Positions 1-42,229 of a stretch of 42,229 nucleotides of DNA are shown here, piece by piece. The stretch's first letter is position 1. Each line of letters starts with the position of its first letter. Location of the stretch: positions 1-42,229 of IMG/VR virus record IMGVR_UViG_3300020156_000049. One strand, 5' to 3'. This stretch comes from a virus. The position numbers and the translations under genes are program-made. Under the pieces are notes generated by a model, which was not told where the DNA came from, did not search any database, and saw only the letters and a program-made list of their open reading frames with translations.

Positions 1-169
1 TCAGGCCGTACTGGTTGGCGACCACCAGCAGTGCGGTCATCTGCGCATCGGACACCTGTCCCTTGAACGCAGTGGCCTTGAGGACGGCGACAAGCGCCCC
101 CGGGTCGTCTGCCGAGATCGACAACGACTTAGCCAGGTTGGCGGTTTGGGATACGACGAGGTTGCTCAC
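1..169 (-). CDS. bet: Bet/RecT single-strand annealing protein, N-terminal part (runs off the left edge)
   Basis: This is the first 56 codons of a Red-beta (RecT family) annealing protein, which pairs complementary single strands made by the partner exonuclease. The visible protein holds AFKGQVSDAQ followed by ALLVVANQYGL, which matches the lambda Bet N-terminal region closely. The GTG start at 169 overlaps the TGA of the upstream HNH gene as GTGA, so translation is probably coupled. The gene leaves the window one base into the next codon, where lambda Bet has Asn-Pro-Trp. The rest of the gene is at the other end of the window (41657-42229). Confidence 0.9.
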   Translation of the reverse strand, partial: MSNLVVSQTANLAKSLSISADDPGALVAVLKATAFKGQVSDAQMTALLVVANQYGL

Positions 170-732
170 TTGTTTGCTCCGTTCAGGGCCTTCCAAACGC
201 CGCCGATGCTCAGGCCGGTCGCGTCCGCGATTTGCTGGTAGGTTTTGCCGATCCGTCGCATTTCGATCATGGTCGGCATGTGTTTGTCGGTCTTTCGCTC
301 CCTCAGCCTCGGGATCAGATCCTTGCGCCCGTGGCATTCCAGACAGAGGGTCTGGAGGTTGTCCAAGCTGTTGTTGCTGCGGTCCTTGTTGATGTGGTCA
401 ACCGTGATGGGCCTGTCCCACGTCGACTTGTGGTCCTTGTCGGTCATGCCGCACTTCACACAGGCGTATCCGTCTCTCTCCAAAACCGCCTGTCTATTCC
501 CGCCGGCTCCGTAGTTGGCGGTCGTGCTGTAGCCGTGCAGCGCCTTAAATCGCCGACGTCGCTCGCGCTGCCAACTCGTCTTTGCCTCGCGGTTCACTTC
601 GTTCCTTTGCCGGCGATTCCGGCTTGTTGATCGGGTGGACGGGCCAGTTCGCCACGCTGGCATTTGGATTGGCATTCCGCCCCGGAGCGGTCCGTCCATA
701 AGCTGTTTCGACTGCGACCTGTCCGGTTTCAT
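166..732 (-). CDS. HNH endonuclease with C-terminal helix-turn-helix
   Basis: The 188-residue protein has an N-terminal basic region and a central HNH fold with a CVKC zinc knuckle, an ITVDHINKD motif (the catalytic DH pair) and a downstream CLECH motif. The C-terminus, around YQQIADATGLSIGGVWKAL, looks like a helix-turn-helix. Such proteins are either free-standing homing-type nucleases or phage HNH nucleases. It lies immediately upstream of bet in the recombination operon. The first 20-45 residues are low-complexity and a later start (for example Met20 at 675) is possible. Whether it is a selfish element or a phage function cannot be told from sequence. Confidence 0.8.
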   Translation of the reverse strand: MKPDRSQSKQLMDGPLRGGMPIQMPAWRTGPSTRSTSRNRRQRNEVNREAKTSWQRERRRRFKALHGYSTTANYGAGGNRQAVLERDGYACVKCGMTDKDHKSTWDRPITVDHINKDRSNNSLDNLQTLCLECHGRKDLIPRLRERKTDKHMPTMIEMRRIGKTYQQIADATGLSIGGVWKALNGANK

Positions 733-799
733 GGGAACACCAGAGTCCCTAAGCGCGTCCGCCTCTGAATCCCAGGCCGCATGCGAAACACCTTAAAAG

Positions 800-826
800 T
801 GGCCGGAGCGAGAGCTGCCCCGGCCA
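800..826 (-). terminator. Candidate terminator in the leftward operon
   Basis: Read on the minus strand, TGGCCGG and CCGGCCA form a perfect 7-bp stem with a 13-base loop, followed by C and a run of four T (799-795). It sits between the 80-residue protein gene and the HNH gene. It resembles a tL-type terminator that would be passed by an antiterminated polymerase, but the T tract is short. Confidence 0.4.
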
Positions 827-839
827 AGTACCACCACCC

Positions 840-1082
840 TTAGTCCGGTCGGTACGGGTCATTGAGGTCCGGGTCATCCGAGACCATCACCCCGTTCACC
901 GCTTCCATTTCCATTTCGTGTTGCGCCAGTTCCAGCGAGATAGGCCCGCGCAGATGGCCGAAGGCTTCGTGCAGCTCAACGGCAAGCTCATCCTCCATAG
1001 CCTTGTCCGCCGACTCGCGGGCGTAGTGGTCGATCACCAGCAACGCCATCACCACGCAAACAATGAAGATCACCAGATTCAT
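840..1082 (-). CDS. Small membrane-anchored protein of unknown function
   Basis: The 80-residue protein starts with one hydrophobic segment (about residues 3-18, rich in V, I, L) followed by an acidic, probably helical tail with many E and D. This suggests a single N-terminal membrane anchor with the rest in the cytoplasm, though the orientation is not certain. Its ATG overlaps the TGA of the upstream gene (ATGA at 1079-1082), marking it as part of the leftward early operon. I do not recognise a family. Confidence 0.65.
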   Translation of the reverse strand: MNLVIFIVCVVMALLVIDHYARESADKAMEDELAVELHEAFGHLRGPISLELAQHEMEMEAVNGVMVSDDPDLNDPYRPD

Positions 1083-1300
1083 GCCGCGCCCTCCGGGTTG
1101 CGCCTGCGTTCGTTCTCAAGTTCCCAGCACTGCACGCGGAACTGGCCGGCGATCTGTTTGCCGTCGCTGCCGTGTTCTTGGGCATGCCGGATCGCGCTGA
1201 TTGCCTTGTCCGCGCTAACCCCGTTTCGGATGCCAAGATCGCGAACCGTCTTGAAGGGGCGGAAGTCGTAGAGTTGGGCGTTCACTCGGCACCTCCGCAT
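1079..1300 (-). CDS. Small hypothetical protein, leftward early operon
   Basis: The 73-residue protein is mainly polar and charged, with no obvious membrane segment or metal-binding cysteines. The middle, around VSADKAISAIRHAQEHG, is likely helical. It overlaps both neighbours (its stop with the next start, its start with the end of the upstream gene), which supports it as a real member of a translationally coupled chain. The function is unknown. Confidence 0.6.
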   Translation of the reverse strand: MRRCRVNAQLYDFRPFKTVRDLGIRNGVSADKAISAIRHAQEHGSDGKQIAGQFRVQCWELENERRRNPEGAA

Positions 1301-1500
1301 CGTGCGAGGGCGGCGGCGCAGGCCTCAGCACGCGACCGCGAAACTTCCCAAGAGATTCCGCCGCCGAGGATCGGATGAGGGTCGCGCTGGATGCAGATGA
1401 CGAGCACGGCGCCTCGGGAGTCTACGACTGCAAATCCCCCCACCCGCTCCTCCACCGCCAGCACATCAACCGGCCCGCCGGTCACGCCGGGGGCGGTCAT
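1282..1500 (-). CDS. Small hypothetical protein, leftward early operon
   Basis: The 72-residue protein has a beta-rich central part (GGFAVVDSRGAVLVICI) and an alanine-rich end. It starts in an ATGA overlap with the upstream gene at 1497-1500 and overlaps the next gene by 19 bases. No family was recognised. Confidence 0.6.
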   Translation of the reverse strand: MTAPGVTGGPVDVLAVEERVGGFAVVDSRGAVLVICIQRDPHPILGGGISWEVSRSRAEACAAALARCGGAE

Positions 1501-1754
1501 GCTGCACGCTCCACCGCCAGCGAGGCGTAGTAACGGCGCATTTCTTCACCCTCGGCAAAGCGGGTGGCCCGCTTGCTCTGCCGCTCCTGCTCACGCAGCT
1601 GGTGGCAGAGCTTGGCCCGGTCGATTACCGCCGACAGGTCATTGGGGTCTTCGTGGAAGTCCGCCAGCGTGGCAAACAGCGTGGCGAGGAAGTCCGGCTC
1701 ATCCTTGACGAGCCGTTCGACGATTACATCGTCTTCGTCGTAGTAGGCCATCAC
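1497..1754 (-). CDS. First gene of the leftward operon, small acidic protein
   Basis: The 85-residue protein begins with an acidic stretch (YYDEDDVIVERLVKDEPDF) and ends in a helical basic and acidic tail. It is the first gene after the leftward promoter and operators, where lambda has N. It lacks the arginine-rich N-terminus of N proteins, so position alone does not make it an antiterminator. Either GTG at 1754 or ATG at 1751 could be the start; a GGAG lies just upstream of both. Confidence 0.65.
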   Translation of the reverse strand: MMAYYDEDDVIVERLVKDEPDFLATLFATLADFHEDPNDLSAVIDRAKLCHQLREQERQSKRATRFAEGEEMRRYYASLAVERAA

Positions 1755-1806
1755 CGTGTCTCCAAGCCCCGTTCCTCATCTGAGGGGTTCGTGGGGCGTT
1801 GGGAGA

Positions 1807-1848
1807 ACGATACAGAACGTATCCCAGAAACACAATACGAAATGTATC
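1807..1848 (-). promoter_or_regulatory. Leftward early promoter PL with two repressor operators (OL)
   Basis: Two 15-bp sites of the form GATAC-N5-GTATC lie at 1809-1823 (perfect arms) and 1834-1848 (one mismatch, AATAC). The same sites occur between cI and cro. On the minus strand a TTGTGT (1835-1830), a 17-base spacer and TATCGT (1812-1807) form a plausible sigma-70 promoter that both operators overlap. The site lies in a 144-base gap upstream of the leftward operon, where lambda has OL/PL. The operators are seen in the sequence; the promoter boxes are inferred. Confidence 0.75.
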
Positions 1849-1898
1849 CACTGCCAGATGAAAGTTACCTATCGGTCTAAGCGGAGCGATAGTTCAGG

Positions 1899-2237
1899 CT
1901 AATCGCAGGCGGCTGGAGCCCTGTCACAGATGGCCTGTAGCCGACCTTCCAAGGATTGGACGCGGGTTTCCAGGTTCAAAATGTCGATACGAAGCTGGGC
2001 AGCGTACTGCCGTGCTTCGTCCTGGCTGGCGGAAAGATCGGCCACCTCGTTCCCCAGGGTGGTGCCTGAGTTGGTCCCGGCGTCCAGTGCGGAATTAGCC
2101 GTCTTGGCTTCACTGTAGGCGTCTTGCGCCAGCGAGAGCGCCTCATCATCCGACTGGCTGGCGCAGCCGGACGCCAAGGCGATCGCGCATACCAAGAGGG
2201 CTACCCGCACGTCGATAGCCTCTGCAAACAAGCTCAT
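1899..2237 (-). CDS. Lipoprotein in the rex position (candidate superinfection exclusion)
   Basis: The 112-residue protein has a short N-region, a hydrophobic segment VALLVCAIALASGC and a lipobox (LASGC) whose Cys25 would be lipidated. The mature part is Ser/Ala-rich and then a coiled coil (about residues 60-103, heptad-like, ending LETRVQSLEGRLQ). It lies downstream of cI and upstream of OL, where lambda keeps rexB, so it would be made from the repressor transcript in a lysogen. Surface lipoproteins in this position can block superinfecting phage. That role is inference; no known exclusion family was recognised. Confidence 0.75.
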   Translation of the reverse strand: MSLFAEAIDVRVALLVCAIALASGCASQSDDEALSLAQDAYSEAKTANSALDAGTNSGTTLGNEVADLSASQDEARQYAAQLRIDILNLETRVQSLEGRLQAICDRAPAACD

Positions 2238-2255
2238 CCGTGGCTCTCCGAAAGG

Positions 2256-2624
2256 TCAGCCGCAATCACGCAACAAGCCCGCATCCTCGAAGGCAATCCC
2301 TTCCCGAATGCAATCTTGCGCTCGCTCTAAACGGCGGTGCAGGGCAACCAGCCCCTCGTCGTCTAGTTGCTCAATGCCGGCGAGCCCAAAGCAAGCCTCA
2401 TCAATGATGGCTTGCATCGGGTCTCCATACGCACGCCAGCGCTTCCGTATGTGGCGGATGATCTTGCAGTGCGACTCTCGGACGATGGCGTCGAGCTTCA
2501 TTGGCGGCGGCGTATCCCTGACCACTCGCAGGGGAGCCCGGTTTCTACCGTGCTGCTGTAGCTCAGCGGCCCGCGCCGCGAGCCGCGCCGCCAGTTGCTC
2601 GAAGTGCTCTTTGTTCGTGCTCAT
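2256..2624 (-). CDS. Hypothetical protein co-transcribed with the repressor
   Basis: The 122-residue, probably all-helical protein has a basic centre (KIIRHIRKRWRAYGDP) and an acidic C-terminal helix with LVALHRRLERAQDCIREGI. Its ATG at 2624 follows a G-rich Shine-Dalgarno sequence and lies 62 bases inside the 3' end of the repressor gene, an unusually long overlap that suggests coupling. From memory, proteins of this type sit next to repressors in Xanthomonadaceae prophages. The place corresponds to lambda rexA, but there is no resemblance to RexA. Confidence 0.7.
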   Translation of the reverse strand: MSTNKEHFEQLAARLAARAAELQQHGRNRAPLRVVRDTPPPMKLDAIVRESHCKIIRHIRKRWRAYGDPMQAIIDEACFGLAGIEQLDDEGLVALHRRLERAQDCIREGIAFEDAGLLRDCG

Positions 2625-3066
2625 CTTCCCCCCCTCTGATACGCCTGCCTAGAATCTTGGTGAGGTTCAGGACGTTATCGGCGCGCACTGGCAGCCCGAA
2701 CGATTCCACAACCTCATAGGCGATCTGTAGGGCAATCGGGTCCGTGACCAGTTCGTCAGGGCCGCCCGTCACCTCTACGTACTCCCGGAGTACCGTGACC
2801 GCCTCAGCCATCCTCTCAAAGTCTGGTATCGCGGGGAGAGACTGGCGCCGGGTGTCTTCTGAACCAATCAACAAGGTGTCTAGGGACACATCGAGCCGGC
2901 GGGCCAGGTCTATGAGTTGCTTGGGGGATGGGTCGCGCCGACCGGTCAGGTAGTGGGACACGCCCGCACGGCTGACCCCTAGGACCGATTCAAGGTCTGC
3001 CTGGTTCAGTCCAAGGTCGGCCATGCGGCCTTTAGCGCGGTCGTACCACTCCATGGCAGGGAGCAT
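2563..3066 (-). CDS. cI: CI-like prophage repressor (XRE helix-turn-helix, no S24 peptidase domain)
   Basis: The N-terminal half holds an XRE helix-turn-helix (around LNQADLESVLGVSRAGVSHYL) with a typical GRRDPS turn. The C-terminal half does not show the Ala-Gly cleavage site or Ser/Lys residues of LexA/S24 repressors, so RecA-stimulated self-cleavage is not expected. I place the start at ATG 3066 because AGGA lies three bases upstream; this start and its ribosome site fall inside operator 3064-3078, which predicts autoregulation. A longer frame to 3117 would read through the operators and is less likely. The gene is divergent from cro. A run of seven G near the 3' end makes slippage possible. 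Confidence 0.85.
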   Translation of the reverse strand: MLPAMEWYDRAKGRMADLGLNQADLESVLGVSRAGVSHYLTGRRDPSPKQLIDLARRLDVSLDTLLIGSEDTRRQSLPAIPDFERMAEAVTVLREYVEVTGGPDELVTDPIALQIAYEVVESFGLPVRADNVLNLTKILGRRIRGGEDEHEQRALRATGGAARGAGR

Positions 3067-3125
3067 ACGTCCTGTATCAAATATTTGTGCGATACGGCTT
3101 GTATCCTCAGGATACATAATGTAGC
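3064..3125. promoter_or_regulatory. Right operator region OR with three repressor sites
   Basis: Three 15-bp sites follow the GATAC-N5-GTATC pattern: 3064-3078 (CATAC arm), 3091-3105 (perfect) and 3111-3125 (right arm GTAGC). They fill the gap between the divergent repressor and cro genes. A CATAAT hexamer at 3115-3120 could be the -10 box of the rightward promoter, although no good -35 is visible. Transcription from there would give a very short leader ahead of cro at 3135. The three-site layout mirrors lambda OR. Confidence 0.8.
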
Positions 3126-3134
3126 GTTCTCCCC

Positions 3135-3356
3135 ATGGACATTCGGACTTGGGTCAACGACCACCCTAAAGGTCAACGCAACCGGGCAATCGAGCAGCTT
3201 GCGGCAGAGGCCGGCGTTACTCCGGGCGCAGTCCGCCACTGGGTTTCCGGGCTACGCAAGCCACGGCTCTGCCATCTGACCGCGATTGAGAAGGCCACCG
3301 GCATTCCGATGGCAGACCTTTTGAAGCAGGCGCTAGAGGACTCACGGGCCGCCTAG
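3135..3356 (+). CDS. cro: Cro-like repressor
   Basis: The 73-residue protein is a small YdaS/Cro-type DNA-binding protein. It contains a helix-turn-helix around AIEQLAAEAGVTPGAVRHWV, followed by GLRKP and a wing-like helix with LTAIEKATGIPMADLL. It is transcribed away from the repressor gene across the shared operators, as Cro is. No clear Shine-Dalgarno sequence precedes the ATG, so the mRNA may be nearly leaderless. It is expected to switch off the repressor promoter and favour lytic growth. Confidence 0.85.
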   Translation: MDIRTWVNDHPKGQRNRAIEQLAAEAGVTPGAVRHWVSGLRKPRLCHLTAIEKATGIPMADLLKQALEDSRAA

Positions 3357-3480
3357 GCCCTTCCTGAGCAGCCGAACCACCGGCCGCCCGTCGATCCATC
3401 GAACCGAGAACGCATTACCCCCGAGCCGCACAAGTGAAGTGACGTTCGGGGCCGTAGCAAGCAACTGATCCATGTGTGGG

Positions 3481-3508
3481 GCGTTCGTTGTTGGGACGCT
3501 TTCTTTTT
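3481..3508 (+). terminator. Weak terminator between cro and the CII-position gene (tR1-like)
   Basis: GCGTTC and GGACGC can pair (one G-U) across a 7-base loop, followed at once by TTTCTTTTT. It lies in the 185-base gap after cro, where lambda has tR1. The stem is short, so this is a low-confidence call. I see nothing else distinctive in this gap. Confidence 0.35.
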
Positions 3509-3541
3509 CCTCCAACCGATTCTGTAAAGACTAGTAAATCG

Positions 3542-3913
3542 ATGAATAAGTCAGAAATCCAAAGGGAATTGCCGTACTTGGCGCTGCTTCCGCAGCCGGT
3601 GCGGGCTGACGAAAAGACCGTGCGCATGTGCGACACGGAACTGGATGCGATCAAGGTCGCGCTGCTGATGAGCAGGAAAGAGCAGAAGACGATTGCCGAA
3701 CTCATGGGCATTAGCGAGGCGTACCTGTCGCTCATCAAGACGGGAGCCCGGCCGCTGACCAAACGCCTTCTGCCGCTGTTTTGCTCGGCGACGGGTTGGG
3801 ACGTGGTGCGGCAGTACAGGGCGATGCAAGCCGGTATTCGCATCGCAGAGGGATTCAACCGCGAGGCAGATCGCATTGCGCAGATCGCCTCTTACACACA
3901 GAGGGCTGCGTGA
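3542..3913 (+). CDS. HTH DNA-binding protein in the CII position
   Basis: The 123-residue protein has a central helix-turn-helix (KTIAELMGISEAYLSLIKTG) followed by a helical C-terminus. As second gene of the rightward operon it occupies the place of lambda cII, so it may control lysogeny, but its sequence is not clearly CII. I prefer ATG 3542; an in-frame upstream GTG at 3476 would read through the candidate terminator. The stop overlaps the next start as TGATG. Confidence 0.7.
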   Translation: MNKSEIQRELPYLALLPQPVRADEKTVRMCDTELDAIKVALLMSRKEQKTIAELMGISEAYLSLIKTGARPLTKRLLPLFCSATGWDVVRQYRAMQAGIRIAEGFNREADRIAQIASYTQRAA

Positions 3914-4344
3914 TGAGTAACTGTCTCATTGGAAAGACCATCATGGAAATGAAGATCGCCGATGACCGGATGGCGATCAAGTTCAGCACCACAGAAGGTG
4001 ATGTGGTTGCGCGATGCGATGCTGAATGCTGCTCCCACACATGGATCGAATCAGTGGAGCTGCCGGCCAATGGCTTCCCGTGCACGGTGCTGTCAGAGGA
4101 AGACTTGCAGCTGCCTGACGCGGCCCAGGACCAGTATGGGGACGTCATCCAGTTCTATGGCGTCAGGCTGGTGACGGATAAGGGGTACATCGTCATCGAC
4201 TATCGAAACGAGTCAAACGGCTACTACGGCGGATACCTCGTTTGGCCTGGCGACAGAGGTTACTACGGCGGTGTCTACGGGCAGGGCATCTCTTCGGAGA
4301 ATTGGGTTGGCATCAAGGATGCCTCCGGGGAGCCGCAGGCATGA
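3913..4344 (+). CDS. DUF7448-like phage protein
   Basis: The 143-residue protein begins LIGKTIMEMKIADDRMAIKF, has CDAECCSHTWIESV and later the string VIDYRNESNGYYGG. These features resemble DUF7448 proteins, common small phage proteins of unknown function with a beta-rich fold. The ATG lies in a TGATG overlap with the upstream gene and the stop in an ATGA overlap with the next. The family name is given from memory of the motif pattern. Confidence 0.7.
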   Translation: MSNCLIGKTIMEMKIADDRMAIKFSTTEGDVVARCDAECCSHTWIESVELPANGFPCTVLSEEDLQLPDAAQDQYGDVIQFYGVRLVTDKGYIVIDYRNESNGYYGGYLVWPGDRGYYGGVYGQGISSENWVGIKDASGEPQA

Positions 4345-4598
4345 GCACGACCAAGTTCACTCCCGGGCCCTGGCTCTTGCGGGATCGCACGGTATACGCC
4401 GGATCACTCGAAATTTGCACGGCCGATGCTTTCGACGTTGATAACGATGAGGCCGACGCCAATGCCCACTTAATCGCCGCTGCGCCTCTGCTGTATGTGG
4501 CGTTGGAGCGGCTGGTTGATGCCGTCGATCCGGAATCAACCGGTTGGAGCGAAGCCGTGGACACCCTCGCCGCAGCCCGTGGAGAGCGCCATGAATAA
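4341..4598 (+). CDS. Phage hypothetical protein of the FTPGPW / ANAHLIAAAP type
   Basis: The 85-residue protein starts KFTPGPWLLRDRTVYA and continues with EADANAHLIAAAPLLYVALE. This pattern recurs in many phage and prophage proteins of unknown function. It starts in an ATGA overlap at 4341. Its stop overlaps the next gene at a 12-base seam (CCATGAATAACC) that is repeated at the next junction. Confidence 0.75.
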   Translation: MSTTKFTPGPWLLRDRTVYAGSLEICTADAFDVDNDEADANAHLIAAAPLLYVALERLVDAVDPESTGWSEAVDTLAAARGERHE

Positions 4599-4878
4599 CC
4601 GCCGGTGGGATTACTCGCACGGCCCCGTTTGGTATGCGTTTGGTATGAGCTATTCGGCGTACTTCGTCATGCCCCGCCGGACGTTGCAGTCGATGCCATC
4701 GGAGTGGCAAGCGCGCTTCGTGGCGATGATGGAAGAACTTGAATCTACGCTCGTTCCTGAGTCGTGGAGCGGCGAATACACAGTGAACATGCGCAAGGGT
4801 GGCAGGTTCGTCAAAGACCCGATGGCGAAGTATCGCCATGCCGATCCCGTTGATCTGAAGGATTGTGGCCATGAATAA
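4591..4878 (+). CDS. Hypothetical protein, rightward early operon
   Basis: The 95-residue protein contains WARF-like aromatic and basic residues (RRTLQSMPSEWQARFVAMMEEL) and ends VDLKDCGHE. No family was recognised. The start is ATG 4591 within the repeated seam CCATGAATAACC. It overlaps the previous gene by 8 bases and is itself overlapped by the next one in exactly the same way. Confidence 0.7.
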   Translation: MNNRRWDYSHGPVWYAFGMSYSAYFVMPRRTLQSMPSEWQARFVAMMEELESTLVPESWSGEYTVNMRKGGRFVKDPMAKYRHADPVDLKDCGHE

Positions 4879-5227
4879 CCCCACTGGCATGAAGGTGGTG
4901 GCGTGGGTAGTTCCGACAGCACGCGTCTGCTCCGATGGGAGCTATGAGGATGGGCCGTCTTTTGTTGAGATGGACGATGAGGTGTGCGATTACACCAGGA
5001 GAATCGGGTTGGCCCTAGTCACCCTCGCCGATGCTGAGGACTATGCGCGCCAGCTTTTCGCCGAATACCAGCAAGCTTTATCCGAGTTCGATAAAGCGTA
5101 CGCCGCGTACATCTGCCTGGGCCACTCCGATTCTAACGAGCGGTGGAATGAGGTTGGCGAAATCTACGCAGAGAAGGGGGATTCGCTTAAAGCCATCCTA
5201 TCCAAGCTAGGGGAGAAGGAGGACTGA
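4871..5227 (+). CDS. Hypothetical protein, paralogue of the gene at 39620-39931
   Basis: The 118-residue protein begins with VVAWVVPT and has VTLADAEDYARQLFAEY followed by a helical stretch with EFDKAYAAY, and it ends LSKLGEKED. The leftward-operon protein at 39620-39931 shows the same order (VVAWMTPG, VAHAEQYARAMVEEL, EFDKLRAGY, LAKLGDGK), so the two are homologous. The function is unknown. ATG 4871 lies in the repeated seam; an in-frame GTG at 4865 is an alternative start. Confidence 0.75.
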   Translation: MNNPTGMKVVAWVVPTARVCSDGSYEDGPSFVEMDDEVCDYTRRIGLALVTLADAEDYARQLFAEYQQALSEFDKAYAAYICLGHSDSNERWNEVGEIYAEKGDSLKAILSKLGEKED

Positions 5228-5228
5228 C

Positions 5229-5333
5229 ATGTCCAAATTCTGGAACCTCTACCTGTTCGAGCGCCTGGGCTGGGAAATGCTCGGGATCGATACAGAGAGC
5301 TTGCGCGCTGTCTTTCGCTACAGGTGGCCGTGA
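5229..5333 (+). CDS. Micro-protein of 34 residues with a strong ribosome site
   Basis: A 34-codon frame begins at ATG 5229 after an excellent GGAGGA and reads MSKFWNLYLFERLGWEM, ending FRYRWP. The stop overlaps the ATG of the next gene as TGATG. The ribosome site and the coupling support real translation despite the size. It is aromatic-rich and amphipathic. No family was recognised. Confidence 0.55.
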   Translation: MSKFWNLYLFERLGWEMLGIDTESLRAVFRYRWP

Positions 5334-5512
5334 TGACCCGCGAAGAAACCCTCCAATGGCTCGCCGTCTGCGCCGCAGCTGCGGGACGTAGCGAGCCAAT
5401 CACCGGACCCGAAATCCAGCGGCACCGCCAACTGGTCGCAGCAGAAGTGTACCGAGCAGAGGCCAGGCGCCTTGAGCCCAAACCACAACAGCAACTTGAC
5501 CTGGCGGCATAG
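5333..5512 (+). CDS. Small hypothetical protein
   Basis: The 59-residue protein, starting MTREETLQWLAVCAAAAG, is predicted to be helical and ends in a Gln-rich tail (KPQQQLDLAA). It starts in a TGATG overlap with the micro-protein gene. It has no recognised family. Confidence 0.6.
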   Translation: MTREETLQWLAVCAAAAGRSEPITGPEIQRHRQLVAAEVYRAEARRLEPKPQQQLDLAA

Positions 5513-5536
5513 GGCCGCGAGTAGGGGAGAACGAAA

Positions 5537-5746
5537 GTGAGCGACGAAGCAGACAGCGCCAGCGATCAGGAACAGCTGGACCGGGATGTAGCAATCCGAA
5601 ATTTCCTGAACAGGAAGCGTGCACCTACCCCAGCATGCGCGGAGTGTGGGGAAGCGAGCGTTCACGTCACGTCTATCGGATGTGTATGGCGTGTGTGCTG
5701 GGACTGCGCGCAGGACTTGTTGGCCGCTAAGGCCGAGGCGGCGTGA
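5537..5746 (+). CDS. Small zinc-ribbon protein
   Basis: The 69-residue protein has an acidic helical N-terminus and two cysteine pairs, ACAECG and CWDC, that could bind one zinc ion. It starts at GTG 5537 behind GGGGAGA. It lies directly ahead of the replication gene. The function is unknown; such small zinc proteins are common in phage early regions. Confidence 0.65.
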   Translation: MSDEADSASDQEQLDRDVAIRNFLNRKRAPTPACAECGEASVHVTSIGCVWRVCWDCAQDLLAAKAEAA

Positions 5747-5747
5747 C

Positions 5748-6494
5748 ATGAGGGACTACGGAAAGGTCCACGTCGGATTTTGGTCCAGCGGCACGCTTGC
5801 TGGCCTGGACTCCGATGCACGGCTCCTGGCCGTGTACCTCATGACCAGCTCGCACACGACGATGATTGGCGCCTTCCGGTTGCCGGACGCCTATGCGTGC
5901 GAAGACCTTGGATGGACTCCGGAACGGTTCCGGAACGGTTTGGAAACCCTTTCCAAGGCTGGGTTCATCAAGTACGACGCCGAACACAAGTTCGTGTGGG
6001 TGATCAACTTCACCAAGTGGAACAAGCCGGACAATCCGAACCAGCTCAAGGCGATGGTCAAGTTGGTCCTTGCCTTGCCCATTGGGCTCTCATTCCGGGT
6101 TGAACTCATGTTCGCTTTGGGTGTTTCCGAAACGGTTTCGGAACCGTTAGGAAACACTCCTGTTCCTGTTCCTGTTCCTGTTCCTGTTTCAGAGGGGGGC
6201 GAAAAGCCGAAGCTGACGGTGGTCGGCGAACCGGTGGCAATCCCCCTGATCGACGGAACCGAGTACGTCGTCAGCCAGGCAGAGATCAGCGAGCTTCGGG
6301 CCGCCTACCCGCGGGTAGACGTGTTGGCGGAGCTGCGCAAAGCCCGGGCCTGGGCACTGGCGAACCAGCCGAACCGGAAAACCCGCCGCGGTTGCATGAA
6401 GTTCCTTACGGGCTGGGTGGGGCGGGCGGCCCCGACGGCTCCCGAGACGATTGACCGTGCAGCCCTGCCTGGCGGCGGAAGGAGGGCTCTGTGA
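5748..6494 (+). CDS. Replication initiation protein, lambda O-like in position
   Basis: The 248-residue protein has an N-terminal winged-helix region (about residues 1-110, with DSDARLLAVYLMTSSHT and LGWTPERFRNGLETLSKAGF) typical of phage replisome organisers. A Pro-Val linker follows, then a C-terminal domain that probably contacts the helicase or its loader. It is directly followed by a DnaB-like helicase gene in a GTGA overlap. Two palindrome clusters inside the gene (5918-5956 and 6121-6157) may be the origin it binds, as in lambda O. The exact family was not established. Confidence 0.75.
   Translation: MRDYGKVHVGFWSSGTLAGLDSDARLLAVYLMTSSHTTMIGAFRLPDAYACEDLGWTPERFRNGLETLSKAGFIKYDAEHKFVWVINFTKWNKPDNPNQLKAMVKLVLALPIGLSFRVELMFALGVSETVSEPLGNTPVPVPVPVPVSEGGEKPKLTVVGEPVAIPLIDGTEYVVSQAEISELRAAYPRVDVLAELRKARAWALANQPNRKTRRGCMKFLTGWVGRAAPTAPETIDRAALPGGGRRAL
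5918..5956. repeat. Palindrome cluster A inside the replication gene (candidate origin)
   Basis: TCCGGAACGGTTCCGGA (5918-5934) is a perfect palindrome about a central G. A second direct copy of CCGGAACGGTT follows at 5930-5940, then TTGGAAA-CCC-TTTCCAA (5940-5956). The core CCGRAAC-G-GTTYCGG recurs in cluster B about 190 bases downstream. Confidence 0.65.
6121..6157. repeat. Palindrome cluster B inside the replication gene (candidate origin)
   Basis: TTCCGAAAC-G-GTTTCGGAA (6125-6143) is a perfect palindrome. It overlaps a second one, AACGGTT-TCGG-AACCGTT (6131-6148). Both lie inside outer arms GTGTTTCC (6121-6128) and GGAAACAC (6150-6157). This nested symmetry is more than codon choice would demand and matches the core of cluster A. 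Confidence 0.65.
6158..6187 (+). repeat. Five tandem TCCTGT hexamers coding for a Pro-Val linker
   Basis: Five exact copies of TCCTGT lie in frame in the replication gene and code for an alternating Pro-Val linker. The number of copies could vary by slippage, which would change linker length without breaking the frame. Confidence 0.85.
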
Positions 6495-7765
6495 GCAACG
6501 TTACCCCGATCTTTGCGGAAGAGGCCGTTCTCGGCGGCCTGCTGCTGGACAACCTGCGCTACCACGACATAGCCCCGGTTGTTTCGGCGGAGCAGTTCAC
6601 CAGCCCCGACCGGCGCGCGATGTTCGCCGCAATCCGCGACCGGGTGCTGGCCGGCGAGCCGGCGGATGCGGTCACCATCGGCGAAGCGCACCCCGAGCTG
6701 TTTGAAGAGGCCGTAAGCCTCGCCAGTAGCGTTCCAGGCGCGTCGCAGGTGCTGGCCTATGCCACCCTAGTGCGTGGCAATTGGCGTCGCCGAGAAGCGC
6801 ACCAGATCGCCCTAACGTTGCAGTCCGAAGCGAGGGCGGGCGACGAGGGCGCGGTTGATCGGGCAATCGCCTCCCTGCTGAACCTCAACGCGGCGGTTAC
6901 CGAGTGCGAGTACACCGGCAAGCAGGCCCTGCAACTGGCTTGGCGCGAGGTGGAGGCCACACATGCGAACGGTGGCAGGCTTCCCGGGGTCAGCACTGGC
7001 ATCGCCGAGCTTGATGAAATTCTCGGTGGGTGGCACAGCTCCGATCTGACCATCATCGGCGCCCGTCCCGCGATGGGCAAAACGGCCTTCATGGGTTGCA
7101 TCGCGGAGGCTGCGGCGGAGGCTAGTGCACGACCCGGGGTCATTTCGGCCGAACAGCCGGCGATACAGCTGGCGCTTCGTCGTATGTCCATGGTGTCCAA
7201 GGTCGCGGCCGTGAAGCTGCGCTCAGGCAAGTTTGAGGAAGAGGATTGGAGCAGCCTCCAAGCTGGCATGTCCAAGGCCATCCCGCGGGACATGTGGATA
7301 TACGACCGGTCTGCGGTGACCCTTGATGAGCTGGTTGGCGTCGCACGGAAGTGGCGTCACAGCCACGGCATCGGCTGCCTGTTTATCGACTACGCACAGC
7401 GCATCACGGTGCCTGGTGCAGATCGCATCACAGAGGTGGCTCAGGTGGCCCGCGGCCTCAAGAACCTGGCCCGGGACTTACAGATTCCGGTGATCTCTCT
7501 GGCCCAGGTGGTGAAGGGAGTGGATCAGCGCACGGATAAGCGGCCGACGGCTGGCGACCTTGCCAATTCCGACGAGCTGACCCGAGAGGCTGACCAAATC
7601 CTGATGTTGTACCGGGATGAGGTTTACAACCCGGAATCCCCCGACAGGGGCATTGCGGAAATCCTGGTCGAGAAGAACCGGCACGGCCCCACCGGCTACA
7701 AGCGCGTGAGGTTTGACGGCGAAACGATGCGCTTCTTGAGTCTGAGCAAAGACACGGGTTTCTGA
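6491..7765 (+). CDS. DnaB-like replicative helicase
   Basis: The 424-residue protein has a DnaB N-terminal domain (AEEAVLGGLLLD, residues about 9-100) and a RecA-type helicase core. Walker A is GARPAMGKT (residues 190-198) and Walker B is LFIDYAQ (Asp300), followed by SLAQV and a C-terminal GxxxIxxxKNRHGP motif (ILVEKNRHGPTG). It is a hexameric 5'-3' helicase that would be loaded at the phage origin. The GTG start overlaps the upstream stop (GTGA). No separate loader gene was recognised, so the O-like protein may recruit it. Confidence 0.93.
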   Translation: MSNVTPIFAEEAVLGGLLLDNLRYHDIAPVVSAEQFTSPDRRAMFAAIRDRVLAGEPADAVTIGEAHPELFEEAVSLASSVPGASQVLAYATLVRGNWRRREAHQIALTLQSEARAGDEGAVDRAIASLLNLNAAVTECEYTGKQALQLAWREVEATHANGGRLPGVSTGIAELDEILGGWHSSDLTIIGARPAMGKTAFMGCIAEAAAEASARPGVISAEQPAIQLALRRMSMVSKVAAVKLRSGKFEEEDWSSLQAGMSKAIPRDMWIYDRSAVTLDELVGVARKWRHSHGIGCLFIDYAQRITVPGADRITEVAQVARGLKNLARDLQIPVISLAQVVKGVDQRTDKRPTAGDLANSDELTREADQILMLYRDEVYNPESPDRGIAEILVEKNRHGPTGYKRVRFDGETMRFLSLSKDTGF

Positions 7766-7954
7766 GTGGAATGGAAATGGCCCGGTGGCAAGTACATCCA
7801 CACAACCGACATGCGGTTCTTCATCTGCAAGTCGAAGCTGGGTGATTTGTGGGTCTACACGCTGGCGGATGGGCAGCAGTTGGTCTGCTCGGAGCGGGGC
7901 GAGGGTGCGCTGGAGCGGTGTAAGGAAATTGCAGAGGAACGGAGTAGGGCATGA
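7766..7954 (+). CDS. Small hypothetical protein
   Basis: The 62-residue protein (MEWKWPGGKYIHTTDMRFF) is beta-rich, starts at GTG 7766 immediately after the helicase stop, and overlaps ninB by 4 bases. The function is unknown. Confidence 0.6.
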   Translation: MEWKWPGGKYIHTTDMRFFICKSKLGDLWVYTLADGQQLVCSERGEGALERCKEIAEERSRA

Positions 7955-8313
7955 ACGAAATATTTGATCCCAAGCGCACGTTGGACCAAAACCGTTTGCT
8001 TTGGCCCCTCTTGCGTGATTTCGCCCAGCAAATCCCTTGGCACCACACCGAGAACGGCAAGTGGGTGTTGGGCCCGATGCAAGCGGCGTCATGGAAGGCG
8101 GTGCTGACCGCGGCATTCGAGCGTGAAACGGAGATGGCAGCAGGCATTGACGGCGGCCAGGTGATGGTCGGCGCCAGCACGAGCAACTACGGAATTCGCA
8201 AGATGGCCGACTTCCTGAACTTCATGTACGCACAGGGCAACGAGATGGGCGTGCAGTGGTCGCGGAAGTCTGAGGAATCAATCGCCCAAGTGGCGGGGAG
8301 GAAAGCAGCGTGA
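7951..8313 (+). CDS. ninB: NinB-like recombination protein
   Basis: The 120-residue protein has the NinB signature: an LDQNRLLWPLLRDFAQQ start, a region with SWKAVLTAAFE, and a C-terminal segment with STSNYGIRKMADFLNFMYA. NinB (Orf of lambda) binds single-stranded DNA and SSB and assists annealing by Bet, replacing host RecFOR functions. It opens a nin-like block of small nucleic-acid genes, all joined by ATGA/GTGA overlaps. Length is close to that of lambda Orf (146). Confidence 0.85.
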   Translation: MNEIFDPKRTLDQNRLLWPLLRDFAQQIPWHHTENGKWVLGPMQAASWKAVLTAAFERETEMAAGIDGGQVMVGASTSNYGIRKMADFLNFMYAQGNEMGVQWSRKSEESIAQVAGRKAA

Positions 8314-8486
8314 ACTTCAAACTTTACTCTGTGCGCGCTAAGTACGCGGAGCAGATCAATGCGGGGTACTCGGCGGCGCTGATGGGGTTCCCGAGGGACG
8401 TGAACCCATACCGAGACGAACAGGGTCTGGCATTCAACCATGGCTACGACCTGGCCGAGCGAGACATTCGCGGGGAGGTTGCGTGA
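8310..8486 (+). CDS. Small nin-region protein
   Basis: A 58-residue frame opens at GTG 8310 in a GTGA overlap with ninB and closes at 8486 in another GTGA overlap. It reads NFKLYSVRAKYAEQINAG and later AFNHGYDLAERDIRG. The C-terminal GYDLAERD resembles other short phage proteins of the nin region. The tight coupling supports it. Confidence 0.6.
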   Translation: MNFKLYSVRAKYAEQINAGYSAALMGFPRDVNPYRDEQGLAFNHGYDLAERDIRGEVA

Positions 8487-8773
8487 GTCGGTTCTTTGTG
8501 GGGCAGAGGGTGCGGGTGAAGTACGTTAAGAACCCCTGCAACTCGTACCTTGTCGGGCAAGAGGGGCGAATCACGGAGGTCCAGGACTTCACGAACTACG
8601 GCGGGTATGTGGGCTATGGCCTAGACATACAGCCCATCTCTCTAGACGGGTCACAGGGATGGATTGCGTTCTCTGGCGATCAGCTTGAGCCGATCCTCCC
8701 CTCCGGCCACCAGCCGAGCGAATACACCTTCGACAAGCTGATGGACGAACTGCGTAGCGGGGTGGCGGCATGA
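8483..8773 (+). CDS. Small KOW/SH3-like protein
   Basis: The 96-residue protein starts FVGQRVRVKYVKNP and continues NSYLVGQEGRITEVQDF, a pattern like KOW or SH3-type barrels, then has SGDQLEPI. The GTG start is in a GTGA overlap. A nucleic-acid binding role is possible but not shown. Confidence 0.65.
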   Translation: MSRFFVGQRVRVKYVKNPCNSYLVGQEGRITEVQDFTNYGGYVGYGLDIQPISLDGSQGWIAFSGDQLEPILPSGHQPSEYTFDKLMDELRSGVAA

Positions 8774-8991
8774 GCCAATGGCTACCCATCGAATACGCCC
8801 CCAAAGATGGGCGGTACCTGATGCTGTGGGACGGGAAGCACGTTTCGCGCGGCTCATGGCGAGAAGACGCCTTCATGGATGATGAGGGGCCGTTGTGGCT
8901 GAGGGATGACTACGACGACTTCTCAACCGGGTATGCCAGCACGCCTCTACGCCCCACCCACTGGTTCGATCTGCCGGAGCCACCGAAATGA
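8770..8991 (+). CDS. DUF551-like small protein
   Basis: The 73-residue protein has the recurring phage pattern WLPIEYAPKDGRYLMLW, a middle GxW segment and the ending PTHWFDLPEPP, which resembles DUF551. The function is unknown. It starts in an ATGA overlap and ends in another. Confidence 0.75.
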   Translation: MSQWLPIEYAPKDGRYLMLWDGKHVSRGSWREDAFMDDEGPLWLRDDYDDFSTGYASTPLRPTHWFDLPEPPK

Positions 8992-9440
8992 GGCGCACGA
9001 TTCGTCCGGCTAACAAGCTGGAGGCTGCGTATCAGGAGGCGGCCCGTGGCCTTGGTTGCGTCATCTGCCGCCACCTGATGGAGATTGGCCGACTGAGCCC
9101 GAAGGCGGGACAGTGCGGTGCCACGCGGATTCACCACCGAAACATGGGCGACCTGCATGGGCAGAAGCAGCTCGGGCAACACGCGGTTGTGGCGCTAGGA
9201 GATTGGCACCACGACGGAATTCCCCCGATGTTCTGGGGCGACGCCGAGGCAGAAGGAATCTACGGGCCATCGTTCAAGTTCGCTAAGCCATTCCGTGCAT
9301 GGACAGCCGAGCTGTTCCCTGAGATCCCGGGCCGTGGCACTGAGGTTTGGCAGGCGGTACAGGACCGGATGCTGATCGAACAAGGGTTCGGCGATCTGGT
9401 GGATGCAGTACGGGACCAACAAATCAAGGATGCGGCATGA
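8988..9440 (+). CDS. Ref-like RecA-dependent HNH nuclease
   Basis: The 150-residue protein shows GCVICRHL, then CGATRIHHRN and ALGDWHHDGIPP. Such Cys and His pairs are typical of the P1 Ref / NinX-type RecA-dependent nuclease family, which cuts DNA in RecA-made displacement loops. Neighbouring ninB and the resolvase-like gene fit a recombination role. P1 Ref is longer (186 residues); here the N-terminal disordered part is short. Confidence 0.75.
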   Translation: MRRTIRPANKLEAAYQEAARGLGCVICRHLMEIGRLSPKAGQCGATRIHHRNMGDLHGQKQLGQHAVVALGDWHHDGIPPMFWGDAEAEGIYGPSFKFAKPFRAWTAELFPEIPGRGTEVWQAVQDRMLIEQGFGDLVDAVRDQQIKDAA

Positions 9441-9685
9441 AACTTGAAAAGCAGACAGAGAATTTCAAGGATACCGAGTGTCGTTTCAAGAAGCCGGATT
9501 GGTTGGATGCTCCGGAGTGGGCAAGGTATCTCGCCCAAGACGGTGACGGCGAATGGTGGTGGTTCGAGTTCAAGCCGGTGCCGAATCACCATATTTCGAG
9601 TTGGTGCCGGGAGAGCCCGGAGCATCGTTATGACTTCGCGGGGACTACCTGCCCACCAATCGGCCCGATGGAGCGCAGGCCATGA
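9437..9685 (+). CDS. Small hypothetical protein, nin-like block
   Basis: The 82-residue protein is aromatic and acidic (GDGEWWWFEFKPVPNHH) with two cysteines near the end. It starts in an ATGA overlap at 9437 and ends in one at 9682. No family was recognised. Confidence 0.6.
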   Translation: MKLEKQTENFKDTECRFKKPDWLDAPEWARYLAQDGDGEWWWFEFKPVPNHHISSWCRESPEHRYDFAGTTCPPIGPMERRP

Positions 9686-10107
9686 GCGGGGCATATTCGC
9701 GGGCCAAGGGCGCCCGGGCTGAGCTGGAGCTGTGTCACCTGCTGAGCGAGTACCTGGGCGTGACGCTCAATCGGAATTACAAGCAGGCCGCCCAAGCCCA
9801 GCACGGGGACATTGAACAGCTGGTTGGTCCTTACCTGATCGAGTGCAAGAACCAAGCAAAGATCACGCTTGGCCCGTGGTGGGAGCAGGCGAGGCTTGCC
9901 GCACTCAAGCGCGGGGCGCTTCCCTGCGTGGCGTACCGGCTGCCGAATCGTGGCTTGTACGACCGCTGGCGCTTCGTGGTCCCGCTCAATGAGGCGTGGC
10001 GCACCGGGCAGGATTGGCGAGACACGTTCCGCTACACGGCGGATGTGGGGCTTGAGGGGTTCGCGCTGCTGGTGCGCGAGGGGATGACTGAGAAGGCGGC
10101 GGCATAG
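9682..10107 (+). CDS. Holliday-junction-resolvase-like PD-(D/E)XK nuclease
   Basis: The 141-residue protein has the arrangement of Hjc-type resolvases: a Glu in GARAELELCHLL, an Asp in HGDIEQL, and the E-x-K pair in YLIECKNQAK, followed by a helix with WWEQARLAALKRG. In lambdoid nin regions this place is often held by RusA or Rap, so it may resolve branched DNA before packaging. A different PD-(D/E)XK nuclease activity cannot be excluded. Confidence 0.75.
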   Translation: MSGAYSRAKGARAELELCHLLSEYLGVTLNRNYKQAAQAQHGDIEQLVGPYLIECKNQAKITLGPWWEQARLAALKRGALPCVAYRLPNRGLYDRWRFVVPLNEAWRTGQDWRDTFRYTADVGLEGFALLVREGMTEKAAA

Positions 10108-10115
10108 GGGGAGTT

Positions 10116-10421
10116 ATGAGCAGGGCGATTCTGAAACTTGCCCTTGGGGATGCTCTCGGAAGGACGGCGACGGATGGGGAGCTTGATGCTCTGATTGCGT
10201 CCCTTGTGCAGAGAACGGATGGGCGCGACCGGCTGTACATCCCCAAGTCAAGGCCGGTAGACGAATTGGCGATCCGCCAGCTTCATAGCGACGGCTTGAG
10301 CATCCGCCGCATTGCCAAGATCACAGGGCACAGCAAGTCAACCATTGCGGTTGTGCTGCGGCAGATGGACATGCTCACTGTCCAAAATTCGTACGTAGTT
10401 ATGGACAAAGAGGCCGCATAA
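10116..10421 (+). CDS. Helix-turn-helix protein, nin-like block
   Basis: The 101-residue protein has a clear resolvase-type helix-turn-helix, IRQLHSDGLSIRRIAKITGH followed by SKSTIAVVLRQ. The N-terminal half is helical. It starts behind GGGGGAG. It could be a DNA-binding regulator analogous to NinH, but no family is certain. Confidence 0.7.
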   Translation: MSRAILKLALGDALGRTATDGELDALIASLVQRTDGRDRLYIPKSRPVDELAIRQLHSDGLSIRRIAKITGHSKSTIAVVLRQMDMLTVQNSYVVMDKEAA

Positions 10422-10425
10422 CGTA

Positions 10426-10449
10426 CACGAAACCACCAAGGGTTTCGTG
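10426..10449 (+). promoter_or_regulatory. Perfect 9-bp hairpin covering the ribosome site of the next gene
   Basis: CACGAAACC and GGTTTCGTG pair perfectly around the loop ACCAAG and end 2 bases before the ATG at 10452. The only Shine-Dalgarno-like bases (AAGGG, 10438-10442) lie in the loop and stem. The hairpin could therefore limit translation of the small membrane protein. There is no T tract, so it is not a standard terminator. Confidence 0.55.
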
Positions 10450-10451
10450 CA

Positions 10452-10655
10452 ATGTCGAAGGAAAGCAGCGGTAACGGCGGTATTGGATTCGTCGGCCTCC
10501 TGACGATCCTCTTCATCGGCCTAAAGCTGGGCGGGGTGATCGCCTGGTCGTGGTTCTGGGTTCTCTCGCCGATCTGGATTTCCATTGGCCTGTGGACGTT
10601 CGTCGCAGGGTCGATCCTCGCCATTGCTGGCTTGGTTGCCTGGAAGCAAGCATGA
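10452..10655 (+). CDS. Small two-helix membrane protein
   Basis: The 67-residue protein has a short polar start (SKESSGNGG) and two hydrophobic segments, about residues 11-30 and 38-62, so it is an integral membrane protein. It lies among nucleic-acid genes rather than in the lysis cassette. Its start is preceded by a hairpin that may control it. Holin-like or exclusion roles are possible but unsupported. Confidence 0.65.
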   Translation: MSKESSGNGGIGFVGLLTILFIGLKLGGVIAWSWFWVLSPIWISIGLWTFVAGSILAIAGLVAWKQA

Positions 10656-11110
10656 GCGGACTTCTGCCCGAGGACTCCGCGTCCCGCAAGGCCATCCCCT
10701 TGCACGCAGGCGTTTTGGCCTACTTCCCGGCCGCACTGGTCGAGGTCGCCAAGCGCAGCAAGCTGGGCAATGACACCCATAGCCCCGGTCAGCCCCTGCG
10801 CTGGGTGCGAGACAAGTCTAACGATCACCTTGACTGCCTAACCCGCCACCTGCTGGAGGGTGATCTGGCGGGCGTGGCGTGGCGTGCGCTGGCTGCATTG
10901 CAGTTGGAGTGCGAGGCGAAGGGTGCGCCTATTGCGCCAGGTGCGGTTGTGTACTCGGTCGGGACGTTTGAGTGGTCGGCCCCGCGCAACTGGGCCATGG
11001 AGCTAACCCGCGCCTACCAGTTCCACAAAGCCCTAGACCCCGTAGCCGCCGAATGGCAGGACAGCCATGGGGTGCCCGCTAACCCGATCAAGCAGACGGA
11101 CGAGGAATAA
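10652..11110 (+). CDS. dATP/dGTP diphosphohydrolase-like protein (DUF5664 type)
   Basis: The 152-residue protein has RKAIPLHAGVLAYFPAALVE, then GNDTHSPGQPLRW and RDKSNDHLDCLTRHLL, ending with VAWRALAALQLE. This is the pattern of the phage dATP/dGTP diphosphohydrolase N-terminal family, whose members (for example MazZ) hydrolyse purine dNTPs. The segment between the RHLL and AWRAL helices is shorter than I recall for the family. It may shape dNTP pools during replication. No PurZ gene accompanies it, so a diaminopurine genome is not implied. Confidence 0.75.
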   Translation: MSGLLPEDSASRKAIPLHAGVLAYFPAALVEVAKRSKLGNDTHSPGQPLRWVRDKSNDHLDCLTRHLLEGDLAGVAWRALAALQLECEAKGAPIAPGAVVYSVGTFEWSAPRNWAMELTRAYQFHKALDPVAAEWQDSHGVPANPIKQTDEE

Positions 11111-11112
11111 CA

Positions 11113-11940
11113 ATGAGCTGGTCTGGCAAGCGGATTTTCATCATCCCTGATACCCAGGTCCGCCCGGGTGTACCTACTGATCACTTCGACTGGATCGGCG
11201 CATTGATCCGCGAGTACGAGCCCGATTACGTGGTCCACATAGGCGACCACTGGGACATGGAAAGTCTGTCCTCCTACGCTGGCGAGTTGGAGCGCGAGGG
11301 GCGACGTTACGTCGAGGACGTGGAATCTGGCAATGCAGCCTTGGCGCGCCTGCACCAAGCGATGGGCGGGTTTCGCCCTAAGCGCAAGCTGATGCTGCGT
11401 GGCAATCATGAACAGAGGATTCAGCGAGTTGTTGCGGACAACCCGAAACTCAAAGGCGCACTGTCTTACGACCACTTCAACGACCGCGCCCTGGGCTGGG
11501 AGGTGGTGGATTACGTGGGCGCAACGCCGGGACAGGTCGAGATTGAGGGGGTGAAGTTTGCCCACTACTTCGCCAACAGCATGACAGGTCGGCCGATTGG
11601 CGGGACGGCAAGCTACAAGCTGGCCCAGATCGGCGCCCCATTTGTCATGGGGCACGTGCAGGACCTGGATATTGGCACCAAGCAGTTCGCCACTGGCCGA
11701 GTGATCCGCGGGATCGTCGCCGGAAGCTGCTATCTACACGATGAGTCCTACAAGGGGACCGCCAACACGCACTGGCGCGGGGTGGTGGTCCTTAATGGAG
11801 TGAGCAACGGCCAGTTCGGAATCATGGATATCCGATTGGACGACATGTGCCGCCGCTTCGAGGGGATGGGTATCTCGCGGTTCCTGCAACGCAAACGCCG
11901 AAACGCCAAGAGCCGATACTCCCTGGCGAGGGCCGCATGA
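11113..11940 (+). CDS. Calcineurin-like metallophosphatase
   Basis: The 275-residue protein carries the metallophosphoesterase motifs in order: IIPDTQVRPG (residues about 10-18), HIGDHWDME, RGNHEQRIQRV and a late GHVQDLD in place of GHTH. The family acts on phosphoproteins or nucleic acids; the substrate is not predictable. In lambda this position holds the NinI (PP) phosphatase, which is shorter (221) and of the PP1 type. The start follows GAGGAA. Confidence 0.85.
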   Translation: MSWSGKRIFIIPDTQVRPGVPTDHFDWIGALIREYEPDYVVHIGDHWDMESLSSYAGELEREGRRYVEDVESGNAALARLHQAMGGFRPKRKLMLRGNHEQRIQRVVADNPKLKGALSYDHFNDRALGWEVVDYVGATPGQVEIEGVKFAHYFANSMTGRPIGGTASYKLAQIGAPFVMGHVQDLDIGTKQFATGRVIRGIVAGSCYLHDESYKGTANTHWRGVVVLNGVSNGQFGIMDIRLDDMCRRFEGMGISRFLQRKRRNAKSRYSLARAA

Positions 11941-12404
11941 CCCTCCCTCTCAACTCCCTGGACTACGAAACCCAACTGATCGGGCCTATCACCGGCACGA
12001 TCATCGACGCCGATCGCCTGGCCCGGATGGAGTACGGCAACGGGTTCCCCAATTTCGCCATGTACCGGCTGGTGCTGGCCGGGGACCGCTTGTACATGAG
12101 CCGGGTGCGCCAGTGGTGGGTTCTGTTCTCCATCGAATGGTGCCGGACCCACATGCGGAAGGGCTACAGCGAAGAGCTGGCGACCGTCGCGGCATGGGAC
12201 TCCCTACAGCGAGTAATGGACCCGGCTAGGCCGATCCTGCCTGCATCCGAGGCGGCCGAGAGCTTGGGGGTCAAGGAGGATTCCTACCGGCGGGTGCGCG
12301 ACTCCCTGGTGCGCGTCCTCGGGACTGTGCTGCGGACCTATTGGGAAATCCTGGGGGCAACCTACCGGATCGTGAAGTACAACGAACGGATTTCTGAACG
12401 TTAG
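11937..12404 (+). CDS. Candidate late regulator in the Q position
   Basis: The 155-residue protein is the last gene of the nin-like block and stands before the late control region, where lambdoid phages keep the antiterminator Q. It contains a helical segment ILPASEAAESLGVKEDSYRR that could be a helix-turn-helix. I do not recognise a Q family, so the call rests mainly on position. It starts in an ATGA overlap with the phosphatase gene. Confidence 0.55.
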   Translation: MTLPLNSLDYETQLIGPITGTIIDADRLARMEYGNGFPNFAMYRLVLAGDRLYMSRVRQWWVLFSIEWCRTHMRKGYSEELATVAAWDSLQRVMDPARPILPASEAAESLGVKEDSYRRVRDSLVRVLGTVLRTYWEILGATYRIVKYNERISER

Positions 12405-12459
12405 CGGGGTTTGGGAAATCGGCCCATACCATAGTTCATATGGGGAAGGAGAGTCCGCA

Positions 12460-12882
12460 GTGACGACCATTGCATACCGGGATGGCGTGCTCGCTGCGGA
12501 CTCTCAGGCTACGTGCGACTACCACGGACGTGTGAGGAAGATTCACCGACTCCCTAGCGGAATGCTTGTAGGCGGTTGCGGTGACGCAGCAGAGTGCCAT
12601 TCCGTCGTTGAGTGGTTGATGGGCGGCCAAGAAGGTAAGGCGCCCAAGGCCCCTGACGCATATCTGATTATTGTGGACAAGGATGGGGGGGTGTTCTTCT
12701 CATCTGGGTCACCGTTTCAACCGTTCCCGTCAGAGCTTGATTTCGCCGCCATCGGTAGCGGCTCGGCCGTTGCTATGGGTGCGATGGAGGCGGGTGCGTC
12801 GGCACTGGAGGCGGTCAAGATCGCAGCCAAGCACGACGGGTACACGAGCGGCCCATTTCATACCCTCAAGGTAAACAAGTAG
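12460..12882 (+). CDS. Phage HslV/proteasome-beta-like Ntn hydrolase
   Basis: The 140-residue protein begins MTTIAYRDG and continues VLAADSQAT, then RKIHRL and LVGGCGDAAECHSVVEWL, and later AIGSGSAVAMGAM. This aligns with HslV: after Met removal Thr2 would be the nucleophile, with Asp14 and Lys27 in the places of HslV Asp17 and Lys33. HslV is an ATP-dependent peptidase with the HslU unfoldase; no HslU gene is present here, so it would use a host partner, self-assemble or act alone. GTG start behind AAGGAG. It stands alone just upstream of the late control region. Confidence 0.85.
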   Translation: MTTIAYRDGVLAADSQATCDYHGRVRKIHRLPSGMLVGGCGDAAECHSVVEWLMGGQEGKAPKAPDAYLIIVDKDGGVFFSSGSPFQPFPSELDFAAIGSGSAVAMGAMEAGASALEAVKIAAKHDGYTSGPFHTLKVNK

Positions 12883-13273
12883 CAAGCGACTAACCGGATG
12901 AAAGCGAGCGCTTCCCAGCGGCCTCAGCCGTAGGTACCCACGGTACCTCGAAAGTGGTTTTCCGAATCGTTTCACAGATAGTTTCAGCTTAACTGGAAAG
13001 CAGACACGAATCAGAGGCTTACAGCCAAAGAATCGTTTCAAGACTACTCCTGTGTCCTCCGCTGGATTGGCCGCGGGCTCAGGTTGGGCGAGGTCCGTAA
13101 GGGGTTCGCCCGTAATTATTTGCCCCGCGTGCATCGGCCGCTCTACACGAAGCCTTGCCGCACCTGATGGTGCCGGGGCACCCATATGCGGCCCGGTATC
13201 ACCAGCCGCACCTTAACCCGCTTTAGGTATCAGGACTGATACCTGCGGACAGACGAAGACAGGGGCGGATGTT
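12883..13273. promoter_or_regulatory. Gene-free late control region with repeats
   Basis: I see no convincing gene in these 391 bases. They hold an AGGTACC-CAC-GGTACCT symmetry (12932-12948), two exact copies of GAATCGTTTCA (12964-12974 and 13030-13040), a GGGCGA/TCGCCC hairpin (13086-13111) followed by an AT-rich stretch, and a GGTGCC-GG-GGCACC hairpin (13169-13182). It lies between the Q-position genes and the lysis genes, where lambda has pR' and tR'. No clear promoter boxes were identified. Confidence 0.55.
13226..13243. promoter_or_regulatory. 18-bp palindrome ahead of the lysis genes
   Basis: GGTATCAG-GA-CTGATACC is a perfect inverted repeat ending 30 bases before the first lysis gene. 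Its half-sites (GTATC, GATAC) match those of the early operators, but in opposite order and with a different spacer. It could be an operator for the repressor, Cro or another regulator. Confidence 0.5.
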
Positions 13274-13480
13274 GTGATCGAAACACTTGTTGGCGCGTCC
13301 ATTGGACTGATCGCCCCAGCCATTGGTGGGCTCGTCTGGTTGATCCGGTTGGAGGGTCGCATCAATACCGAAAAGGCACTCCGAGAGGCGCTTTCAGAGC
13401 GGATCAGCAGCTTTGAGCAGCGAATCTATGCAGCCTTGGAGCGCATCGAGAACAAGCTGGACGACAAGGCGGACAAGTGA
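13274..13480 (+). CDS. Small membrane protein with coiled coil, first lysis-cassette gene (possible holin)
   Basis: The 68-residue protein has one N-terminal hydrophobic segment (about residues 5-24) and a charged coiled-coil tail with IYAALERIENKLDDKADK. This shape occurs in single-span holins and in other small phage membrane proteins. The GTG start follows AGGGGCGG. The stop overlaps the endolysin start as GTGA. Confidence 0.6.
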   Translation: MIETLVGASIGLIAPAIGGLVWLIRLEGRINTEKALREALSERISSFEQRIYAALERIENKLDDKADK

Positions 13481-13938
13481 GCAAGGGCAAGGTCATCGGC
13501 GGATCGGTTGCGGCCGTTCTGCTGGCGGCTGCTGCCCTCATCAAGCCATGGGAAGGTCGGGAGCTTGAGCCGTACCGCGACATTGTGGGCGTCCTGACTG
13601 TCTGTTATGGCGATACCCAGGATGTGGAGCAGCGTCGCTACTCTGTCGTCGAGTGCGAGCAGCGCCTACAGTCGGACCTAGGCCGCAGACTTGTCGCGCT
13701 GACCCAGTGCGTGAACCGGCCTCTGCCCGAGAACGAGTGGGCCGCAGTCCTGAGCCTGGCCTACAACGTGGGTACGGGCGCGGTGTGCAACTCCACCCTC
13801 GTCCGCAAGATCAACGAAGGCCAGCCGGCATCGGTCTGGTGCTACGAGCTGCTGCGCTGGAATCGAGCTGGCGGCCGAGAGGTGCGCGGGCTGACCAACC
13901 GGCGCAAGGCCGAACTGGCGGTGTGCCTTGGAAAGTGA
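13477..13938 (+). CDS. SAR-type GH24 endolysin (muramidase)
   Basis: The 153-residue protein has an N-terminal weakly hydrophobic, Ala/Gly-rich segment (residues 6-22) after basic residues, typical of a signal-anchor-release domain. It is followed by the T4-lysozyme-type catalytic triad Glu26, Asp35, Thr41 with the family spacing. Several cysteines may rearrange disulfides on release, as in P1 Lyz and R21. It would be exported by Sec, tethered, and activated when the membrane is depolarised. GTG start. Confidence 0.9.
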   Translation: MSKGKVIGGSVAAVLLAAAALIKPWEGRELEPYRDIVGVLTVCYGDTQDVEQRRYSVVECEQRLQSDLGRRLVALTQCVNRPLPENEWAAVLSLAYNVGTGAVCNSTLVRKINEGQPASVWCYELLRWNRAGGREVRGLTNRRKAELAVCLGK

Positions 13939-14107
13939 CCGCCGCTACCTGAGCCGTAAGTTCTGGCTGGCGGCAGCCGTGTACGCCACTGGCGTGCCCC
14001 TGCTGTGCTTTGGGCTGCTGACGCCGGACCAGTGGGTGAGTCTGACGACTTGGGTTCTGGGCTTGTACCTCGGCGCCAATGTGGCGGATCAGGCAGCGAC
14101 GAAGTGA
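13928..14107 (+). CDS. Two-span membrane protein with TTG start (holin candidate)
   Basis: A 59-residue frame overlaps the endolysin stop and can only start at TTG 13928. It reads ESDRRYLSRKFWLAAAVYA, then a first span through PLLCFGLL, a TPDQWV turn and a second span with TTWVLGLYLGANVADQ. The size, two spans and place next to a SAR endolysin fit a class II holin or pinholin. It is easily missed because of the rare start codon. Confidence 0.6.
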   Translation: MESDRRYLSRKFWLAAAVYATGVPLLCFGLLTPDQWVSLTTWVLGLYLGANVADQAATK

Positions 14108-14385
14108 CCAAGGTACTGACCGCCGCACAAGTGGCCCCCGCTACCTGGGCGAAGTTTGGCCCGCACGGCGTATCTCTTGATGTTCGGGGATTCCTTGCCA
14201 GCTCAGGCGGGCAAGAGTTGCTCAAACAGATTCGCGAGGCGCATGGAAATTCTCATCCTCGTCCTGCTGGCTTTGCTTATGAAGCAGCCGCGGGGAGAGG
14301 GGAGGGGGTTCAAGGCGCACCAGAGTGCCCGAGCAAGGGCGCTACTACAGACGCCCGAGGGGCGGGACCACATTCGGCAACTTAG
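14104..14385 (+). CDS. Small protein, lysis region, C-terminus doubtful
   Basis: A frame from GTG 14104 (GTGA overlap with the holin candidate) codes for 93 residues. The first 48 look natural (VAPATWAKFGPHGVSLDVRG, then ASSGGQELLKQIREAHG). The remainder is Gly/Ala-rich and overlaps another good frame from 14243, so it may be a read-on tail left by a lost stop or by a frameshift. The function is unknown. Confidence 0.5.
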   Translation: MTKVLTAAQVAPATWAKFGPHGVSLDVRGFLASSGGQELLKQIREAHGNSHPRPAGFAYEAAAGRGEGVQGAPECPSKGATTDARGAGPHSAT

Positions 14386-14395
14386 CCGGGGCTAG
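14243..14395 (+). CDS. Small single-span protein overlapping the previous gene
   Basis: A 50-codon frame from ATG 14243 gives MEILILVLLALLMKQPRGEG and ends with a basic helix (ARALLQTPEGRDHIRQLSRG). A short N-terminal membrane anchor followed by a cytoplasmic basic tail is plausible for a lysis-region protein. It overlaps the preceding frame by 143 bases, so at most one of the two C-terminal parts may be functional. Confidence 0.45.
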   Translation: MEILILVLLALLMKQPRGEGRGFKAHQSARARALLQTPEGRDHIRQLSRG

Positions 14396-14400
14396 ACCAA

Positions 14401-14940
14401 ATGAAGTGCTTGTTTGCGCTCCTGATGATGTTGTCGGGATGCGCAGAAGCGCGCCCGGTCCCTATTGAACAGTACACCTACCGGATCGAGCTTCCGAGCG
14501 GGTCACTGTGTAGCGCTACGGCGGTCGCCAAGGATGTGATCTTGACGGCTAGGCACTGCGTAGAGGGGGATGAAAAGTCCCTGGTGATCGCCGGCCAGAC
14601 AGTGCGCATCGGCATGATGGCCGAGGACGGCTCTGACCATCTGCTGATTCAGTTGGATGTTGAGTTCAAGGTCTGGGCCACGCGAGGGCCGACCCCGAAG
14701 GCCGGGGACGAGCTGCGCATCGTGGGCAATGCGGATGGCTACATCCAGATGCTGCGACGCGGCTACGTGATGGGCTGGGATCGCAACCAGATGCTGATGG
14801 ACATGAACTGCGGTCTGGGTGATTCAGGCGCGGGGATATTCAACGAGGCCGGCCAGCTGGTGGGCGTGGTAAGCGCCGTCCATGTGGGCAAGGTCACAAA
14901 CAAATTCTGCATTGCCTATCACCTGGGCGTGCTGGGGTGA
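14401..14940 (+). CDS. Trypsin-like serine protease lipoprotein
   Basis: The 179-residue protein has a signal peptide with lipobox (MLSGC, Cys14). The mature part has the chymotrypsin-fold motifs: LTARHC (His52), a probable Asp79 in SDHLLIQLD, and GLGDSGAG (Ser142). Cysteine pairs 37/53 and 137/169 sit where chymotrypsin-family disulfides lie. It is predicted to act in the periplasm or at a membrane. It lies between the endolysin and spanin genes, so it may help lysis or process a surface protein. At 179 residues it is a compact member of the family. Confidence 0.85.
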   Translation: MKCLFALLMMLSGCAEARPVPIEQYTYRIELPSGSLCSATAVAKDVILTARHCVEGDEKSLVIAGQTVRIGMMAEDGSDHLLIQLDVEFKVWATRGPTPKAGDELRIVGNADGYIQMLRRGYVMGWDRNQMLMDMNCGLGDSGAGIFNEAGQLVGVVSAVHVGKVTNKFCIAYHLGVLG

Positions 14941-14943
14941 GGG

Positions 14944-15333
14944 ATGAAGCTGCCAATCTGGTTAAACCCCTACCTGTACCTGCTGCTTGCGCTGATTGCC
15001 GGCGCTGGGTGGGTGTACTGGAAGGGCGGCAGCAAGCCGCGGCAGGAGGCCCGGGCGCTGGAACAGGCGGCCAAGGACACGGCCAAGTCCAACAAGATAT
15101 CGCGTGGCACGCAGGAACGGATCGGGATTGAGGGCTATGAGACTCAGCAGCGAGCGGACCGGCGTGTGGCTCGTGTCCAAGATCGGATTTCTGCTGTGCC
15201 TGATAGTGGGCAGCTTGACGCTGACATCCTGCGGGAGTCTCGGGAGGCTTGGCAGGCAGCCATTGCTGCCAGCTGCCGGGTGCAGCGAACGAGCGATTGC
15301 CCAGAGGCCGACCCCTCCACCGGAAAGCACTGA
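14944..15333 (+). CDS. Rz: Rz-like inner-membrane spanin
   Basis: The 129-residue protein has an N-terminal membrane span (about residues 9-25) and a long helical periplasmic part with EARALEQAAKDTAK and REAWQAAIAAS. It carries a second gene, Rz1, in another frame inside its 3' part, which is the hallmark of Rz/Rz1 spanin pairs that fuse the inner and outer membranes in the last step of lysis. Confidence 0.8.
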   Translation: MKLPIWLNPYLYLLLALIAGAGWVYWKGGSKPRQEARALEQAAKDTAKSNKISRGTQERIGIEGYETQQRADRRVARVQDRISAVPDSGQLDADILRESREAWQAAIAASCRVQRTSDCPEADPSTGKH

Positions 15334-15445
15334 TTGGCGCGTGTGGGCAATTGCCTACATCCGGGCTATGGCTGCATTCGAGGACAGCGAAGCGAAGCGG
15401 GCCGCGACTGCGGATTGCCTAGATGCCCATCGGGGCAAGCAATGA
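15137..15445 (+). CDS. Rz1: Rz1-like outer-membrane spanin lipoprotein, nested in Rz
   Basis: The 102-residue frame starts at ATG 15137 inside Rz in a different frame. It has a hydrophobic signal (IGFLLCLIVGSLTLTSC) with lipobox LTSC, and a proline-rich segment RPTPPPES typical of Rz1. It extends 112 bases beyond Rz with a helical tail, longer than lambda Rz1. Its stop overlaps the next start as ATGA. Confidence 0.8.
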   Translation: MRLSSERTGVWLVSKIGFLLCLIVGSLTLTSCGSLGRLGRQPLLPAAGCSERAIAQRPTPPPESTDWRVWAIAYIRAMAAFEDSEAKRAATADCLDAHRGKQ

Positions 15446-15642
15446 ACCGTATAGACGAGCTTGGCCGACTGTTCGCCGAAGAGTGCCAAGAGGCCGATCT
15501 AGTCGGGTTTGCGATTCGCACAACCGCCGAGGGCAACGTCAGGTTCATAGGCTTGAGCCTACCGCCAGCGCTGGTTGCGCAGCTGCTAAGGACAGCAGCC
15601 GATGCCTACGAGCAACAGGTGCCTTCTGGTGCCATGAATTAA
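15442..15642 (+). CDS. Small hypothetical protein after the spanins
   Basis: The 66-residue protein reads MNRIDELGRLFAEECQEADL and later LSLPPALVAQLLRTAADAYE; it is a soluble, mixed alpha/beta protein. It starts in an ATGA overlap with Rz1. The function is unknown. Confidence 0.6.
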   Translation: MNRIDELGRLFAEECQEADLVGFAIRTTAEGNVRFIGLSLPPALVAQLLRTAADAYEQQVPSGAMN

Positions 15643-15655
15643 CCAAGGAAGGAAG

Positions 15656-16291
15656 ATGCCTAAGCCAAGCGTAGGCCGCGCGGTCTGGGGCCGGTTTGTC
15701 GATAGCCTGCTGCCGGGCCACCAGTACAACGCCAAGACCGGCGAGCTGTCTAACGTCGGTCGCGGCTGGGCTGGGTTTGGCATGCGCATGGCGGCAAACG
15801 CGGTACTGGGTCCAGCGGGTGCGGCGGCCAGTCCGTTCATCAGCAAGTGGGTGGACAAGAACAACTACCTACAGGTGCAGCCCGAACAGATCGGATTGAC
15901 CAGTAGCGAGGGCTTCCGTCCCGGCAACGTGGGCGTGACCCAGCCAGCAGTGGGCTACGACGGTCCAGGGGCACAGACCCCCGGCAACGTGTGGCAGGCA
16001 TTTATGGGTGGCGAGGGCTCCAAGGCGGGGTTCGGCAACACCCAGTTCGGCAACGGCAATGCAATGCAACCTGGCGGGTGGCAGCCATCCTCTACCTGGG
16101 GTGAAACGGTCGCTGCACCGACAGGTTCAAACCTCACGTTTGGCAACAACGTGGGAGCGGTTACAGGTAGTGGCGCCGGCTCGGGTGGACAGGGCTTTGC
16201 GCGCGGGGGTGGCGGTATGCCGGCCATTGTTGGCGGCAATGCAGCTGGCTCTAGTGTGCTGGATATCTGGCGCGGCAGGTACGACAACTGA
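15656..16291 (+). CDS. Glycine-rich protein upstream of the terminase genes
   Basis: The 211-residue protein has an ordered-looking N-terminus (SVGRAVWGRFVDSLLPGHQY) with a weakly hydrophobic helix (MRMAANAVLGPAGAAASPF) and a long Gly/Asn-rich rest that may be disordered or virion-associated. The start follows AAGGAAGGAAG. No family was recognised; a minor virion protein is a guess from its place and composition. Confidence 0.65.
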   Translation: MPKPSVGRAVWGRFVDSLLPGHQYNAKTGELSNVGRGWAGFGMRMAANAVLGPAGAAASPFISKWVDKNNYLQVQPEQIGLTSSEGFRPGNVGVTQPAVGYDGPGAQTPGNVWQAFMGGEGSKAGFGNTQFGNGNAMQPGGWQPSSTWGETVAAPTGSNLTFGNNVGAVTGSGAGSGGQGFARGGGGMPAIVGGNAAGSSVLDIWRGRYDN

Positions 16292-16473
16292 TGGGCAAGG
16301 GATCGACCCCGCGGCCGTTCTCGGTCAATGCAGACGAGTTCGCGGCGAACTGGGCAAGGGCGTTCGGCAAGGACGACAAACGGGCCAAGGAAGGCCCATC
16401 TATTGAGGGCCAAGTCGAAGGGCAGCCCGAAGGAAACGACAATGGCAAGGCCGCCGATCTTCGAGACGCCTGA
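16291..16473 (+). CDS. Small hypothetical protein overlapping terS
   Basis: The 60-residue protein begins MGKGSTPRPFSVNADEFAAN, is charged and Gly-rich at the end, and overlaps the small terminase gene by 32 bases. Its ATG follows directly on the previous stop (TGATGG). The function is unknown. Confidence 0.55.
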   Translation: MGKGSTPRPFSVNADEFAANWARAFGKDDKRAKEGPSIEGQVEGQPEGNDNGKAADLRDA

Positions 16474-16804
16474 GGAATTTGAGGCGGTAGCTGACGCCTA
16501 CTTTGAGTCCTGTAAGCCAACCAGTGACAGTGACGGCGACATTCCCACGGTGAACGGGCTCTGCCTGGCGCTGGGAATGACCCGCAAAACCCTGTGGGAC
16601 TATGCCGGTAAGCCGGCGTTTAGTGACGCTGTAGAAAAGGCGCGCACCCGGCTGGAGATGGCATGGGAGCGCCGCCTTGCAGGTACAGCGTGCACTGGCG
16701 CCATCTTCTGGCTCAAGAACCAAGGCTGGACGGATCGGACCGAGCAGACGGTCCACAGCACTGTGGAGCAGGTCTCCACCATCAAGCTCGCTGACCTGGA
16801 ATGA
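16442..16804 (+). CDS. terS: Terminase small subunit
   Basis: The 120-residue protein has a helix-turn-helix-like middle (TVNGLCLALGMTRKTLWDYA), a coiled helical part with KARTRLEMAWERRL, and the ending GAIFWLKNQGWTDRTEQTV that is typical of DNA-packaging small subunits. It recognises phage DNA and feeds it to the large subunit. The start at 16442 follows AAGGAA, and the stop overlaps terL as ATGA. Confidence 0.85.
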   Translation: MARPPIFETPEEFEAVADAYFESCKPTSDSDGDIPTVNGLCLALGMTRKTLWDYAGKPAFSDAVEKARTRLEMAWERRLAGTACTGAIFWLKNQGWTDRTEQTVHSTVEQVSTIKLADLE

Positions 16805-18117
16805 GCGAGCTGGTCATACGCCTGCCGCCCAAGCTGCGGCCGGTGTTCCTTGGGCGTGCTGACGTACGTGGCGCCTATGGTGGTCGAGGGTCGGGCAAGA
16901 CCCGTTCGTTCGCCAAGATGGCGGCGGTACAGGGCATGCGCTACGGGCAGGCGGGCATCAAGGGGCAGATCCTGTGCGCCCGCCAGTTCATGAACTCGCT
17001 CGACGATTCCTCACTGGAAGAGGTCAAGCGAGCCATTGAGGAAGTGCCCGAGCTGTCGGCCTACTGGGAGATCGGCGAGAAGTACGTCAAGAGCCGCGAT
17101 GGGAACGTGTGGTTCTCCTTCGCCGGCTTGGATCGGAACATCGGGTCGGTCAAGTCCAAGGGTCGCATCCTGCTGTGCTGGGTGGATGAAGCTGAGCCGG
17201 TCTCAGATGCGGCGTGGGACATTCTCATCCCGACACTGCGTGAAGAGGGTGAGGACTGGAACGCCGAGCTGTGGGTCACGTGGAACCCGGCCAGGAAGTC
17301 TGCCGCGGTTGAGAGTCGGTTCCGGCGATCTAGTGACCCGTTGGTCAAGGTCGTTGAGCTGAACTGGAAGGACAACCCCAAGTTCCCCGCCAAGCTGGAG
17401 CGTGAGCGGCAGCGAGATTTGCAGGACCGGCCAGACCAGTACGAACACATCTGGGAAGGCGCCTACGCCACGGCGATCCAGGGCGCGTACTTCGCACGCA
17501 ACCTGGCAGATGCCAAGGCTCAAGGCCGCATCGGGTTCGTGGCGGCAGACCCGCTCATCACCCTCAAGGCGCACATTGACATTGGCGGCACCGGGGCCAA
17601 GGCTGACGCCTTCGCCATCTGGATCGACCAGTTCATCGGCCCAGAAATTCGGGTGGTGGACCACTACGAGGCAGTGGGCCAGCCCATCGAGGCGCATGCC
17701 ACTTGGCTGCGGTCGAGGTGCTACACGCCCGACCGGGTGACCATCGTCCTGCCTCACGACGGGGCTAACTCGGACAAGGTGCACAAGGTCACCTACGAGG
17801 GCGCATTCCGCTCCATGGGCTACAAGGTGGTGGTGGTGCCCAACATGGGCGCAGGGGCCGCCATGAAGCGCGTAGAAGCTGTGCGACGGGTATTCCCGTC
17901 CATCCGCTTCAACGCCGAGACCACAGAGGCTGGCCGCGATGCACTGGGCTGGTACCACGAGAAGTGGGACCAGATACGCAACGTGGGCCTTGGGCCTGAA
18001 CACGATTGGGCCAGCCACAGCGCCGATGCATTCGGACTGATGGCCGTGGACTACGAAGAAAACAAGCCGGTTGAGATGCGACCCATCGCGTACAAGCGGC
18101 TCACAACCAGGGGTTAA
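16801..18117 (+). CDS. terL: Terminase large subunit (ATPase and nuclease)
   Basis: The 438-residue protein has Walker A GGRGSGKT (Lys33), Walker B LLCWVDEAE (Asp129-Glu130) and a motif III around WVTWNPA in the ATPase half. The RNase-H-like nuclease half has HIDIGGTGAKADAF (Asp260), LPHDGANSD and a late Asp in SHSADAFGL. It resembles the PBSX/Terminase_3 group. It drives DNA into the prohead and cuts it. Headful packaging is likely for this group but not proven here. Confidence 0.93.
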   Translation: MSELVIRLPPKLRPVFLGRADVRGAYGGRGSGKTRSFAKMAAVQGMRYGQAGIKGQILCARQFMNSLDDSSLEEVKRAIEEVPELSAYWEIGEKYVKSRDGNVWFSFAGLDRNIGSVKSKGRILLCWVDEAEPVSDAAWDILIPTLREEGEDWNAELWVTWNPARKSAAVESRFRRSSDPLVKVVELNWKDNPKFPAKLERERQRDLQDRPDQYEHIWEGAYATAIQGAYFARNLADAKAQGRIGFVAADPLITLKAHIDIGGTGAKADAFAIWIDQFIGPEIRVVDHYEAVGQPIEAHATWLRSRCYTPDRVTIVLPHDGANSDKVHKVTYEGAFRSMGYKVVVVPNMGAGAAMKRVEAVRRVFPSIRFNAETTEAGRDALGWYHEKWDQIRNVGLGPEHDWASHSADAFGLMAVDYEENKPVEMRPIAYKRLTTRG

Positions 18118-18125
18118 CCCGATAG

Positions 18126-20231
18126 ATGGCAAGGAAAGCCGAAAACAGCATCACGGATGATGCTATCGGGGCTTTGTGCGTGGAGGCTTTGCGCACCTCG
18201 CTGGGCGGCCCTGGCACGGAGATCAGCCAGGCGCGTCTGCGCAACCTGGAGTATTACAACGCCGAGGCCAAGGGTGAGTTGGCTCCACCGGAGATCGAGG
18301 ACCGCTCGGATTTCGTGGCAACGGACGTGGCTGACACTGTGGAGTGGATGCTCCCGCAGCTGATGCGCATGTTCGTGTCGTCGGACAATGCGGTCGAGTT
18401 CGAGGCCAAGCGCCCGGGCGCCGAGCCGGTTGCCAAGCTGGCGACGGCCTATGTGAACCACCTGTTCTACACCCGCAACGATGGCGTGGGCGTGGTGTAC
18501 GACTGGTTCAAGGATGCGCTGTTGCAGAAGGTCGGCACCGTCAAAGTGTGGGCTGAGGAAGAGGCCGAAGACGCCAAGCAGAAGTTTGAGGGTCAGACCG
18601 AAGAACAGTTGATCCTGCTGATGCAGGACGGCTGGCAGCTAGACGGTGACCCGGCAGTTGACGATGAGGGCGGGCTGTCCTTCACGGTCAAGAAGGAGGA
18701 CAAGCGGACCTGCATCAAATGCGAGGTTTGCTCGCCCGACTCGATCCGTGTTGACGCCAATGCCCGCTGGGGTGCCGACCCGGCCATGATCGGGCATGTG
18801 TTCCGCAAGCGTAAGTTCGAGCTGGAGGAAGAGGGCTACGACCTGTCTGACCTGCCGCACGGCGCAGGGGACACCACGTCCGAGCAGAACGAAATCGAGC
18901 AGCTGGGTCAGGACATGGACTCGGATAGCTACTCGGCCCCGGCACCGAGCCACCAGCTCTATACCTGCGCTGAGGTGTACATCCAGCTGGATCGGGATGG
19001 GGATGGCCTGGCGGAATGGCTCAAGGTGTGTCTGATCGAGGACACCTTGGCCTACTACACCGATGGCAAAGCTGCTATTGAGCAGGTGGACGGCCATCCG
19101 TTCGTGTGGATTTGCCCGATTCCGCGCCCGCATGCGTTCTTCGGTGATTGCCCGGCAGACCTGGCGATCCAGCCGCAGAAGCTGCGCACCAACGTCGTGC
19201 GGGCGATTCAGGACAACCTGTATCTGACGGTCAACCAGCGTACGTACATCAACACGAACGCTGACGTAAATATCGATGATTGGCTCGACAACCGCCCCGG
19301 TGGTGCTGTGCGCGGCAAGGGCCCGGCAGGCGATGCCATACAGCCCCTAGTCCAGCCTCAGCTATCGGCACCGGCCTATCAGTTTAACGAATGGCTTGAG
19401 CAGTGGCGCGAGAATCGCACCGGTTTTACCCGCTACTCGCAGGGCACCGATGCCGATAGCTTGAACAAGACCGCCACGGGCGTGTCGATCATCACGCAGA
19501 AGGCCGACATGCGCCTTGAGCTGATGGCGCGCTTCTTCGCGGTGGGCATGAAGCAGCTGTTTGCCAAGATTCTGAAGCTGGCAGTGCAGCACCAGAACCG
19601 TGCCGAGCAGATTCAGGTGTCGGGCGGCCAGTGGGTGGGCATCAACCCGTCTGAATGGCGCGACCAGTTCAACGTCAAGATTAACGTGGGCCTGGGCACC
19701 GGCTCGAAGGAGCAGCAGGCAGCGCGCATCCTGGGGCTGTTGCAGACGCAGATGCAGGCCGCCCAGTTCGGCATCGTGACCCCGCAGAACATCGCCGAAA
19801 CGGTCCGACTGTACGTCGAGGCAAACGAGTTCAGCAATCCCGAGCGGTTCGTTGAGCCTGAGCCGACCGGCATGCCACCCAACCCGCAGGCGTACCAGCA
19901 AGAGAAGCAGGGCGCGATGGAGCAGATGCAGAAGCTGCAAGAGCAGCTGGAGCAGCTTGCCCAGGAAAACCAGGGTCTCAAGGCAGAGAAGGCCGCCAAG
20001 GAAGGCGACTTGGCTATACAGGCCGCCCAGTTGCAGCTCAAGAGCCGGGAACTTGACCAGAAAGAGGCTGAGGGCGCCGCCAAGCTGCAACTACAGGCCA
20101 ACGATCAGCAGTTCGGTCATGCCCAGGCGATGGCCAAGGAAAGCGAGCAGGAAGACCTGCAAGGCCAGATCGACCAGCTCAAACAGGTTGTGATGCAGCT
20201 GACCGAGATCATCACCGGAGAGGCCGCATGA
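18126..20231 (+). CDS. Portal protein of podovirus type
   Basis: The 701-residue protein is large, as in P22-like podoviruses. It includes LAPPEIEDRSDFVATDVADT near the start, a long core with CPIPRPHAFFGDCPADLA and RYSQGTDADSLNKTATGVS, and a Gln/Glu-rich coiled coil at the C-terminus (about residues 595-690). It forms the dodecameric ring through which DNA enters and leaves. It follows terL by 8 bases. The C-terminal helices may extend as a barrel into the capsid. Confidence 0.9.
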   Translation: MARKAENSITDDAIGALCVEALRTSLGGPGTEISQARLRNLEYYNAEAKGELAPPEIEDRSDFVATDVADTVEWMLPQLMRMFVSSDNAVEFEAKRPGAEPVAKLATAYVNHLFYTRNDGVGVVYDWFKDALLQKVGTVKVWAEEEAEDAKQKFEGQTEEQLILLMQDGWQLDGDPAVDDEGGLSFTVKKEDKRTCIKCEVCSPDSIRVDANARWGADPAMIGHVFRKRKFELEEEGYDLSDLPHGAGDTTSEQNEIEQLGQDMDSDSYSAPAPSHQLYTCAEVYIQLDRDGDGLAEWLKVCLIEDTLAYYTDGKAAIEQVDGHPFVWICPIPRPHAFFGDCPADLAIQPQKLRTNVVRAIQDNLYLTVNQRTYINTNADVNIDDWLDNRPGGAVRGKGPAGDAIQPLVQPQLSAPAYQFNEWLEQWRENRTGFTRYSQGTDADSLNKTATGVSIITQKADMRLELMARFFAVGMKQLFAKILKLAVQHQNRAEQIQVSGGQWVGINPSEWRDQFNVKINVGLGTGSKEQQAARILGLLQTQMQAAQFGIVTPQNIAETVRLYVEANEFSNPERFVEPEPTGMPPNPQAYQQEKQGAMEQMQKLQEQLEQLAQENQGLKAEKAAKEGDLAIQAAQLQLKSRELDQKEAEGAAKLQLQANDQQFGHAQAMAKESEQEDLQGQIDQLKQVVMQLTEIITGEAA

Positions 20232-20518
20232 GCCTGAGCCAAGACATTGAGCACGGCCGACTGGCGCGTGAAGTGCTGGACAACCCTGTCTATCAGGACG
20301 CCTGGCAGCAGATTCGCACGGAGATTGTCGAGAAATGGCAAGAGGAAAGAGACGAGAAGCAACGCGAGTGGCTGTGGTCAATGGCCCAAGCGTGCAGGCG
20401 GCTGGAGACGGTCTTCCGGGAGGCGATGAACACCGGGAAGTTGGCCGAAGCGGACCTGAGGCGGAGGGAAAGCCTGGCCGAAAAGGCTGGGAGCACGCTG
20501 CGGCGCGCCTTTCGCTGA
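20228..20518 (+). CDS. Small helical protein after the portal gene
   Basis: The 96-residue protein is strongly helical and charged (KWQEERDEKQREWLWSMAQA). It starts in an ATGA overlap with the portal gene. It may assist assembly, but no family was recognised. Confidence 0.65.
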   Translation: MSLSQDIEHGRLAREVLDNPVYQDAWQQIRTEIVEKWQEERDEKQREWLWSMAQACRRLETVFREAMNTGKLAEADLRRRESLAEKAGSTLRRAFR

Positions 20519-20667
20519 TTGAGCAGTGGGGAAACCCGGTGTGCCGGGTGGTGTGGCCGGGCGCTGATGCCCCGGAGCTGTGGTGCGGGGCTTATGGCAA
20601 CGCAAAGGTAGTGACCGGGCAGGAAGCCTCGGCGCAAACGTCGGATGGGAAGGTCCATCCGCTGTAA
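20515..20667 (+). CDS. Possible small protein, start uncertain
   Basis: After the previous stop a frame continues with natural-looking sequence (LIEQWGNPVCRVVWPGADAP, then ELWCGAYGNAKVV) to a stop at 20665-20667. No ATG, GTG or TTG lies near its beginning; a CTG at 20515 or a far upstream start within the previous gene would be needed. The composition suggests real coding, but the start is not settled. Confidence 0.35.
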   Translation: MIEQWGNPVCRVVWPGADAPELWCGAYGNAKVVTGQEASAQTSDGKVHPL

Positions 20668-20688
20668 ATACAACTCAAGGATGAATCA

Positions 20689-21612
20689 ATGACTGGTGAC
20701 GAGAGCACCCAGCCGGTCGAGGAAGCACTCACGCTTTCCGACCTGGCCGATGACATGGACGAAGGCTCGGATGCTGAGGGCTTGGCAGATCAGGGCGAGG
20801 AACAGGAGCCCGAGCTAGAGGAAACCGAGGGCGAGGAAGAGCAGCCGGACGAGCCGGAAGAAGATGACCCCACCGTCACGTTGAAGCATGACGGCAAGGA
20901 GTTGTCCTTCAAGCAGTCCGAGGTGATCGACCTGGCCCAGAAGGGCCTGGACTACACGAAGAAGACGATGGCTGTGGCTGAGGAGCGCAAGGCCGTCGAG
21001 GCGGAGCGCGCCACGGTCGGCCAGTTGCGGCAGGCCAGCGAGCAGCGCCTGGCCGAGACGGAGGGCCGCTTGCATGCCTTCGTGCAGTTCATGGAGTCGT
21101 GGGCGGGTGAGCCGCCCCCGGCGGAGTTGGCGAGCCGCGATTTGGCCGCCTTTGTACTCCAGAAGGAGCAGTACCAGGAACGAAAGGGCCAGTTGGATAA
21201 CGCCTATCGTGCCATTCAAGCCGTCCAAGCAGAAGCGCAGCGTCACCGCCAAGCGCAGATCGAGGAGCGGGCGAATGCCACTGAGAAGGCGTTGCGCGAC
21301 ACCCTGCCGGACTGGAGTGACGAGCGCATGCATGACCTGGCCCGCTATCTCGGTAGTAACGGGATCAGCCCAGAGTCGGCAGTGGAGGCCTTCGTCAACG
21401 AAGGGGTTTGGAAGCTGGCAGACAAGGCGAAGAAGTACGACGCCCTGATCGCACAGAAGGCCACGCTCAAGCCCAAGACCGAACTCCCCAAGGTGCAGAA
21501 GCCATCGGCGGGAGCGAAGTTGCCCAGCAAAGCAGACGCGCGGCAAGCCGATGCGCTCAAGCGCCATCGTGAAAAGCCGTCAATTGAATCCCTCGCGGAC
21601 CTCATGGACTGA
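20689..21612 (+). CDS. Capsid scaffolding protein
   Basis: The 307-residue protein has a very acidic N-terminus (about residues 1-62, runs of E and D), a long coiled-coil helical middle, and a basic C-terminus (KADARQADALKRHREKPS). It stands between the portal and the major capsid genes. This composition and position are those of scaffolding proteins of P22-like and SU10-like phages, in which the basic end binds the capsid protein. Confidence 0.85.
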   Translation: MTGDESTQPVEEALTLSDLADDMDEGSDAEGLADQGEEQEPELEETEGEEEQPDEPEEDDPTVTLKHDGKELSFKQSEVIDLAQKGLDYTKKTMAVAEERKAVEAERATVGQLRQASEQRLAETEGRLHAFVQFMESWAGEPPPAELASRDLAAFVLQKEQYQERKGQLDNAYRAIQAVQAEAQRHRQAQIEERANATEKALRDTLPDWSDERMHDLARYLGSNGISPESAVEAFVNEGVWKLADKAKKYDALIAQKATLKPKTELPKVQKPSAGAKLPSKADARQADALKRHREKPSIESLADLMD

Positions 21613-21637
21613 GGCCGCACCCTAAGGACATACGGAA

Positions 21638-22603
21638 ATGCCTGCAAATACCCTCATTACCCCCAGCGTGGTCAAGGTCAAGGAGAACGTTCTTGACCAG
21701 ATTTTCAACTTCAACCCGGACGACGCGCCGCTGCTGGCGATGATCGAGCGGACCGATATCGATAACGTGTACTTCGAGTGGCAGCGTGACAGCTACCGCG
21801 CGCCGGACCCGACTCGGGCGGCCATCGAAGGCGCCGATGCGACCTACTCGGCCCAGACTCAGCCGGGCCTGCTGAACAACCGCACTCAGATTTTCCAGGA
21901 CACCGTGTCTGTGTCCAACACCGCCGAGCGCGTGAAGAAGTACGGCCGTGCGAAGGAAGGCAAGCGCCTTCGCATGAAGAAGATGATCGAACTCAAGCGG
22001 GATATGGAGGCCGCTGCGATCTCGTCTGGTGCGACCGTCACCGGCACCTCGGGTGTCGCCGGCCGCCTGCGCGGCCTGTATGGCTTCATCACCAACCGTG
22101 TTGTGGGCGCCTCTGGCGTGGCTCCGGACCCGACGACCAACACCGCGCCTGTGACGGGCACGGATGTGTCGGTCACCGAGACCATGCTCAAGACGGGCAT
22201 CCAGACCTGCTACCAGAACGGCGGCTCGGGCTCGATTGTGATGTGCTCGCCGGCCCACAAAGTCAAGGTGTCGTCCTTCACCGGCAACGTGCAGCGTACC
22301 AACGAGGTTGGCAGCAAGCAGGCCGCGGTGCTGAATGCCGCGTTCGACTTCTACCGCTCGGACTTCGGCGTCACCAAGGTGGTTCCGAACCGCGTGCAGG
22401 CCGTTGCTGCGGCTGGCCTGAACGACACGCTGTACATTTTCGACACCGATAAGCTGGCGCTGGCGCAGCTGCGTCCGTTCGAGTCGGAGCGGCTTGCCAC
22501 CGTGGGCGATGCCCAGAACTGGCAGGTGCGCACCGAAGTGTCGCTGCTGGTGCGTGATGAGAAGCCGCTGTACGCCATTACCGACATTCTGGCGGCTGGC
22601 TAA
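21638..22603 (+). CDS. Major capsid protein, SU10/DUF5309 type (HK97 fold)
   Basis: The 321-residue protein matches the DUF5309 (SU10 major capsid) pattern: an N-terminal NTLITPSVVKVKENVLDQIF, then DNVYFEWQRDSY and QIFQDTVSVSNTAERV, and the ending VRDEKPLYAITDILAAG. It follows the scaffold gene and is followed at once by a strong terminator, as expected for the most abundant late protein. Confidence 0.9.
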   Translation: MPANTLITPSVVKVKENVLDQIFNFNPDDAPLLAMIERTDIDNVYFEWQRDSYRAPDPTRAAIEGADATYSAQTQPGLLNNRTQIFQDTVSVSNTAERVKKYGRAKEGKRLRMKKMIELKRDMEAAAISSGATVTGTSGVAGRLRGLYGFITNRVVGASGVAPDPTTNTAPVTGTDVSVTETMLKTGIQTCYQNGGSGSIVMCSPAHKVKVSSFTGNVQRTNEVGSKQAAVLNAAFDFYRSDFGVTKVVPNRVQAVAAAGLNDTLYIFDTDKLALAQLRPFESERLATVGDAQNWQVRTEVSLLVRDEKPLYAITDILAAG

Positions 22604-22649
22604 GGAAGAGTCCCCACGGAGGGGCTTAGTGCCACATGGAAGTGGCTCA

Positions 22650-22680
22650 GGGGGTCGGCTTCGGTCGGCCCCCTCTTTTT
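22650..22680 (+). terminator. Strong Rho-independent terminator with UUCG tetraloop
   Basis: GGGGGTCGGC and GTCGGCCCCC pair over 10 bp (two G-U) around a TTCG tetraloop, closed by C-G, and are followed by TCTTTTT. Two smaller hairpins precede it (CCCC/GGGG at about 22612-22624, and GCCAC/GTGGC at 22631-22646). It lies directly downstream of the capsid gene and probably reduces transcription of the tail genes relative to capsid, or protects the 3' end of the capsid message. Confidence 0.85.
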
Positions 22681-22696
22681 ATTCAAGGGACGAGCG

Positions 22697-22987
22697 ATGA
22701 AACAGGCGTGGATTGAAGACGTTGACGACGACTCTATTGCATTCGTCCACGGCGTCTCAGGGCAAGCCTTGGACACGCTCGCCACCTACTGCCGCGAGGC
22801 GGGCGATGCCCACCGTAGCGGGGGTGACTGGAAGCATGCCGCCAGTGTGGACACCACCGTGATCATTGCGTGGTGCAACAAGCGAGGCGTGACCTTCAAC
22901 CGGTTCATGAACGATGAGCCGTTGCAGAACGCGTTCCTCAATGACCCTGAGAACGCCCCTTTCCGCATTTGGCGTGGAAGGGTTTGA
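22697..22987 (+). CDS. Small hypothetical protein between capsid and adaptor genes
   Basis: The 96-residue protein (MKQAWIEDVDDDSIAFVHGV) is mixed alpha/beta and ends RIWRGRV. It is the first gene after the terminator. The function is unknown; a head accessory role is possible from its place. Confidence 0.6.
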   Translation: MKQAWIEDVDDDSIAFVHGVSGQALDTLATYCREAGDAHRSGGDWKHAASVDTTVIIAWCNKRGVTFNRFMNDEPLQNAFLNDPENAPFRIWRGRV

Positions 22988-22989
22988 AC

Positions 22990-23619
22990 ATGCAGTTCTC
23001 CAACTACGCCGAGTTCCGCACGGCCGTGCTGCGGATGATCGACGGCGACGACGTAAGTACCACGTTCTCCACCCAGACGCTTGATCTTCTGATCGCGCTG
23101 GGCGAGTCGCGGGTTTATGACGGCGTGCCAGGCACGTCCGGCCTGCGGGCCAGCACGATGCAGGCACCGCTGGTGGGCACTGTGGCCTCAAATGCGGTGG
23201 CGCTGCCTTCTGACTGCCTGGAGTTGGAGATTGTCTGGTTTGACCCTGACAAGCCTCTGGAGGCGGTCTCCGAGTCCGACCTGCGTGCACGGTCGCGCTG
23301 GAACACGGGCGGCGATGCCCGCCAGTACGCGCAGTCCGGTGACTCGATCATCTTTGCCCCTGAGCAGTCCAACGGGCTGTCCGTGGGTGGTCGGTACTTC
23401 CAGCGTCCGACGGATATCAAGGACGGGCTGCATGCCACGTTCAACCGATACCCCGAGGTGTTCTTGTTCGGCGCACTCGCCGAGTCAGCCCCCTTCCTGG
23501 GCGAGGACGACCGGATTCCGATGTGGGAGGCGATGTTCCTGCGCTGGCTGACCGGTGCAAACGCCACCGAACGCAACAGGGTTTTCGCCGGCTCCAAGCT
23601 GCGCCAGAAGGTGCGCTGA
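22990..23619 (+). CDS. Head-tail adaptor protein (gp4-like)
   Basis: The 209-residue protein begins QFSNYAEFRTAVLRMIDGDD and has LDLLIALGESRVYDGV, then LPSDCLELEIVWF. This is the pattern of phage adaptor proteins that sit below the portal in podoviruses with SU10-type capsids. The next gene codes for a gp10-like tail hub protein, which agrees. P22 gp4 is of similar size (166). Confidence 0.8.
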   Translation: MQFSNYAEFRTAVLRMIDGDDVSTTFSTQTLDLLIALGESRVYDGVPGTSGLRASTMQAPLVGTVASNAVALPSDCLELEIVWFDPDKPLEAVSESDLRARSRWNTGGDARQYAQSGDSIIFAPEQSNGLSVGGRYFQRPTDIKDGLHATFNRYPEVFLFGALAESAPFLGEDDRIPMWEAMFLRWLTGANATERNRVFAGSKLRQKVR

Positions 23620-23623
23620 CCGC

Positions 23624-25024
23624 ATGCAAACCAACTTTCTCGGTGCGGCCTACACGCTCCGGTCGCACCCGCTCGCAGCACAGACCTGCATCAACCTGTA
23701 TGTGGAGCCCAACGAGTCCGGCAACGGTGATGTGGGCGGGTTCTACGGCACTCCCGGCAAGCGCTTGCTGCTGACGCTGCCTAGCCTCGGTTGCCGTGGT
23801 GCGAAGGCAGCCAATGGGTATCTGTGGACGGTCTACGGGTCAAAGATCTACCGGATCGGCTCAAATCTGGGCATTACTGAGATCGGCGATATCCCCAGCA
23901 GCACGGGGGCCGTGGAGATTCAGAACAACGTCGGAAGCGTAGTGGTGGCCCATCCGTCTGGGTGGCACGCCATCGACACCGAGACGCTGGCCGTCACGGT
24001 CGTTGAAGATGCGCCAACCATGTCGGACGTGTCGTTCATCGACAACTATCTGGTGGGCGCCGCAGCCAACGGCTCGTATGTGTGGGCCAACCTCAACAGC
24101 ACGGTTGTGGATGCACTGAGTTTCGCCTCGGCAGAGGGGAATCCCGACAAGATCGTGCGTACTCTGGCCGACCACCGGGAGCTGTGGCTATTCGGCACCG
24201 AGTCGGTGGAGGTGGCGGTGGTGACTTCGGACCCCGACCTGCCCTTCACCAGAACCAGCTACATCGAACAGGGGATCATGGCCCCGCGCACCGCTGCCAA
24301 GGAGGACAACAGCGTCTTCTGGCTCGGTCGCAACGAGCGAGGGCAGGGTGTGGTCTACGTGGCGCAGGGCTATATCCCGCGCCGAATCAGTACCTTTGCC
24401 ATCGAGCAGGCCATTGCCGGTTACGCCAGCCCTGAGACGGCTACGGCCTATACCTACCAGCAGGACGGCCATCACTTCTATGTGTTGTGCTTCGATGAGG
24501 CCACCTGGGTCTACGATATCAACACCCAGCTTTGGCACCAACGTGCGTGGCGCGAGCCTGGCACTGGCCTGTTGAAGCGGGATCGCACTAGCGCGCACGC
24601 CATGCTCGGTGGGCGCCATCTGGTCGGGGATTGGGAGGACGGGCGCCTGTATGCCCTGGAAACCGATTACTACCTGGACGATCAAGACCCCATCTATCGC
24701 GAGCGCGCCTGGCCTCAGGCAGAGGGTGAGAACCGGTTGATCCGCTACGACCGCGCCGAGCTAATGGGCGACATGGGCGTAGGTCTGGATGGCGACGGAA
24801 TCGATGCCGACCCCTCTGTGTGGCTGTCGTGGAGTGATGACGGCGGTCGTACTTGGGGCAACGAGCACGAACGCAGCATAGGCCGCATAGGCCAGTACCG
24901 ACTGCGTGCCGTGTGGCGACGCCTCAACCGCGCCCGCACCCGCTACTTCCGCCTGCGTACTACGGCTGCTGTACGTGTTGCCTGGCGCGGCTTCAACATT
25001 GACGTGAGCGTGTCCAAGAAATGA
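23624..25024 (+). CDS. Packaged DNA stabilisation protein, P22 gp10-like
   Basis: The 466-residue protein, starting QTNFLGAAYTLRSHPLAAQT, is beta-rich throughout with repeated short strands (GYLWTVYGSKIYRIG, ELWLFGTESVEV, FWLGRNERGQGVVY), as expected for the beta-propeller-like gp10 tail hub that closes the portal after packaging. P22 gp10 is 472 residues. I place the start at ATG 23624, just after the adaptor stop. Confidence 0.85.
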   Translation: MQTNFLGAAYTLRSHPLAAQTCINLYVEPNESGNGDVGGFYGTPGKRLLLTLPSLGCRGAKAANGYLWTVYGSKIYRIGSNLGITEIGDIPSSTGAVEIQNNVGSVVVAHPSGWHAIDTETLAVTVVEDAPTMSDVSFIDNYLVGAAANGSYVWANLNSTVVDALSFASAEGNPDKIVRTLADHRELWLFGTESVEVAVVTSDPDLPFTRTSYIEQGIMAPRTAAKEDNSVFWLGRNERGQGVVYVAQGYIPRRISTFAIEQAIAGYASPETATAYTYQQDGHHFYVLCFDEATWVYDINTQLWHQRAWREPGTGLLKRDRTSAHAMLGGRHLVGDWEDGRLYALETDYYLDDQDPIYRERAWPQAEGENRLIRYDRAELMGDMGVGLDGDGIDADPSVWLSWSDDGGRTWGNEHERSIGRIGQYRLRAVWRRLNRARTRYFRLRTTAAVRVAWRGFNIDVSVSKK

Positions 25025-25599
25025 GCCTGACGACTACTGCACGTAACGAGGCGCTCAATGCCATCGTGATCGATACGATGAGCCTGCACAGCGGATTCCC
25101 TGGCGCAACGGGCGCCAACGAGCTGACCGGTAGCGGGTATGCCCGCGTTGCCTGTTCGTTCAACGCTGCCTCTGGCGGGGTTCGCACCCTGTCGGCCGTC
25201 ACCAACTTCACCGTGGGCGCGGGGCATACGGTGCGCTGGGCGGGTCTGTGGGCGTCCACCGTGTTCAAGGGCTACTCGCCTAATGGTGGGAGCCCCAAGG
25301 AGTTTCAGGCCGATGCGAGCACCGATGTGTTCTCGGTTCCCGGCCATGGGTACGTCGCCAATGACCCCGTGGTGTTCTATGGCGGCACGGTACCTGCTGG
25401 CCTCACCGAGGGCACGATCTACTACGCGCGCGACGTGACGACCAACACGTTCAAGGTGGCCGCCACGGCCGGTGGTGCGGCCATAGACATTACCGGGGCC
25501 GGGGCATCGGACTGTGTGGTGTCCAAAATCGTAGAGAACGCCTATGGCGGCGCGGGCACTCACACCATTAACAGCTGGTCGATTGGCGCGGTGTTCTGA
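25021..25599 (+). CDS. Virion-associated beta-rich protein
   Basis: The 192-residue protein has small-residue-rich beta segments and an internal stretch with ASTDVFSVPGHGYVANDPVV and LTEGTIYYARDVTTNTFKVA, a pattern found in phage tail and fibre proteins. It starts in an ATGA overlap with the gp10-like gene. It is probably a minor tail or decoration protein. Confidence 0.65.
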   Translation: MSLTTTARNEALNAIVIDTMSLHSGFPGATGANELTGSGYARVACSFNAASGGVRTLSAVTNFTVGAGHTVRWAGLWASTVFKGYSPNGGSPKEFQADASTDVFSVPGHGYVANDPVVFYGGTVPAGLTEGTIYYARDVTTNTFKVAATAGGAAIDITGAGASDCVVSKIVENAYGGAGTHTINSWSIGAVF

Positions 25600-26087
25600 T
25601 GGCCGCGGCCGGATGCGCCATTTCGGTTGGCTTTCGTTCTTCGGCCGAGCCTGGCACCACCAACAGCGTGTCGTGCGCAACGGTAGCGGGGTTCGCCAGC
25701 GCCTCGGCTCCGGTGGCCTGGGCTGGCAAGGATGCCTCCCGCAAGGTCTCAGACTGGCTTCCGCGCATTGACGAGAAGGTGATTGATCCGCGCACGGGGT
25801 TCTTTACGACGCGCTGGTACAACTACCTTCGCGAGGTAGGCGAGCGCCTAGGTGGCGTGCAGGGACCGTCAATTGTCCAAGTGCAAACCTCCGTCTCAGA
25901 CACCCAGGCGCAAGTAGCGGAAGTGACCAACTACGCCGTGCAGGTTTCTGACTATGCGCAAGGGGTTGCAGCCACATCAGCCGCAACTGCGGAAGTAGCA
26001 CAAACCAACGGCCTGAGCGGAGCTTCATCGATCCCGCCCGCGCCATCACCGCCAACGCGGCCAAGCGGCGGCGAACACGAAATCTAG
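25599..26087 (+). CDS. Tail-associated protein with coiled coil
   Basis: The 162-residue protein has a conserved-looking centre DPRTGFFTTRWYNYLREVGE, common in short phage tail proteins, then a coiled-coil stretch (QTSVSDTQAQVAEVTNYAVQ) and a proline-rich end. By position it could be the tail needle or a connector between hub and spike. It starts in a TGATG overlap. Confidence 0.6.
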   Translation: MAAAGCAISVGFRSSAEPGTTNSVSCATVAGFASASAPVAWAGKDASRKVSDWLPRIDEKVIDPRTGFFTTRWYNYLREVGERLGGVQGPSIVQVQTSVSDTQAQVAEVTNYAVQVSDYAQGVAATSAATAEVAQTNGLSGASSIPPAPSPPTRPSGGEHEI

Positions 26088-26102
26088 CAGGAGAGGCCAA
26101 GG

Positions 26103-26912
26103 ATGGCTTTTGATTGGGGTAGCGTCATCGGCGCTGTCGGCTCTATTGCGTCCGGTTTGATCAACAAGAAGTCCAGCAAGGACGCAGCCAAGGCGCAGAC
26201 CGATGCGGCGAGCGGATCGAATCAGGTCTTGCTCGACATGTTCAATCAGTCGCGTGCGGACTATGAGCCGTGGCGGCAGGCAGGCCTTACCGGCCTGAAC
26301 GAGTACATGAGCCTGCTGGGATTGCCCACGGGCAGTGTGCAGTCGGCATCGGTCAATCCGGCGCAGGCGTACTTGGCGGCAAATCCAGACGTAGCCGCAG
26401 ATAGCCACTTTGCGCAGAACCCATATGAGCACTATCTCCAGTACGGCCAGAAGGAGGGGCGCACCTGGGGTGCAGTGCCCACGGCTGCATCGAACAAAGA
26501 CCCGGCCACCGCCCAGCAGGACGCGTTCAACCGCTTTCGCGCCACTCCCGGCTACCAGTTCAACATGCAGGAGGGCGTGCGCGCCCTGGATTCGTCCGCG
26601 AACGCCTCTGGCGGCCTGTTTTCTGGCAAGGCAGGCAAGGCGCTGACCAAGTACGGTCAGGGGCTGGCGGACAACACCTACAACGACTACATGAACCGTC
26701 TCGGCTCGCTGTCCGGGGTGGGGCAGACCGCCACCAATTCCGTCGCTGGACTGGGTCAGTCCACTGCGCAGGGGGTTGGCAGCAACTTGCTGAGCGCCGG
26801 CAACGCACGCGCCTCGGGCATCCTCGGTGCAGGCCAGGCCAACAGCAACACGCTCAACAACCTAGGCTACTTCGCCAACCAGTGGGGCACCAACTCGGGG
26901 TACTGGAACTGA
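26103..26912 (+). CDS. DNA ejection (transfer) protein 1
   Basis: The 269-residue protein has an N-terminal small hydrophobic region ([20 protein letters not shown]), an alanine-rich middle and a C-terminal part with [20 protein letters not shown] and [11 protein letters not shown]. This is characteristic of internal virion or DNA-transfer proteins of P22-like and related podoviruses. It is the first of three consecutive ejection-type genes. Confidence 0.75.
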
Positions 26913-28417
26913 TGGCTTCGTTTGCTGAAATGTGGGAGGCGGGCGGTCAAGCCGCTCGTGAGGGCCAGAAACGCAGGGCGCTGGCCGACTACCTGCTGCC
27001 GGCCACTCAGGGCGACAGTGCGGCCGTGTCCAAGCTCTACGGCGCCGGAGCCGGCGGCGAAGCCATGCAGGCGCAGCAGTTTGCGGCCAAGCAGCGTGAT
27101 GCGGACATGGACGAGTTCGGCAAGGTGTCCTCGGCGTTCGCTCAGACGGGCGATCCGAGCCTGTACAAGGCTTGGCGGGCGGGTGCGGTCAAGTTGGGCT
27201 TGCCTGCGGACATGCCCGAAGCCCTGACCGACCCGAGCGACCTGCAAGGAGCGCGTCAGGCGGCGCTGGCCTTTGCAAAGGCATACGGTGGCGCTCAGGC
27301 AGACAGTACGCCGGCCTCCATTCGTGAGTTGCAGATGCTGCGCGATGATCCGCACCTGGCCGCATTGGACATGAAGCGCCGCACGGCGGGCTTCGACCGT
27401 CCCCAGCTGATTGAGACCGATTCCGGCTACGCCTGGGCCACGCCAGACGGTGCCAAGCCCCTGAACTATGGGGCCGGTCAGCCGTCCAACGACCTGAGCG
27501 AGTTGCAGCGCCGTCTGGCGATGCTCCAGGGCGGCCGGATGACCAGCGGACTTCGCACCCCTGAGCACAACGCTGCCGTAGGTGGCAAGCCGAACAGCCA
27601 GCACCTGCGGGGCACGGCTGCTGATTTCGCTGTCCCAGCGACAGAGCGCGGAGCCTTCATGGAGCAGGCACGGGCGCAAGGCTTCCAACCCATCGATGAA
27701 GGCGACCACGTTCACGTGCAGCTGCCGCGATCCACGGGCGGCCGAGTCATGCCCCGCACCAAGGCCGCTGAGGGATCGTTTCAGACCCTCACGGCCGACG
27801 AGGTGGCGCAGATGGGGTTGCCTGCCGGAACGGTCGCACAGCGCAGCCCAAGCGGTCAGGTGCAGATCGTAAACAAGCCGCGTGACCTTCCCACGGGGGG
27901 ACAGGTCATCGACAACGGTGACGGAACGACGACCTACATTCCTGCGGGCAAGGTTAGTGAGGGCGAGCGCAATGCCTCCGGCTTCTTCCACCGCATGGAG
28001 CGCGCGACGGGCATTCTGGAAGGTCTGGAATCTGGCGGATACAACCCGACGAACTCAACGGACCGCGCCGCGATCACCTTGGCGGACAGTGGCGGTATAT
28101 CTGGCGCCTTCGCCCGAGGCAAGGTCTCCGATGAGGGGCAGAAGTACCACCAAGCGGCCATGGATTGGGTGCGGGCCAAGCTGCGCAAAGAGTCTGGCGC
28201 AGCCATTGGTAAAGATGAAGCCCGACAGGAATACGAAAACTACTTCCCGGTTTTCGGTGACTCCAAAGCGGTGATCGAACAGAAGCGACAGGCCCGCATT
28301 GAGGCCAACAAGGCAATGCGCGCATCCGGCGGTGGTGCATTGCCGCCGGGCCAGGGCACGCGCACTACCGCTGCTGGGAAAAGCAACATTGACGCTCTCT
28401 TGGAGAAGTACAAGTAA
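26912..28417 (+). CDS. Ejection protein with embedded M15-type peptidase domain
   Basis: The 501-residue protein has an Ala/Gly-rich helical N-terminus and, at about residues 205-272, a VanY/M15-like domain: [16 protein letters not shown], then [11 protein letters not shown] (zinc His and Asp) and [11 protein letters not shown] (final His). Such domains cleave peptide cross-links in peptidoglycan. The rest resembles virion ejection proteins. It probably opens the cell wall during DNA entry. The start overlaps the previous stop (TGATG). Confidence 0.8.
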
Positions 28418-30108
28418 TGGCAACCCTTGAACAGCTCGAATCCGCGCTGGTCAAGGCGGATCAGGCCGGCAACGTTGACGATGCCCGCGCCTTTGCGGCA
28501 GAAATCCGCCGCCTCCGCGAGCAGAGTCAGGCAGCCCCAGCTGCGCCCAAGGCCCCTGCTGCAAAAGACCCCACTGAGGGCATGTCCGGCAGTGAGCGCT
28601 TCTGGGCTGGCGCCGGCAAGGCCGTACATGACACCGGTCTGGGGCTGGGCCAAGTCGCTATGGGGCGAGGCCTGAGCGGCGCGCAGTTCATCAAGCCCCT
28701 GCTTGATCGGATCAACCCGCAGGCTTCGGAGCAGGCGTTTACCGCCCTCTCGCAGCCTATGCGCGATCTGAATTCGGCTGTTGCGAAGTCCCGCGTTACG
28801 GATGCCCCGCTAGCCGACACCGCTGGTGGAACAGCGGGTTCGGTCGCCGGCAACATCGCGATGCTGGCCATCCCTGGCGGTGCTGCGGGTAAGGCTCCCA
28901 CCCTTGGCGCTCGGCTCGGCCTGAATGCCGCATTGGGTGCAGCGTCCGGCGCCATGGCCCCCGTCACCGAGGATGAAAGTCGCACTCAGAACGCCGTAGT
29001 GGGCGGCGCGCTGGGGCTTGGGGGCTCTGCGGTGGGCGAAGGGCTCGGCGCCCTTGCTTCTCGTGCCCGCAGTGCCATCGATCCGGTTAAACAGCAGGCC
29101 GTGCAGCTTGCCCAGCGCTCGGGCATCCCGCTCCACATCTCACAGCTTTCAGACTCCATCCCGGTCAAGACGATGGCGTCCATGGCGAAGTACCTGCCTT
29201 TCAGTGGGGCGGGGAAGGCGGCGGCCAATCAGCAGCAGGCATTTAACCGTGCTGTAGGGCAGACCTTTGGGGCTGACTCTGGAAAGCTCACTGACGAAGT
29301 GATGAAGCAGGCTCGGCAGAGCCTGAGCCGTCAGTACGAAGAGATTTACGCAAGGAACGAGGTGCCCCTGACGCCCGATGCTTTGGGCAAGCTGGCGAGC
29401 GTGGAGACGGACGTAGCGGGTCGACTGACTCAGGACGAAGCCGCGGTGATCCGCAAGCAGCTTGACCGCATTCTGGGCGAAGTAAACGAATCTGGCGCCT
29501 TGACCGGCCAGAAGTATCAAGCGCTGCGGAGCAAGATCATGCTCGCTGAGGGCGGGGACCGGATCGGCTCTGCTGTAAAGGAAGTCCGCAAGGCGCTGGA
29601 TGACATTGCCGAGAAGGCTGTTGGTTCGGAGGACGCGGCCAAGCTCAAGCAGCTTCGTAGCCAGTGGGCCAACATGCGCACCACCGAAGACCTGTTGAAG
29701 CAGGTTGCGGGCGCTAACGGGGACGTATCGCCGGCCCGTCTGTGGGCCGCAGTGCGCAATGGAAGCACGGGCGAAATGCGCGATTTGGCGCGCTTGGGTC
29801 AGACGGTTCTCAAAGACCCGATCCCCGATAGCGGCACCGCAGGGCGGCTCCTTAGCTTGGGCGCATTGGGTACTGGCTCGGTTACCGGTGCTTTGCCCGG
29901 AATTGCGGGTTTGATCGGCGCCGGTGCCACTGTGGGTCGCGCGTTGAACAGTCCGACCCTGGCCCGCCTGGTTGCGAACCGTACTCCCGGGACTGGACTA
30001 GCTGCCCTTGCCCGAGGCGTCCCCATGGCCGCCTTGGCTGGCGTCCCCGTCGCTGTATCGGCTGATGCCGTCGAAACCAAGCCTCGGAAGCGGTTGGACA
30101 ACCGCTGA
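28417..30108 (+). CDS. DNA ejection protein 3 (large internal virion protein)
   Basis: The 563-residue protein has a helical N-terminus (ATLEQLESALVKADQAGNVD), Gly/Ala-rich hydrophobic stretches (GNIAMLAIPGGAAG; GALGLGGSAVGEGLG) that could insert into a membrane, a long helical middle, and a further glycine-rich hydrophobic end with GIAGLIGAGATVG. This shape is common for the largest ejection protein of podoviruses. It starts in a TAATG overlap. Confidence 0.75.
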   Translation: MATLEQLESALVKADQAGNVDDARAFAAEIRRLREQSQAAPAAPKAPAAKDPTEGMSGSERFWAGAGKAVHDTGLGLGQVAMGRGLSGAQFIKPLLDRINPQASEQAFTALSQPMRDLNSAVAKSRVTDAPLADTAGGTAGSVAGNIAMLAIPGGAAGKAPTLGARLGLNAALGAASGAMAPVTEDESRTQNAVVGGALGLGGSAVGEGLGALASRARSAIDPVKQQAVQLAQRSGIPLHISQLSDSIPVKTMASMAKYLPFSGAGKAAANQQQAFNRAVGQTFGADSGKLTDEVMKQARQSLSRQYEEIYARNEVPLTPDALGKLASVETDVAGRLTQDEAAVIRKQLDRILGEVNESGALTGQKYQALRSKIMLAEGGDRIGSAVKEVRKALDDIAEKAVGSEDAAKLKQLRSQWANMRTTEDLLKQVAGANGDVSPARLWAAVRNGSTGEMRDLARLGQTVLKDPIPDSGTAGRLLSLGALGTGSVTGALPGIAGLIGAGATVGRALNSPTLARLVANRTPGTGLAALARGVPMAALAGVPVAVSADAVETKPRKRLDNR

Positions 30109-30219
30109 GGTGTAGTAGGTCCGGCGCTCTCGCCGACGAATTATCCAGTGTTTGGCCGCCTGCCATCCCATCAAAACGAGGGGTGTTAGGGCTGCGGCTA
30201 TGGCGCGGGATGTGTCCAT
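29998..30219 (-). CDS. Possible small membrane protein on the opposite strand
   Basis: A minus-strand frame starts at ATG 30219 behind AAAAGG and gives DTSRAIAAALTPLVLMGWQA followed by a basic patch (IIRRRERR), like small single-span phage proteins. The first 40 codons lie in the otherwise empty 167-base gap before the tailspike gene; the rest runs antisense inside the ejection gene. It is the only leftward frame in the late operon and is therefore uncertain. Confidence 0.35.
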   Translation of the reverse strand: MDTSRAIAAALTPLVLMGWQAAKHWIIRRRERRTYYTSAVVQPLPRLGFDGISRYSDGDASQGGHGDASGKGS

Positions 30220-30275
30220 AGCGGCCTTTTACCACATTTCGGCAGGAAGCCGAAGCAATCAGGAGCAGCCAAGGA

Positions 30276-32078
30276 ATGGCAGCGATTCTTTCGCCGAGCG
30301 CGAAGCAGCAGTTTTTTACCGATGCGGGTTTGCCCGCCGCTGGGTACAAGCTCCACACCTACGCGGCCAACACCACCACGCCCCAAGCGACCTACGCCAA
30401 CCGGGCTGGTACGGTACCCAACGCCAACCCGATCATCCTTAATTCGCGTGGCGAGGCGACCATCTACCTGACTCCGGGGCTGGTCTACGACTACCAGTTC
30501 GTGTCGCCTGACGGCGCCCAGGTGTGGACGCAGGAAGACGTGATCGCCGATGCCGGGGACGCCAACTCGGTCGTCTTCACGCAATCCGGTACCGGCGCGG
30601 TCCAGCGCTCAGTGCTGGACAAGCTGCGCGAGACGGTGAGCATCAAGGACTACGGAGCATTGGGCAACGGGGTTGCCGATGATCTGCCGGCGTTCACCGC
30701 AGCAATCAACTACCTTCAGTCCATTGGTGGCGGTCGCCTGTACCTGCCAGCTGGAAACTACAAGGTGAGCGCGTCCATTAATCTGTCCAGCGCCGATTAC
30801 CTATGGATCGACGGAGCCGGCCAGGACAACACCACCGTTATCACTAGTTCTGCGACGGCGGATGTTTTCTACTCCAATAGCGACCGCAAGTACCGTAAGT
30901 TCTCAAACTTCACCGTTTCCAGCAGCGTCACCAAGACTGCGGGGGCTTGCTTCAATCTGCTCATGGAGCGGCGAAGCGTATTTGCGGACCTGAAAGTCAC
31001 CAAGTGGTTCGATGGCGTGATCTTGCGCGGCTTTGAGGAAACGGAGCTGCAACGAGTCAAAATCGTCAATCCTACGGGGGCAGGCACTGCCCTGGTTGCC
31101 GGCACCGCTGGCTCTGCTGGATCGGGGGCTAATCTTCATGTAACCGGATGCTTCATCCGCGGCAACGATGACATTGCACAGACCGCCCCCGTCGCGAATT
31201 GGGGAATCCAGGCTTACGATATCGACGCACTGTACATGATTGATGTGGATGTTGGCGCATTCCTGCTAGGGGATATGCGAATCGCACCTACCTCTCGTGC
31301 TGCAAACTTCCACTTCACTACATGCTTTTTCGACGCAACTAAGGGGACGCACTGCGTAACCGTGGAGGGCGCGGGTAGCAAGTCGCAGTGGGGCATCACG
31401 AATTGCTGGTTCTCTTCGGCGGGGAAGTTGACGGGCGGCAGCGCAGAATCCTGCGGTCTCTTCCTCGCCGACCAAGGGGGATACTCTGGTATCCAGTTCA
31501 CGGGCTGCCGGTTCTATAACAACTCGGCTAGCGGCGCCTATCAGGGAAAGGCCGGCTCCGTTCAATTCACGGGGTGTTCTTTTGAGGCCAACGGGACTGC
31601 GGCTGCCGGTGATCGTTATGGCTTCAAGTTCAACCCCAGCGTCGCAGTTGGACCCGGTGCGCTGCTTTGCGGTTGCTTCTTCTCTGGCAATGCCCCCAAG
31701 GCCATCCAGACGACGGCCAATGCCCGCGAGTTGGTGTTGGAGGGCTGCATCCTCGACAACGGCATGGACTATGTTGAGGGGACGATCTTGCGAGCCAAGT
31801 CCGCAGACAAGGTGACGAACTCAGTACCTTCTGCGACCCGCTTGGCGCCCTCGCCATGCCATGACTTCATTCGGGTGACGGGGACGACAAACATTGCAGG
31901 AATCAACGTGACCTACGTCGGTCACAGGCTCACGATGAAGTTTGACAACATCCTCACTGTGATTGACGGGTCGCAAAATCTGTCACTGGCCGGCAACCTT
32001 GCCACCGCAGCCGGGTCAATCCTGACGCTATGCTGCGATGGCGCCACATGGTGGGAAGTCGGTCGTGTAACGACCTAG
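30276..32078 (+). CDS. Tailspike with pectate-lyase-type beta-helix
   Basis: The 600-residue protein has an N-terminal adaptor domain (AILSPSAKQQFFTDAGLPAA through LVYDYQFVSPDG, residues 1-100) that would bind it to the tail. After it comes the Pectate_lyase_3 signature VSIKDYGALGNGVADDLPAF with GGGRLYLPAGNYKV. The long rest is built of short beta strands rich in small, polar and cysteine residues, as in right-handed beta-helices. It is expected to bind and probably cleave a host surface polysaccharide. The start follows AGGAG. Confidence 0.88.
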   Translation: MAAILSPSAKQQFFTDAGLPAAGYKLHTYAANTTTPQATYANRAGTVPNANPIILNSRGEATIYLTPGLVYDYQFVSPDGAQVWTQEDVIADAGDANSVVFTQSGTGAVQRSVLDKLRETVSIKDYGALGNGVADDLPAFTAAINYLQSIGGGRLYLPAGNYKVSASINLSSADYLWIDGAGQDNTTVITSSATADVFYSNSDRKYRKFSNFTVSSSVTKTAGACFNLLMERRSVFADLKVTKWFDGVILRGFEETELQRVKIVNPTGAGTALVAGTAGSAGSGANLHVTGCFIRGNDDIAQTAPVANWGIQAYDIDALYMIDVDVGAFLLGDMRIAPTSRAANFHFTTCFFDATKGTHCVTVEGAGSKSQWGITNCWFSSAGKLTGGSAESCGLFLADQGGYSGIQFTGCRFYNNSASGAYQGKAGSVQFTGCSFEANGTAAAGDRYGFKFNPSVAVGPGALLCGCFFSGNAPKAIQTTANARELVLEGCILDNGMDYVEGTILRAKSADKVTNSVPSATRLAPSPCHDFIRVTGTTNIAGINVTYVGHRLTMKFDNILTVIDGSQNLSLAGNLATAAGSILTLCCDGATWWEVGRVTT

Positions 32079-33457
32079 AACTGGAAGTAGATGAACGGAT
32101 TAAACCCGTTCTCTACTACCGAAATGCACGCAAGAAGATAAATCACGAGGCAGCAGGCCGAAGCCAGCATAGGGGTGGACACCCAACGCTTCGCGCGCTC
32201 GTAAGCGGCTTGCCCGACCAGACAGGCAGCCGCTGCGATAACCAAGATGGCGATGACCTTAGGGTCGGCTAGCATCCGGTTGGCATCCGTCCAAGCGGGC
32301 GATCCGACCCCCATCATGGCCTTCAAGAAGCGGATGGTTGTTTCCAGATCTTTTGACCGGAAGGGAACCCACAACACAGTGACAAGTAGGAAAGTCCACA
32401 GCCGCGCGCCAGGCAGGGATTCCGTGCGCAATATGCGTGCTCTCTCCAAGACAAGAAGCAGTCCGTGCGCCAAGCCCCACAGCAAGAACGTGTAGGCAGC
32501 ACCATGCCAGAGCCCGCAGAGGACGAAGACGATAACCAGATTCAGGTAAGTCTGGTGCGGGCCAGCGCGATTGCCTCCCAGTGGGATGTACACATAATCG
32601 CGGAACCACCGGGACAGCGTCATGTGCCAGCGCCGCCAGAATTCGGTGATGCTCGCTGCCGTGTAGGGGCGGTTGAAGTTCTGCGGGAACTGGAACCCCA
32701 TCATGGCGGCCAGGCCAATTGCCATGTCGGTGTAGCCAGAGAAGTCAAAGTAAATTTGGAACGAGTAGCAAAGCGCCGCCAGCCACGCTGAGTAAGTGGT
32801 GAGCTGTAGGGCGTCACCGTGAACCGCGTCAACCACTGCTCCAAGTGGGTCAGCAATCAAGATCTTCTTGGACAGACCCACGATGAAAAGGATCAGACCC
32901 CAGAAGACGGCATCGCTGACCGCTCGTCGGCGCTGGTTCGGGAGCTGGGAGTGGATTTCCGAGTAGCGGACGATGGGGCCCGCCACGAGGTGTGGGAACA
33001 GGAATATATAGATCGCGAATTTTGCAATGCTGCGTTCTGGCTTCAGGCTGCCGTGATAAACGTCAACCAGGTAGGAAATGAAGTGGAAGCTGTAGAAGGA
33101 AATGCCAAGCGGCAGAACCCAGCTCAACTTGCTGGCATCAAAGTCGATGCCTGTCAGGTCTGAGGTGATGCGCGCAATGAAGCCGCTGTACTTGAACAGT
33201 AGCAGCGGCGTGAGGTTTAGCGCGATGCCCAGCCACAGCAAAGGCTTGCGTCGCGAGCGGGTCAGCAGGTGGCCCAGCCACCAGTTCAGCGCCACAAGCG
33301 CCAGCGGAATAAGGGTGAAGGGCCCCGCACCCAGGGCGTAGAACACCACACTGGACAGAAGTATCCAGCCGTTGCGTACGGCGACTGGGAGCAGGAAGTA
33401 CAGCCCGAAGAAGAGCGGCAGGAAAAGAAACAGGAAGGCTGGAGACGAGAAGACCAT
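32075..33457 (-). CDS. AlgI-like MBOAT O-acyltransferase
   Basis: The 460-residue protein begins MVFSSPAFLFLFLPLFFGLY, has some ten or more hydrophobic segments, and carries the MBOAT motifs FPHLVAGPIVRY, QIYFDFSGYTDMAIG, FWRRWHMTLSRWFRDYVYIP and CGLWHGAAYTFLLWG with the invariant His. Proteins of this kind pass acetyl groups across the membrane to a partner that modifies exopolysaccharide (AlgI with AlgJ/AlgX). The partner gene is directly upstream with a TAATG overlap. The stop codon overlaps the tailspike stop from the other strand. Base composition seems a little lower in GC than the neighbours by eye. Confidence 0.9.
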   Translation of the reverse strand: MVFSSPAFLFLFLPLFFGLYFLLPVAVRNGWILLSSVVFYALGAGPFTLIPLALVALNWWLGHLLTRSRRKPLLWLGIALNLTPLLLFKYSGFIARITSDLTGIDFDASKLSWVLPLGISFYSFHFISYLVDVYHGSLKPERSIAKFAIYIFLFPHLVAGPIVRYSEIHSQLPNQRRRAVSDAVFWGLILFIVGLSKKILIADPLGAVVDAVHGDALQLTTYSAWLAALCYSFQIYFDFSGYTDMAIGLAAMMGFQFPQNFNRPYTAASITEFWRRWHMTLSRWFRDYVYIPLGGNRAGPHQTYLNLVIVFVLCGLWHGAAYTFLLWGLAHGLLLVLERARILRTESLPGARLWTFLLVTVLWVPFRSKDLETTIRFLKAMMGVGSPAWTDANRMLADPKVIAILVIAAAACLVGQAAYERAKRWVSTPMLASACCLVIYLLACISVVENGFNPFIYFQF

Positions 33458-34605
33458 TAGCGTCCGTGCTTGTCTGAGGCGAGGGCGGCCCACTCCGGCG
33501 AAATGTCCAGGAGTTGAACGACGAGGTATTTGCAGCGGCCTTTCGTGACCTTGGGCAAATCCCATATTGGGATATCTCTGCCCACCCTAGCCATGCTGGA
33601 GAAGTGGTTTAGCAGGCCAACGCTGACCATCGCGTCCGAAAAGCTGTTTCCGTAGAGGCACGTTGAGGGCAGCATTCCCGAGGCCGTGACCTCATCGGTA
33701 ACGTACTCAAGGCCAGTGGCTGATACATCCTGATAGTTGATGTTGTGCACTGCCGGCCACTTGCGATTGTCTACGCGCACCTCCGCCACTGGTTCGGCGA
33801 CAAGGAGCGCCGCAAAGCGAGCGTCGCTGCCAACTTCGTTCTCGGTATAGGTTTCAAGTGGGTAGCGCCACTGAAACGGCACGCCATCGAGCGTCGCGAT
33901 CCGCCCGGCAATCTGGATCGACGCCTCCCGGGCGGCAAAGTCACTCCAGTGGAAGTCTTGTTTGAAAAACCTGGGCTGCCCCTTTGGGATGGCATTCATC
34001 AGGGCGTGGGCGTCAATGAAATCCGATCCAAGCTCCCTTTGCAGCTGCGGGTAGAGCCGAGACATAAACTGCGACGGCTCGGTCATGTGCGGCGCAAAGA
34101 ACGGTAGACCCGCCTGGGTGAAATGCTGCCGTTGCATCGGCGCGATAAGGATCAGGTGCGTGCCCTGCGATTCAAGCTGAGCGCGCAGCAGACGCAGGCC
34201 CCCTACAACTGCTGGCGCTTCGTTCTCGAACAGGTGCTCGCTAGTCGGTAGCTGCGAATCAAGCAACTTCCTTCCGTAGATTTCACCATGTGGGCCAAAG
34301 TAGGCGCGGTCGGATGAGCTGAATAGCCAATAGTCCAGCTGGTTCTTCAAGCGAACCATTAGGCTGCGATAGGCCATATTGTCGTTGAACCACCGGTCGA
34401 AGGCCGCGAAGTTCTTATCGAAGTCCCAAGGCTTGCCCTCCCATCTGGTGGGCAATTCAGCCAGGCGCCGCATTTCCTCAACCCTCTCGAAGTCGGGTGG
34501 TGGCGTGCGTAGACTAAGCGCGGCCGGAAGGGCGCTCAGGATTAGAATGAAGGCGACGAAGCCTGCTTTTAGGGCCGTCGATGGCCTGTGGTGTTCCGCG
34601 ATCAA
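33457..34605 (-). CDS. AlgJ/AlgX-like SGNH O-acetyltransferase
   Basis: The 382-residue protein has an N-terminal membrane anchor (about residues 12-32), then PPDFERVEEM, a DRAYFGPHGEIYGRK segment typical of the AlgJ/AlgX family, the catalytic DFHWSD pair (Asp217, His219) and YGNSFSD with Ser321 as nucleophile. It would act in the periplasm, taking acetyl groups from the MBOAT partner. The best start is TTG 34605 behind GGGAGGGG; longer upstream frames would run across a divergent gene. Confidence 0.85.
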   Translation of the reverse strand: MIAEHHRPSTALKAGFVAFILILSALPAALSLRTPPPDFERVEEMRRLAELPTRWEGKPWDFDKNFAAFDRWFNDNMAYRSLMVRLKNQLDYWLFSSSDRAYFGPHGEIYGRKLLDSQLPTSEHLFENEAPAVVGGLRLLRAQLESQGTHLILIAPMQRQHFTQAGLPFFAPHMTEPSQFMSRLYPQLQRELGSDFIDAHALMNAIPKGQPRFFKQDFHWSDFAAREASIQIAGRIATLDGVPFQWRYPLETYTENEVGSDARFAALLVAEPVAEVRVDNRKWPAVHNINYQDVSATGLEYVTDEVTASGMLPSTCLYGNSFSDAMVSVGLLNHFSSMARVGRDIPIWDLPKVTKGRCKYLVVQLLDISPEWAALASDKHGR

Positions 34606-34657
34606 TGCGTCCCCTCCCTTTGACAAGTATGTTAAACGACATGAGGGGGGTGACGTA

Positions 34658-34951
34658 ATGCCTCTGCCCGAAGGCTTCCATTGGGTCCAAGGCCACCAGC
34701 ACGAGAAGGGGCCACCTACTGCGCTGGCCCTCGGTGATGTGCAGGTCGCCCGCATGCTCGACCGGCTGGACGGCTCGTGGTTCGTGCGCTTGGAGTGCCA
34801 GAAGCCGAAGAGCCACCCACTGGTGACCCGCGACTGCACGAGCTTTGAGCAGGGCAGGGCGGGAACCGAGGAATGGGCCCGCAGGAACGAGGCCAGACTG
34901 CGAGCCGAGGCGGCTGCCGCGGTCGCTGGGCGGCGGAAAGATAAGGTGTAG
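34658..34951 (+). CDS. Hypothetical protein next to the integrase gene
   Basis: The 97-residue protein reads PLPEGFHWVQGHQHEKGPPT and later ALALGDVQVARMLDRLDGSW, and ends in an Ala/Arg-rich helix. It starts at ATG 34658 after a run of six G. It is divergent from the acetyltransferase pair (52-base gap) and convergent with int (3-base gap). No family was recognised. Confidence 0.65.
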   Translation: MPLPEGFHWVQGHQHEKGPPTALALGDVQVARMLDRLDGSWFVRLECQKPKSHPLVTRDCTSFEQGRAGTEEWARRNEARLRAEAAAAVAGRRKDKV

Positions 34952-34954
34952 CCC

Positions 34955-35917
34955 CTATAGCCGGTCGGCGAGCTCGTCCGCGCTGGTCTGATAATAGATA
35001 AGGAGACTCTTGAGGTCTCTGTGGCCGATCACCCTGGCGAGCTCCATAACGTCGAGTTTCTTGGAAAGGCGCCAAATGGCCTCGGCCCGGGTGTCGTGGA
35101 AGTGTAGGTCAGGAATCTTGGTGTCCTGAACCACCCGGCGCCAGAACACGTCCCGGGTTCCCGGGTTCAGGCCGAATGCCGGCCCATCGGTCTTGGGGAG
35201 GACCGCCAGAATCTCCCGGGCTCGTGGAGAAAGCGGCACCCTGCGCTCATCGCCATTCTTGGTTCGCGGCAGGCGGACGGACTTTTCGCTCACGTCTGGC
35301 CAAGTGATGCCCATGATCTCGCCTGCCCGCATTGCGGTCTCTAGGGCAAAGAGGAACGCCAAACCGACCCGGTTCATCGCCGTTCCCGCGGTCAGCCCAT
35401 CCCCCAGCCTTGTAGCAATCACCACCCGTGCCACCTCGGCCTCTGAGATTCGCCGTTTGCGGCTTGGGGGCGACCTGGGCGGCTTCACGTCGGCCATAGG
35501 GTTTGACCTCAGCCAGTGCCATTCCTTCCAGGCCACGCGCAGCACGGAGCGCATCAGGGTCATTTCCCGGGCCACTGTCCCGGGCGACACGTCCTGTAGG
35601 CGGCTCTCCCGCCACGCCACGAAATCCGGGGCAGCCAACTTGGCAAGGGGGCGCTTGGCGATCTTCTCAGCTTGGAGGCTCGCCAGCCGAACTAGCTCCC
35701 ACTTCGCCCCCCGGTGGCCCGGGGCAACGTCCTTGGCGTACCGCTTCAGCGCGTCCCCAAAAGAGTGATCCGGTAGCTTGCCGCCGCCCAGTTCTGATTC
35801 GCGCTGTAGCGCCCACTGGACAGCCTCCTGCTTCGTGCGGAAAGTGTCACTCTCGCGCAGGCCGTTCTTGTAGACCTCGGCCCGCCATTTCGTCCCACGC
35901 TTACGTATCGATGGCAT
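34955..35917 (-). CDS. int: Tyrosine recombinase integrase
   Basis: The 320-residue protein has an N-terminal arm-binding region (PSIRKRGTKWRAEVYKNGLR), a core-binding domain and the catalytic domain. The catalytic residues are visible in ALETAMRAGEI (Arg), RTKNGDERRVPL (Lys), LHFHDTRAEAIW (His and Arg), VIGHRDL (His) and LIYYQTSADEL (Tyr). It inserts and excises the prophage. I start it at ATG 35917; a longer frame to 36091 would read through the candidate attP region. Confidence 0.92.
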   Translation of the reverse strand: MPSIRKRGTKWRAEVYKNGLRESDTFRTKQEAVQWALQRESELGGGKLPDHSFGDALKRYAKDVAPGHRGAKWELVRLASLQAEKIAKRPLAKLAAPDFVAWRESRLQDVSPGTVAREMTLMRSVLRVAWKEWHWLRSNPMADVKPPRSPPSRKRRISEAEVARVVIATRLGDGLTAGTAMNRVGLAFLFALETAMRAGEIMGITWPDVSEKSVRLPRTKNGDERRVPLSPRAREILAVLPKTDGPAFGLNPGTRDVFWRRVVQDTKIPDLHFHDTRAEAIWRLSKKLDVMELARVIGHRDLKSLLIYYQTSADELADRL

Positions 35918-36142
35918 GGGCAGATTCTGGCGTAAATTCTGGCGTAGTGTAGGCGAGGAATCCGCGTTTAACGGGCCCCTACTGCGGATGAGCCGATTGG
36001 CTGGAAGCCTTACGCCGCAGGCAATTCGGGGCATCTGCGGGGAACGGTAATCTACTGCGCCAATGGCGGCATTGCCTGTTTCCGGCACCAAACACCCGCG
36101 CCACGCTTAGGTTTCGACCGGCGTGGCGTAATCTTGTCGGAG
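35918..36142. other. Candidate attP region between int and xis
   Basis: The 225-base gap holds a tandem ATTCTGGCGTA repeat (35924-35934 and 35936-35946), further copies of the GGCGTA element at 36011-36016 (reverse), 36125-36130 and 36144-36149 (reverse, just inside xis), and an inverted repeat CGCCACGC/GCGTGGCG (36099-36106 and 36121-36128). Repeats of this kind suit arm-type and core-type integrase or Xis sites. The core cannot be fixed without the bacterial attB. Confidence 0.5.
35924..35946 (-). repeat. Tandem ATTCTGGCGTA repeat upstream of int
   Basis: Two exact 11-base copies, ATTCTGGCGTA, stand 12 bases apart directly upstream of the integrase start. They are probable binding sites for integrase or excisionase. 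Confidence 0.7.
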
Positions 36143-36376
36143 TTACGCCGCGTTCTGGCGGTTTCGCTCCGCTTCCCACCAGTCCATGAGCTCGCGGCGG
36201 CGCCACGTCAGCCGGCGCCCCATCTTGGCTGGCTTCGGGAACCCGGGCCGCGCAGCGATCTGCTGGAACGTCCGGACGGGCACCCCGAGACACATGGCAG
36301 CCGATTCCATGCCCAGCGCCCGGTCCCCCTCGATCAGCGCCGCAAGCGCTGCCAGCGTGTGGTCAACCTCAGCCAT
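36143..36376 (-). CDS. xis: AlpA-like excisionase
   Basis: The 77-residue protein has a helix-turn-helix of the AlpA/MerR-like excisionase type: GMESAAMCLGVPVRTFQQIA, then GFPKPAKMGRRLTWRRREL and the ending DWWEAERN. These proteins direct integrase towards excision. It is upstream of int across the candidate attP region. ATG 36376 or the in-frame ATG 36388 could start it; I prefer 36376. It overlaps the upstream gene by 8 bases. Confidence 0.8.
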   Translation of the reverse strand: MAEVDHTLAALAALIEGDRALGMESAAMCLGVPVRTFQQIAARPGFPKPAKMGRRLTWRRRELMDWWEAERNRQNAA

Positions 36377-36560
36377 CGCCCCCCCCATTCAACTCATCCG
36401 CCATCTCATGCGCAGCCGAGCTGTTGAGCGTGATCCATTTGGCTCCGGGGGATTTCTCGTAGTAGTTCCCCGCATCGTCCACGAGGCACCAGCCGGCGCG
36501 CTCGGGCGGCCTGTCGGTGAACAACTCGATCAACTGCTCTTTGACATGCCACTTGTTCAT
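36369..36560 (-). CDS. Small hypothetical protein upstream of xis
   Basis: The 63-residue protein (MNKWHVKEQLIELFTDRPPE) has a perfect AGGAGG eight bases before ATG 36560. It contains GWCLVDDAGNYYEKSPGAKW and ends with a helical segment. It is co-translated with xis through an 8-base overlap. The function is unknown. Confidence 0.65.
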   Translation of the reverse strand: MNKWHVKEQLIELFTDRPPERAGWCLVDDAGNYYEKSPGAKWITLNSSAAHEMADELNGGGDG

Positions 36561-36577
36561 GTTCTGTGCCTCCTGTG

Positions 36578-36979
36578 TCACTTCTCGGGCTCAATGTGCT
36601 GGATAGCGCACATAGGCGGGGTGATGGCTGCGGCGAGCATGGCGCGGTAGGTGTCTCTCGCACAACCGATCTGCTCGGGGTCTGCTGGTGCGCTGTCCCA
36701 TTCCCGGACCCCGGCCAGCAACATTTCATCCGTCGGCCCTACCGGCACGAGGGCGTAGCCTTCCGGTATCGCGTTCAGTGCGCCATCCGCGCGCCCCGAC
36801 ATGTAAGCTTCGGCATACATGGTCTTGGAGACGTTTCGGCTCTCCCGCAGCGCGGCAACGATGGCCTCCATGGCATCGTCTCTATATACGAGACGCTTGG
36901 GACGGTTGATCGTCCTAGACTCGGCGGCATCAAGAAGATCGCGCGCCCGCGCCTCCAGCGCCTGGTCGTTCTCGCTCAT
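36578..36979 (-). CDS. Phage hypothetical protein with IPEGYALVPV module
   Basis: The 133-residue protein has an N-terminal helical part (SENDQALEARARDLLDAAES) and a C-terminal module with IPEGYALVPVGPTDEMLLAG and RDTYRAMLAAAITPP, which recurs in many phage proteins of unknown function. It starts in an ATGA overlap with the small gene upstream. Confidence 0.7.
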   Translation of the reverse strand: MSENDQALEARARDLLDAAESRTINRPKRLVYRDDAMEAIVAALRESRNVSKTMYAEAYMSGRADGALNAIPEGYALVPVGPTDEMLLAGVREWDSAPADPEQIGCARDTYRAMLAAAITPPMCAIQHIEPEK

Positions 36980-37140
36980 GACACCTTCCCTCCGGCGTTG
37001 AGGAAGTCGCGAAGCGTGACGCGGCATCCTTCGTAGAACATGACGCCGCTCCCCAACTCGGCAGGCCAGATGCCGCCATTGGCGATCACGGCAGAGTAAA
37101 TGCGAGGGTCAATCGCCTGGTCGTGGTTATCGGTGGTCAT
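36976..37140 (-). CDS. Small hypothetical protein (54 residues)
   Basis: A 54-codon frame from ATG 37140 reads TTDNHDQAIDPRIYSAVIAN and ends LRDFLNAGGKVS. Both its start and its stop lie in ATGA overlaps with neighbours, so the reading frame chain is unbroken. Soluble; function unknown. Confidence 0.6.
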   Translation of the reverse strand: MTTDNHDQAIDPRIYSAVIANGGIWPAELGSGVMFYEGCRVTLRDFLNAGGKVS

Positions 37141-37358
37141 GTCCATCGCTCCCTTCTGTTGCGCCGCTTCTCGCCCTTGCCTCTCCGCGATCGGCTTTCT
37201 GGTATCTGCATGTACGGCGTGTTTACGTTGAACGTGGAAATGGTTGGCGATGTGTCGCCCATATAGGTTTCCAGCGTGACGCCTTCCAGTCGCTGACGCA
37301 GAGAAGACACAAGGATTGCATCGTATCCAACGATAACGATGCGCTGGCTATCACCCAT
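37137..37358 (-). CDS. Small hypothetical protein
   Basis: The 73-residue protein (GDSQRIVIVGYDAILVSSLR) has a beta-rich N-terminal half and a very basic end (RSRRGKGEKRRNRRE) that may bind nucleic acid. It is coupled on both sides. No family was recognised. Confidence 0.55.
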   Translation of the reverse strand: MGDSQRIVIVGYDAILVSSLRQRLEGVTLETYMGDTSPTISTFNVNTPYMQIPESRSRRGKGEKRRNRRERWT

Positions 37359-37560
37359 TCCCGCTCCCCTTGTTCTGGTCGGCCGTATCGCCGGCTCCCT
37401 TGATAGCCTTTTGCATTTCTCTCGGCCCGAATTGGTAGACGTGGTTGCAGTTGCTACACCGTGCGCTGTAAACCTTAGACCGCCCAATGCGGGTGAATGT
37501 CAGCATGTGGCCGATCATCGCCCAAAGGTAGCGGCCATCCTTGCAGCATGGGGTGGCCAT
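37351..37560 (-). CDS. Small cysteine-containing protein
   Basis: The 69-residue protein (MATPCCKDGRYLWAMIGHML) carries YSARCSNCNHVYQFG, a CxxC that with other Cys and His could bind zinc. Start ATG 37560 lies in a TGATG overlap with the Lar-like gene, behind GGAAGGAG. Confidence 0.6.
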   Translation of the reverse strand: MATPCCKDGRYLWAMIGHMLTFTRIGRSKVYSARCSNCNHVYQFGPREMQKAIKGAGDTADQNKGSGNG

Positions 37561-37952
37561 CACTCCTTCCCCTTGTTCTGGTCTGACATGGCGGCGTCGA
37601 TAGCGGCGCGCGGTGTCGTACCCGAGCCGACTCCCAACGCTGCGCCCTCGTCTCCATAAACCTCGGCATCCCACGGGCCTTCGTACTCAGGGATCAGTGC
37701 GACCCGGTTACGCTCAATGAAATCGAGCCGCGCCGCATCCCGCGCATCCTCCGCCACAGCGCCGCCATTGGGCTGGTGGCGGGTGTTCCATCGCTCGATG
37801 GCCTTGTCTCGGGTGCTGCCGTAGTGGGTCGCCCCGCAGCTACCCACCCTCGGGCCGATGCATGCGACGTAGAATTCCACATCGCTATTTCGGTAGACGT
37901 GGGCATTGCCTGACGTACCGCAAAACGGGCACGGCTTCAGTTCGTCAGCCAC
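37560..37952 (-). CDS. Lar-like zinc-finger protein with a duplicated C-terminal domain
   Basis: The 130-residue protein begins ADELKPCPFCGTSGNAHVYR and has the later Cys and GSTRDKAIERWNTR of the Lar (restriction alleviation) family in its first 65 residues. From about residue 75 a second domain, RLDFIERNRVALIPEYEGPW to TTPRAAIDAAM, follows; a close copy ends the protein at 38638-38919. Lar of Rac modulates type I restriction, but many phage Lar-like proteins are uncharacterised. GTG start behind AAGGAG. Confidence 0.75.
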   Translation of the reverse strand: MADELKPCPFCGTSGNAHVYRNSDVEFYVACIGPRVGSCGATHYGSTRDKAIERWNTRHQPNGGAVAEDARDAARLDFIERNRVALIPEYEGPWDAEVYGDEGAALGVGSGTTPRAAIDAAMSDQNKGKE

Positions 37953-38205
37953 GGTCGTCTCCTTGCTGCGTCAGAGCAGCCACGCATGCGGGGCACGTTG
38001 AAAGGCGGCTTTTGTTATTGACTCTCCAGCCGGCGCGTTTTGCTCGGCGCAGGCAACCCGCTTTACTTTGCCCGTGGAACTGACCAAAGCCGGTTGAGTA
38101 CGGAGCAGTCGGGTGTGACCCGTCGTGTTTGTATTTGCAGTACAGATCGAGCGTGTAGCCGGCTGCATATTGCAGCGGAGCCGGACTGATGATCGGCTTA
38201 GCCAC
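37945..38205 (-). CDS. Small protein with zinc-ribbon-like cysteines
   Basis: The 86-residue protein (start GTG 38205 behind AAGGAGG) has TLDLYCKYKHDGSHP and ends with STCPACVAALTQQ. The cysteines may bind zinc. It overlaps the Lar-like gene by 8 bases. No family was recognised. Confidence 0.6.
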   Translation of the reverse strand: MAKPIISPAPLQYAAGYTLDLYCKYKHDGSHPTAPYSTGFGQFHGQSKAGCLRRAKRAGWRVNNKSRLSTCPACVAALTQQGDDRG

Positions 38206-38626
38206 GGCTGCCTCCTTGCTGGTCGATGAGGGCGAGCGCTGCTTGAATAGCATCAATGTCAGAAGTCAAAATCACGTTGATCGGAGCCCCGCCATCTGCG
38301 TGCGGCACTTGAACCAGCTTCATTAACTTGACCGCCTTGATAAGCTCATCCACCCCAGCGCGGGCGGTGGCGGGGTGGGTGTAAACCGGCAGGACATTTG
38401 CAGCATTCTTGGGGCGCTCGGGCCCAAGGCTGAAACCGCCGCCAGCGTAGGCATACACCTCCGGGTCGTCGGTATAGAAGTACCCATGCGGCTCCGCGCC
38501 CAGGCTCGCCACGAAGGATTCGAGGGCGGCGCGCATGGCGTCCACGCCCCACAAGGAATTGCCGTCCTCGATCGCTTTACGAAACGCACCCAGAGCCGCC
38601 CGCACCTGCTCATCCGTAATGTTCAC
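38198..38626 (-). CDS. Hypothetical protein with a phage repeat-type N-terminus
   Basis: The 142-residue protein begins with NITDEQVRAALGAFRKAIED, a start shared by many phage proteins of unknown function, and continues with EPHGYFYTDDPEVYAYAGGG and VLPVYTHPA. The last of these motifs is common at the edges of exchangeable phage modules. Start GTG 38626 lies behind TAGGAG. Confidence 0.65.
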   Translation of the reverse strand: MNITDEQVRAALGAFRKAIEDGNSLWGVDAMRAALESFVASLGAEPHGYFYTDDPEVYAYAGGGFSLGPERPKNAANVLPVYTHPATARAGVDELIKAVKLMKLVQVPHADGGAPINVILTSDIDAIQAALALIDQQGGSRG

Positions 38627-38637
38627 GATTTGTTCTC

Positions 38638-38919
38638 CTATTGCATGGCTTGGTCGATGGCGGTGCGTGGAGTCGTGCCGCACGCAACGACCTTCGCCTC
38701 ACCTTCCTCTCCGTAGATTTCGGCATCCCATGGCCCCTCGTACTCGGGCACAAGCGCGACTCGGTTACGCTCCACGAAATCCAACCGCCCAGCATCCGCC
38801 GCCAAGCTCTCGATGCGGGTGGCGGCTTGGCGCACCAGCGCGGCCTCATTGCCCGCGTGCCATCCGCTCATTTCGGTGGCAGCGGTGCGCAGCTTATGCA
38901 CCAGTGCCTTATCGTTCAT
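38638..38919 (-). CDS. Hypothetical protein sharing its C-terminal domain with the Lar-like protein
   Basis: The 93-residue protein has a helical N-terminus (MNDKALVHKLRTAATEMSGW) and a C-terminal domain RLDFVERNRVALVPEYEGPW to TTPRTAIDQAM that is nearly the same as the end of the protein at 37560-37952. The start overlaps the previous stop at the repeated seam GGAGAACACCGATGA. Confidence 0.7.
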   Translation of the reverse strand: MNDKALVHKLRTAATEMSGWHAGNEAALVRQAATRIESLAADAGRLDFVERNRVALVPEYEGPWDAEIYGEEGEAKVVACGTTPRTAIDQAMQ

Positions 38920-39076
38920 CGGTGTTCTCCTTATCCCAGCCGGTGGTGTACTCCGCTTCGCAGGCATTACATGCCCACCTGTTGTCGCTCAGTTGGTGGA
39001 AGACGTTGCAGCCACATTCGCACCGGAAAGATCGCTTAGAGCCGCCGATGTAAAGCATCGTGCTTTCAACGCTCAT
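38909..39076 (-). CDS. Small zinc-ribbon protein (55 residues)
   Basis: The frame from ATG 39076 codes for 55 residues with two knuckles, FRCECGCN and WACNACEAEY, a good four-cysteine zinc ribbon. Its start lies in the seam GGAGAACACCGATGA, and its own C-terminus (KENTDER) is coded by another copy of that seam. Such small zinc proteins are common in phage accessory arrays. Confidence 0.65.
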   Translation of the reverse strand: MSVESTMLYIGGSKRSFRCECGCNVFHQLSDNRWACNACEAEYTTGWDKENTDER

Positions 39077-39623
39077 CGGTGTTCTCCTGGGATTGGATGG
39101 CGGCGCGGAGCTTTGCCCATGCTTGGTTCATCCAAACGTGTACTTGACAAAGAATGCGATCACCGGAGCCGGTGAAGCCGCGTTCGGATGCAAATTTGAA
39201 TTTCAGTGGGTGGCTCGTCAGAGACACTGCGACAAGCACATCCTTCGCAGCTACCACCAACGCATCCCGCTGGGATTCGGCGCGCTCGGCTCGCTTCAAC
39301 TGCTCTTCGTACCCAAACGAAAGCTGTCCGCGCCTTGCTTCCAATGCGGCTATCTGATCCATAGCGTCCCGCAGTTCATCCGTAAGTGATGCAGCAAGTG
39401 CTGACTTTGTATTGAGCTTCTGCTCAAAGTCGGCAATCTCCGCATCGTGCTGAACCGCCAATTCCTTGTAGATTTCAATCTCCGCATCACGGTTAGCCAG
39501 CTCTGCGGCGTGGTCGGTGTAGGTGACGTAGCGGCCGTTGTCGTCCTCGTGATCGTTGATGATTGGGCGCATGTCAGGCTCCAACCTCTCGATGTGACAG
39601 TCCCATCGCTGAATCCCGCTCAC
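39066..39623 (-). CDS. Ea22/Ead-like coiled-coil protein
   Basis: The 185-residue protein has a mostly coiled-coil middle (residues about 40-125: AAELANRDAEIEIYKELAVQ and further heptads) and a C-terminal part with HVWMNQAWAKLRAAI. This layout is typical for the Ead/Ea22 proteins of lambdoid accessory regions, whose role is unknown. It starts at GTG 39623 (GTGA overlap) and ends ENTDER within the repeated seam. Confidence 0.65.
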   Translation of the reverse strand: MSGIQRWDCHIERLEPDMRPIINDHEDDNGRYVTYTDHAAELANRDAEIEIYKELAVQHDAEIADFEQKLNTKSALAASLTDELRDAMDQIAALEARRGQLSFGYEEQLKRAERAESQRDALVVAAKDVLVAVSLTSHPLKFKFASERGFTGSGDRILCQVHVWMNQAWAKLRAAIQSQENTDER

Positions 39624-39931
39624 TTCCCATCTCCCAGCTTGGCTAGTACGGCGGCGCGGCGATGTTCTGCGGCTAGGTAGCGGACAAGCTCATCACGCTT
39701 CGCGTACAGCGGGTTGTAGCCTGCGCGCAACTTGTCAAACTCAGCGTCCGCCTCGATCAACTCCTCCACCATCGCCCGGGCGTACTGCTCGGCGTGGGCT
39801 ACGGTGGTGAGGGCTTCCGGCCTTGGGCCTTCAAAGCAACGCTCATCACACCATGCAAAGCTTCGTGACACATCGCCGCCGGGCGTCATCCACGCCACCA
39901 CCGGCAACTCCACCTTCTGCTTAACGTTCAT
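39620..39931 (-). CDS. Paralogue of the rightward-operon gene at 4871-5227
   Basis: The 103-residue protein has PVVAWMTPGGDVSRSF, TTVAHAEQYARAMVEELIEA and EFDKLRAGYNPLYAKRDELV, in the same order as the protein at 4871-5227. It starts at ATG 39931 behind GAGGAAAG. The function is unknown. Confidence 0.7.
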   Translation of the reverse strand: MNVKQKVELPVVAWMTPGGDVSRSFAWCDERCFEGPRPEALTTVAHAEQYARAMVEELIEADAEFDKLRAGYNPLYAKRDELVRYLAAEHRRAAVLAKLGDGK

Positions 39932-40124
39932 GTCTTTCCTCACGGGCTGCGGCTTCGAGCACGGCGATACGTTCGTGTAGAGCGAACAGCATGGCGTGCA
40001 CGTCCGACTGCGCTTGCCTCCTGGCCGCATCGCCCTGGGCGAGGCTATGTCCGAAAGCCACGTATCCAGCCAATGCAGCTATTGGCGCCCCCATGTCCGG
40101 TGGCGGCTGCTTAGTCGCGCTCAT
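39921..40124 (-). CDS. Small helical protein
   Basis: The 67-residue protein (SATKQPPPDMGAPIAALAGY) has an Ala-rich segment and a coiled-coil-like C-terminus (FALHERIAVLEAAAREERHE). It overlaps both neighbours. No family was recognised. Confidence 0.6.
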   Translation of the reverse strand: MSATKQPPPDMGAPIAALAGYVAFGHSLAQGDAARRQAQSDVHAMLFALHERIAVLEAAAREERHER

Positions 40125-40543
40125 GCCTGACCCTCCTTTTTGTCGCGAGGGAGGATTGCAAATTCATTGCGGCGCAGGTGAACTCCATCGCCGTTGAAAT
40201 CAACAAGAATGAAATCCTTCAAAATGTCACGGATTTCACCCGTCTTTCCCATATCCGGGCCATGCTTTACCCGCGTAATTAGGCGCACCCGATCGCCCAC
40301 TCTCGGCTGTGCGGTGAAGCAGTTGAAGGCAGTATGGCCGAGCAGTGCAGCCTCGCCCGTGGGGTCAGGTATGGGTTTGGGGTTTAGCCATTGCGGGCGA
40401 GATGCGGCATCCAACTCACACGCCAGGCGGTAGGCAAGAAGAGCTGCATTGCCTTGCAGAGAAGAACTGCATCCTGATGCTTCATTCGCAGCCATCGCAT
40501 CGCCTAGGCAGCAGGCCACTTTCTTCCAATCAACCTTGCTCAT
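40121..40543 (-). CDS. Hypothetical protein with KOW-like C-terminus
   Basis: The 140-residue protein has a helical first half and a beta-rich end with RVGDRVRLITRVKHGPDMGK, then GEIRDILKDFILVDFNGDG, which looks like a KOW or SH3-type barrel. The gene is the first of the small array downstream of ssb, with a 68-base gap between them. Confidence 0.65.
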   Translation of the reverse strand: MSKVDWKKVACCLGDAMAANEASGCSSSLQGNAALLAYRLACELDAASRPQWLNPKPIPDPTGEAALLGHTAFNCFTAQPRVGDRVRLITRVKHGPDMGKTGEIRDILKDFILVDFNGDGVHLRRNEFAILPRDKKEGQA

Positions 40544-40611
40544 GTCTAATCCCTAGTCAGTGGCTATGCGCCAATGGCGATACTGTGTCGGTATCGGATG
40601 TGGCGCATGGC

Positions 40612-41043
40612 CTAAAACGGAATATCGTCATCCGGCGCGCTGCCTGCGAAATCGGACTGCGGCGCTGAGCGCTCATTGCGCTGGCGACGCGGTGCAGAAT
40701 CGCTCTCGCCACGTCCGCCCAGCATCTGCATCTGGTCCGCGATCACGTCAGTGGTGTACTTCTCCACGCCGTCCTGGCCCGTGTATTTGTCATAGCGCAA
40801 GGAGCCTTCGACGTAGACCTGCGAACCCTTCTTGAGGTATTCGCCAGCGATCTCCCCGAGCTTCCCGAAGAAGACCACACGGTGCCACTCGGTGCGTTCC
40901 TGCTGGTTGCCGTCCTTATCCTTACGCACACTGGTAGTGGCAATGCTGACCCGCGCCACGGCCATGCCGCCTTGGGTGTACTTAACTTCCGGGTCATTCC
41001 CGAGATTGCCAACGAGGATGACTTTGTTGATTCCACGGCTCAT
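40612..41043 (-). CDS. ssb: Single-stranded DNA-binding protein
   Basis: The 143-residue protein starts [20 protein letters not shown], has the OB-fold core with [20 protein letters not shown] and [16 protein letters not shown], and ends with the acidic tail DDDIPF, which bacterial SSB uses to bind partner proteins. It would work with Exo, Bet and NinB. It starts in an ATGA overlap with exo. Confidence 0.95.
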
Positions 41044-41660
41044 GCTGCGCTCCTCATCTGTTGCATTTCGTTGACGATCTTGGTGACTTCGGCGTCGGCC
41101 TTCGCGCACTCGTCCTTGAGCTTCTGAATCAGTACCTCATCGCGCCGAACGTTGGTGATTGCCAGCTGTAGCTCTTCTGGGAACCGCGGATCGAAACTCA
41201 CCACGTCACACCACTGGCGGCCGGTGATCCACAGCTGTCCCTGAACTTGCCAGGCGTATTCCTTGGCGTGGGCGCCGTCCTTGAGCGCGGCGAAGTGTTT
41301 CGCCTGAGAGGCAGGGCACTTGAACTCGACCAGTCCCTGATCGCCCAGCAGGCCATCGGGCGACACGCCGACGTACGGCCAGCGGTCATCGGTCACGAAC
41401 GCGACGGTCTCCACCAACTCGCCGGTTTTGGCCTCGTAGGCCCCGCGCGCAAACGGCTCCAACTCTGTGCCCCGACGCATGGCGTCGTTCTGGAACGTCT
41501 GCTCCGGCTGTCCCGTGAGGCGTTCCAGTGCGATGGTCATGATCAGATTCGCGCGGCTGGTAGACGGACCGCTCTTGGTCACGGCCATCAGGTCGGCGAA
41601 CCGCGAGCCGGTGAACTTGCCGCAGCGCGCCGCGTGCCACTCCTGGCTTCCCTGGATCAT
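41040..41660 (-). CDS. exo: Lambda Exo-like (YqaJ) 5'-3' exonuclease
   Basis: The 206-residue protein has [19 protein letters not shown] at the start and the catalytic triad Asp102, Glu112, Lys114 in GVSPDGLL and LVEFKCP, with the same spacing as lambda Exo Asp119-Glu129-Lys131. A conserved [17 protein letters not shown] segment follows. It resects double-strand ends for Bet. It overlaps bet and ssb by ATGA on both sides, so the three proteins form a coupled recombination unit. Confidence 0.95.
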
Positions 41661-42229
41661 TCCCCGACCTCCTCGGCTACTACCACGGCCGCCTCGGCGA
41701 TCGCCTGGAAGTCGGACACGCGGTCCTTGACCAGGGAGCGCTTGGCCGGGTCCGCCTTCTTCCAGAAGTCGCGGAAGTGGGCCACGCCCTTGGCAGCCTC
41801 GGCCTTGAACTCGGCGATCGCGGCATCACGCTCGGGGCTGTCCGGGACAGATGCTTGCTCGATTGCCGCGACTGCGGCCCTACTTGGCCGGCTGGTGGTC
41901 CCGACAATCTCGGCCTCGACGATCCGCTCGGCCTCATCCTGCTCATAGATGCCCACGAAACCGAACGCCAGGCGTGCGCACTGGATCATCGCCTTGTGGC
42001 GAAGCATCCGGCGCGGGTGGGACTGCCACGGCCCTACATTCGGGCGCTTGCACTCGGCCATGTATTCCGTCACGCGCACCGGGCGGCCGCGGTCCTTGCG
42101 GAAGATCGAACAGGTGCAGCTCTCGTCGTCCTGTTCGAAGTCCATGCCGTCGAACTGAGGGTGCGAGTTGATGATGCGGGACCAGCCGTCCACGCCGACA
42201 ACGGGCACGATCCCGTTGTTCTTGTCGGG
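41657..42229 (-). CDS. bet: Bet/RecT single-strand annealing protein, C-terminal part (enters from the right edge)
   Basis: The last 190 residues of Bet begin PDKNNGIVPVVGVDGWSRII and include QFDGMDFEQDDESCTC and PWQSHPRRMLRHKAMIQCAR, very close to lambda Bet. A C-terminal acidic region follows. The N-terminal part is at 1-169. Joined with about 10 missing residues, the protein would be about 256 residues, against 261 in lambda. Confidence 0.95.
   Translation of the reverse strand, partial: PDKNNGIVPVVGVDGWSRIINSHPQFDGMDFEQDDESCTCSIFRKDRGRPVRVTEYMAECKRPNVGPWQSHPRRMLRHKAMIQCARLAFGFVGIYEQDEAERIVEAEIVGTTSRPSRAAVAAIEQASVPDSPERDAAIAEFKAEAAKGVAHFRDFWKKADPAKRSLVKDRVSDFQAIAEAAVVVAEEVGE

Follow-up and report, generated by a model that had tools for sequence, protein, structure and literature searches.

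Lysogenic-conversion modules beside a tailspike are a known kind of phage locus, and several described systems resemble the one analyzed here, which lies in a 42,229-base IMG/VR virus record (IMGVR_UViG_3300020156_000049; the window, hereafter). The oac locus of Sf6 (NC_005344) has the identical order and orientation of spike (+), O-antigen acetylase (-) and integrase (-), but contains a single acetylase gene, whereas in the window an MBOAT and an SGNH protein are encoded separately and a 97-aa ORF precedes the integrase. In P22 (NC_002371), the gtrABC conversion operon similarly lies between the tailspike and attP/int and is convergent with the spike (spike>, <gtrCBA, <int), although it serves glucosylation rather than acylation. 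JBD44 (gp41/gp40/gp39, NC_030929) and the viral contig L026 carry an MBOAT and an ALGX-domain protein convergent with the spike gene; they differ from the window in gene order (MBOAT then SGNH), in sequence (MBOAT ~40% and SGNH ~19% identical to ours) and in backbone (siphophage or Ab31-like podophage), and the two pairs were probably acquired independently. In YA3, Ab31 and PAShipCat1, the slot beside the spike holds an O-antigen acetylase which travels with the receptor-binding part (RBD) of that spike; it is one fused AT3-SGNH protein, in contrast to the MBOAT plus SGNH of the window, and MBOAT is structurally unrelated to AT3 (PMC12423673). The alginate system (AlgI/AlgJ/AlgX/AlgF) also combines an MBOAT with a permuted SGNH O-acetyltransferase, but the window has neither AlgF nor alginate genes alongside, its neighbours being a phage spike and the 97-aa ORF/integrase. 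The closest sequences, in the same gene order, belong to pairs in Massilia (L003-L005) and in the viral locus L018, which differ in having no spike or integrase beside them in the stretches read. What is new in the window is the two-component MBOAT/SGNH form of the module; no paper on a phage MBOAT/SGNH pair was found in the literature searched, the coverage of which was incomplete.

The receptor of JBD44 is the O-antigen; with the mutation N289K in its spike gp39, plaques no longer have halos, for which the authors suspect a lost LPS depolymerase activity (PMC9112912). D3 Oac acetylates the O-antigen fucosamine and prevents phage binding (PMC11436027), and the YA3 authors had earlier proposed serotype conversion from the position of the acetylase near attP (PMC7326022). 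Among E. coli phages, spike RBDs are exchanged between genera, and the region downstream of the spike gene is poorly conserved in Lederbergviruses and Uetakeviruses (PMC10408124). Acinetobacter prophages carry a Wzy gene not far from that of a depolymerase spike, and the same idea of exclusion that we consider below has been put forward (PMC13228068).

An MBOAT/SGNH gene pair convergent with a tailspike

The features of the locus are as follows.

30276-32078, + strand: tailspike, whole gene, 600 aa (Pfam and PHROG tail-spike matches)
30276..30700, + strand: tailspike N-terminal anchor, ~aa 1-142 (GC near the genome mean; homology to relatives' spikes)
30701..32078, + strand: tailspike RBD, right-handed beta-helix, pectate-lyase-like (Pfam/PHROGs; low GC)
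32075..33457, - strand: MBOAT membrane O-acyltransferase (AlgI/PatA/DltB type), 460 aa (PF03062, DltB PDB match, His278/His318)
33457..34605, - strand: predicted AlgX/AlgJ-type SGNH O-acetyltransferase, 382 aa, one N-terminal membrane helix (PF16822, AF2 fold)
34606..34657, no strand: divergent intergenic stretch upstream of the pair (weak evidence)
34658..34951, + strand: small ORF, 97 aa (32% identity, E 6e-4, to the ORF directly after the spike in relative G003)
34955..35917, - strand: tyrosine integrase (PF00589 5.4e-15, phrog_1 1.2e-49)
36143..36388, - strand: excisionase/MerR-like small DNA-binding protein (phrog_66 6.8e-6)

The virion module is short-tailed-phage-like (terminase 16801, portal 18126, head protein 21638, ejection protein 28417), and the window also contains a DnaD/DnaB-like replication pair. 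Judging from the tyrosine integrase (whose listed ORF extends to 36091, with a TTG start) and the excisionase-like gene, the phage is very probably temperate. Attempts at host assignment were unsuccessful: they found no tRNA genes in the window and no match of its integrase among relatives, and the capsid protein had a single distant match (33%) across 369 genomes from the class to which Massilia belongs.

The tailspike was recognized by Pfam (Pect-lyase_RHGA_epim 3.5e-12, Beta_helix 3.1e-9) and had numerous PHROG tail-spike matches. Its residues 1-200 match at 42-55% the spikes of phages with a common virion module, the C-termini of which differ; in the relatives G003, G005 and G006, which have this module, the likeness is limited to the first ~200 residues, and searches with the spike C-terminus (aa 200-600), IMG/VR included, found no close homologue.

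The sequence-only reading had described a coupled MBOAT and SGNH operon convergent with the tailspike, and both its coordinates and its structure were confirmed. The SGNH stop and the MBOAT start (true start, ATG 33457) overlap as TAATG, the pair being translationally coupled with the SGNH gene (start TTG 34605, behind GGGAGGGG) upstream in the operon, and the 3' ends of MBOAT and spike overlap by 4 bp. Both reading frames are open and keep their catalytic motifs. The MBOAT matched PF03062 at 4.9e-33 (115.3 bits, curated cut-off 27) and a solved DltB in the PDB at 8.4e-28, and the histidines of its RWH (H278) and WHG (H318) motifs are both invariant across the alignment. The SGNH protein matched PF16822 (ALGX) at 2.6e-11 (44.1 bits, cut-off 26.5). 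Its DxHW (217-220; D217, H219) and GNS (319-321; S321) motifs are in circularly permuted order, with D217-H219 before S321, and such an order (DxH before the GxS serine) is a feature of the AlgX/AlgJ family (PMC9487903). An AF2 prediction of its structure was moderately confident (mean pLDDT 66.7) and had P. putida AlgJ (4o8v, E 1.8e-7) as best fold match, followed in order by a DHHW protein, B. cereus PatB1 and P. aeruginosa AlgX; phmmer found no match to the protein in the PDB and tblastn none in the phage collection. The AT3 domain (PF01757; Sf6 Oac/OafB type) is absent, MBOAT being the only one of these two acyltransferase families that Pfam returned; the YA3 control returned AT3 and SGNH.

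In the AlgI/AlgJ, PatA/PatB and DltB/DltD systems, an acyl group crosses the inner membrane by way of the MBOAT and is then placed on a glycan by the SGNH protein. By analogy, the MBOAT of the window presumably passes acetyl across the inner membrane and its partner presumably transfers this acetyl to a glycan in the periplasm; we infer acetyl as the group transferred and the ligand of the spike as the acceptor.

Gene layout and a low-GC segment spanning RBD and enzymes

The order in the window is spike (+), MBOAT-SGNH pair (-), 97-aa ORF (+) and int (-), with genes of glycan-modifying type placed between tailspike and int and on the int strand, as in the Sf6 and P22 conversion modules. This arrangement bears on whether the pair acts in the lysogen at all, or is instead switched on in the infected cell, where it would hide the receptor on that dying cell and on its debris, saving progeny. 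Lysogenic expression is proven by neither the strand position nor the promoter scan, which found no consensus promoter upstream of the pair; however, the pair is opposite in strand to the late genes and oriented with int, as are oac in Sf6 and gtr in P22, which carry their own annotated promoters, and a lytic-phase function appears very improbable.

The SGNH gene and the 97-aa ORF diverge from a 52-bp gap, in which we observed an imperfect dyad (TTTGACA-N4-TGTTAAA, 34619-34636); since it occurs only once in the window, its reading as a repressor operator is unsupported. Since the 97-aa ORF weakly resembles the ORF found 3' of the spike in G003, the pair seems to have been inserted between spike and ORF, and the latter may be the original downstream neighbour of the spike, displaced by the cassette. 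No MBOAT was detected in G003, G005 and G006, some records of which are possibly incomplete; G006 has a GIY-YIG-like gene between spike and int.

A maximum-likelihood scan placed the strongest low-GC segment of the genome at 30701-34645 (57.7% vs 61.4%), comprising the spike RBD, the MBOAT and the SGNH gene. Its first base falls at about spike residue 142, close to where anchor and RBD meet, and its last 40 bp upstream of the SGNH start; GC is 61.8% in the spike anchor, 57.5% in the RBD, 57.8% in the MBOAT, 58.3% in the SGNH gene and 63.9% in the integrase. The score was equalled in 0 to 1.3% of 300 block-shuffled genomes, depending on block size, and is moderately significant (0.013) under the coarsest shuffling. 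Base composition fits an import of RBD and enzymes as one unit, like that seen in Pseudomonas phages.

Joint transfer of RBD and enzyme in Pseudomonas phages

In a first RBD-enzyme combination (RBD-A with MBOAT/SGNH), JBD44-type siphophages and the podophage L026 have in common 4745 bp containing the MBOAT and SGNH genes together with the C-terminal portion of the spike (L026:16-4760, L032:1174-5918), a block which runs to the end of the L026 contig, so that only its spike-side boundary is defined in L026. Identity to L026 over this block is 98.8% for L032 and 97.9% for L027 (= JBD44). The anchors of the L026 and JBD44-type spikes are unrelated (22%), while their C-terminal 380 residues are 99% identical; L026 is an Ab31-like podophage with a backbone 98% identical to MPK9 and YA3. 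In a second combination (RBD-B with the AT3-SGNH O-antigen acetylase), siphophage PAShipCat1 and podophage YA3 have 3589 bp in common (98.9%), with RBD-B 98% identical and unrelated anchors (16%). RBD-B also accompanies the AT3 enzyme in Ab31 and in Flu_PA14_4, the anchor of which is apparently different.

The enzyme class follows the RBD on both anchor types. On the podophage anchor, this is seen in L026 versus YA3/Ab31; on the siphophage anchor, the neighbour is MBOAT/SGNH in JBD44, AT3 in PAShipCat1, a Wzy-like polymerase in phi297 and PP9W, a repeat-unit polymerase (as annotated) in BUCT566 and a C5-epimerase in CF23a. Comparison with other phages points to the tip of the spike and its modifying enzyme moving together, as one exchangeable unit. 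These loci also bear on the possibility that a PatA/PatB-like pair O-acetylates peptidoglycan and shields the lysogen wall from lysozyme or from endolysins of rival phages, with no relation to the spike. Such a role would accord with PatB1 among the SGNH fold matches, although B. cereus PatB1 acetylates a secondary wall polymer (PMC9487903), and with the name peptidoglycan O-acetyltransferase given by its depositors to the Ab31 enzyme in the same slot. It predicts, however, neither O-antigen polymerase-like partners in this slot nor joint transfer with the RBD, and Pfam and the best fold match both point to AlgX/AlgJ, which makes peptidoglycan a quite unlikely target.

Three of these loci showed further particularities. 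In CF23a, a D3-like phage, the protein adjoining the spike gene (L050:2266-3948) has a D-glucuronyl C5-epimerase C-terminal domain. Just upstream of the YA3 acetylase gene (L041 ~3247-3306) lies a short match to the start of a siphophage endolysin (MPITEQQLL...), with a counterpart at L026:345-404; it has the appearance of a scar left by the transfer of the cassette from a siphophage, and both stretches contain a TATGAT-like promoter sequence. In HB2107-3I (L042:4436-5269), the AT3-SGNH acetylase is reduced to its SGNH half while the spike RBD is intact, possibly a natural loss of function.

MBOAT pairs recur beside spike genes

Direct IMG/VR searches with the SGNH protein, the MBOAT and the spike C-terminus of the window gave no close relative, and profile-based searches were needed. 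With an MBOAT profile, 20 viral loci were obtained, and in 14 of them the MBOAT-plus-partner pair directly abuts a spike or fibre gene (11/17 after collapsing near-identical contigs); these loci are phylogenetically non-independent and we claim no p-value for the adjacency. Spike neighbours were assigned by PHROGs or by near-identity to PHROG-checked loci. The pair is adjacent and convergent in 13 loci (L019, L021, L024, L025, L026, L027, L029, L030, L031, L032, L033, L035 and L037), and follows the spike on the same strand in L036. It does not adjoin a spike in L018, L023 and L034; in L020, L022 and L028 adjacency is unclear or the spike is one to two genes off. Partners are not always ALGX proteins, those of L031, L035 and L036 having no Pfam match, and an integrase was detected in 10 of the 20 records. 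The sequence-only reading had called a two-part system unusual in phage: such systems are indeed little described, but they are present in at least 15 viral contigs, for instance as JBD44 gp41/gp40.

The SGNH-then-MBOAT order of the window recurs in the Massilia chromosomes (L003-L005) and in the P2-like L018 (MBOAT 55-60% and SGNH 38-40% identical to ours), so the pair is not a chance reading. L018, the closest viral relative of the window pair, carries it at 7196-9858, between replication and portal genes and away from any spike. From phage to phage, MBOATs are better conserved than their SGNH partners (e.g., 78/43% for L021/L024) while RBDs are unrelated. Recognition of the acceptor by the SGNH part would lead to such a pattern, which we regard as suggestive only. 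Two loci had unusual structures, L019 with two MBOAT-plus-partner pairs in tandem next to a single spike gene (L019:7195-12643), and L037 with an MBOAT split in two ORFs (L037:1881-3318) that is intact in its close relative L035.

The pair could alternatively be cargo of the attachment site, that is, host genes for polysaccharide acetylation which were acquired beside int, act as a moron in general fitness or biofilm formation and have nothing to do with the spike ligand. Its location between spike and int, the Massilia homologues in the same order, the GIY-YIG gene at the same place in G006 and the different location of the P2-like L018 pair would all be compatible with this. However, MBOAT pairs adjoin the spike end even where int is not a neighbour (JBD44, L019, L029), the boundaries of shared blocks fall inside the spike gene, and the GC block takes in the RBD, and we consider unlinked cargo unlikely.

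Discussion

The best-supported explanation, to which we give a probability of about 0.72, is a lysogenic-conversion cassette coupled to the tailspike, with RBD and enzyme inherited and exchanged as a single unit. Acetyl taken from acetyl-CoA in the cytoplasm would be carried through the inner membrane by the MBOAT and handed to the membrane-anchored SGNH protein, and the latter would O-acetylate a surface polysaccharide before or during its export. This polymer is most likely the O-antigen, possibly capsule, and could be another glycan. Once acetylated, it would be a poor ligand or substrate for the phage's own spike; lysogens would exclude siblings with the same receptor and change serotype, and virions, once released, may also avoid binding to modified cells and debris. 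In this scheme we infer the acetyl group, the identity of the glycan, lysogenic expression and exclusion.

Four observations support the suggestion, made from the sequence, that the pair modifies the polysaccharide to which the neighbouring spike binds: the Sf6/P22 layout, the recurrent spike adjacency of MBOAT pairs, the joint transfer in two RBD-enzyme pairs and the GC block of the window. The O-antigen receptor and halo-less gp39 mutant of JBD44, together with the blocking by D3 Oac, also count in favour of the cassette. Against it count the lack of a promoter in our scan and of a close homologue of the RBD in our searches, G003, G005 and G006 without the pair, the pairs away from a spike in L018 and L023, the value of 0.013 for the GC block under the coarsest shuffling, and the chromosomal Massilia pairs, which show that such enzymes can serve other polysaccharides.

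More generally, we find it fairly probable that temperate phages exchange, from one virion backbone to another unrelated to it, a single stretch of DNA encoding a spike RBD and the enzyme by which the receptor of that RBD is afterwards hidden. Each domain would be matched by its own class of enzyme (MBOAT/SGNH, AT3-SGNH, Wzy or C5-epimerase), and the window would be such a cassette of the two-component MBOAT/SGNH type. Serotype conversion would thereby extend to a separate enzyme class, an MBOAT plus an SGNH partner, and our data indicate that the receptor recognised by a temperate phage and the later masking of that receptor are inherited as one unit. If this is true, sequence alone would allow one to predict how receptors change in lysogens, how phages group by superinfection immunity and how serotypes shift.
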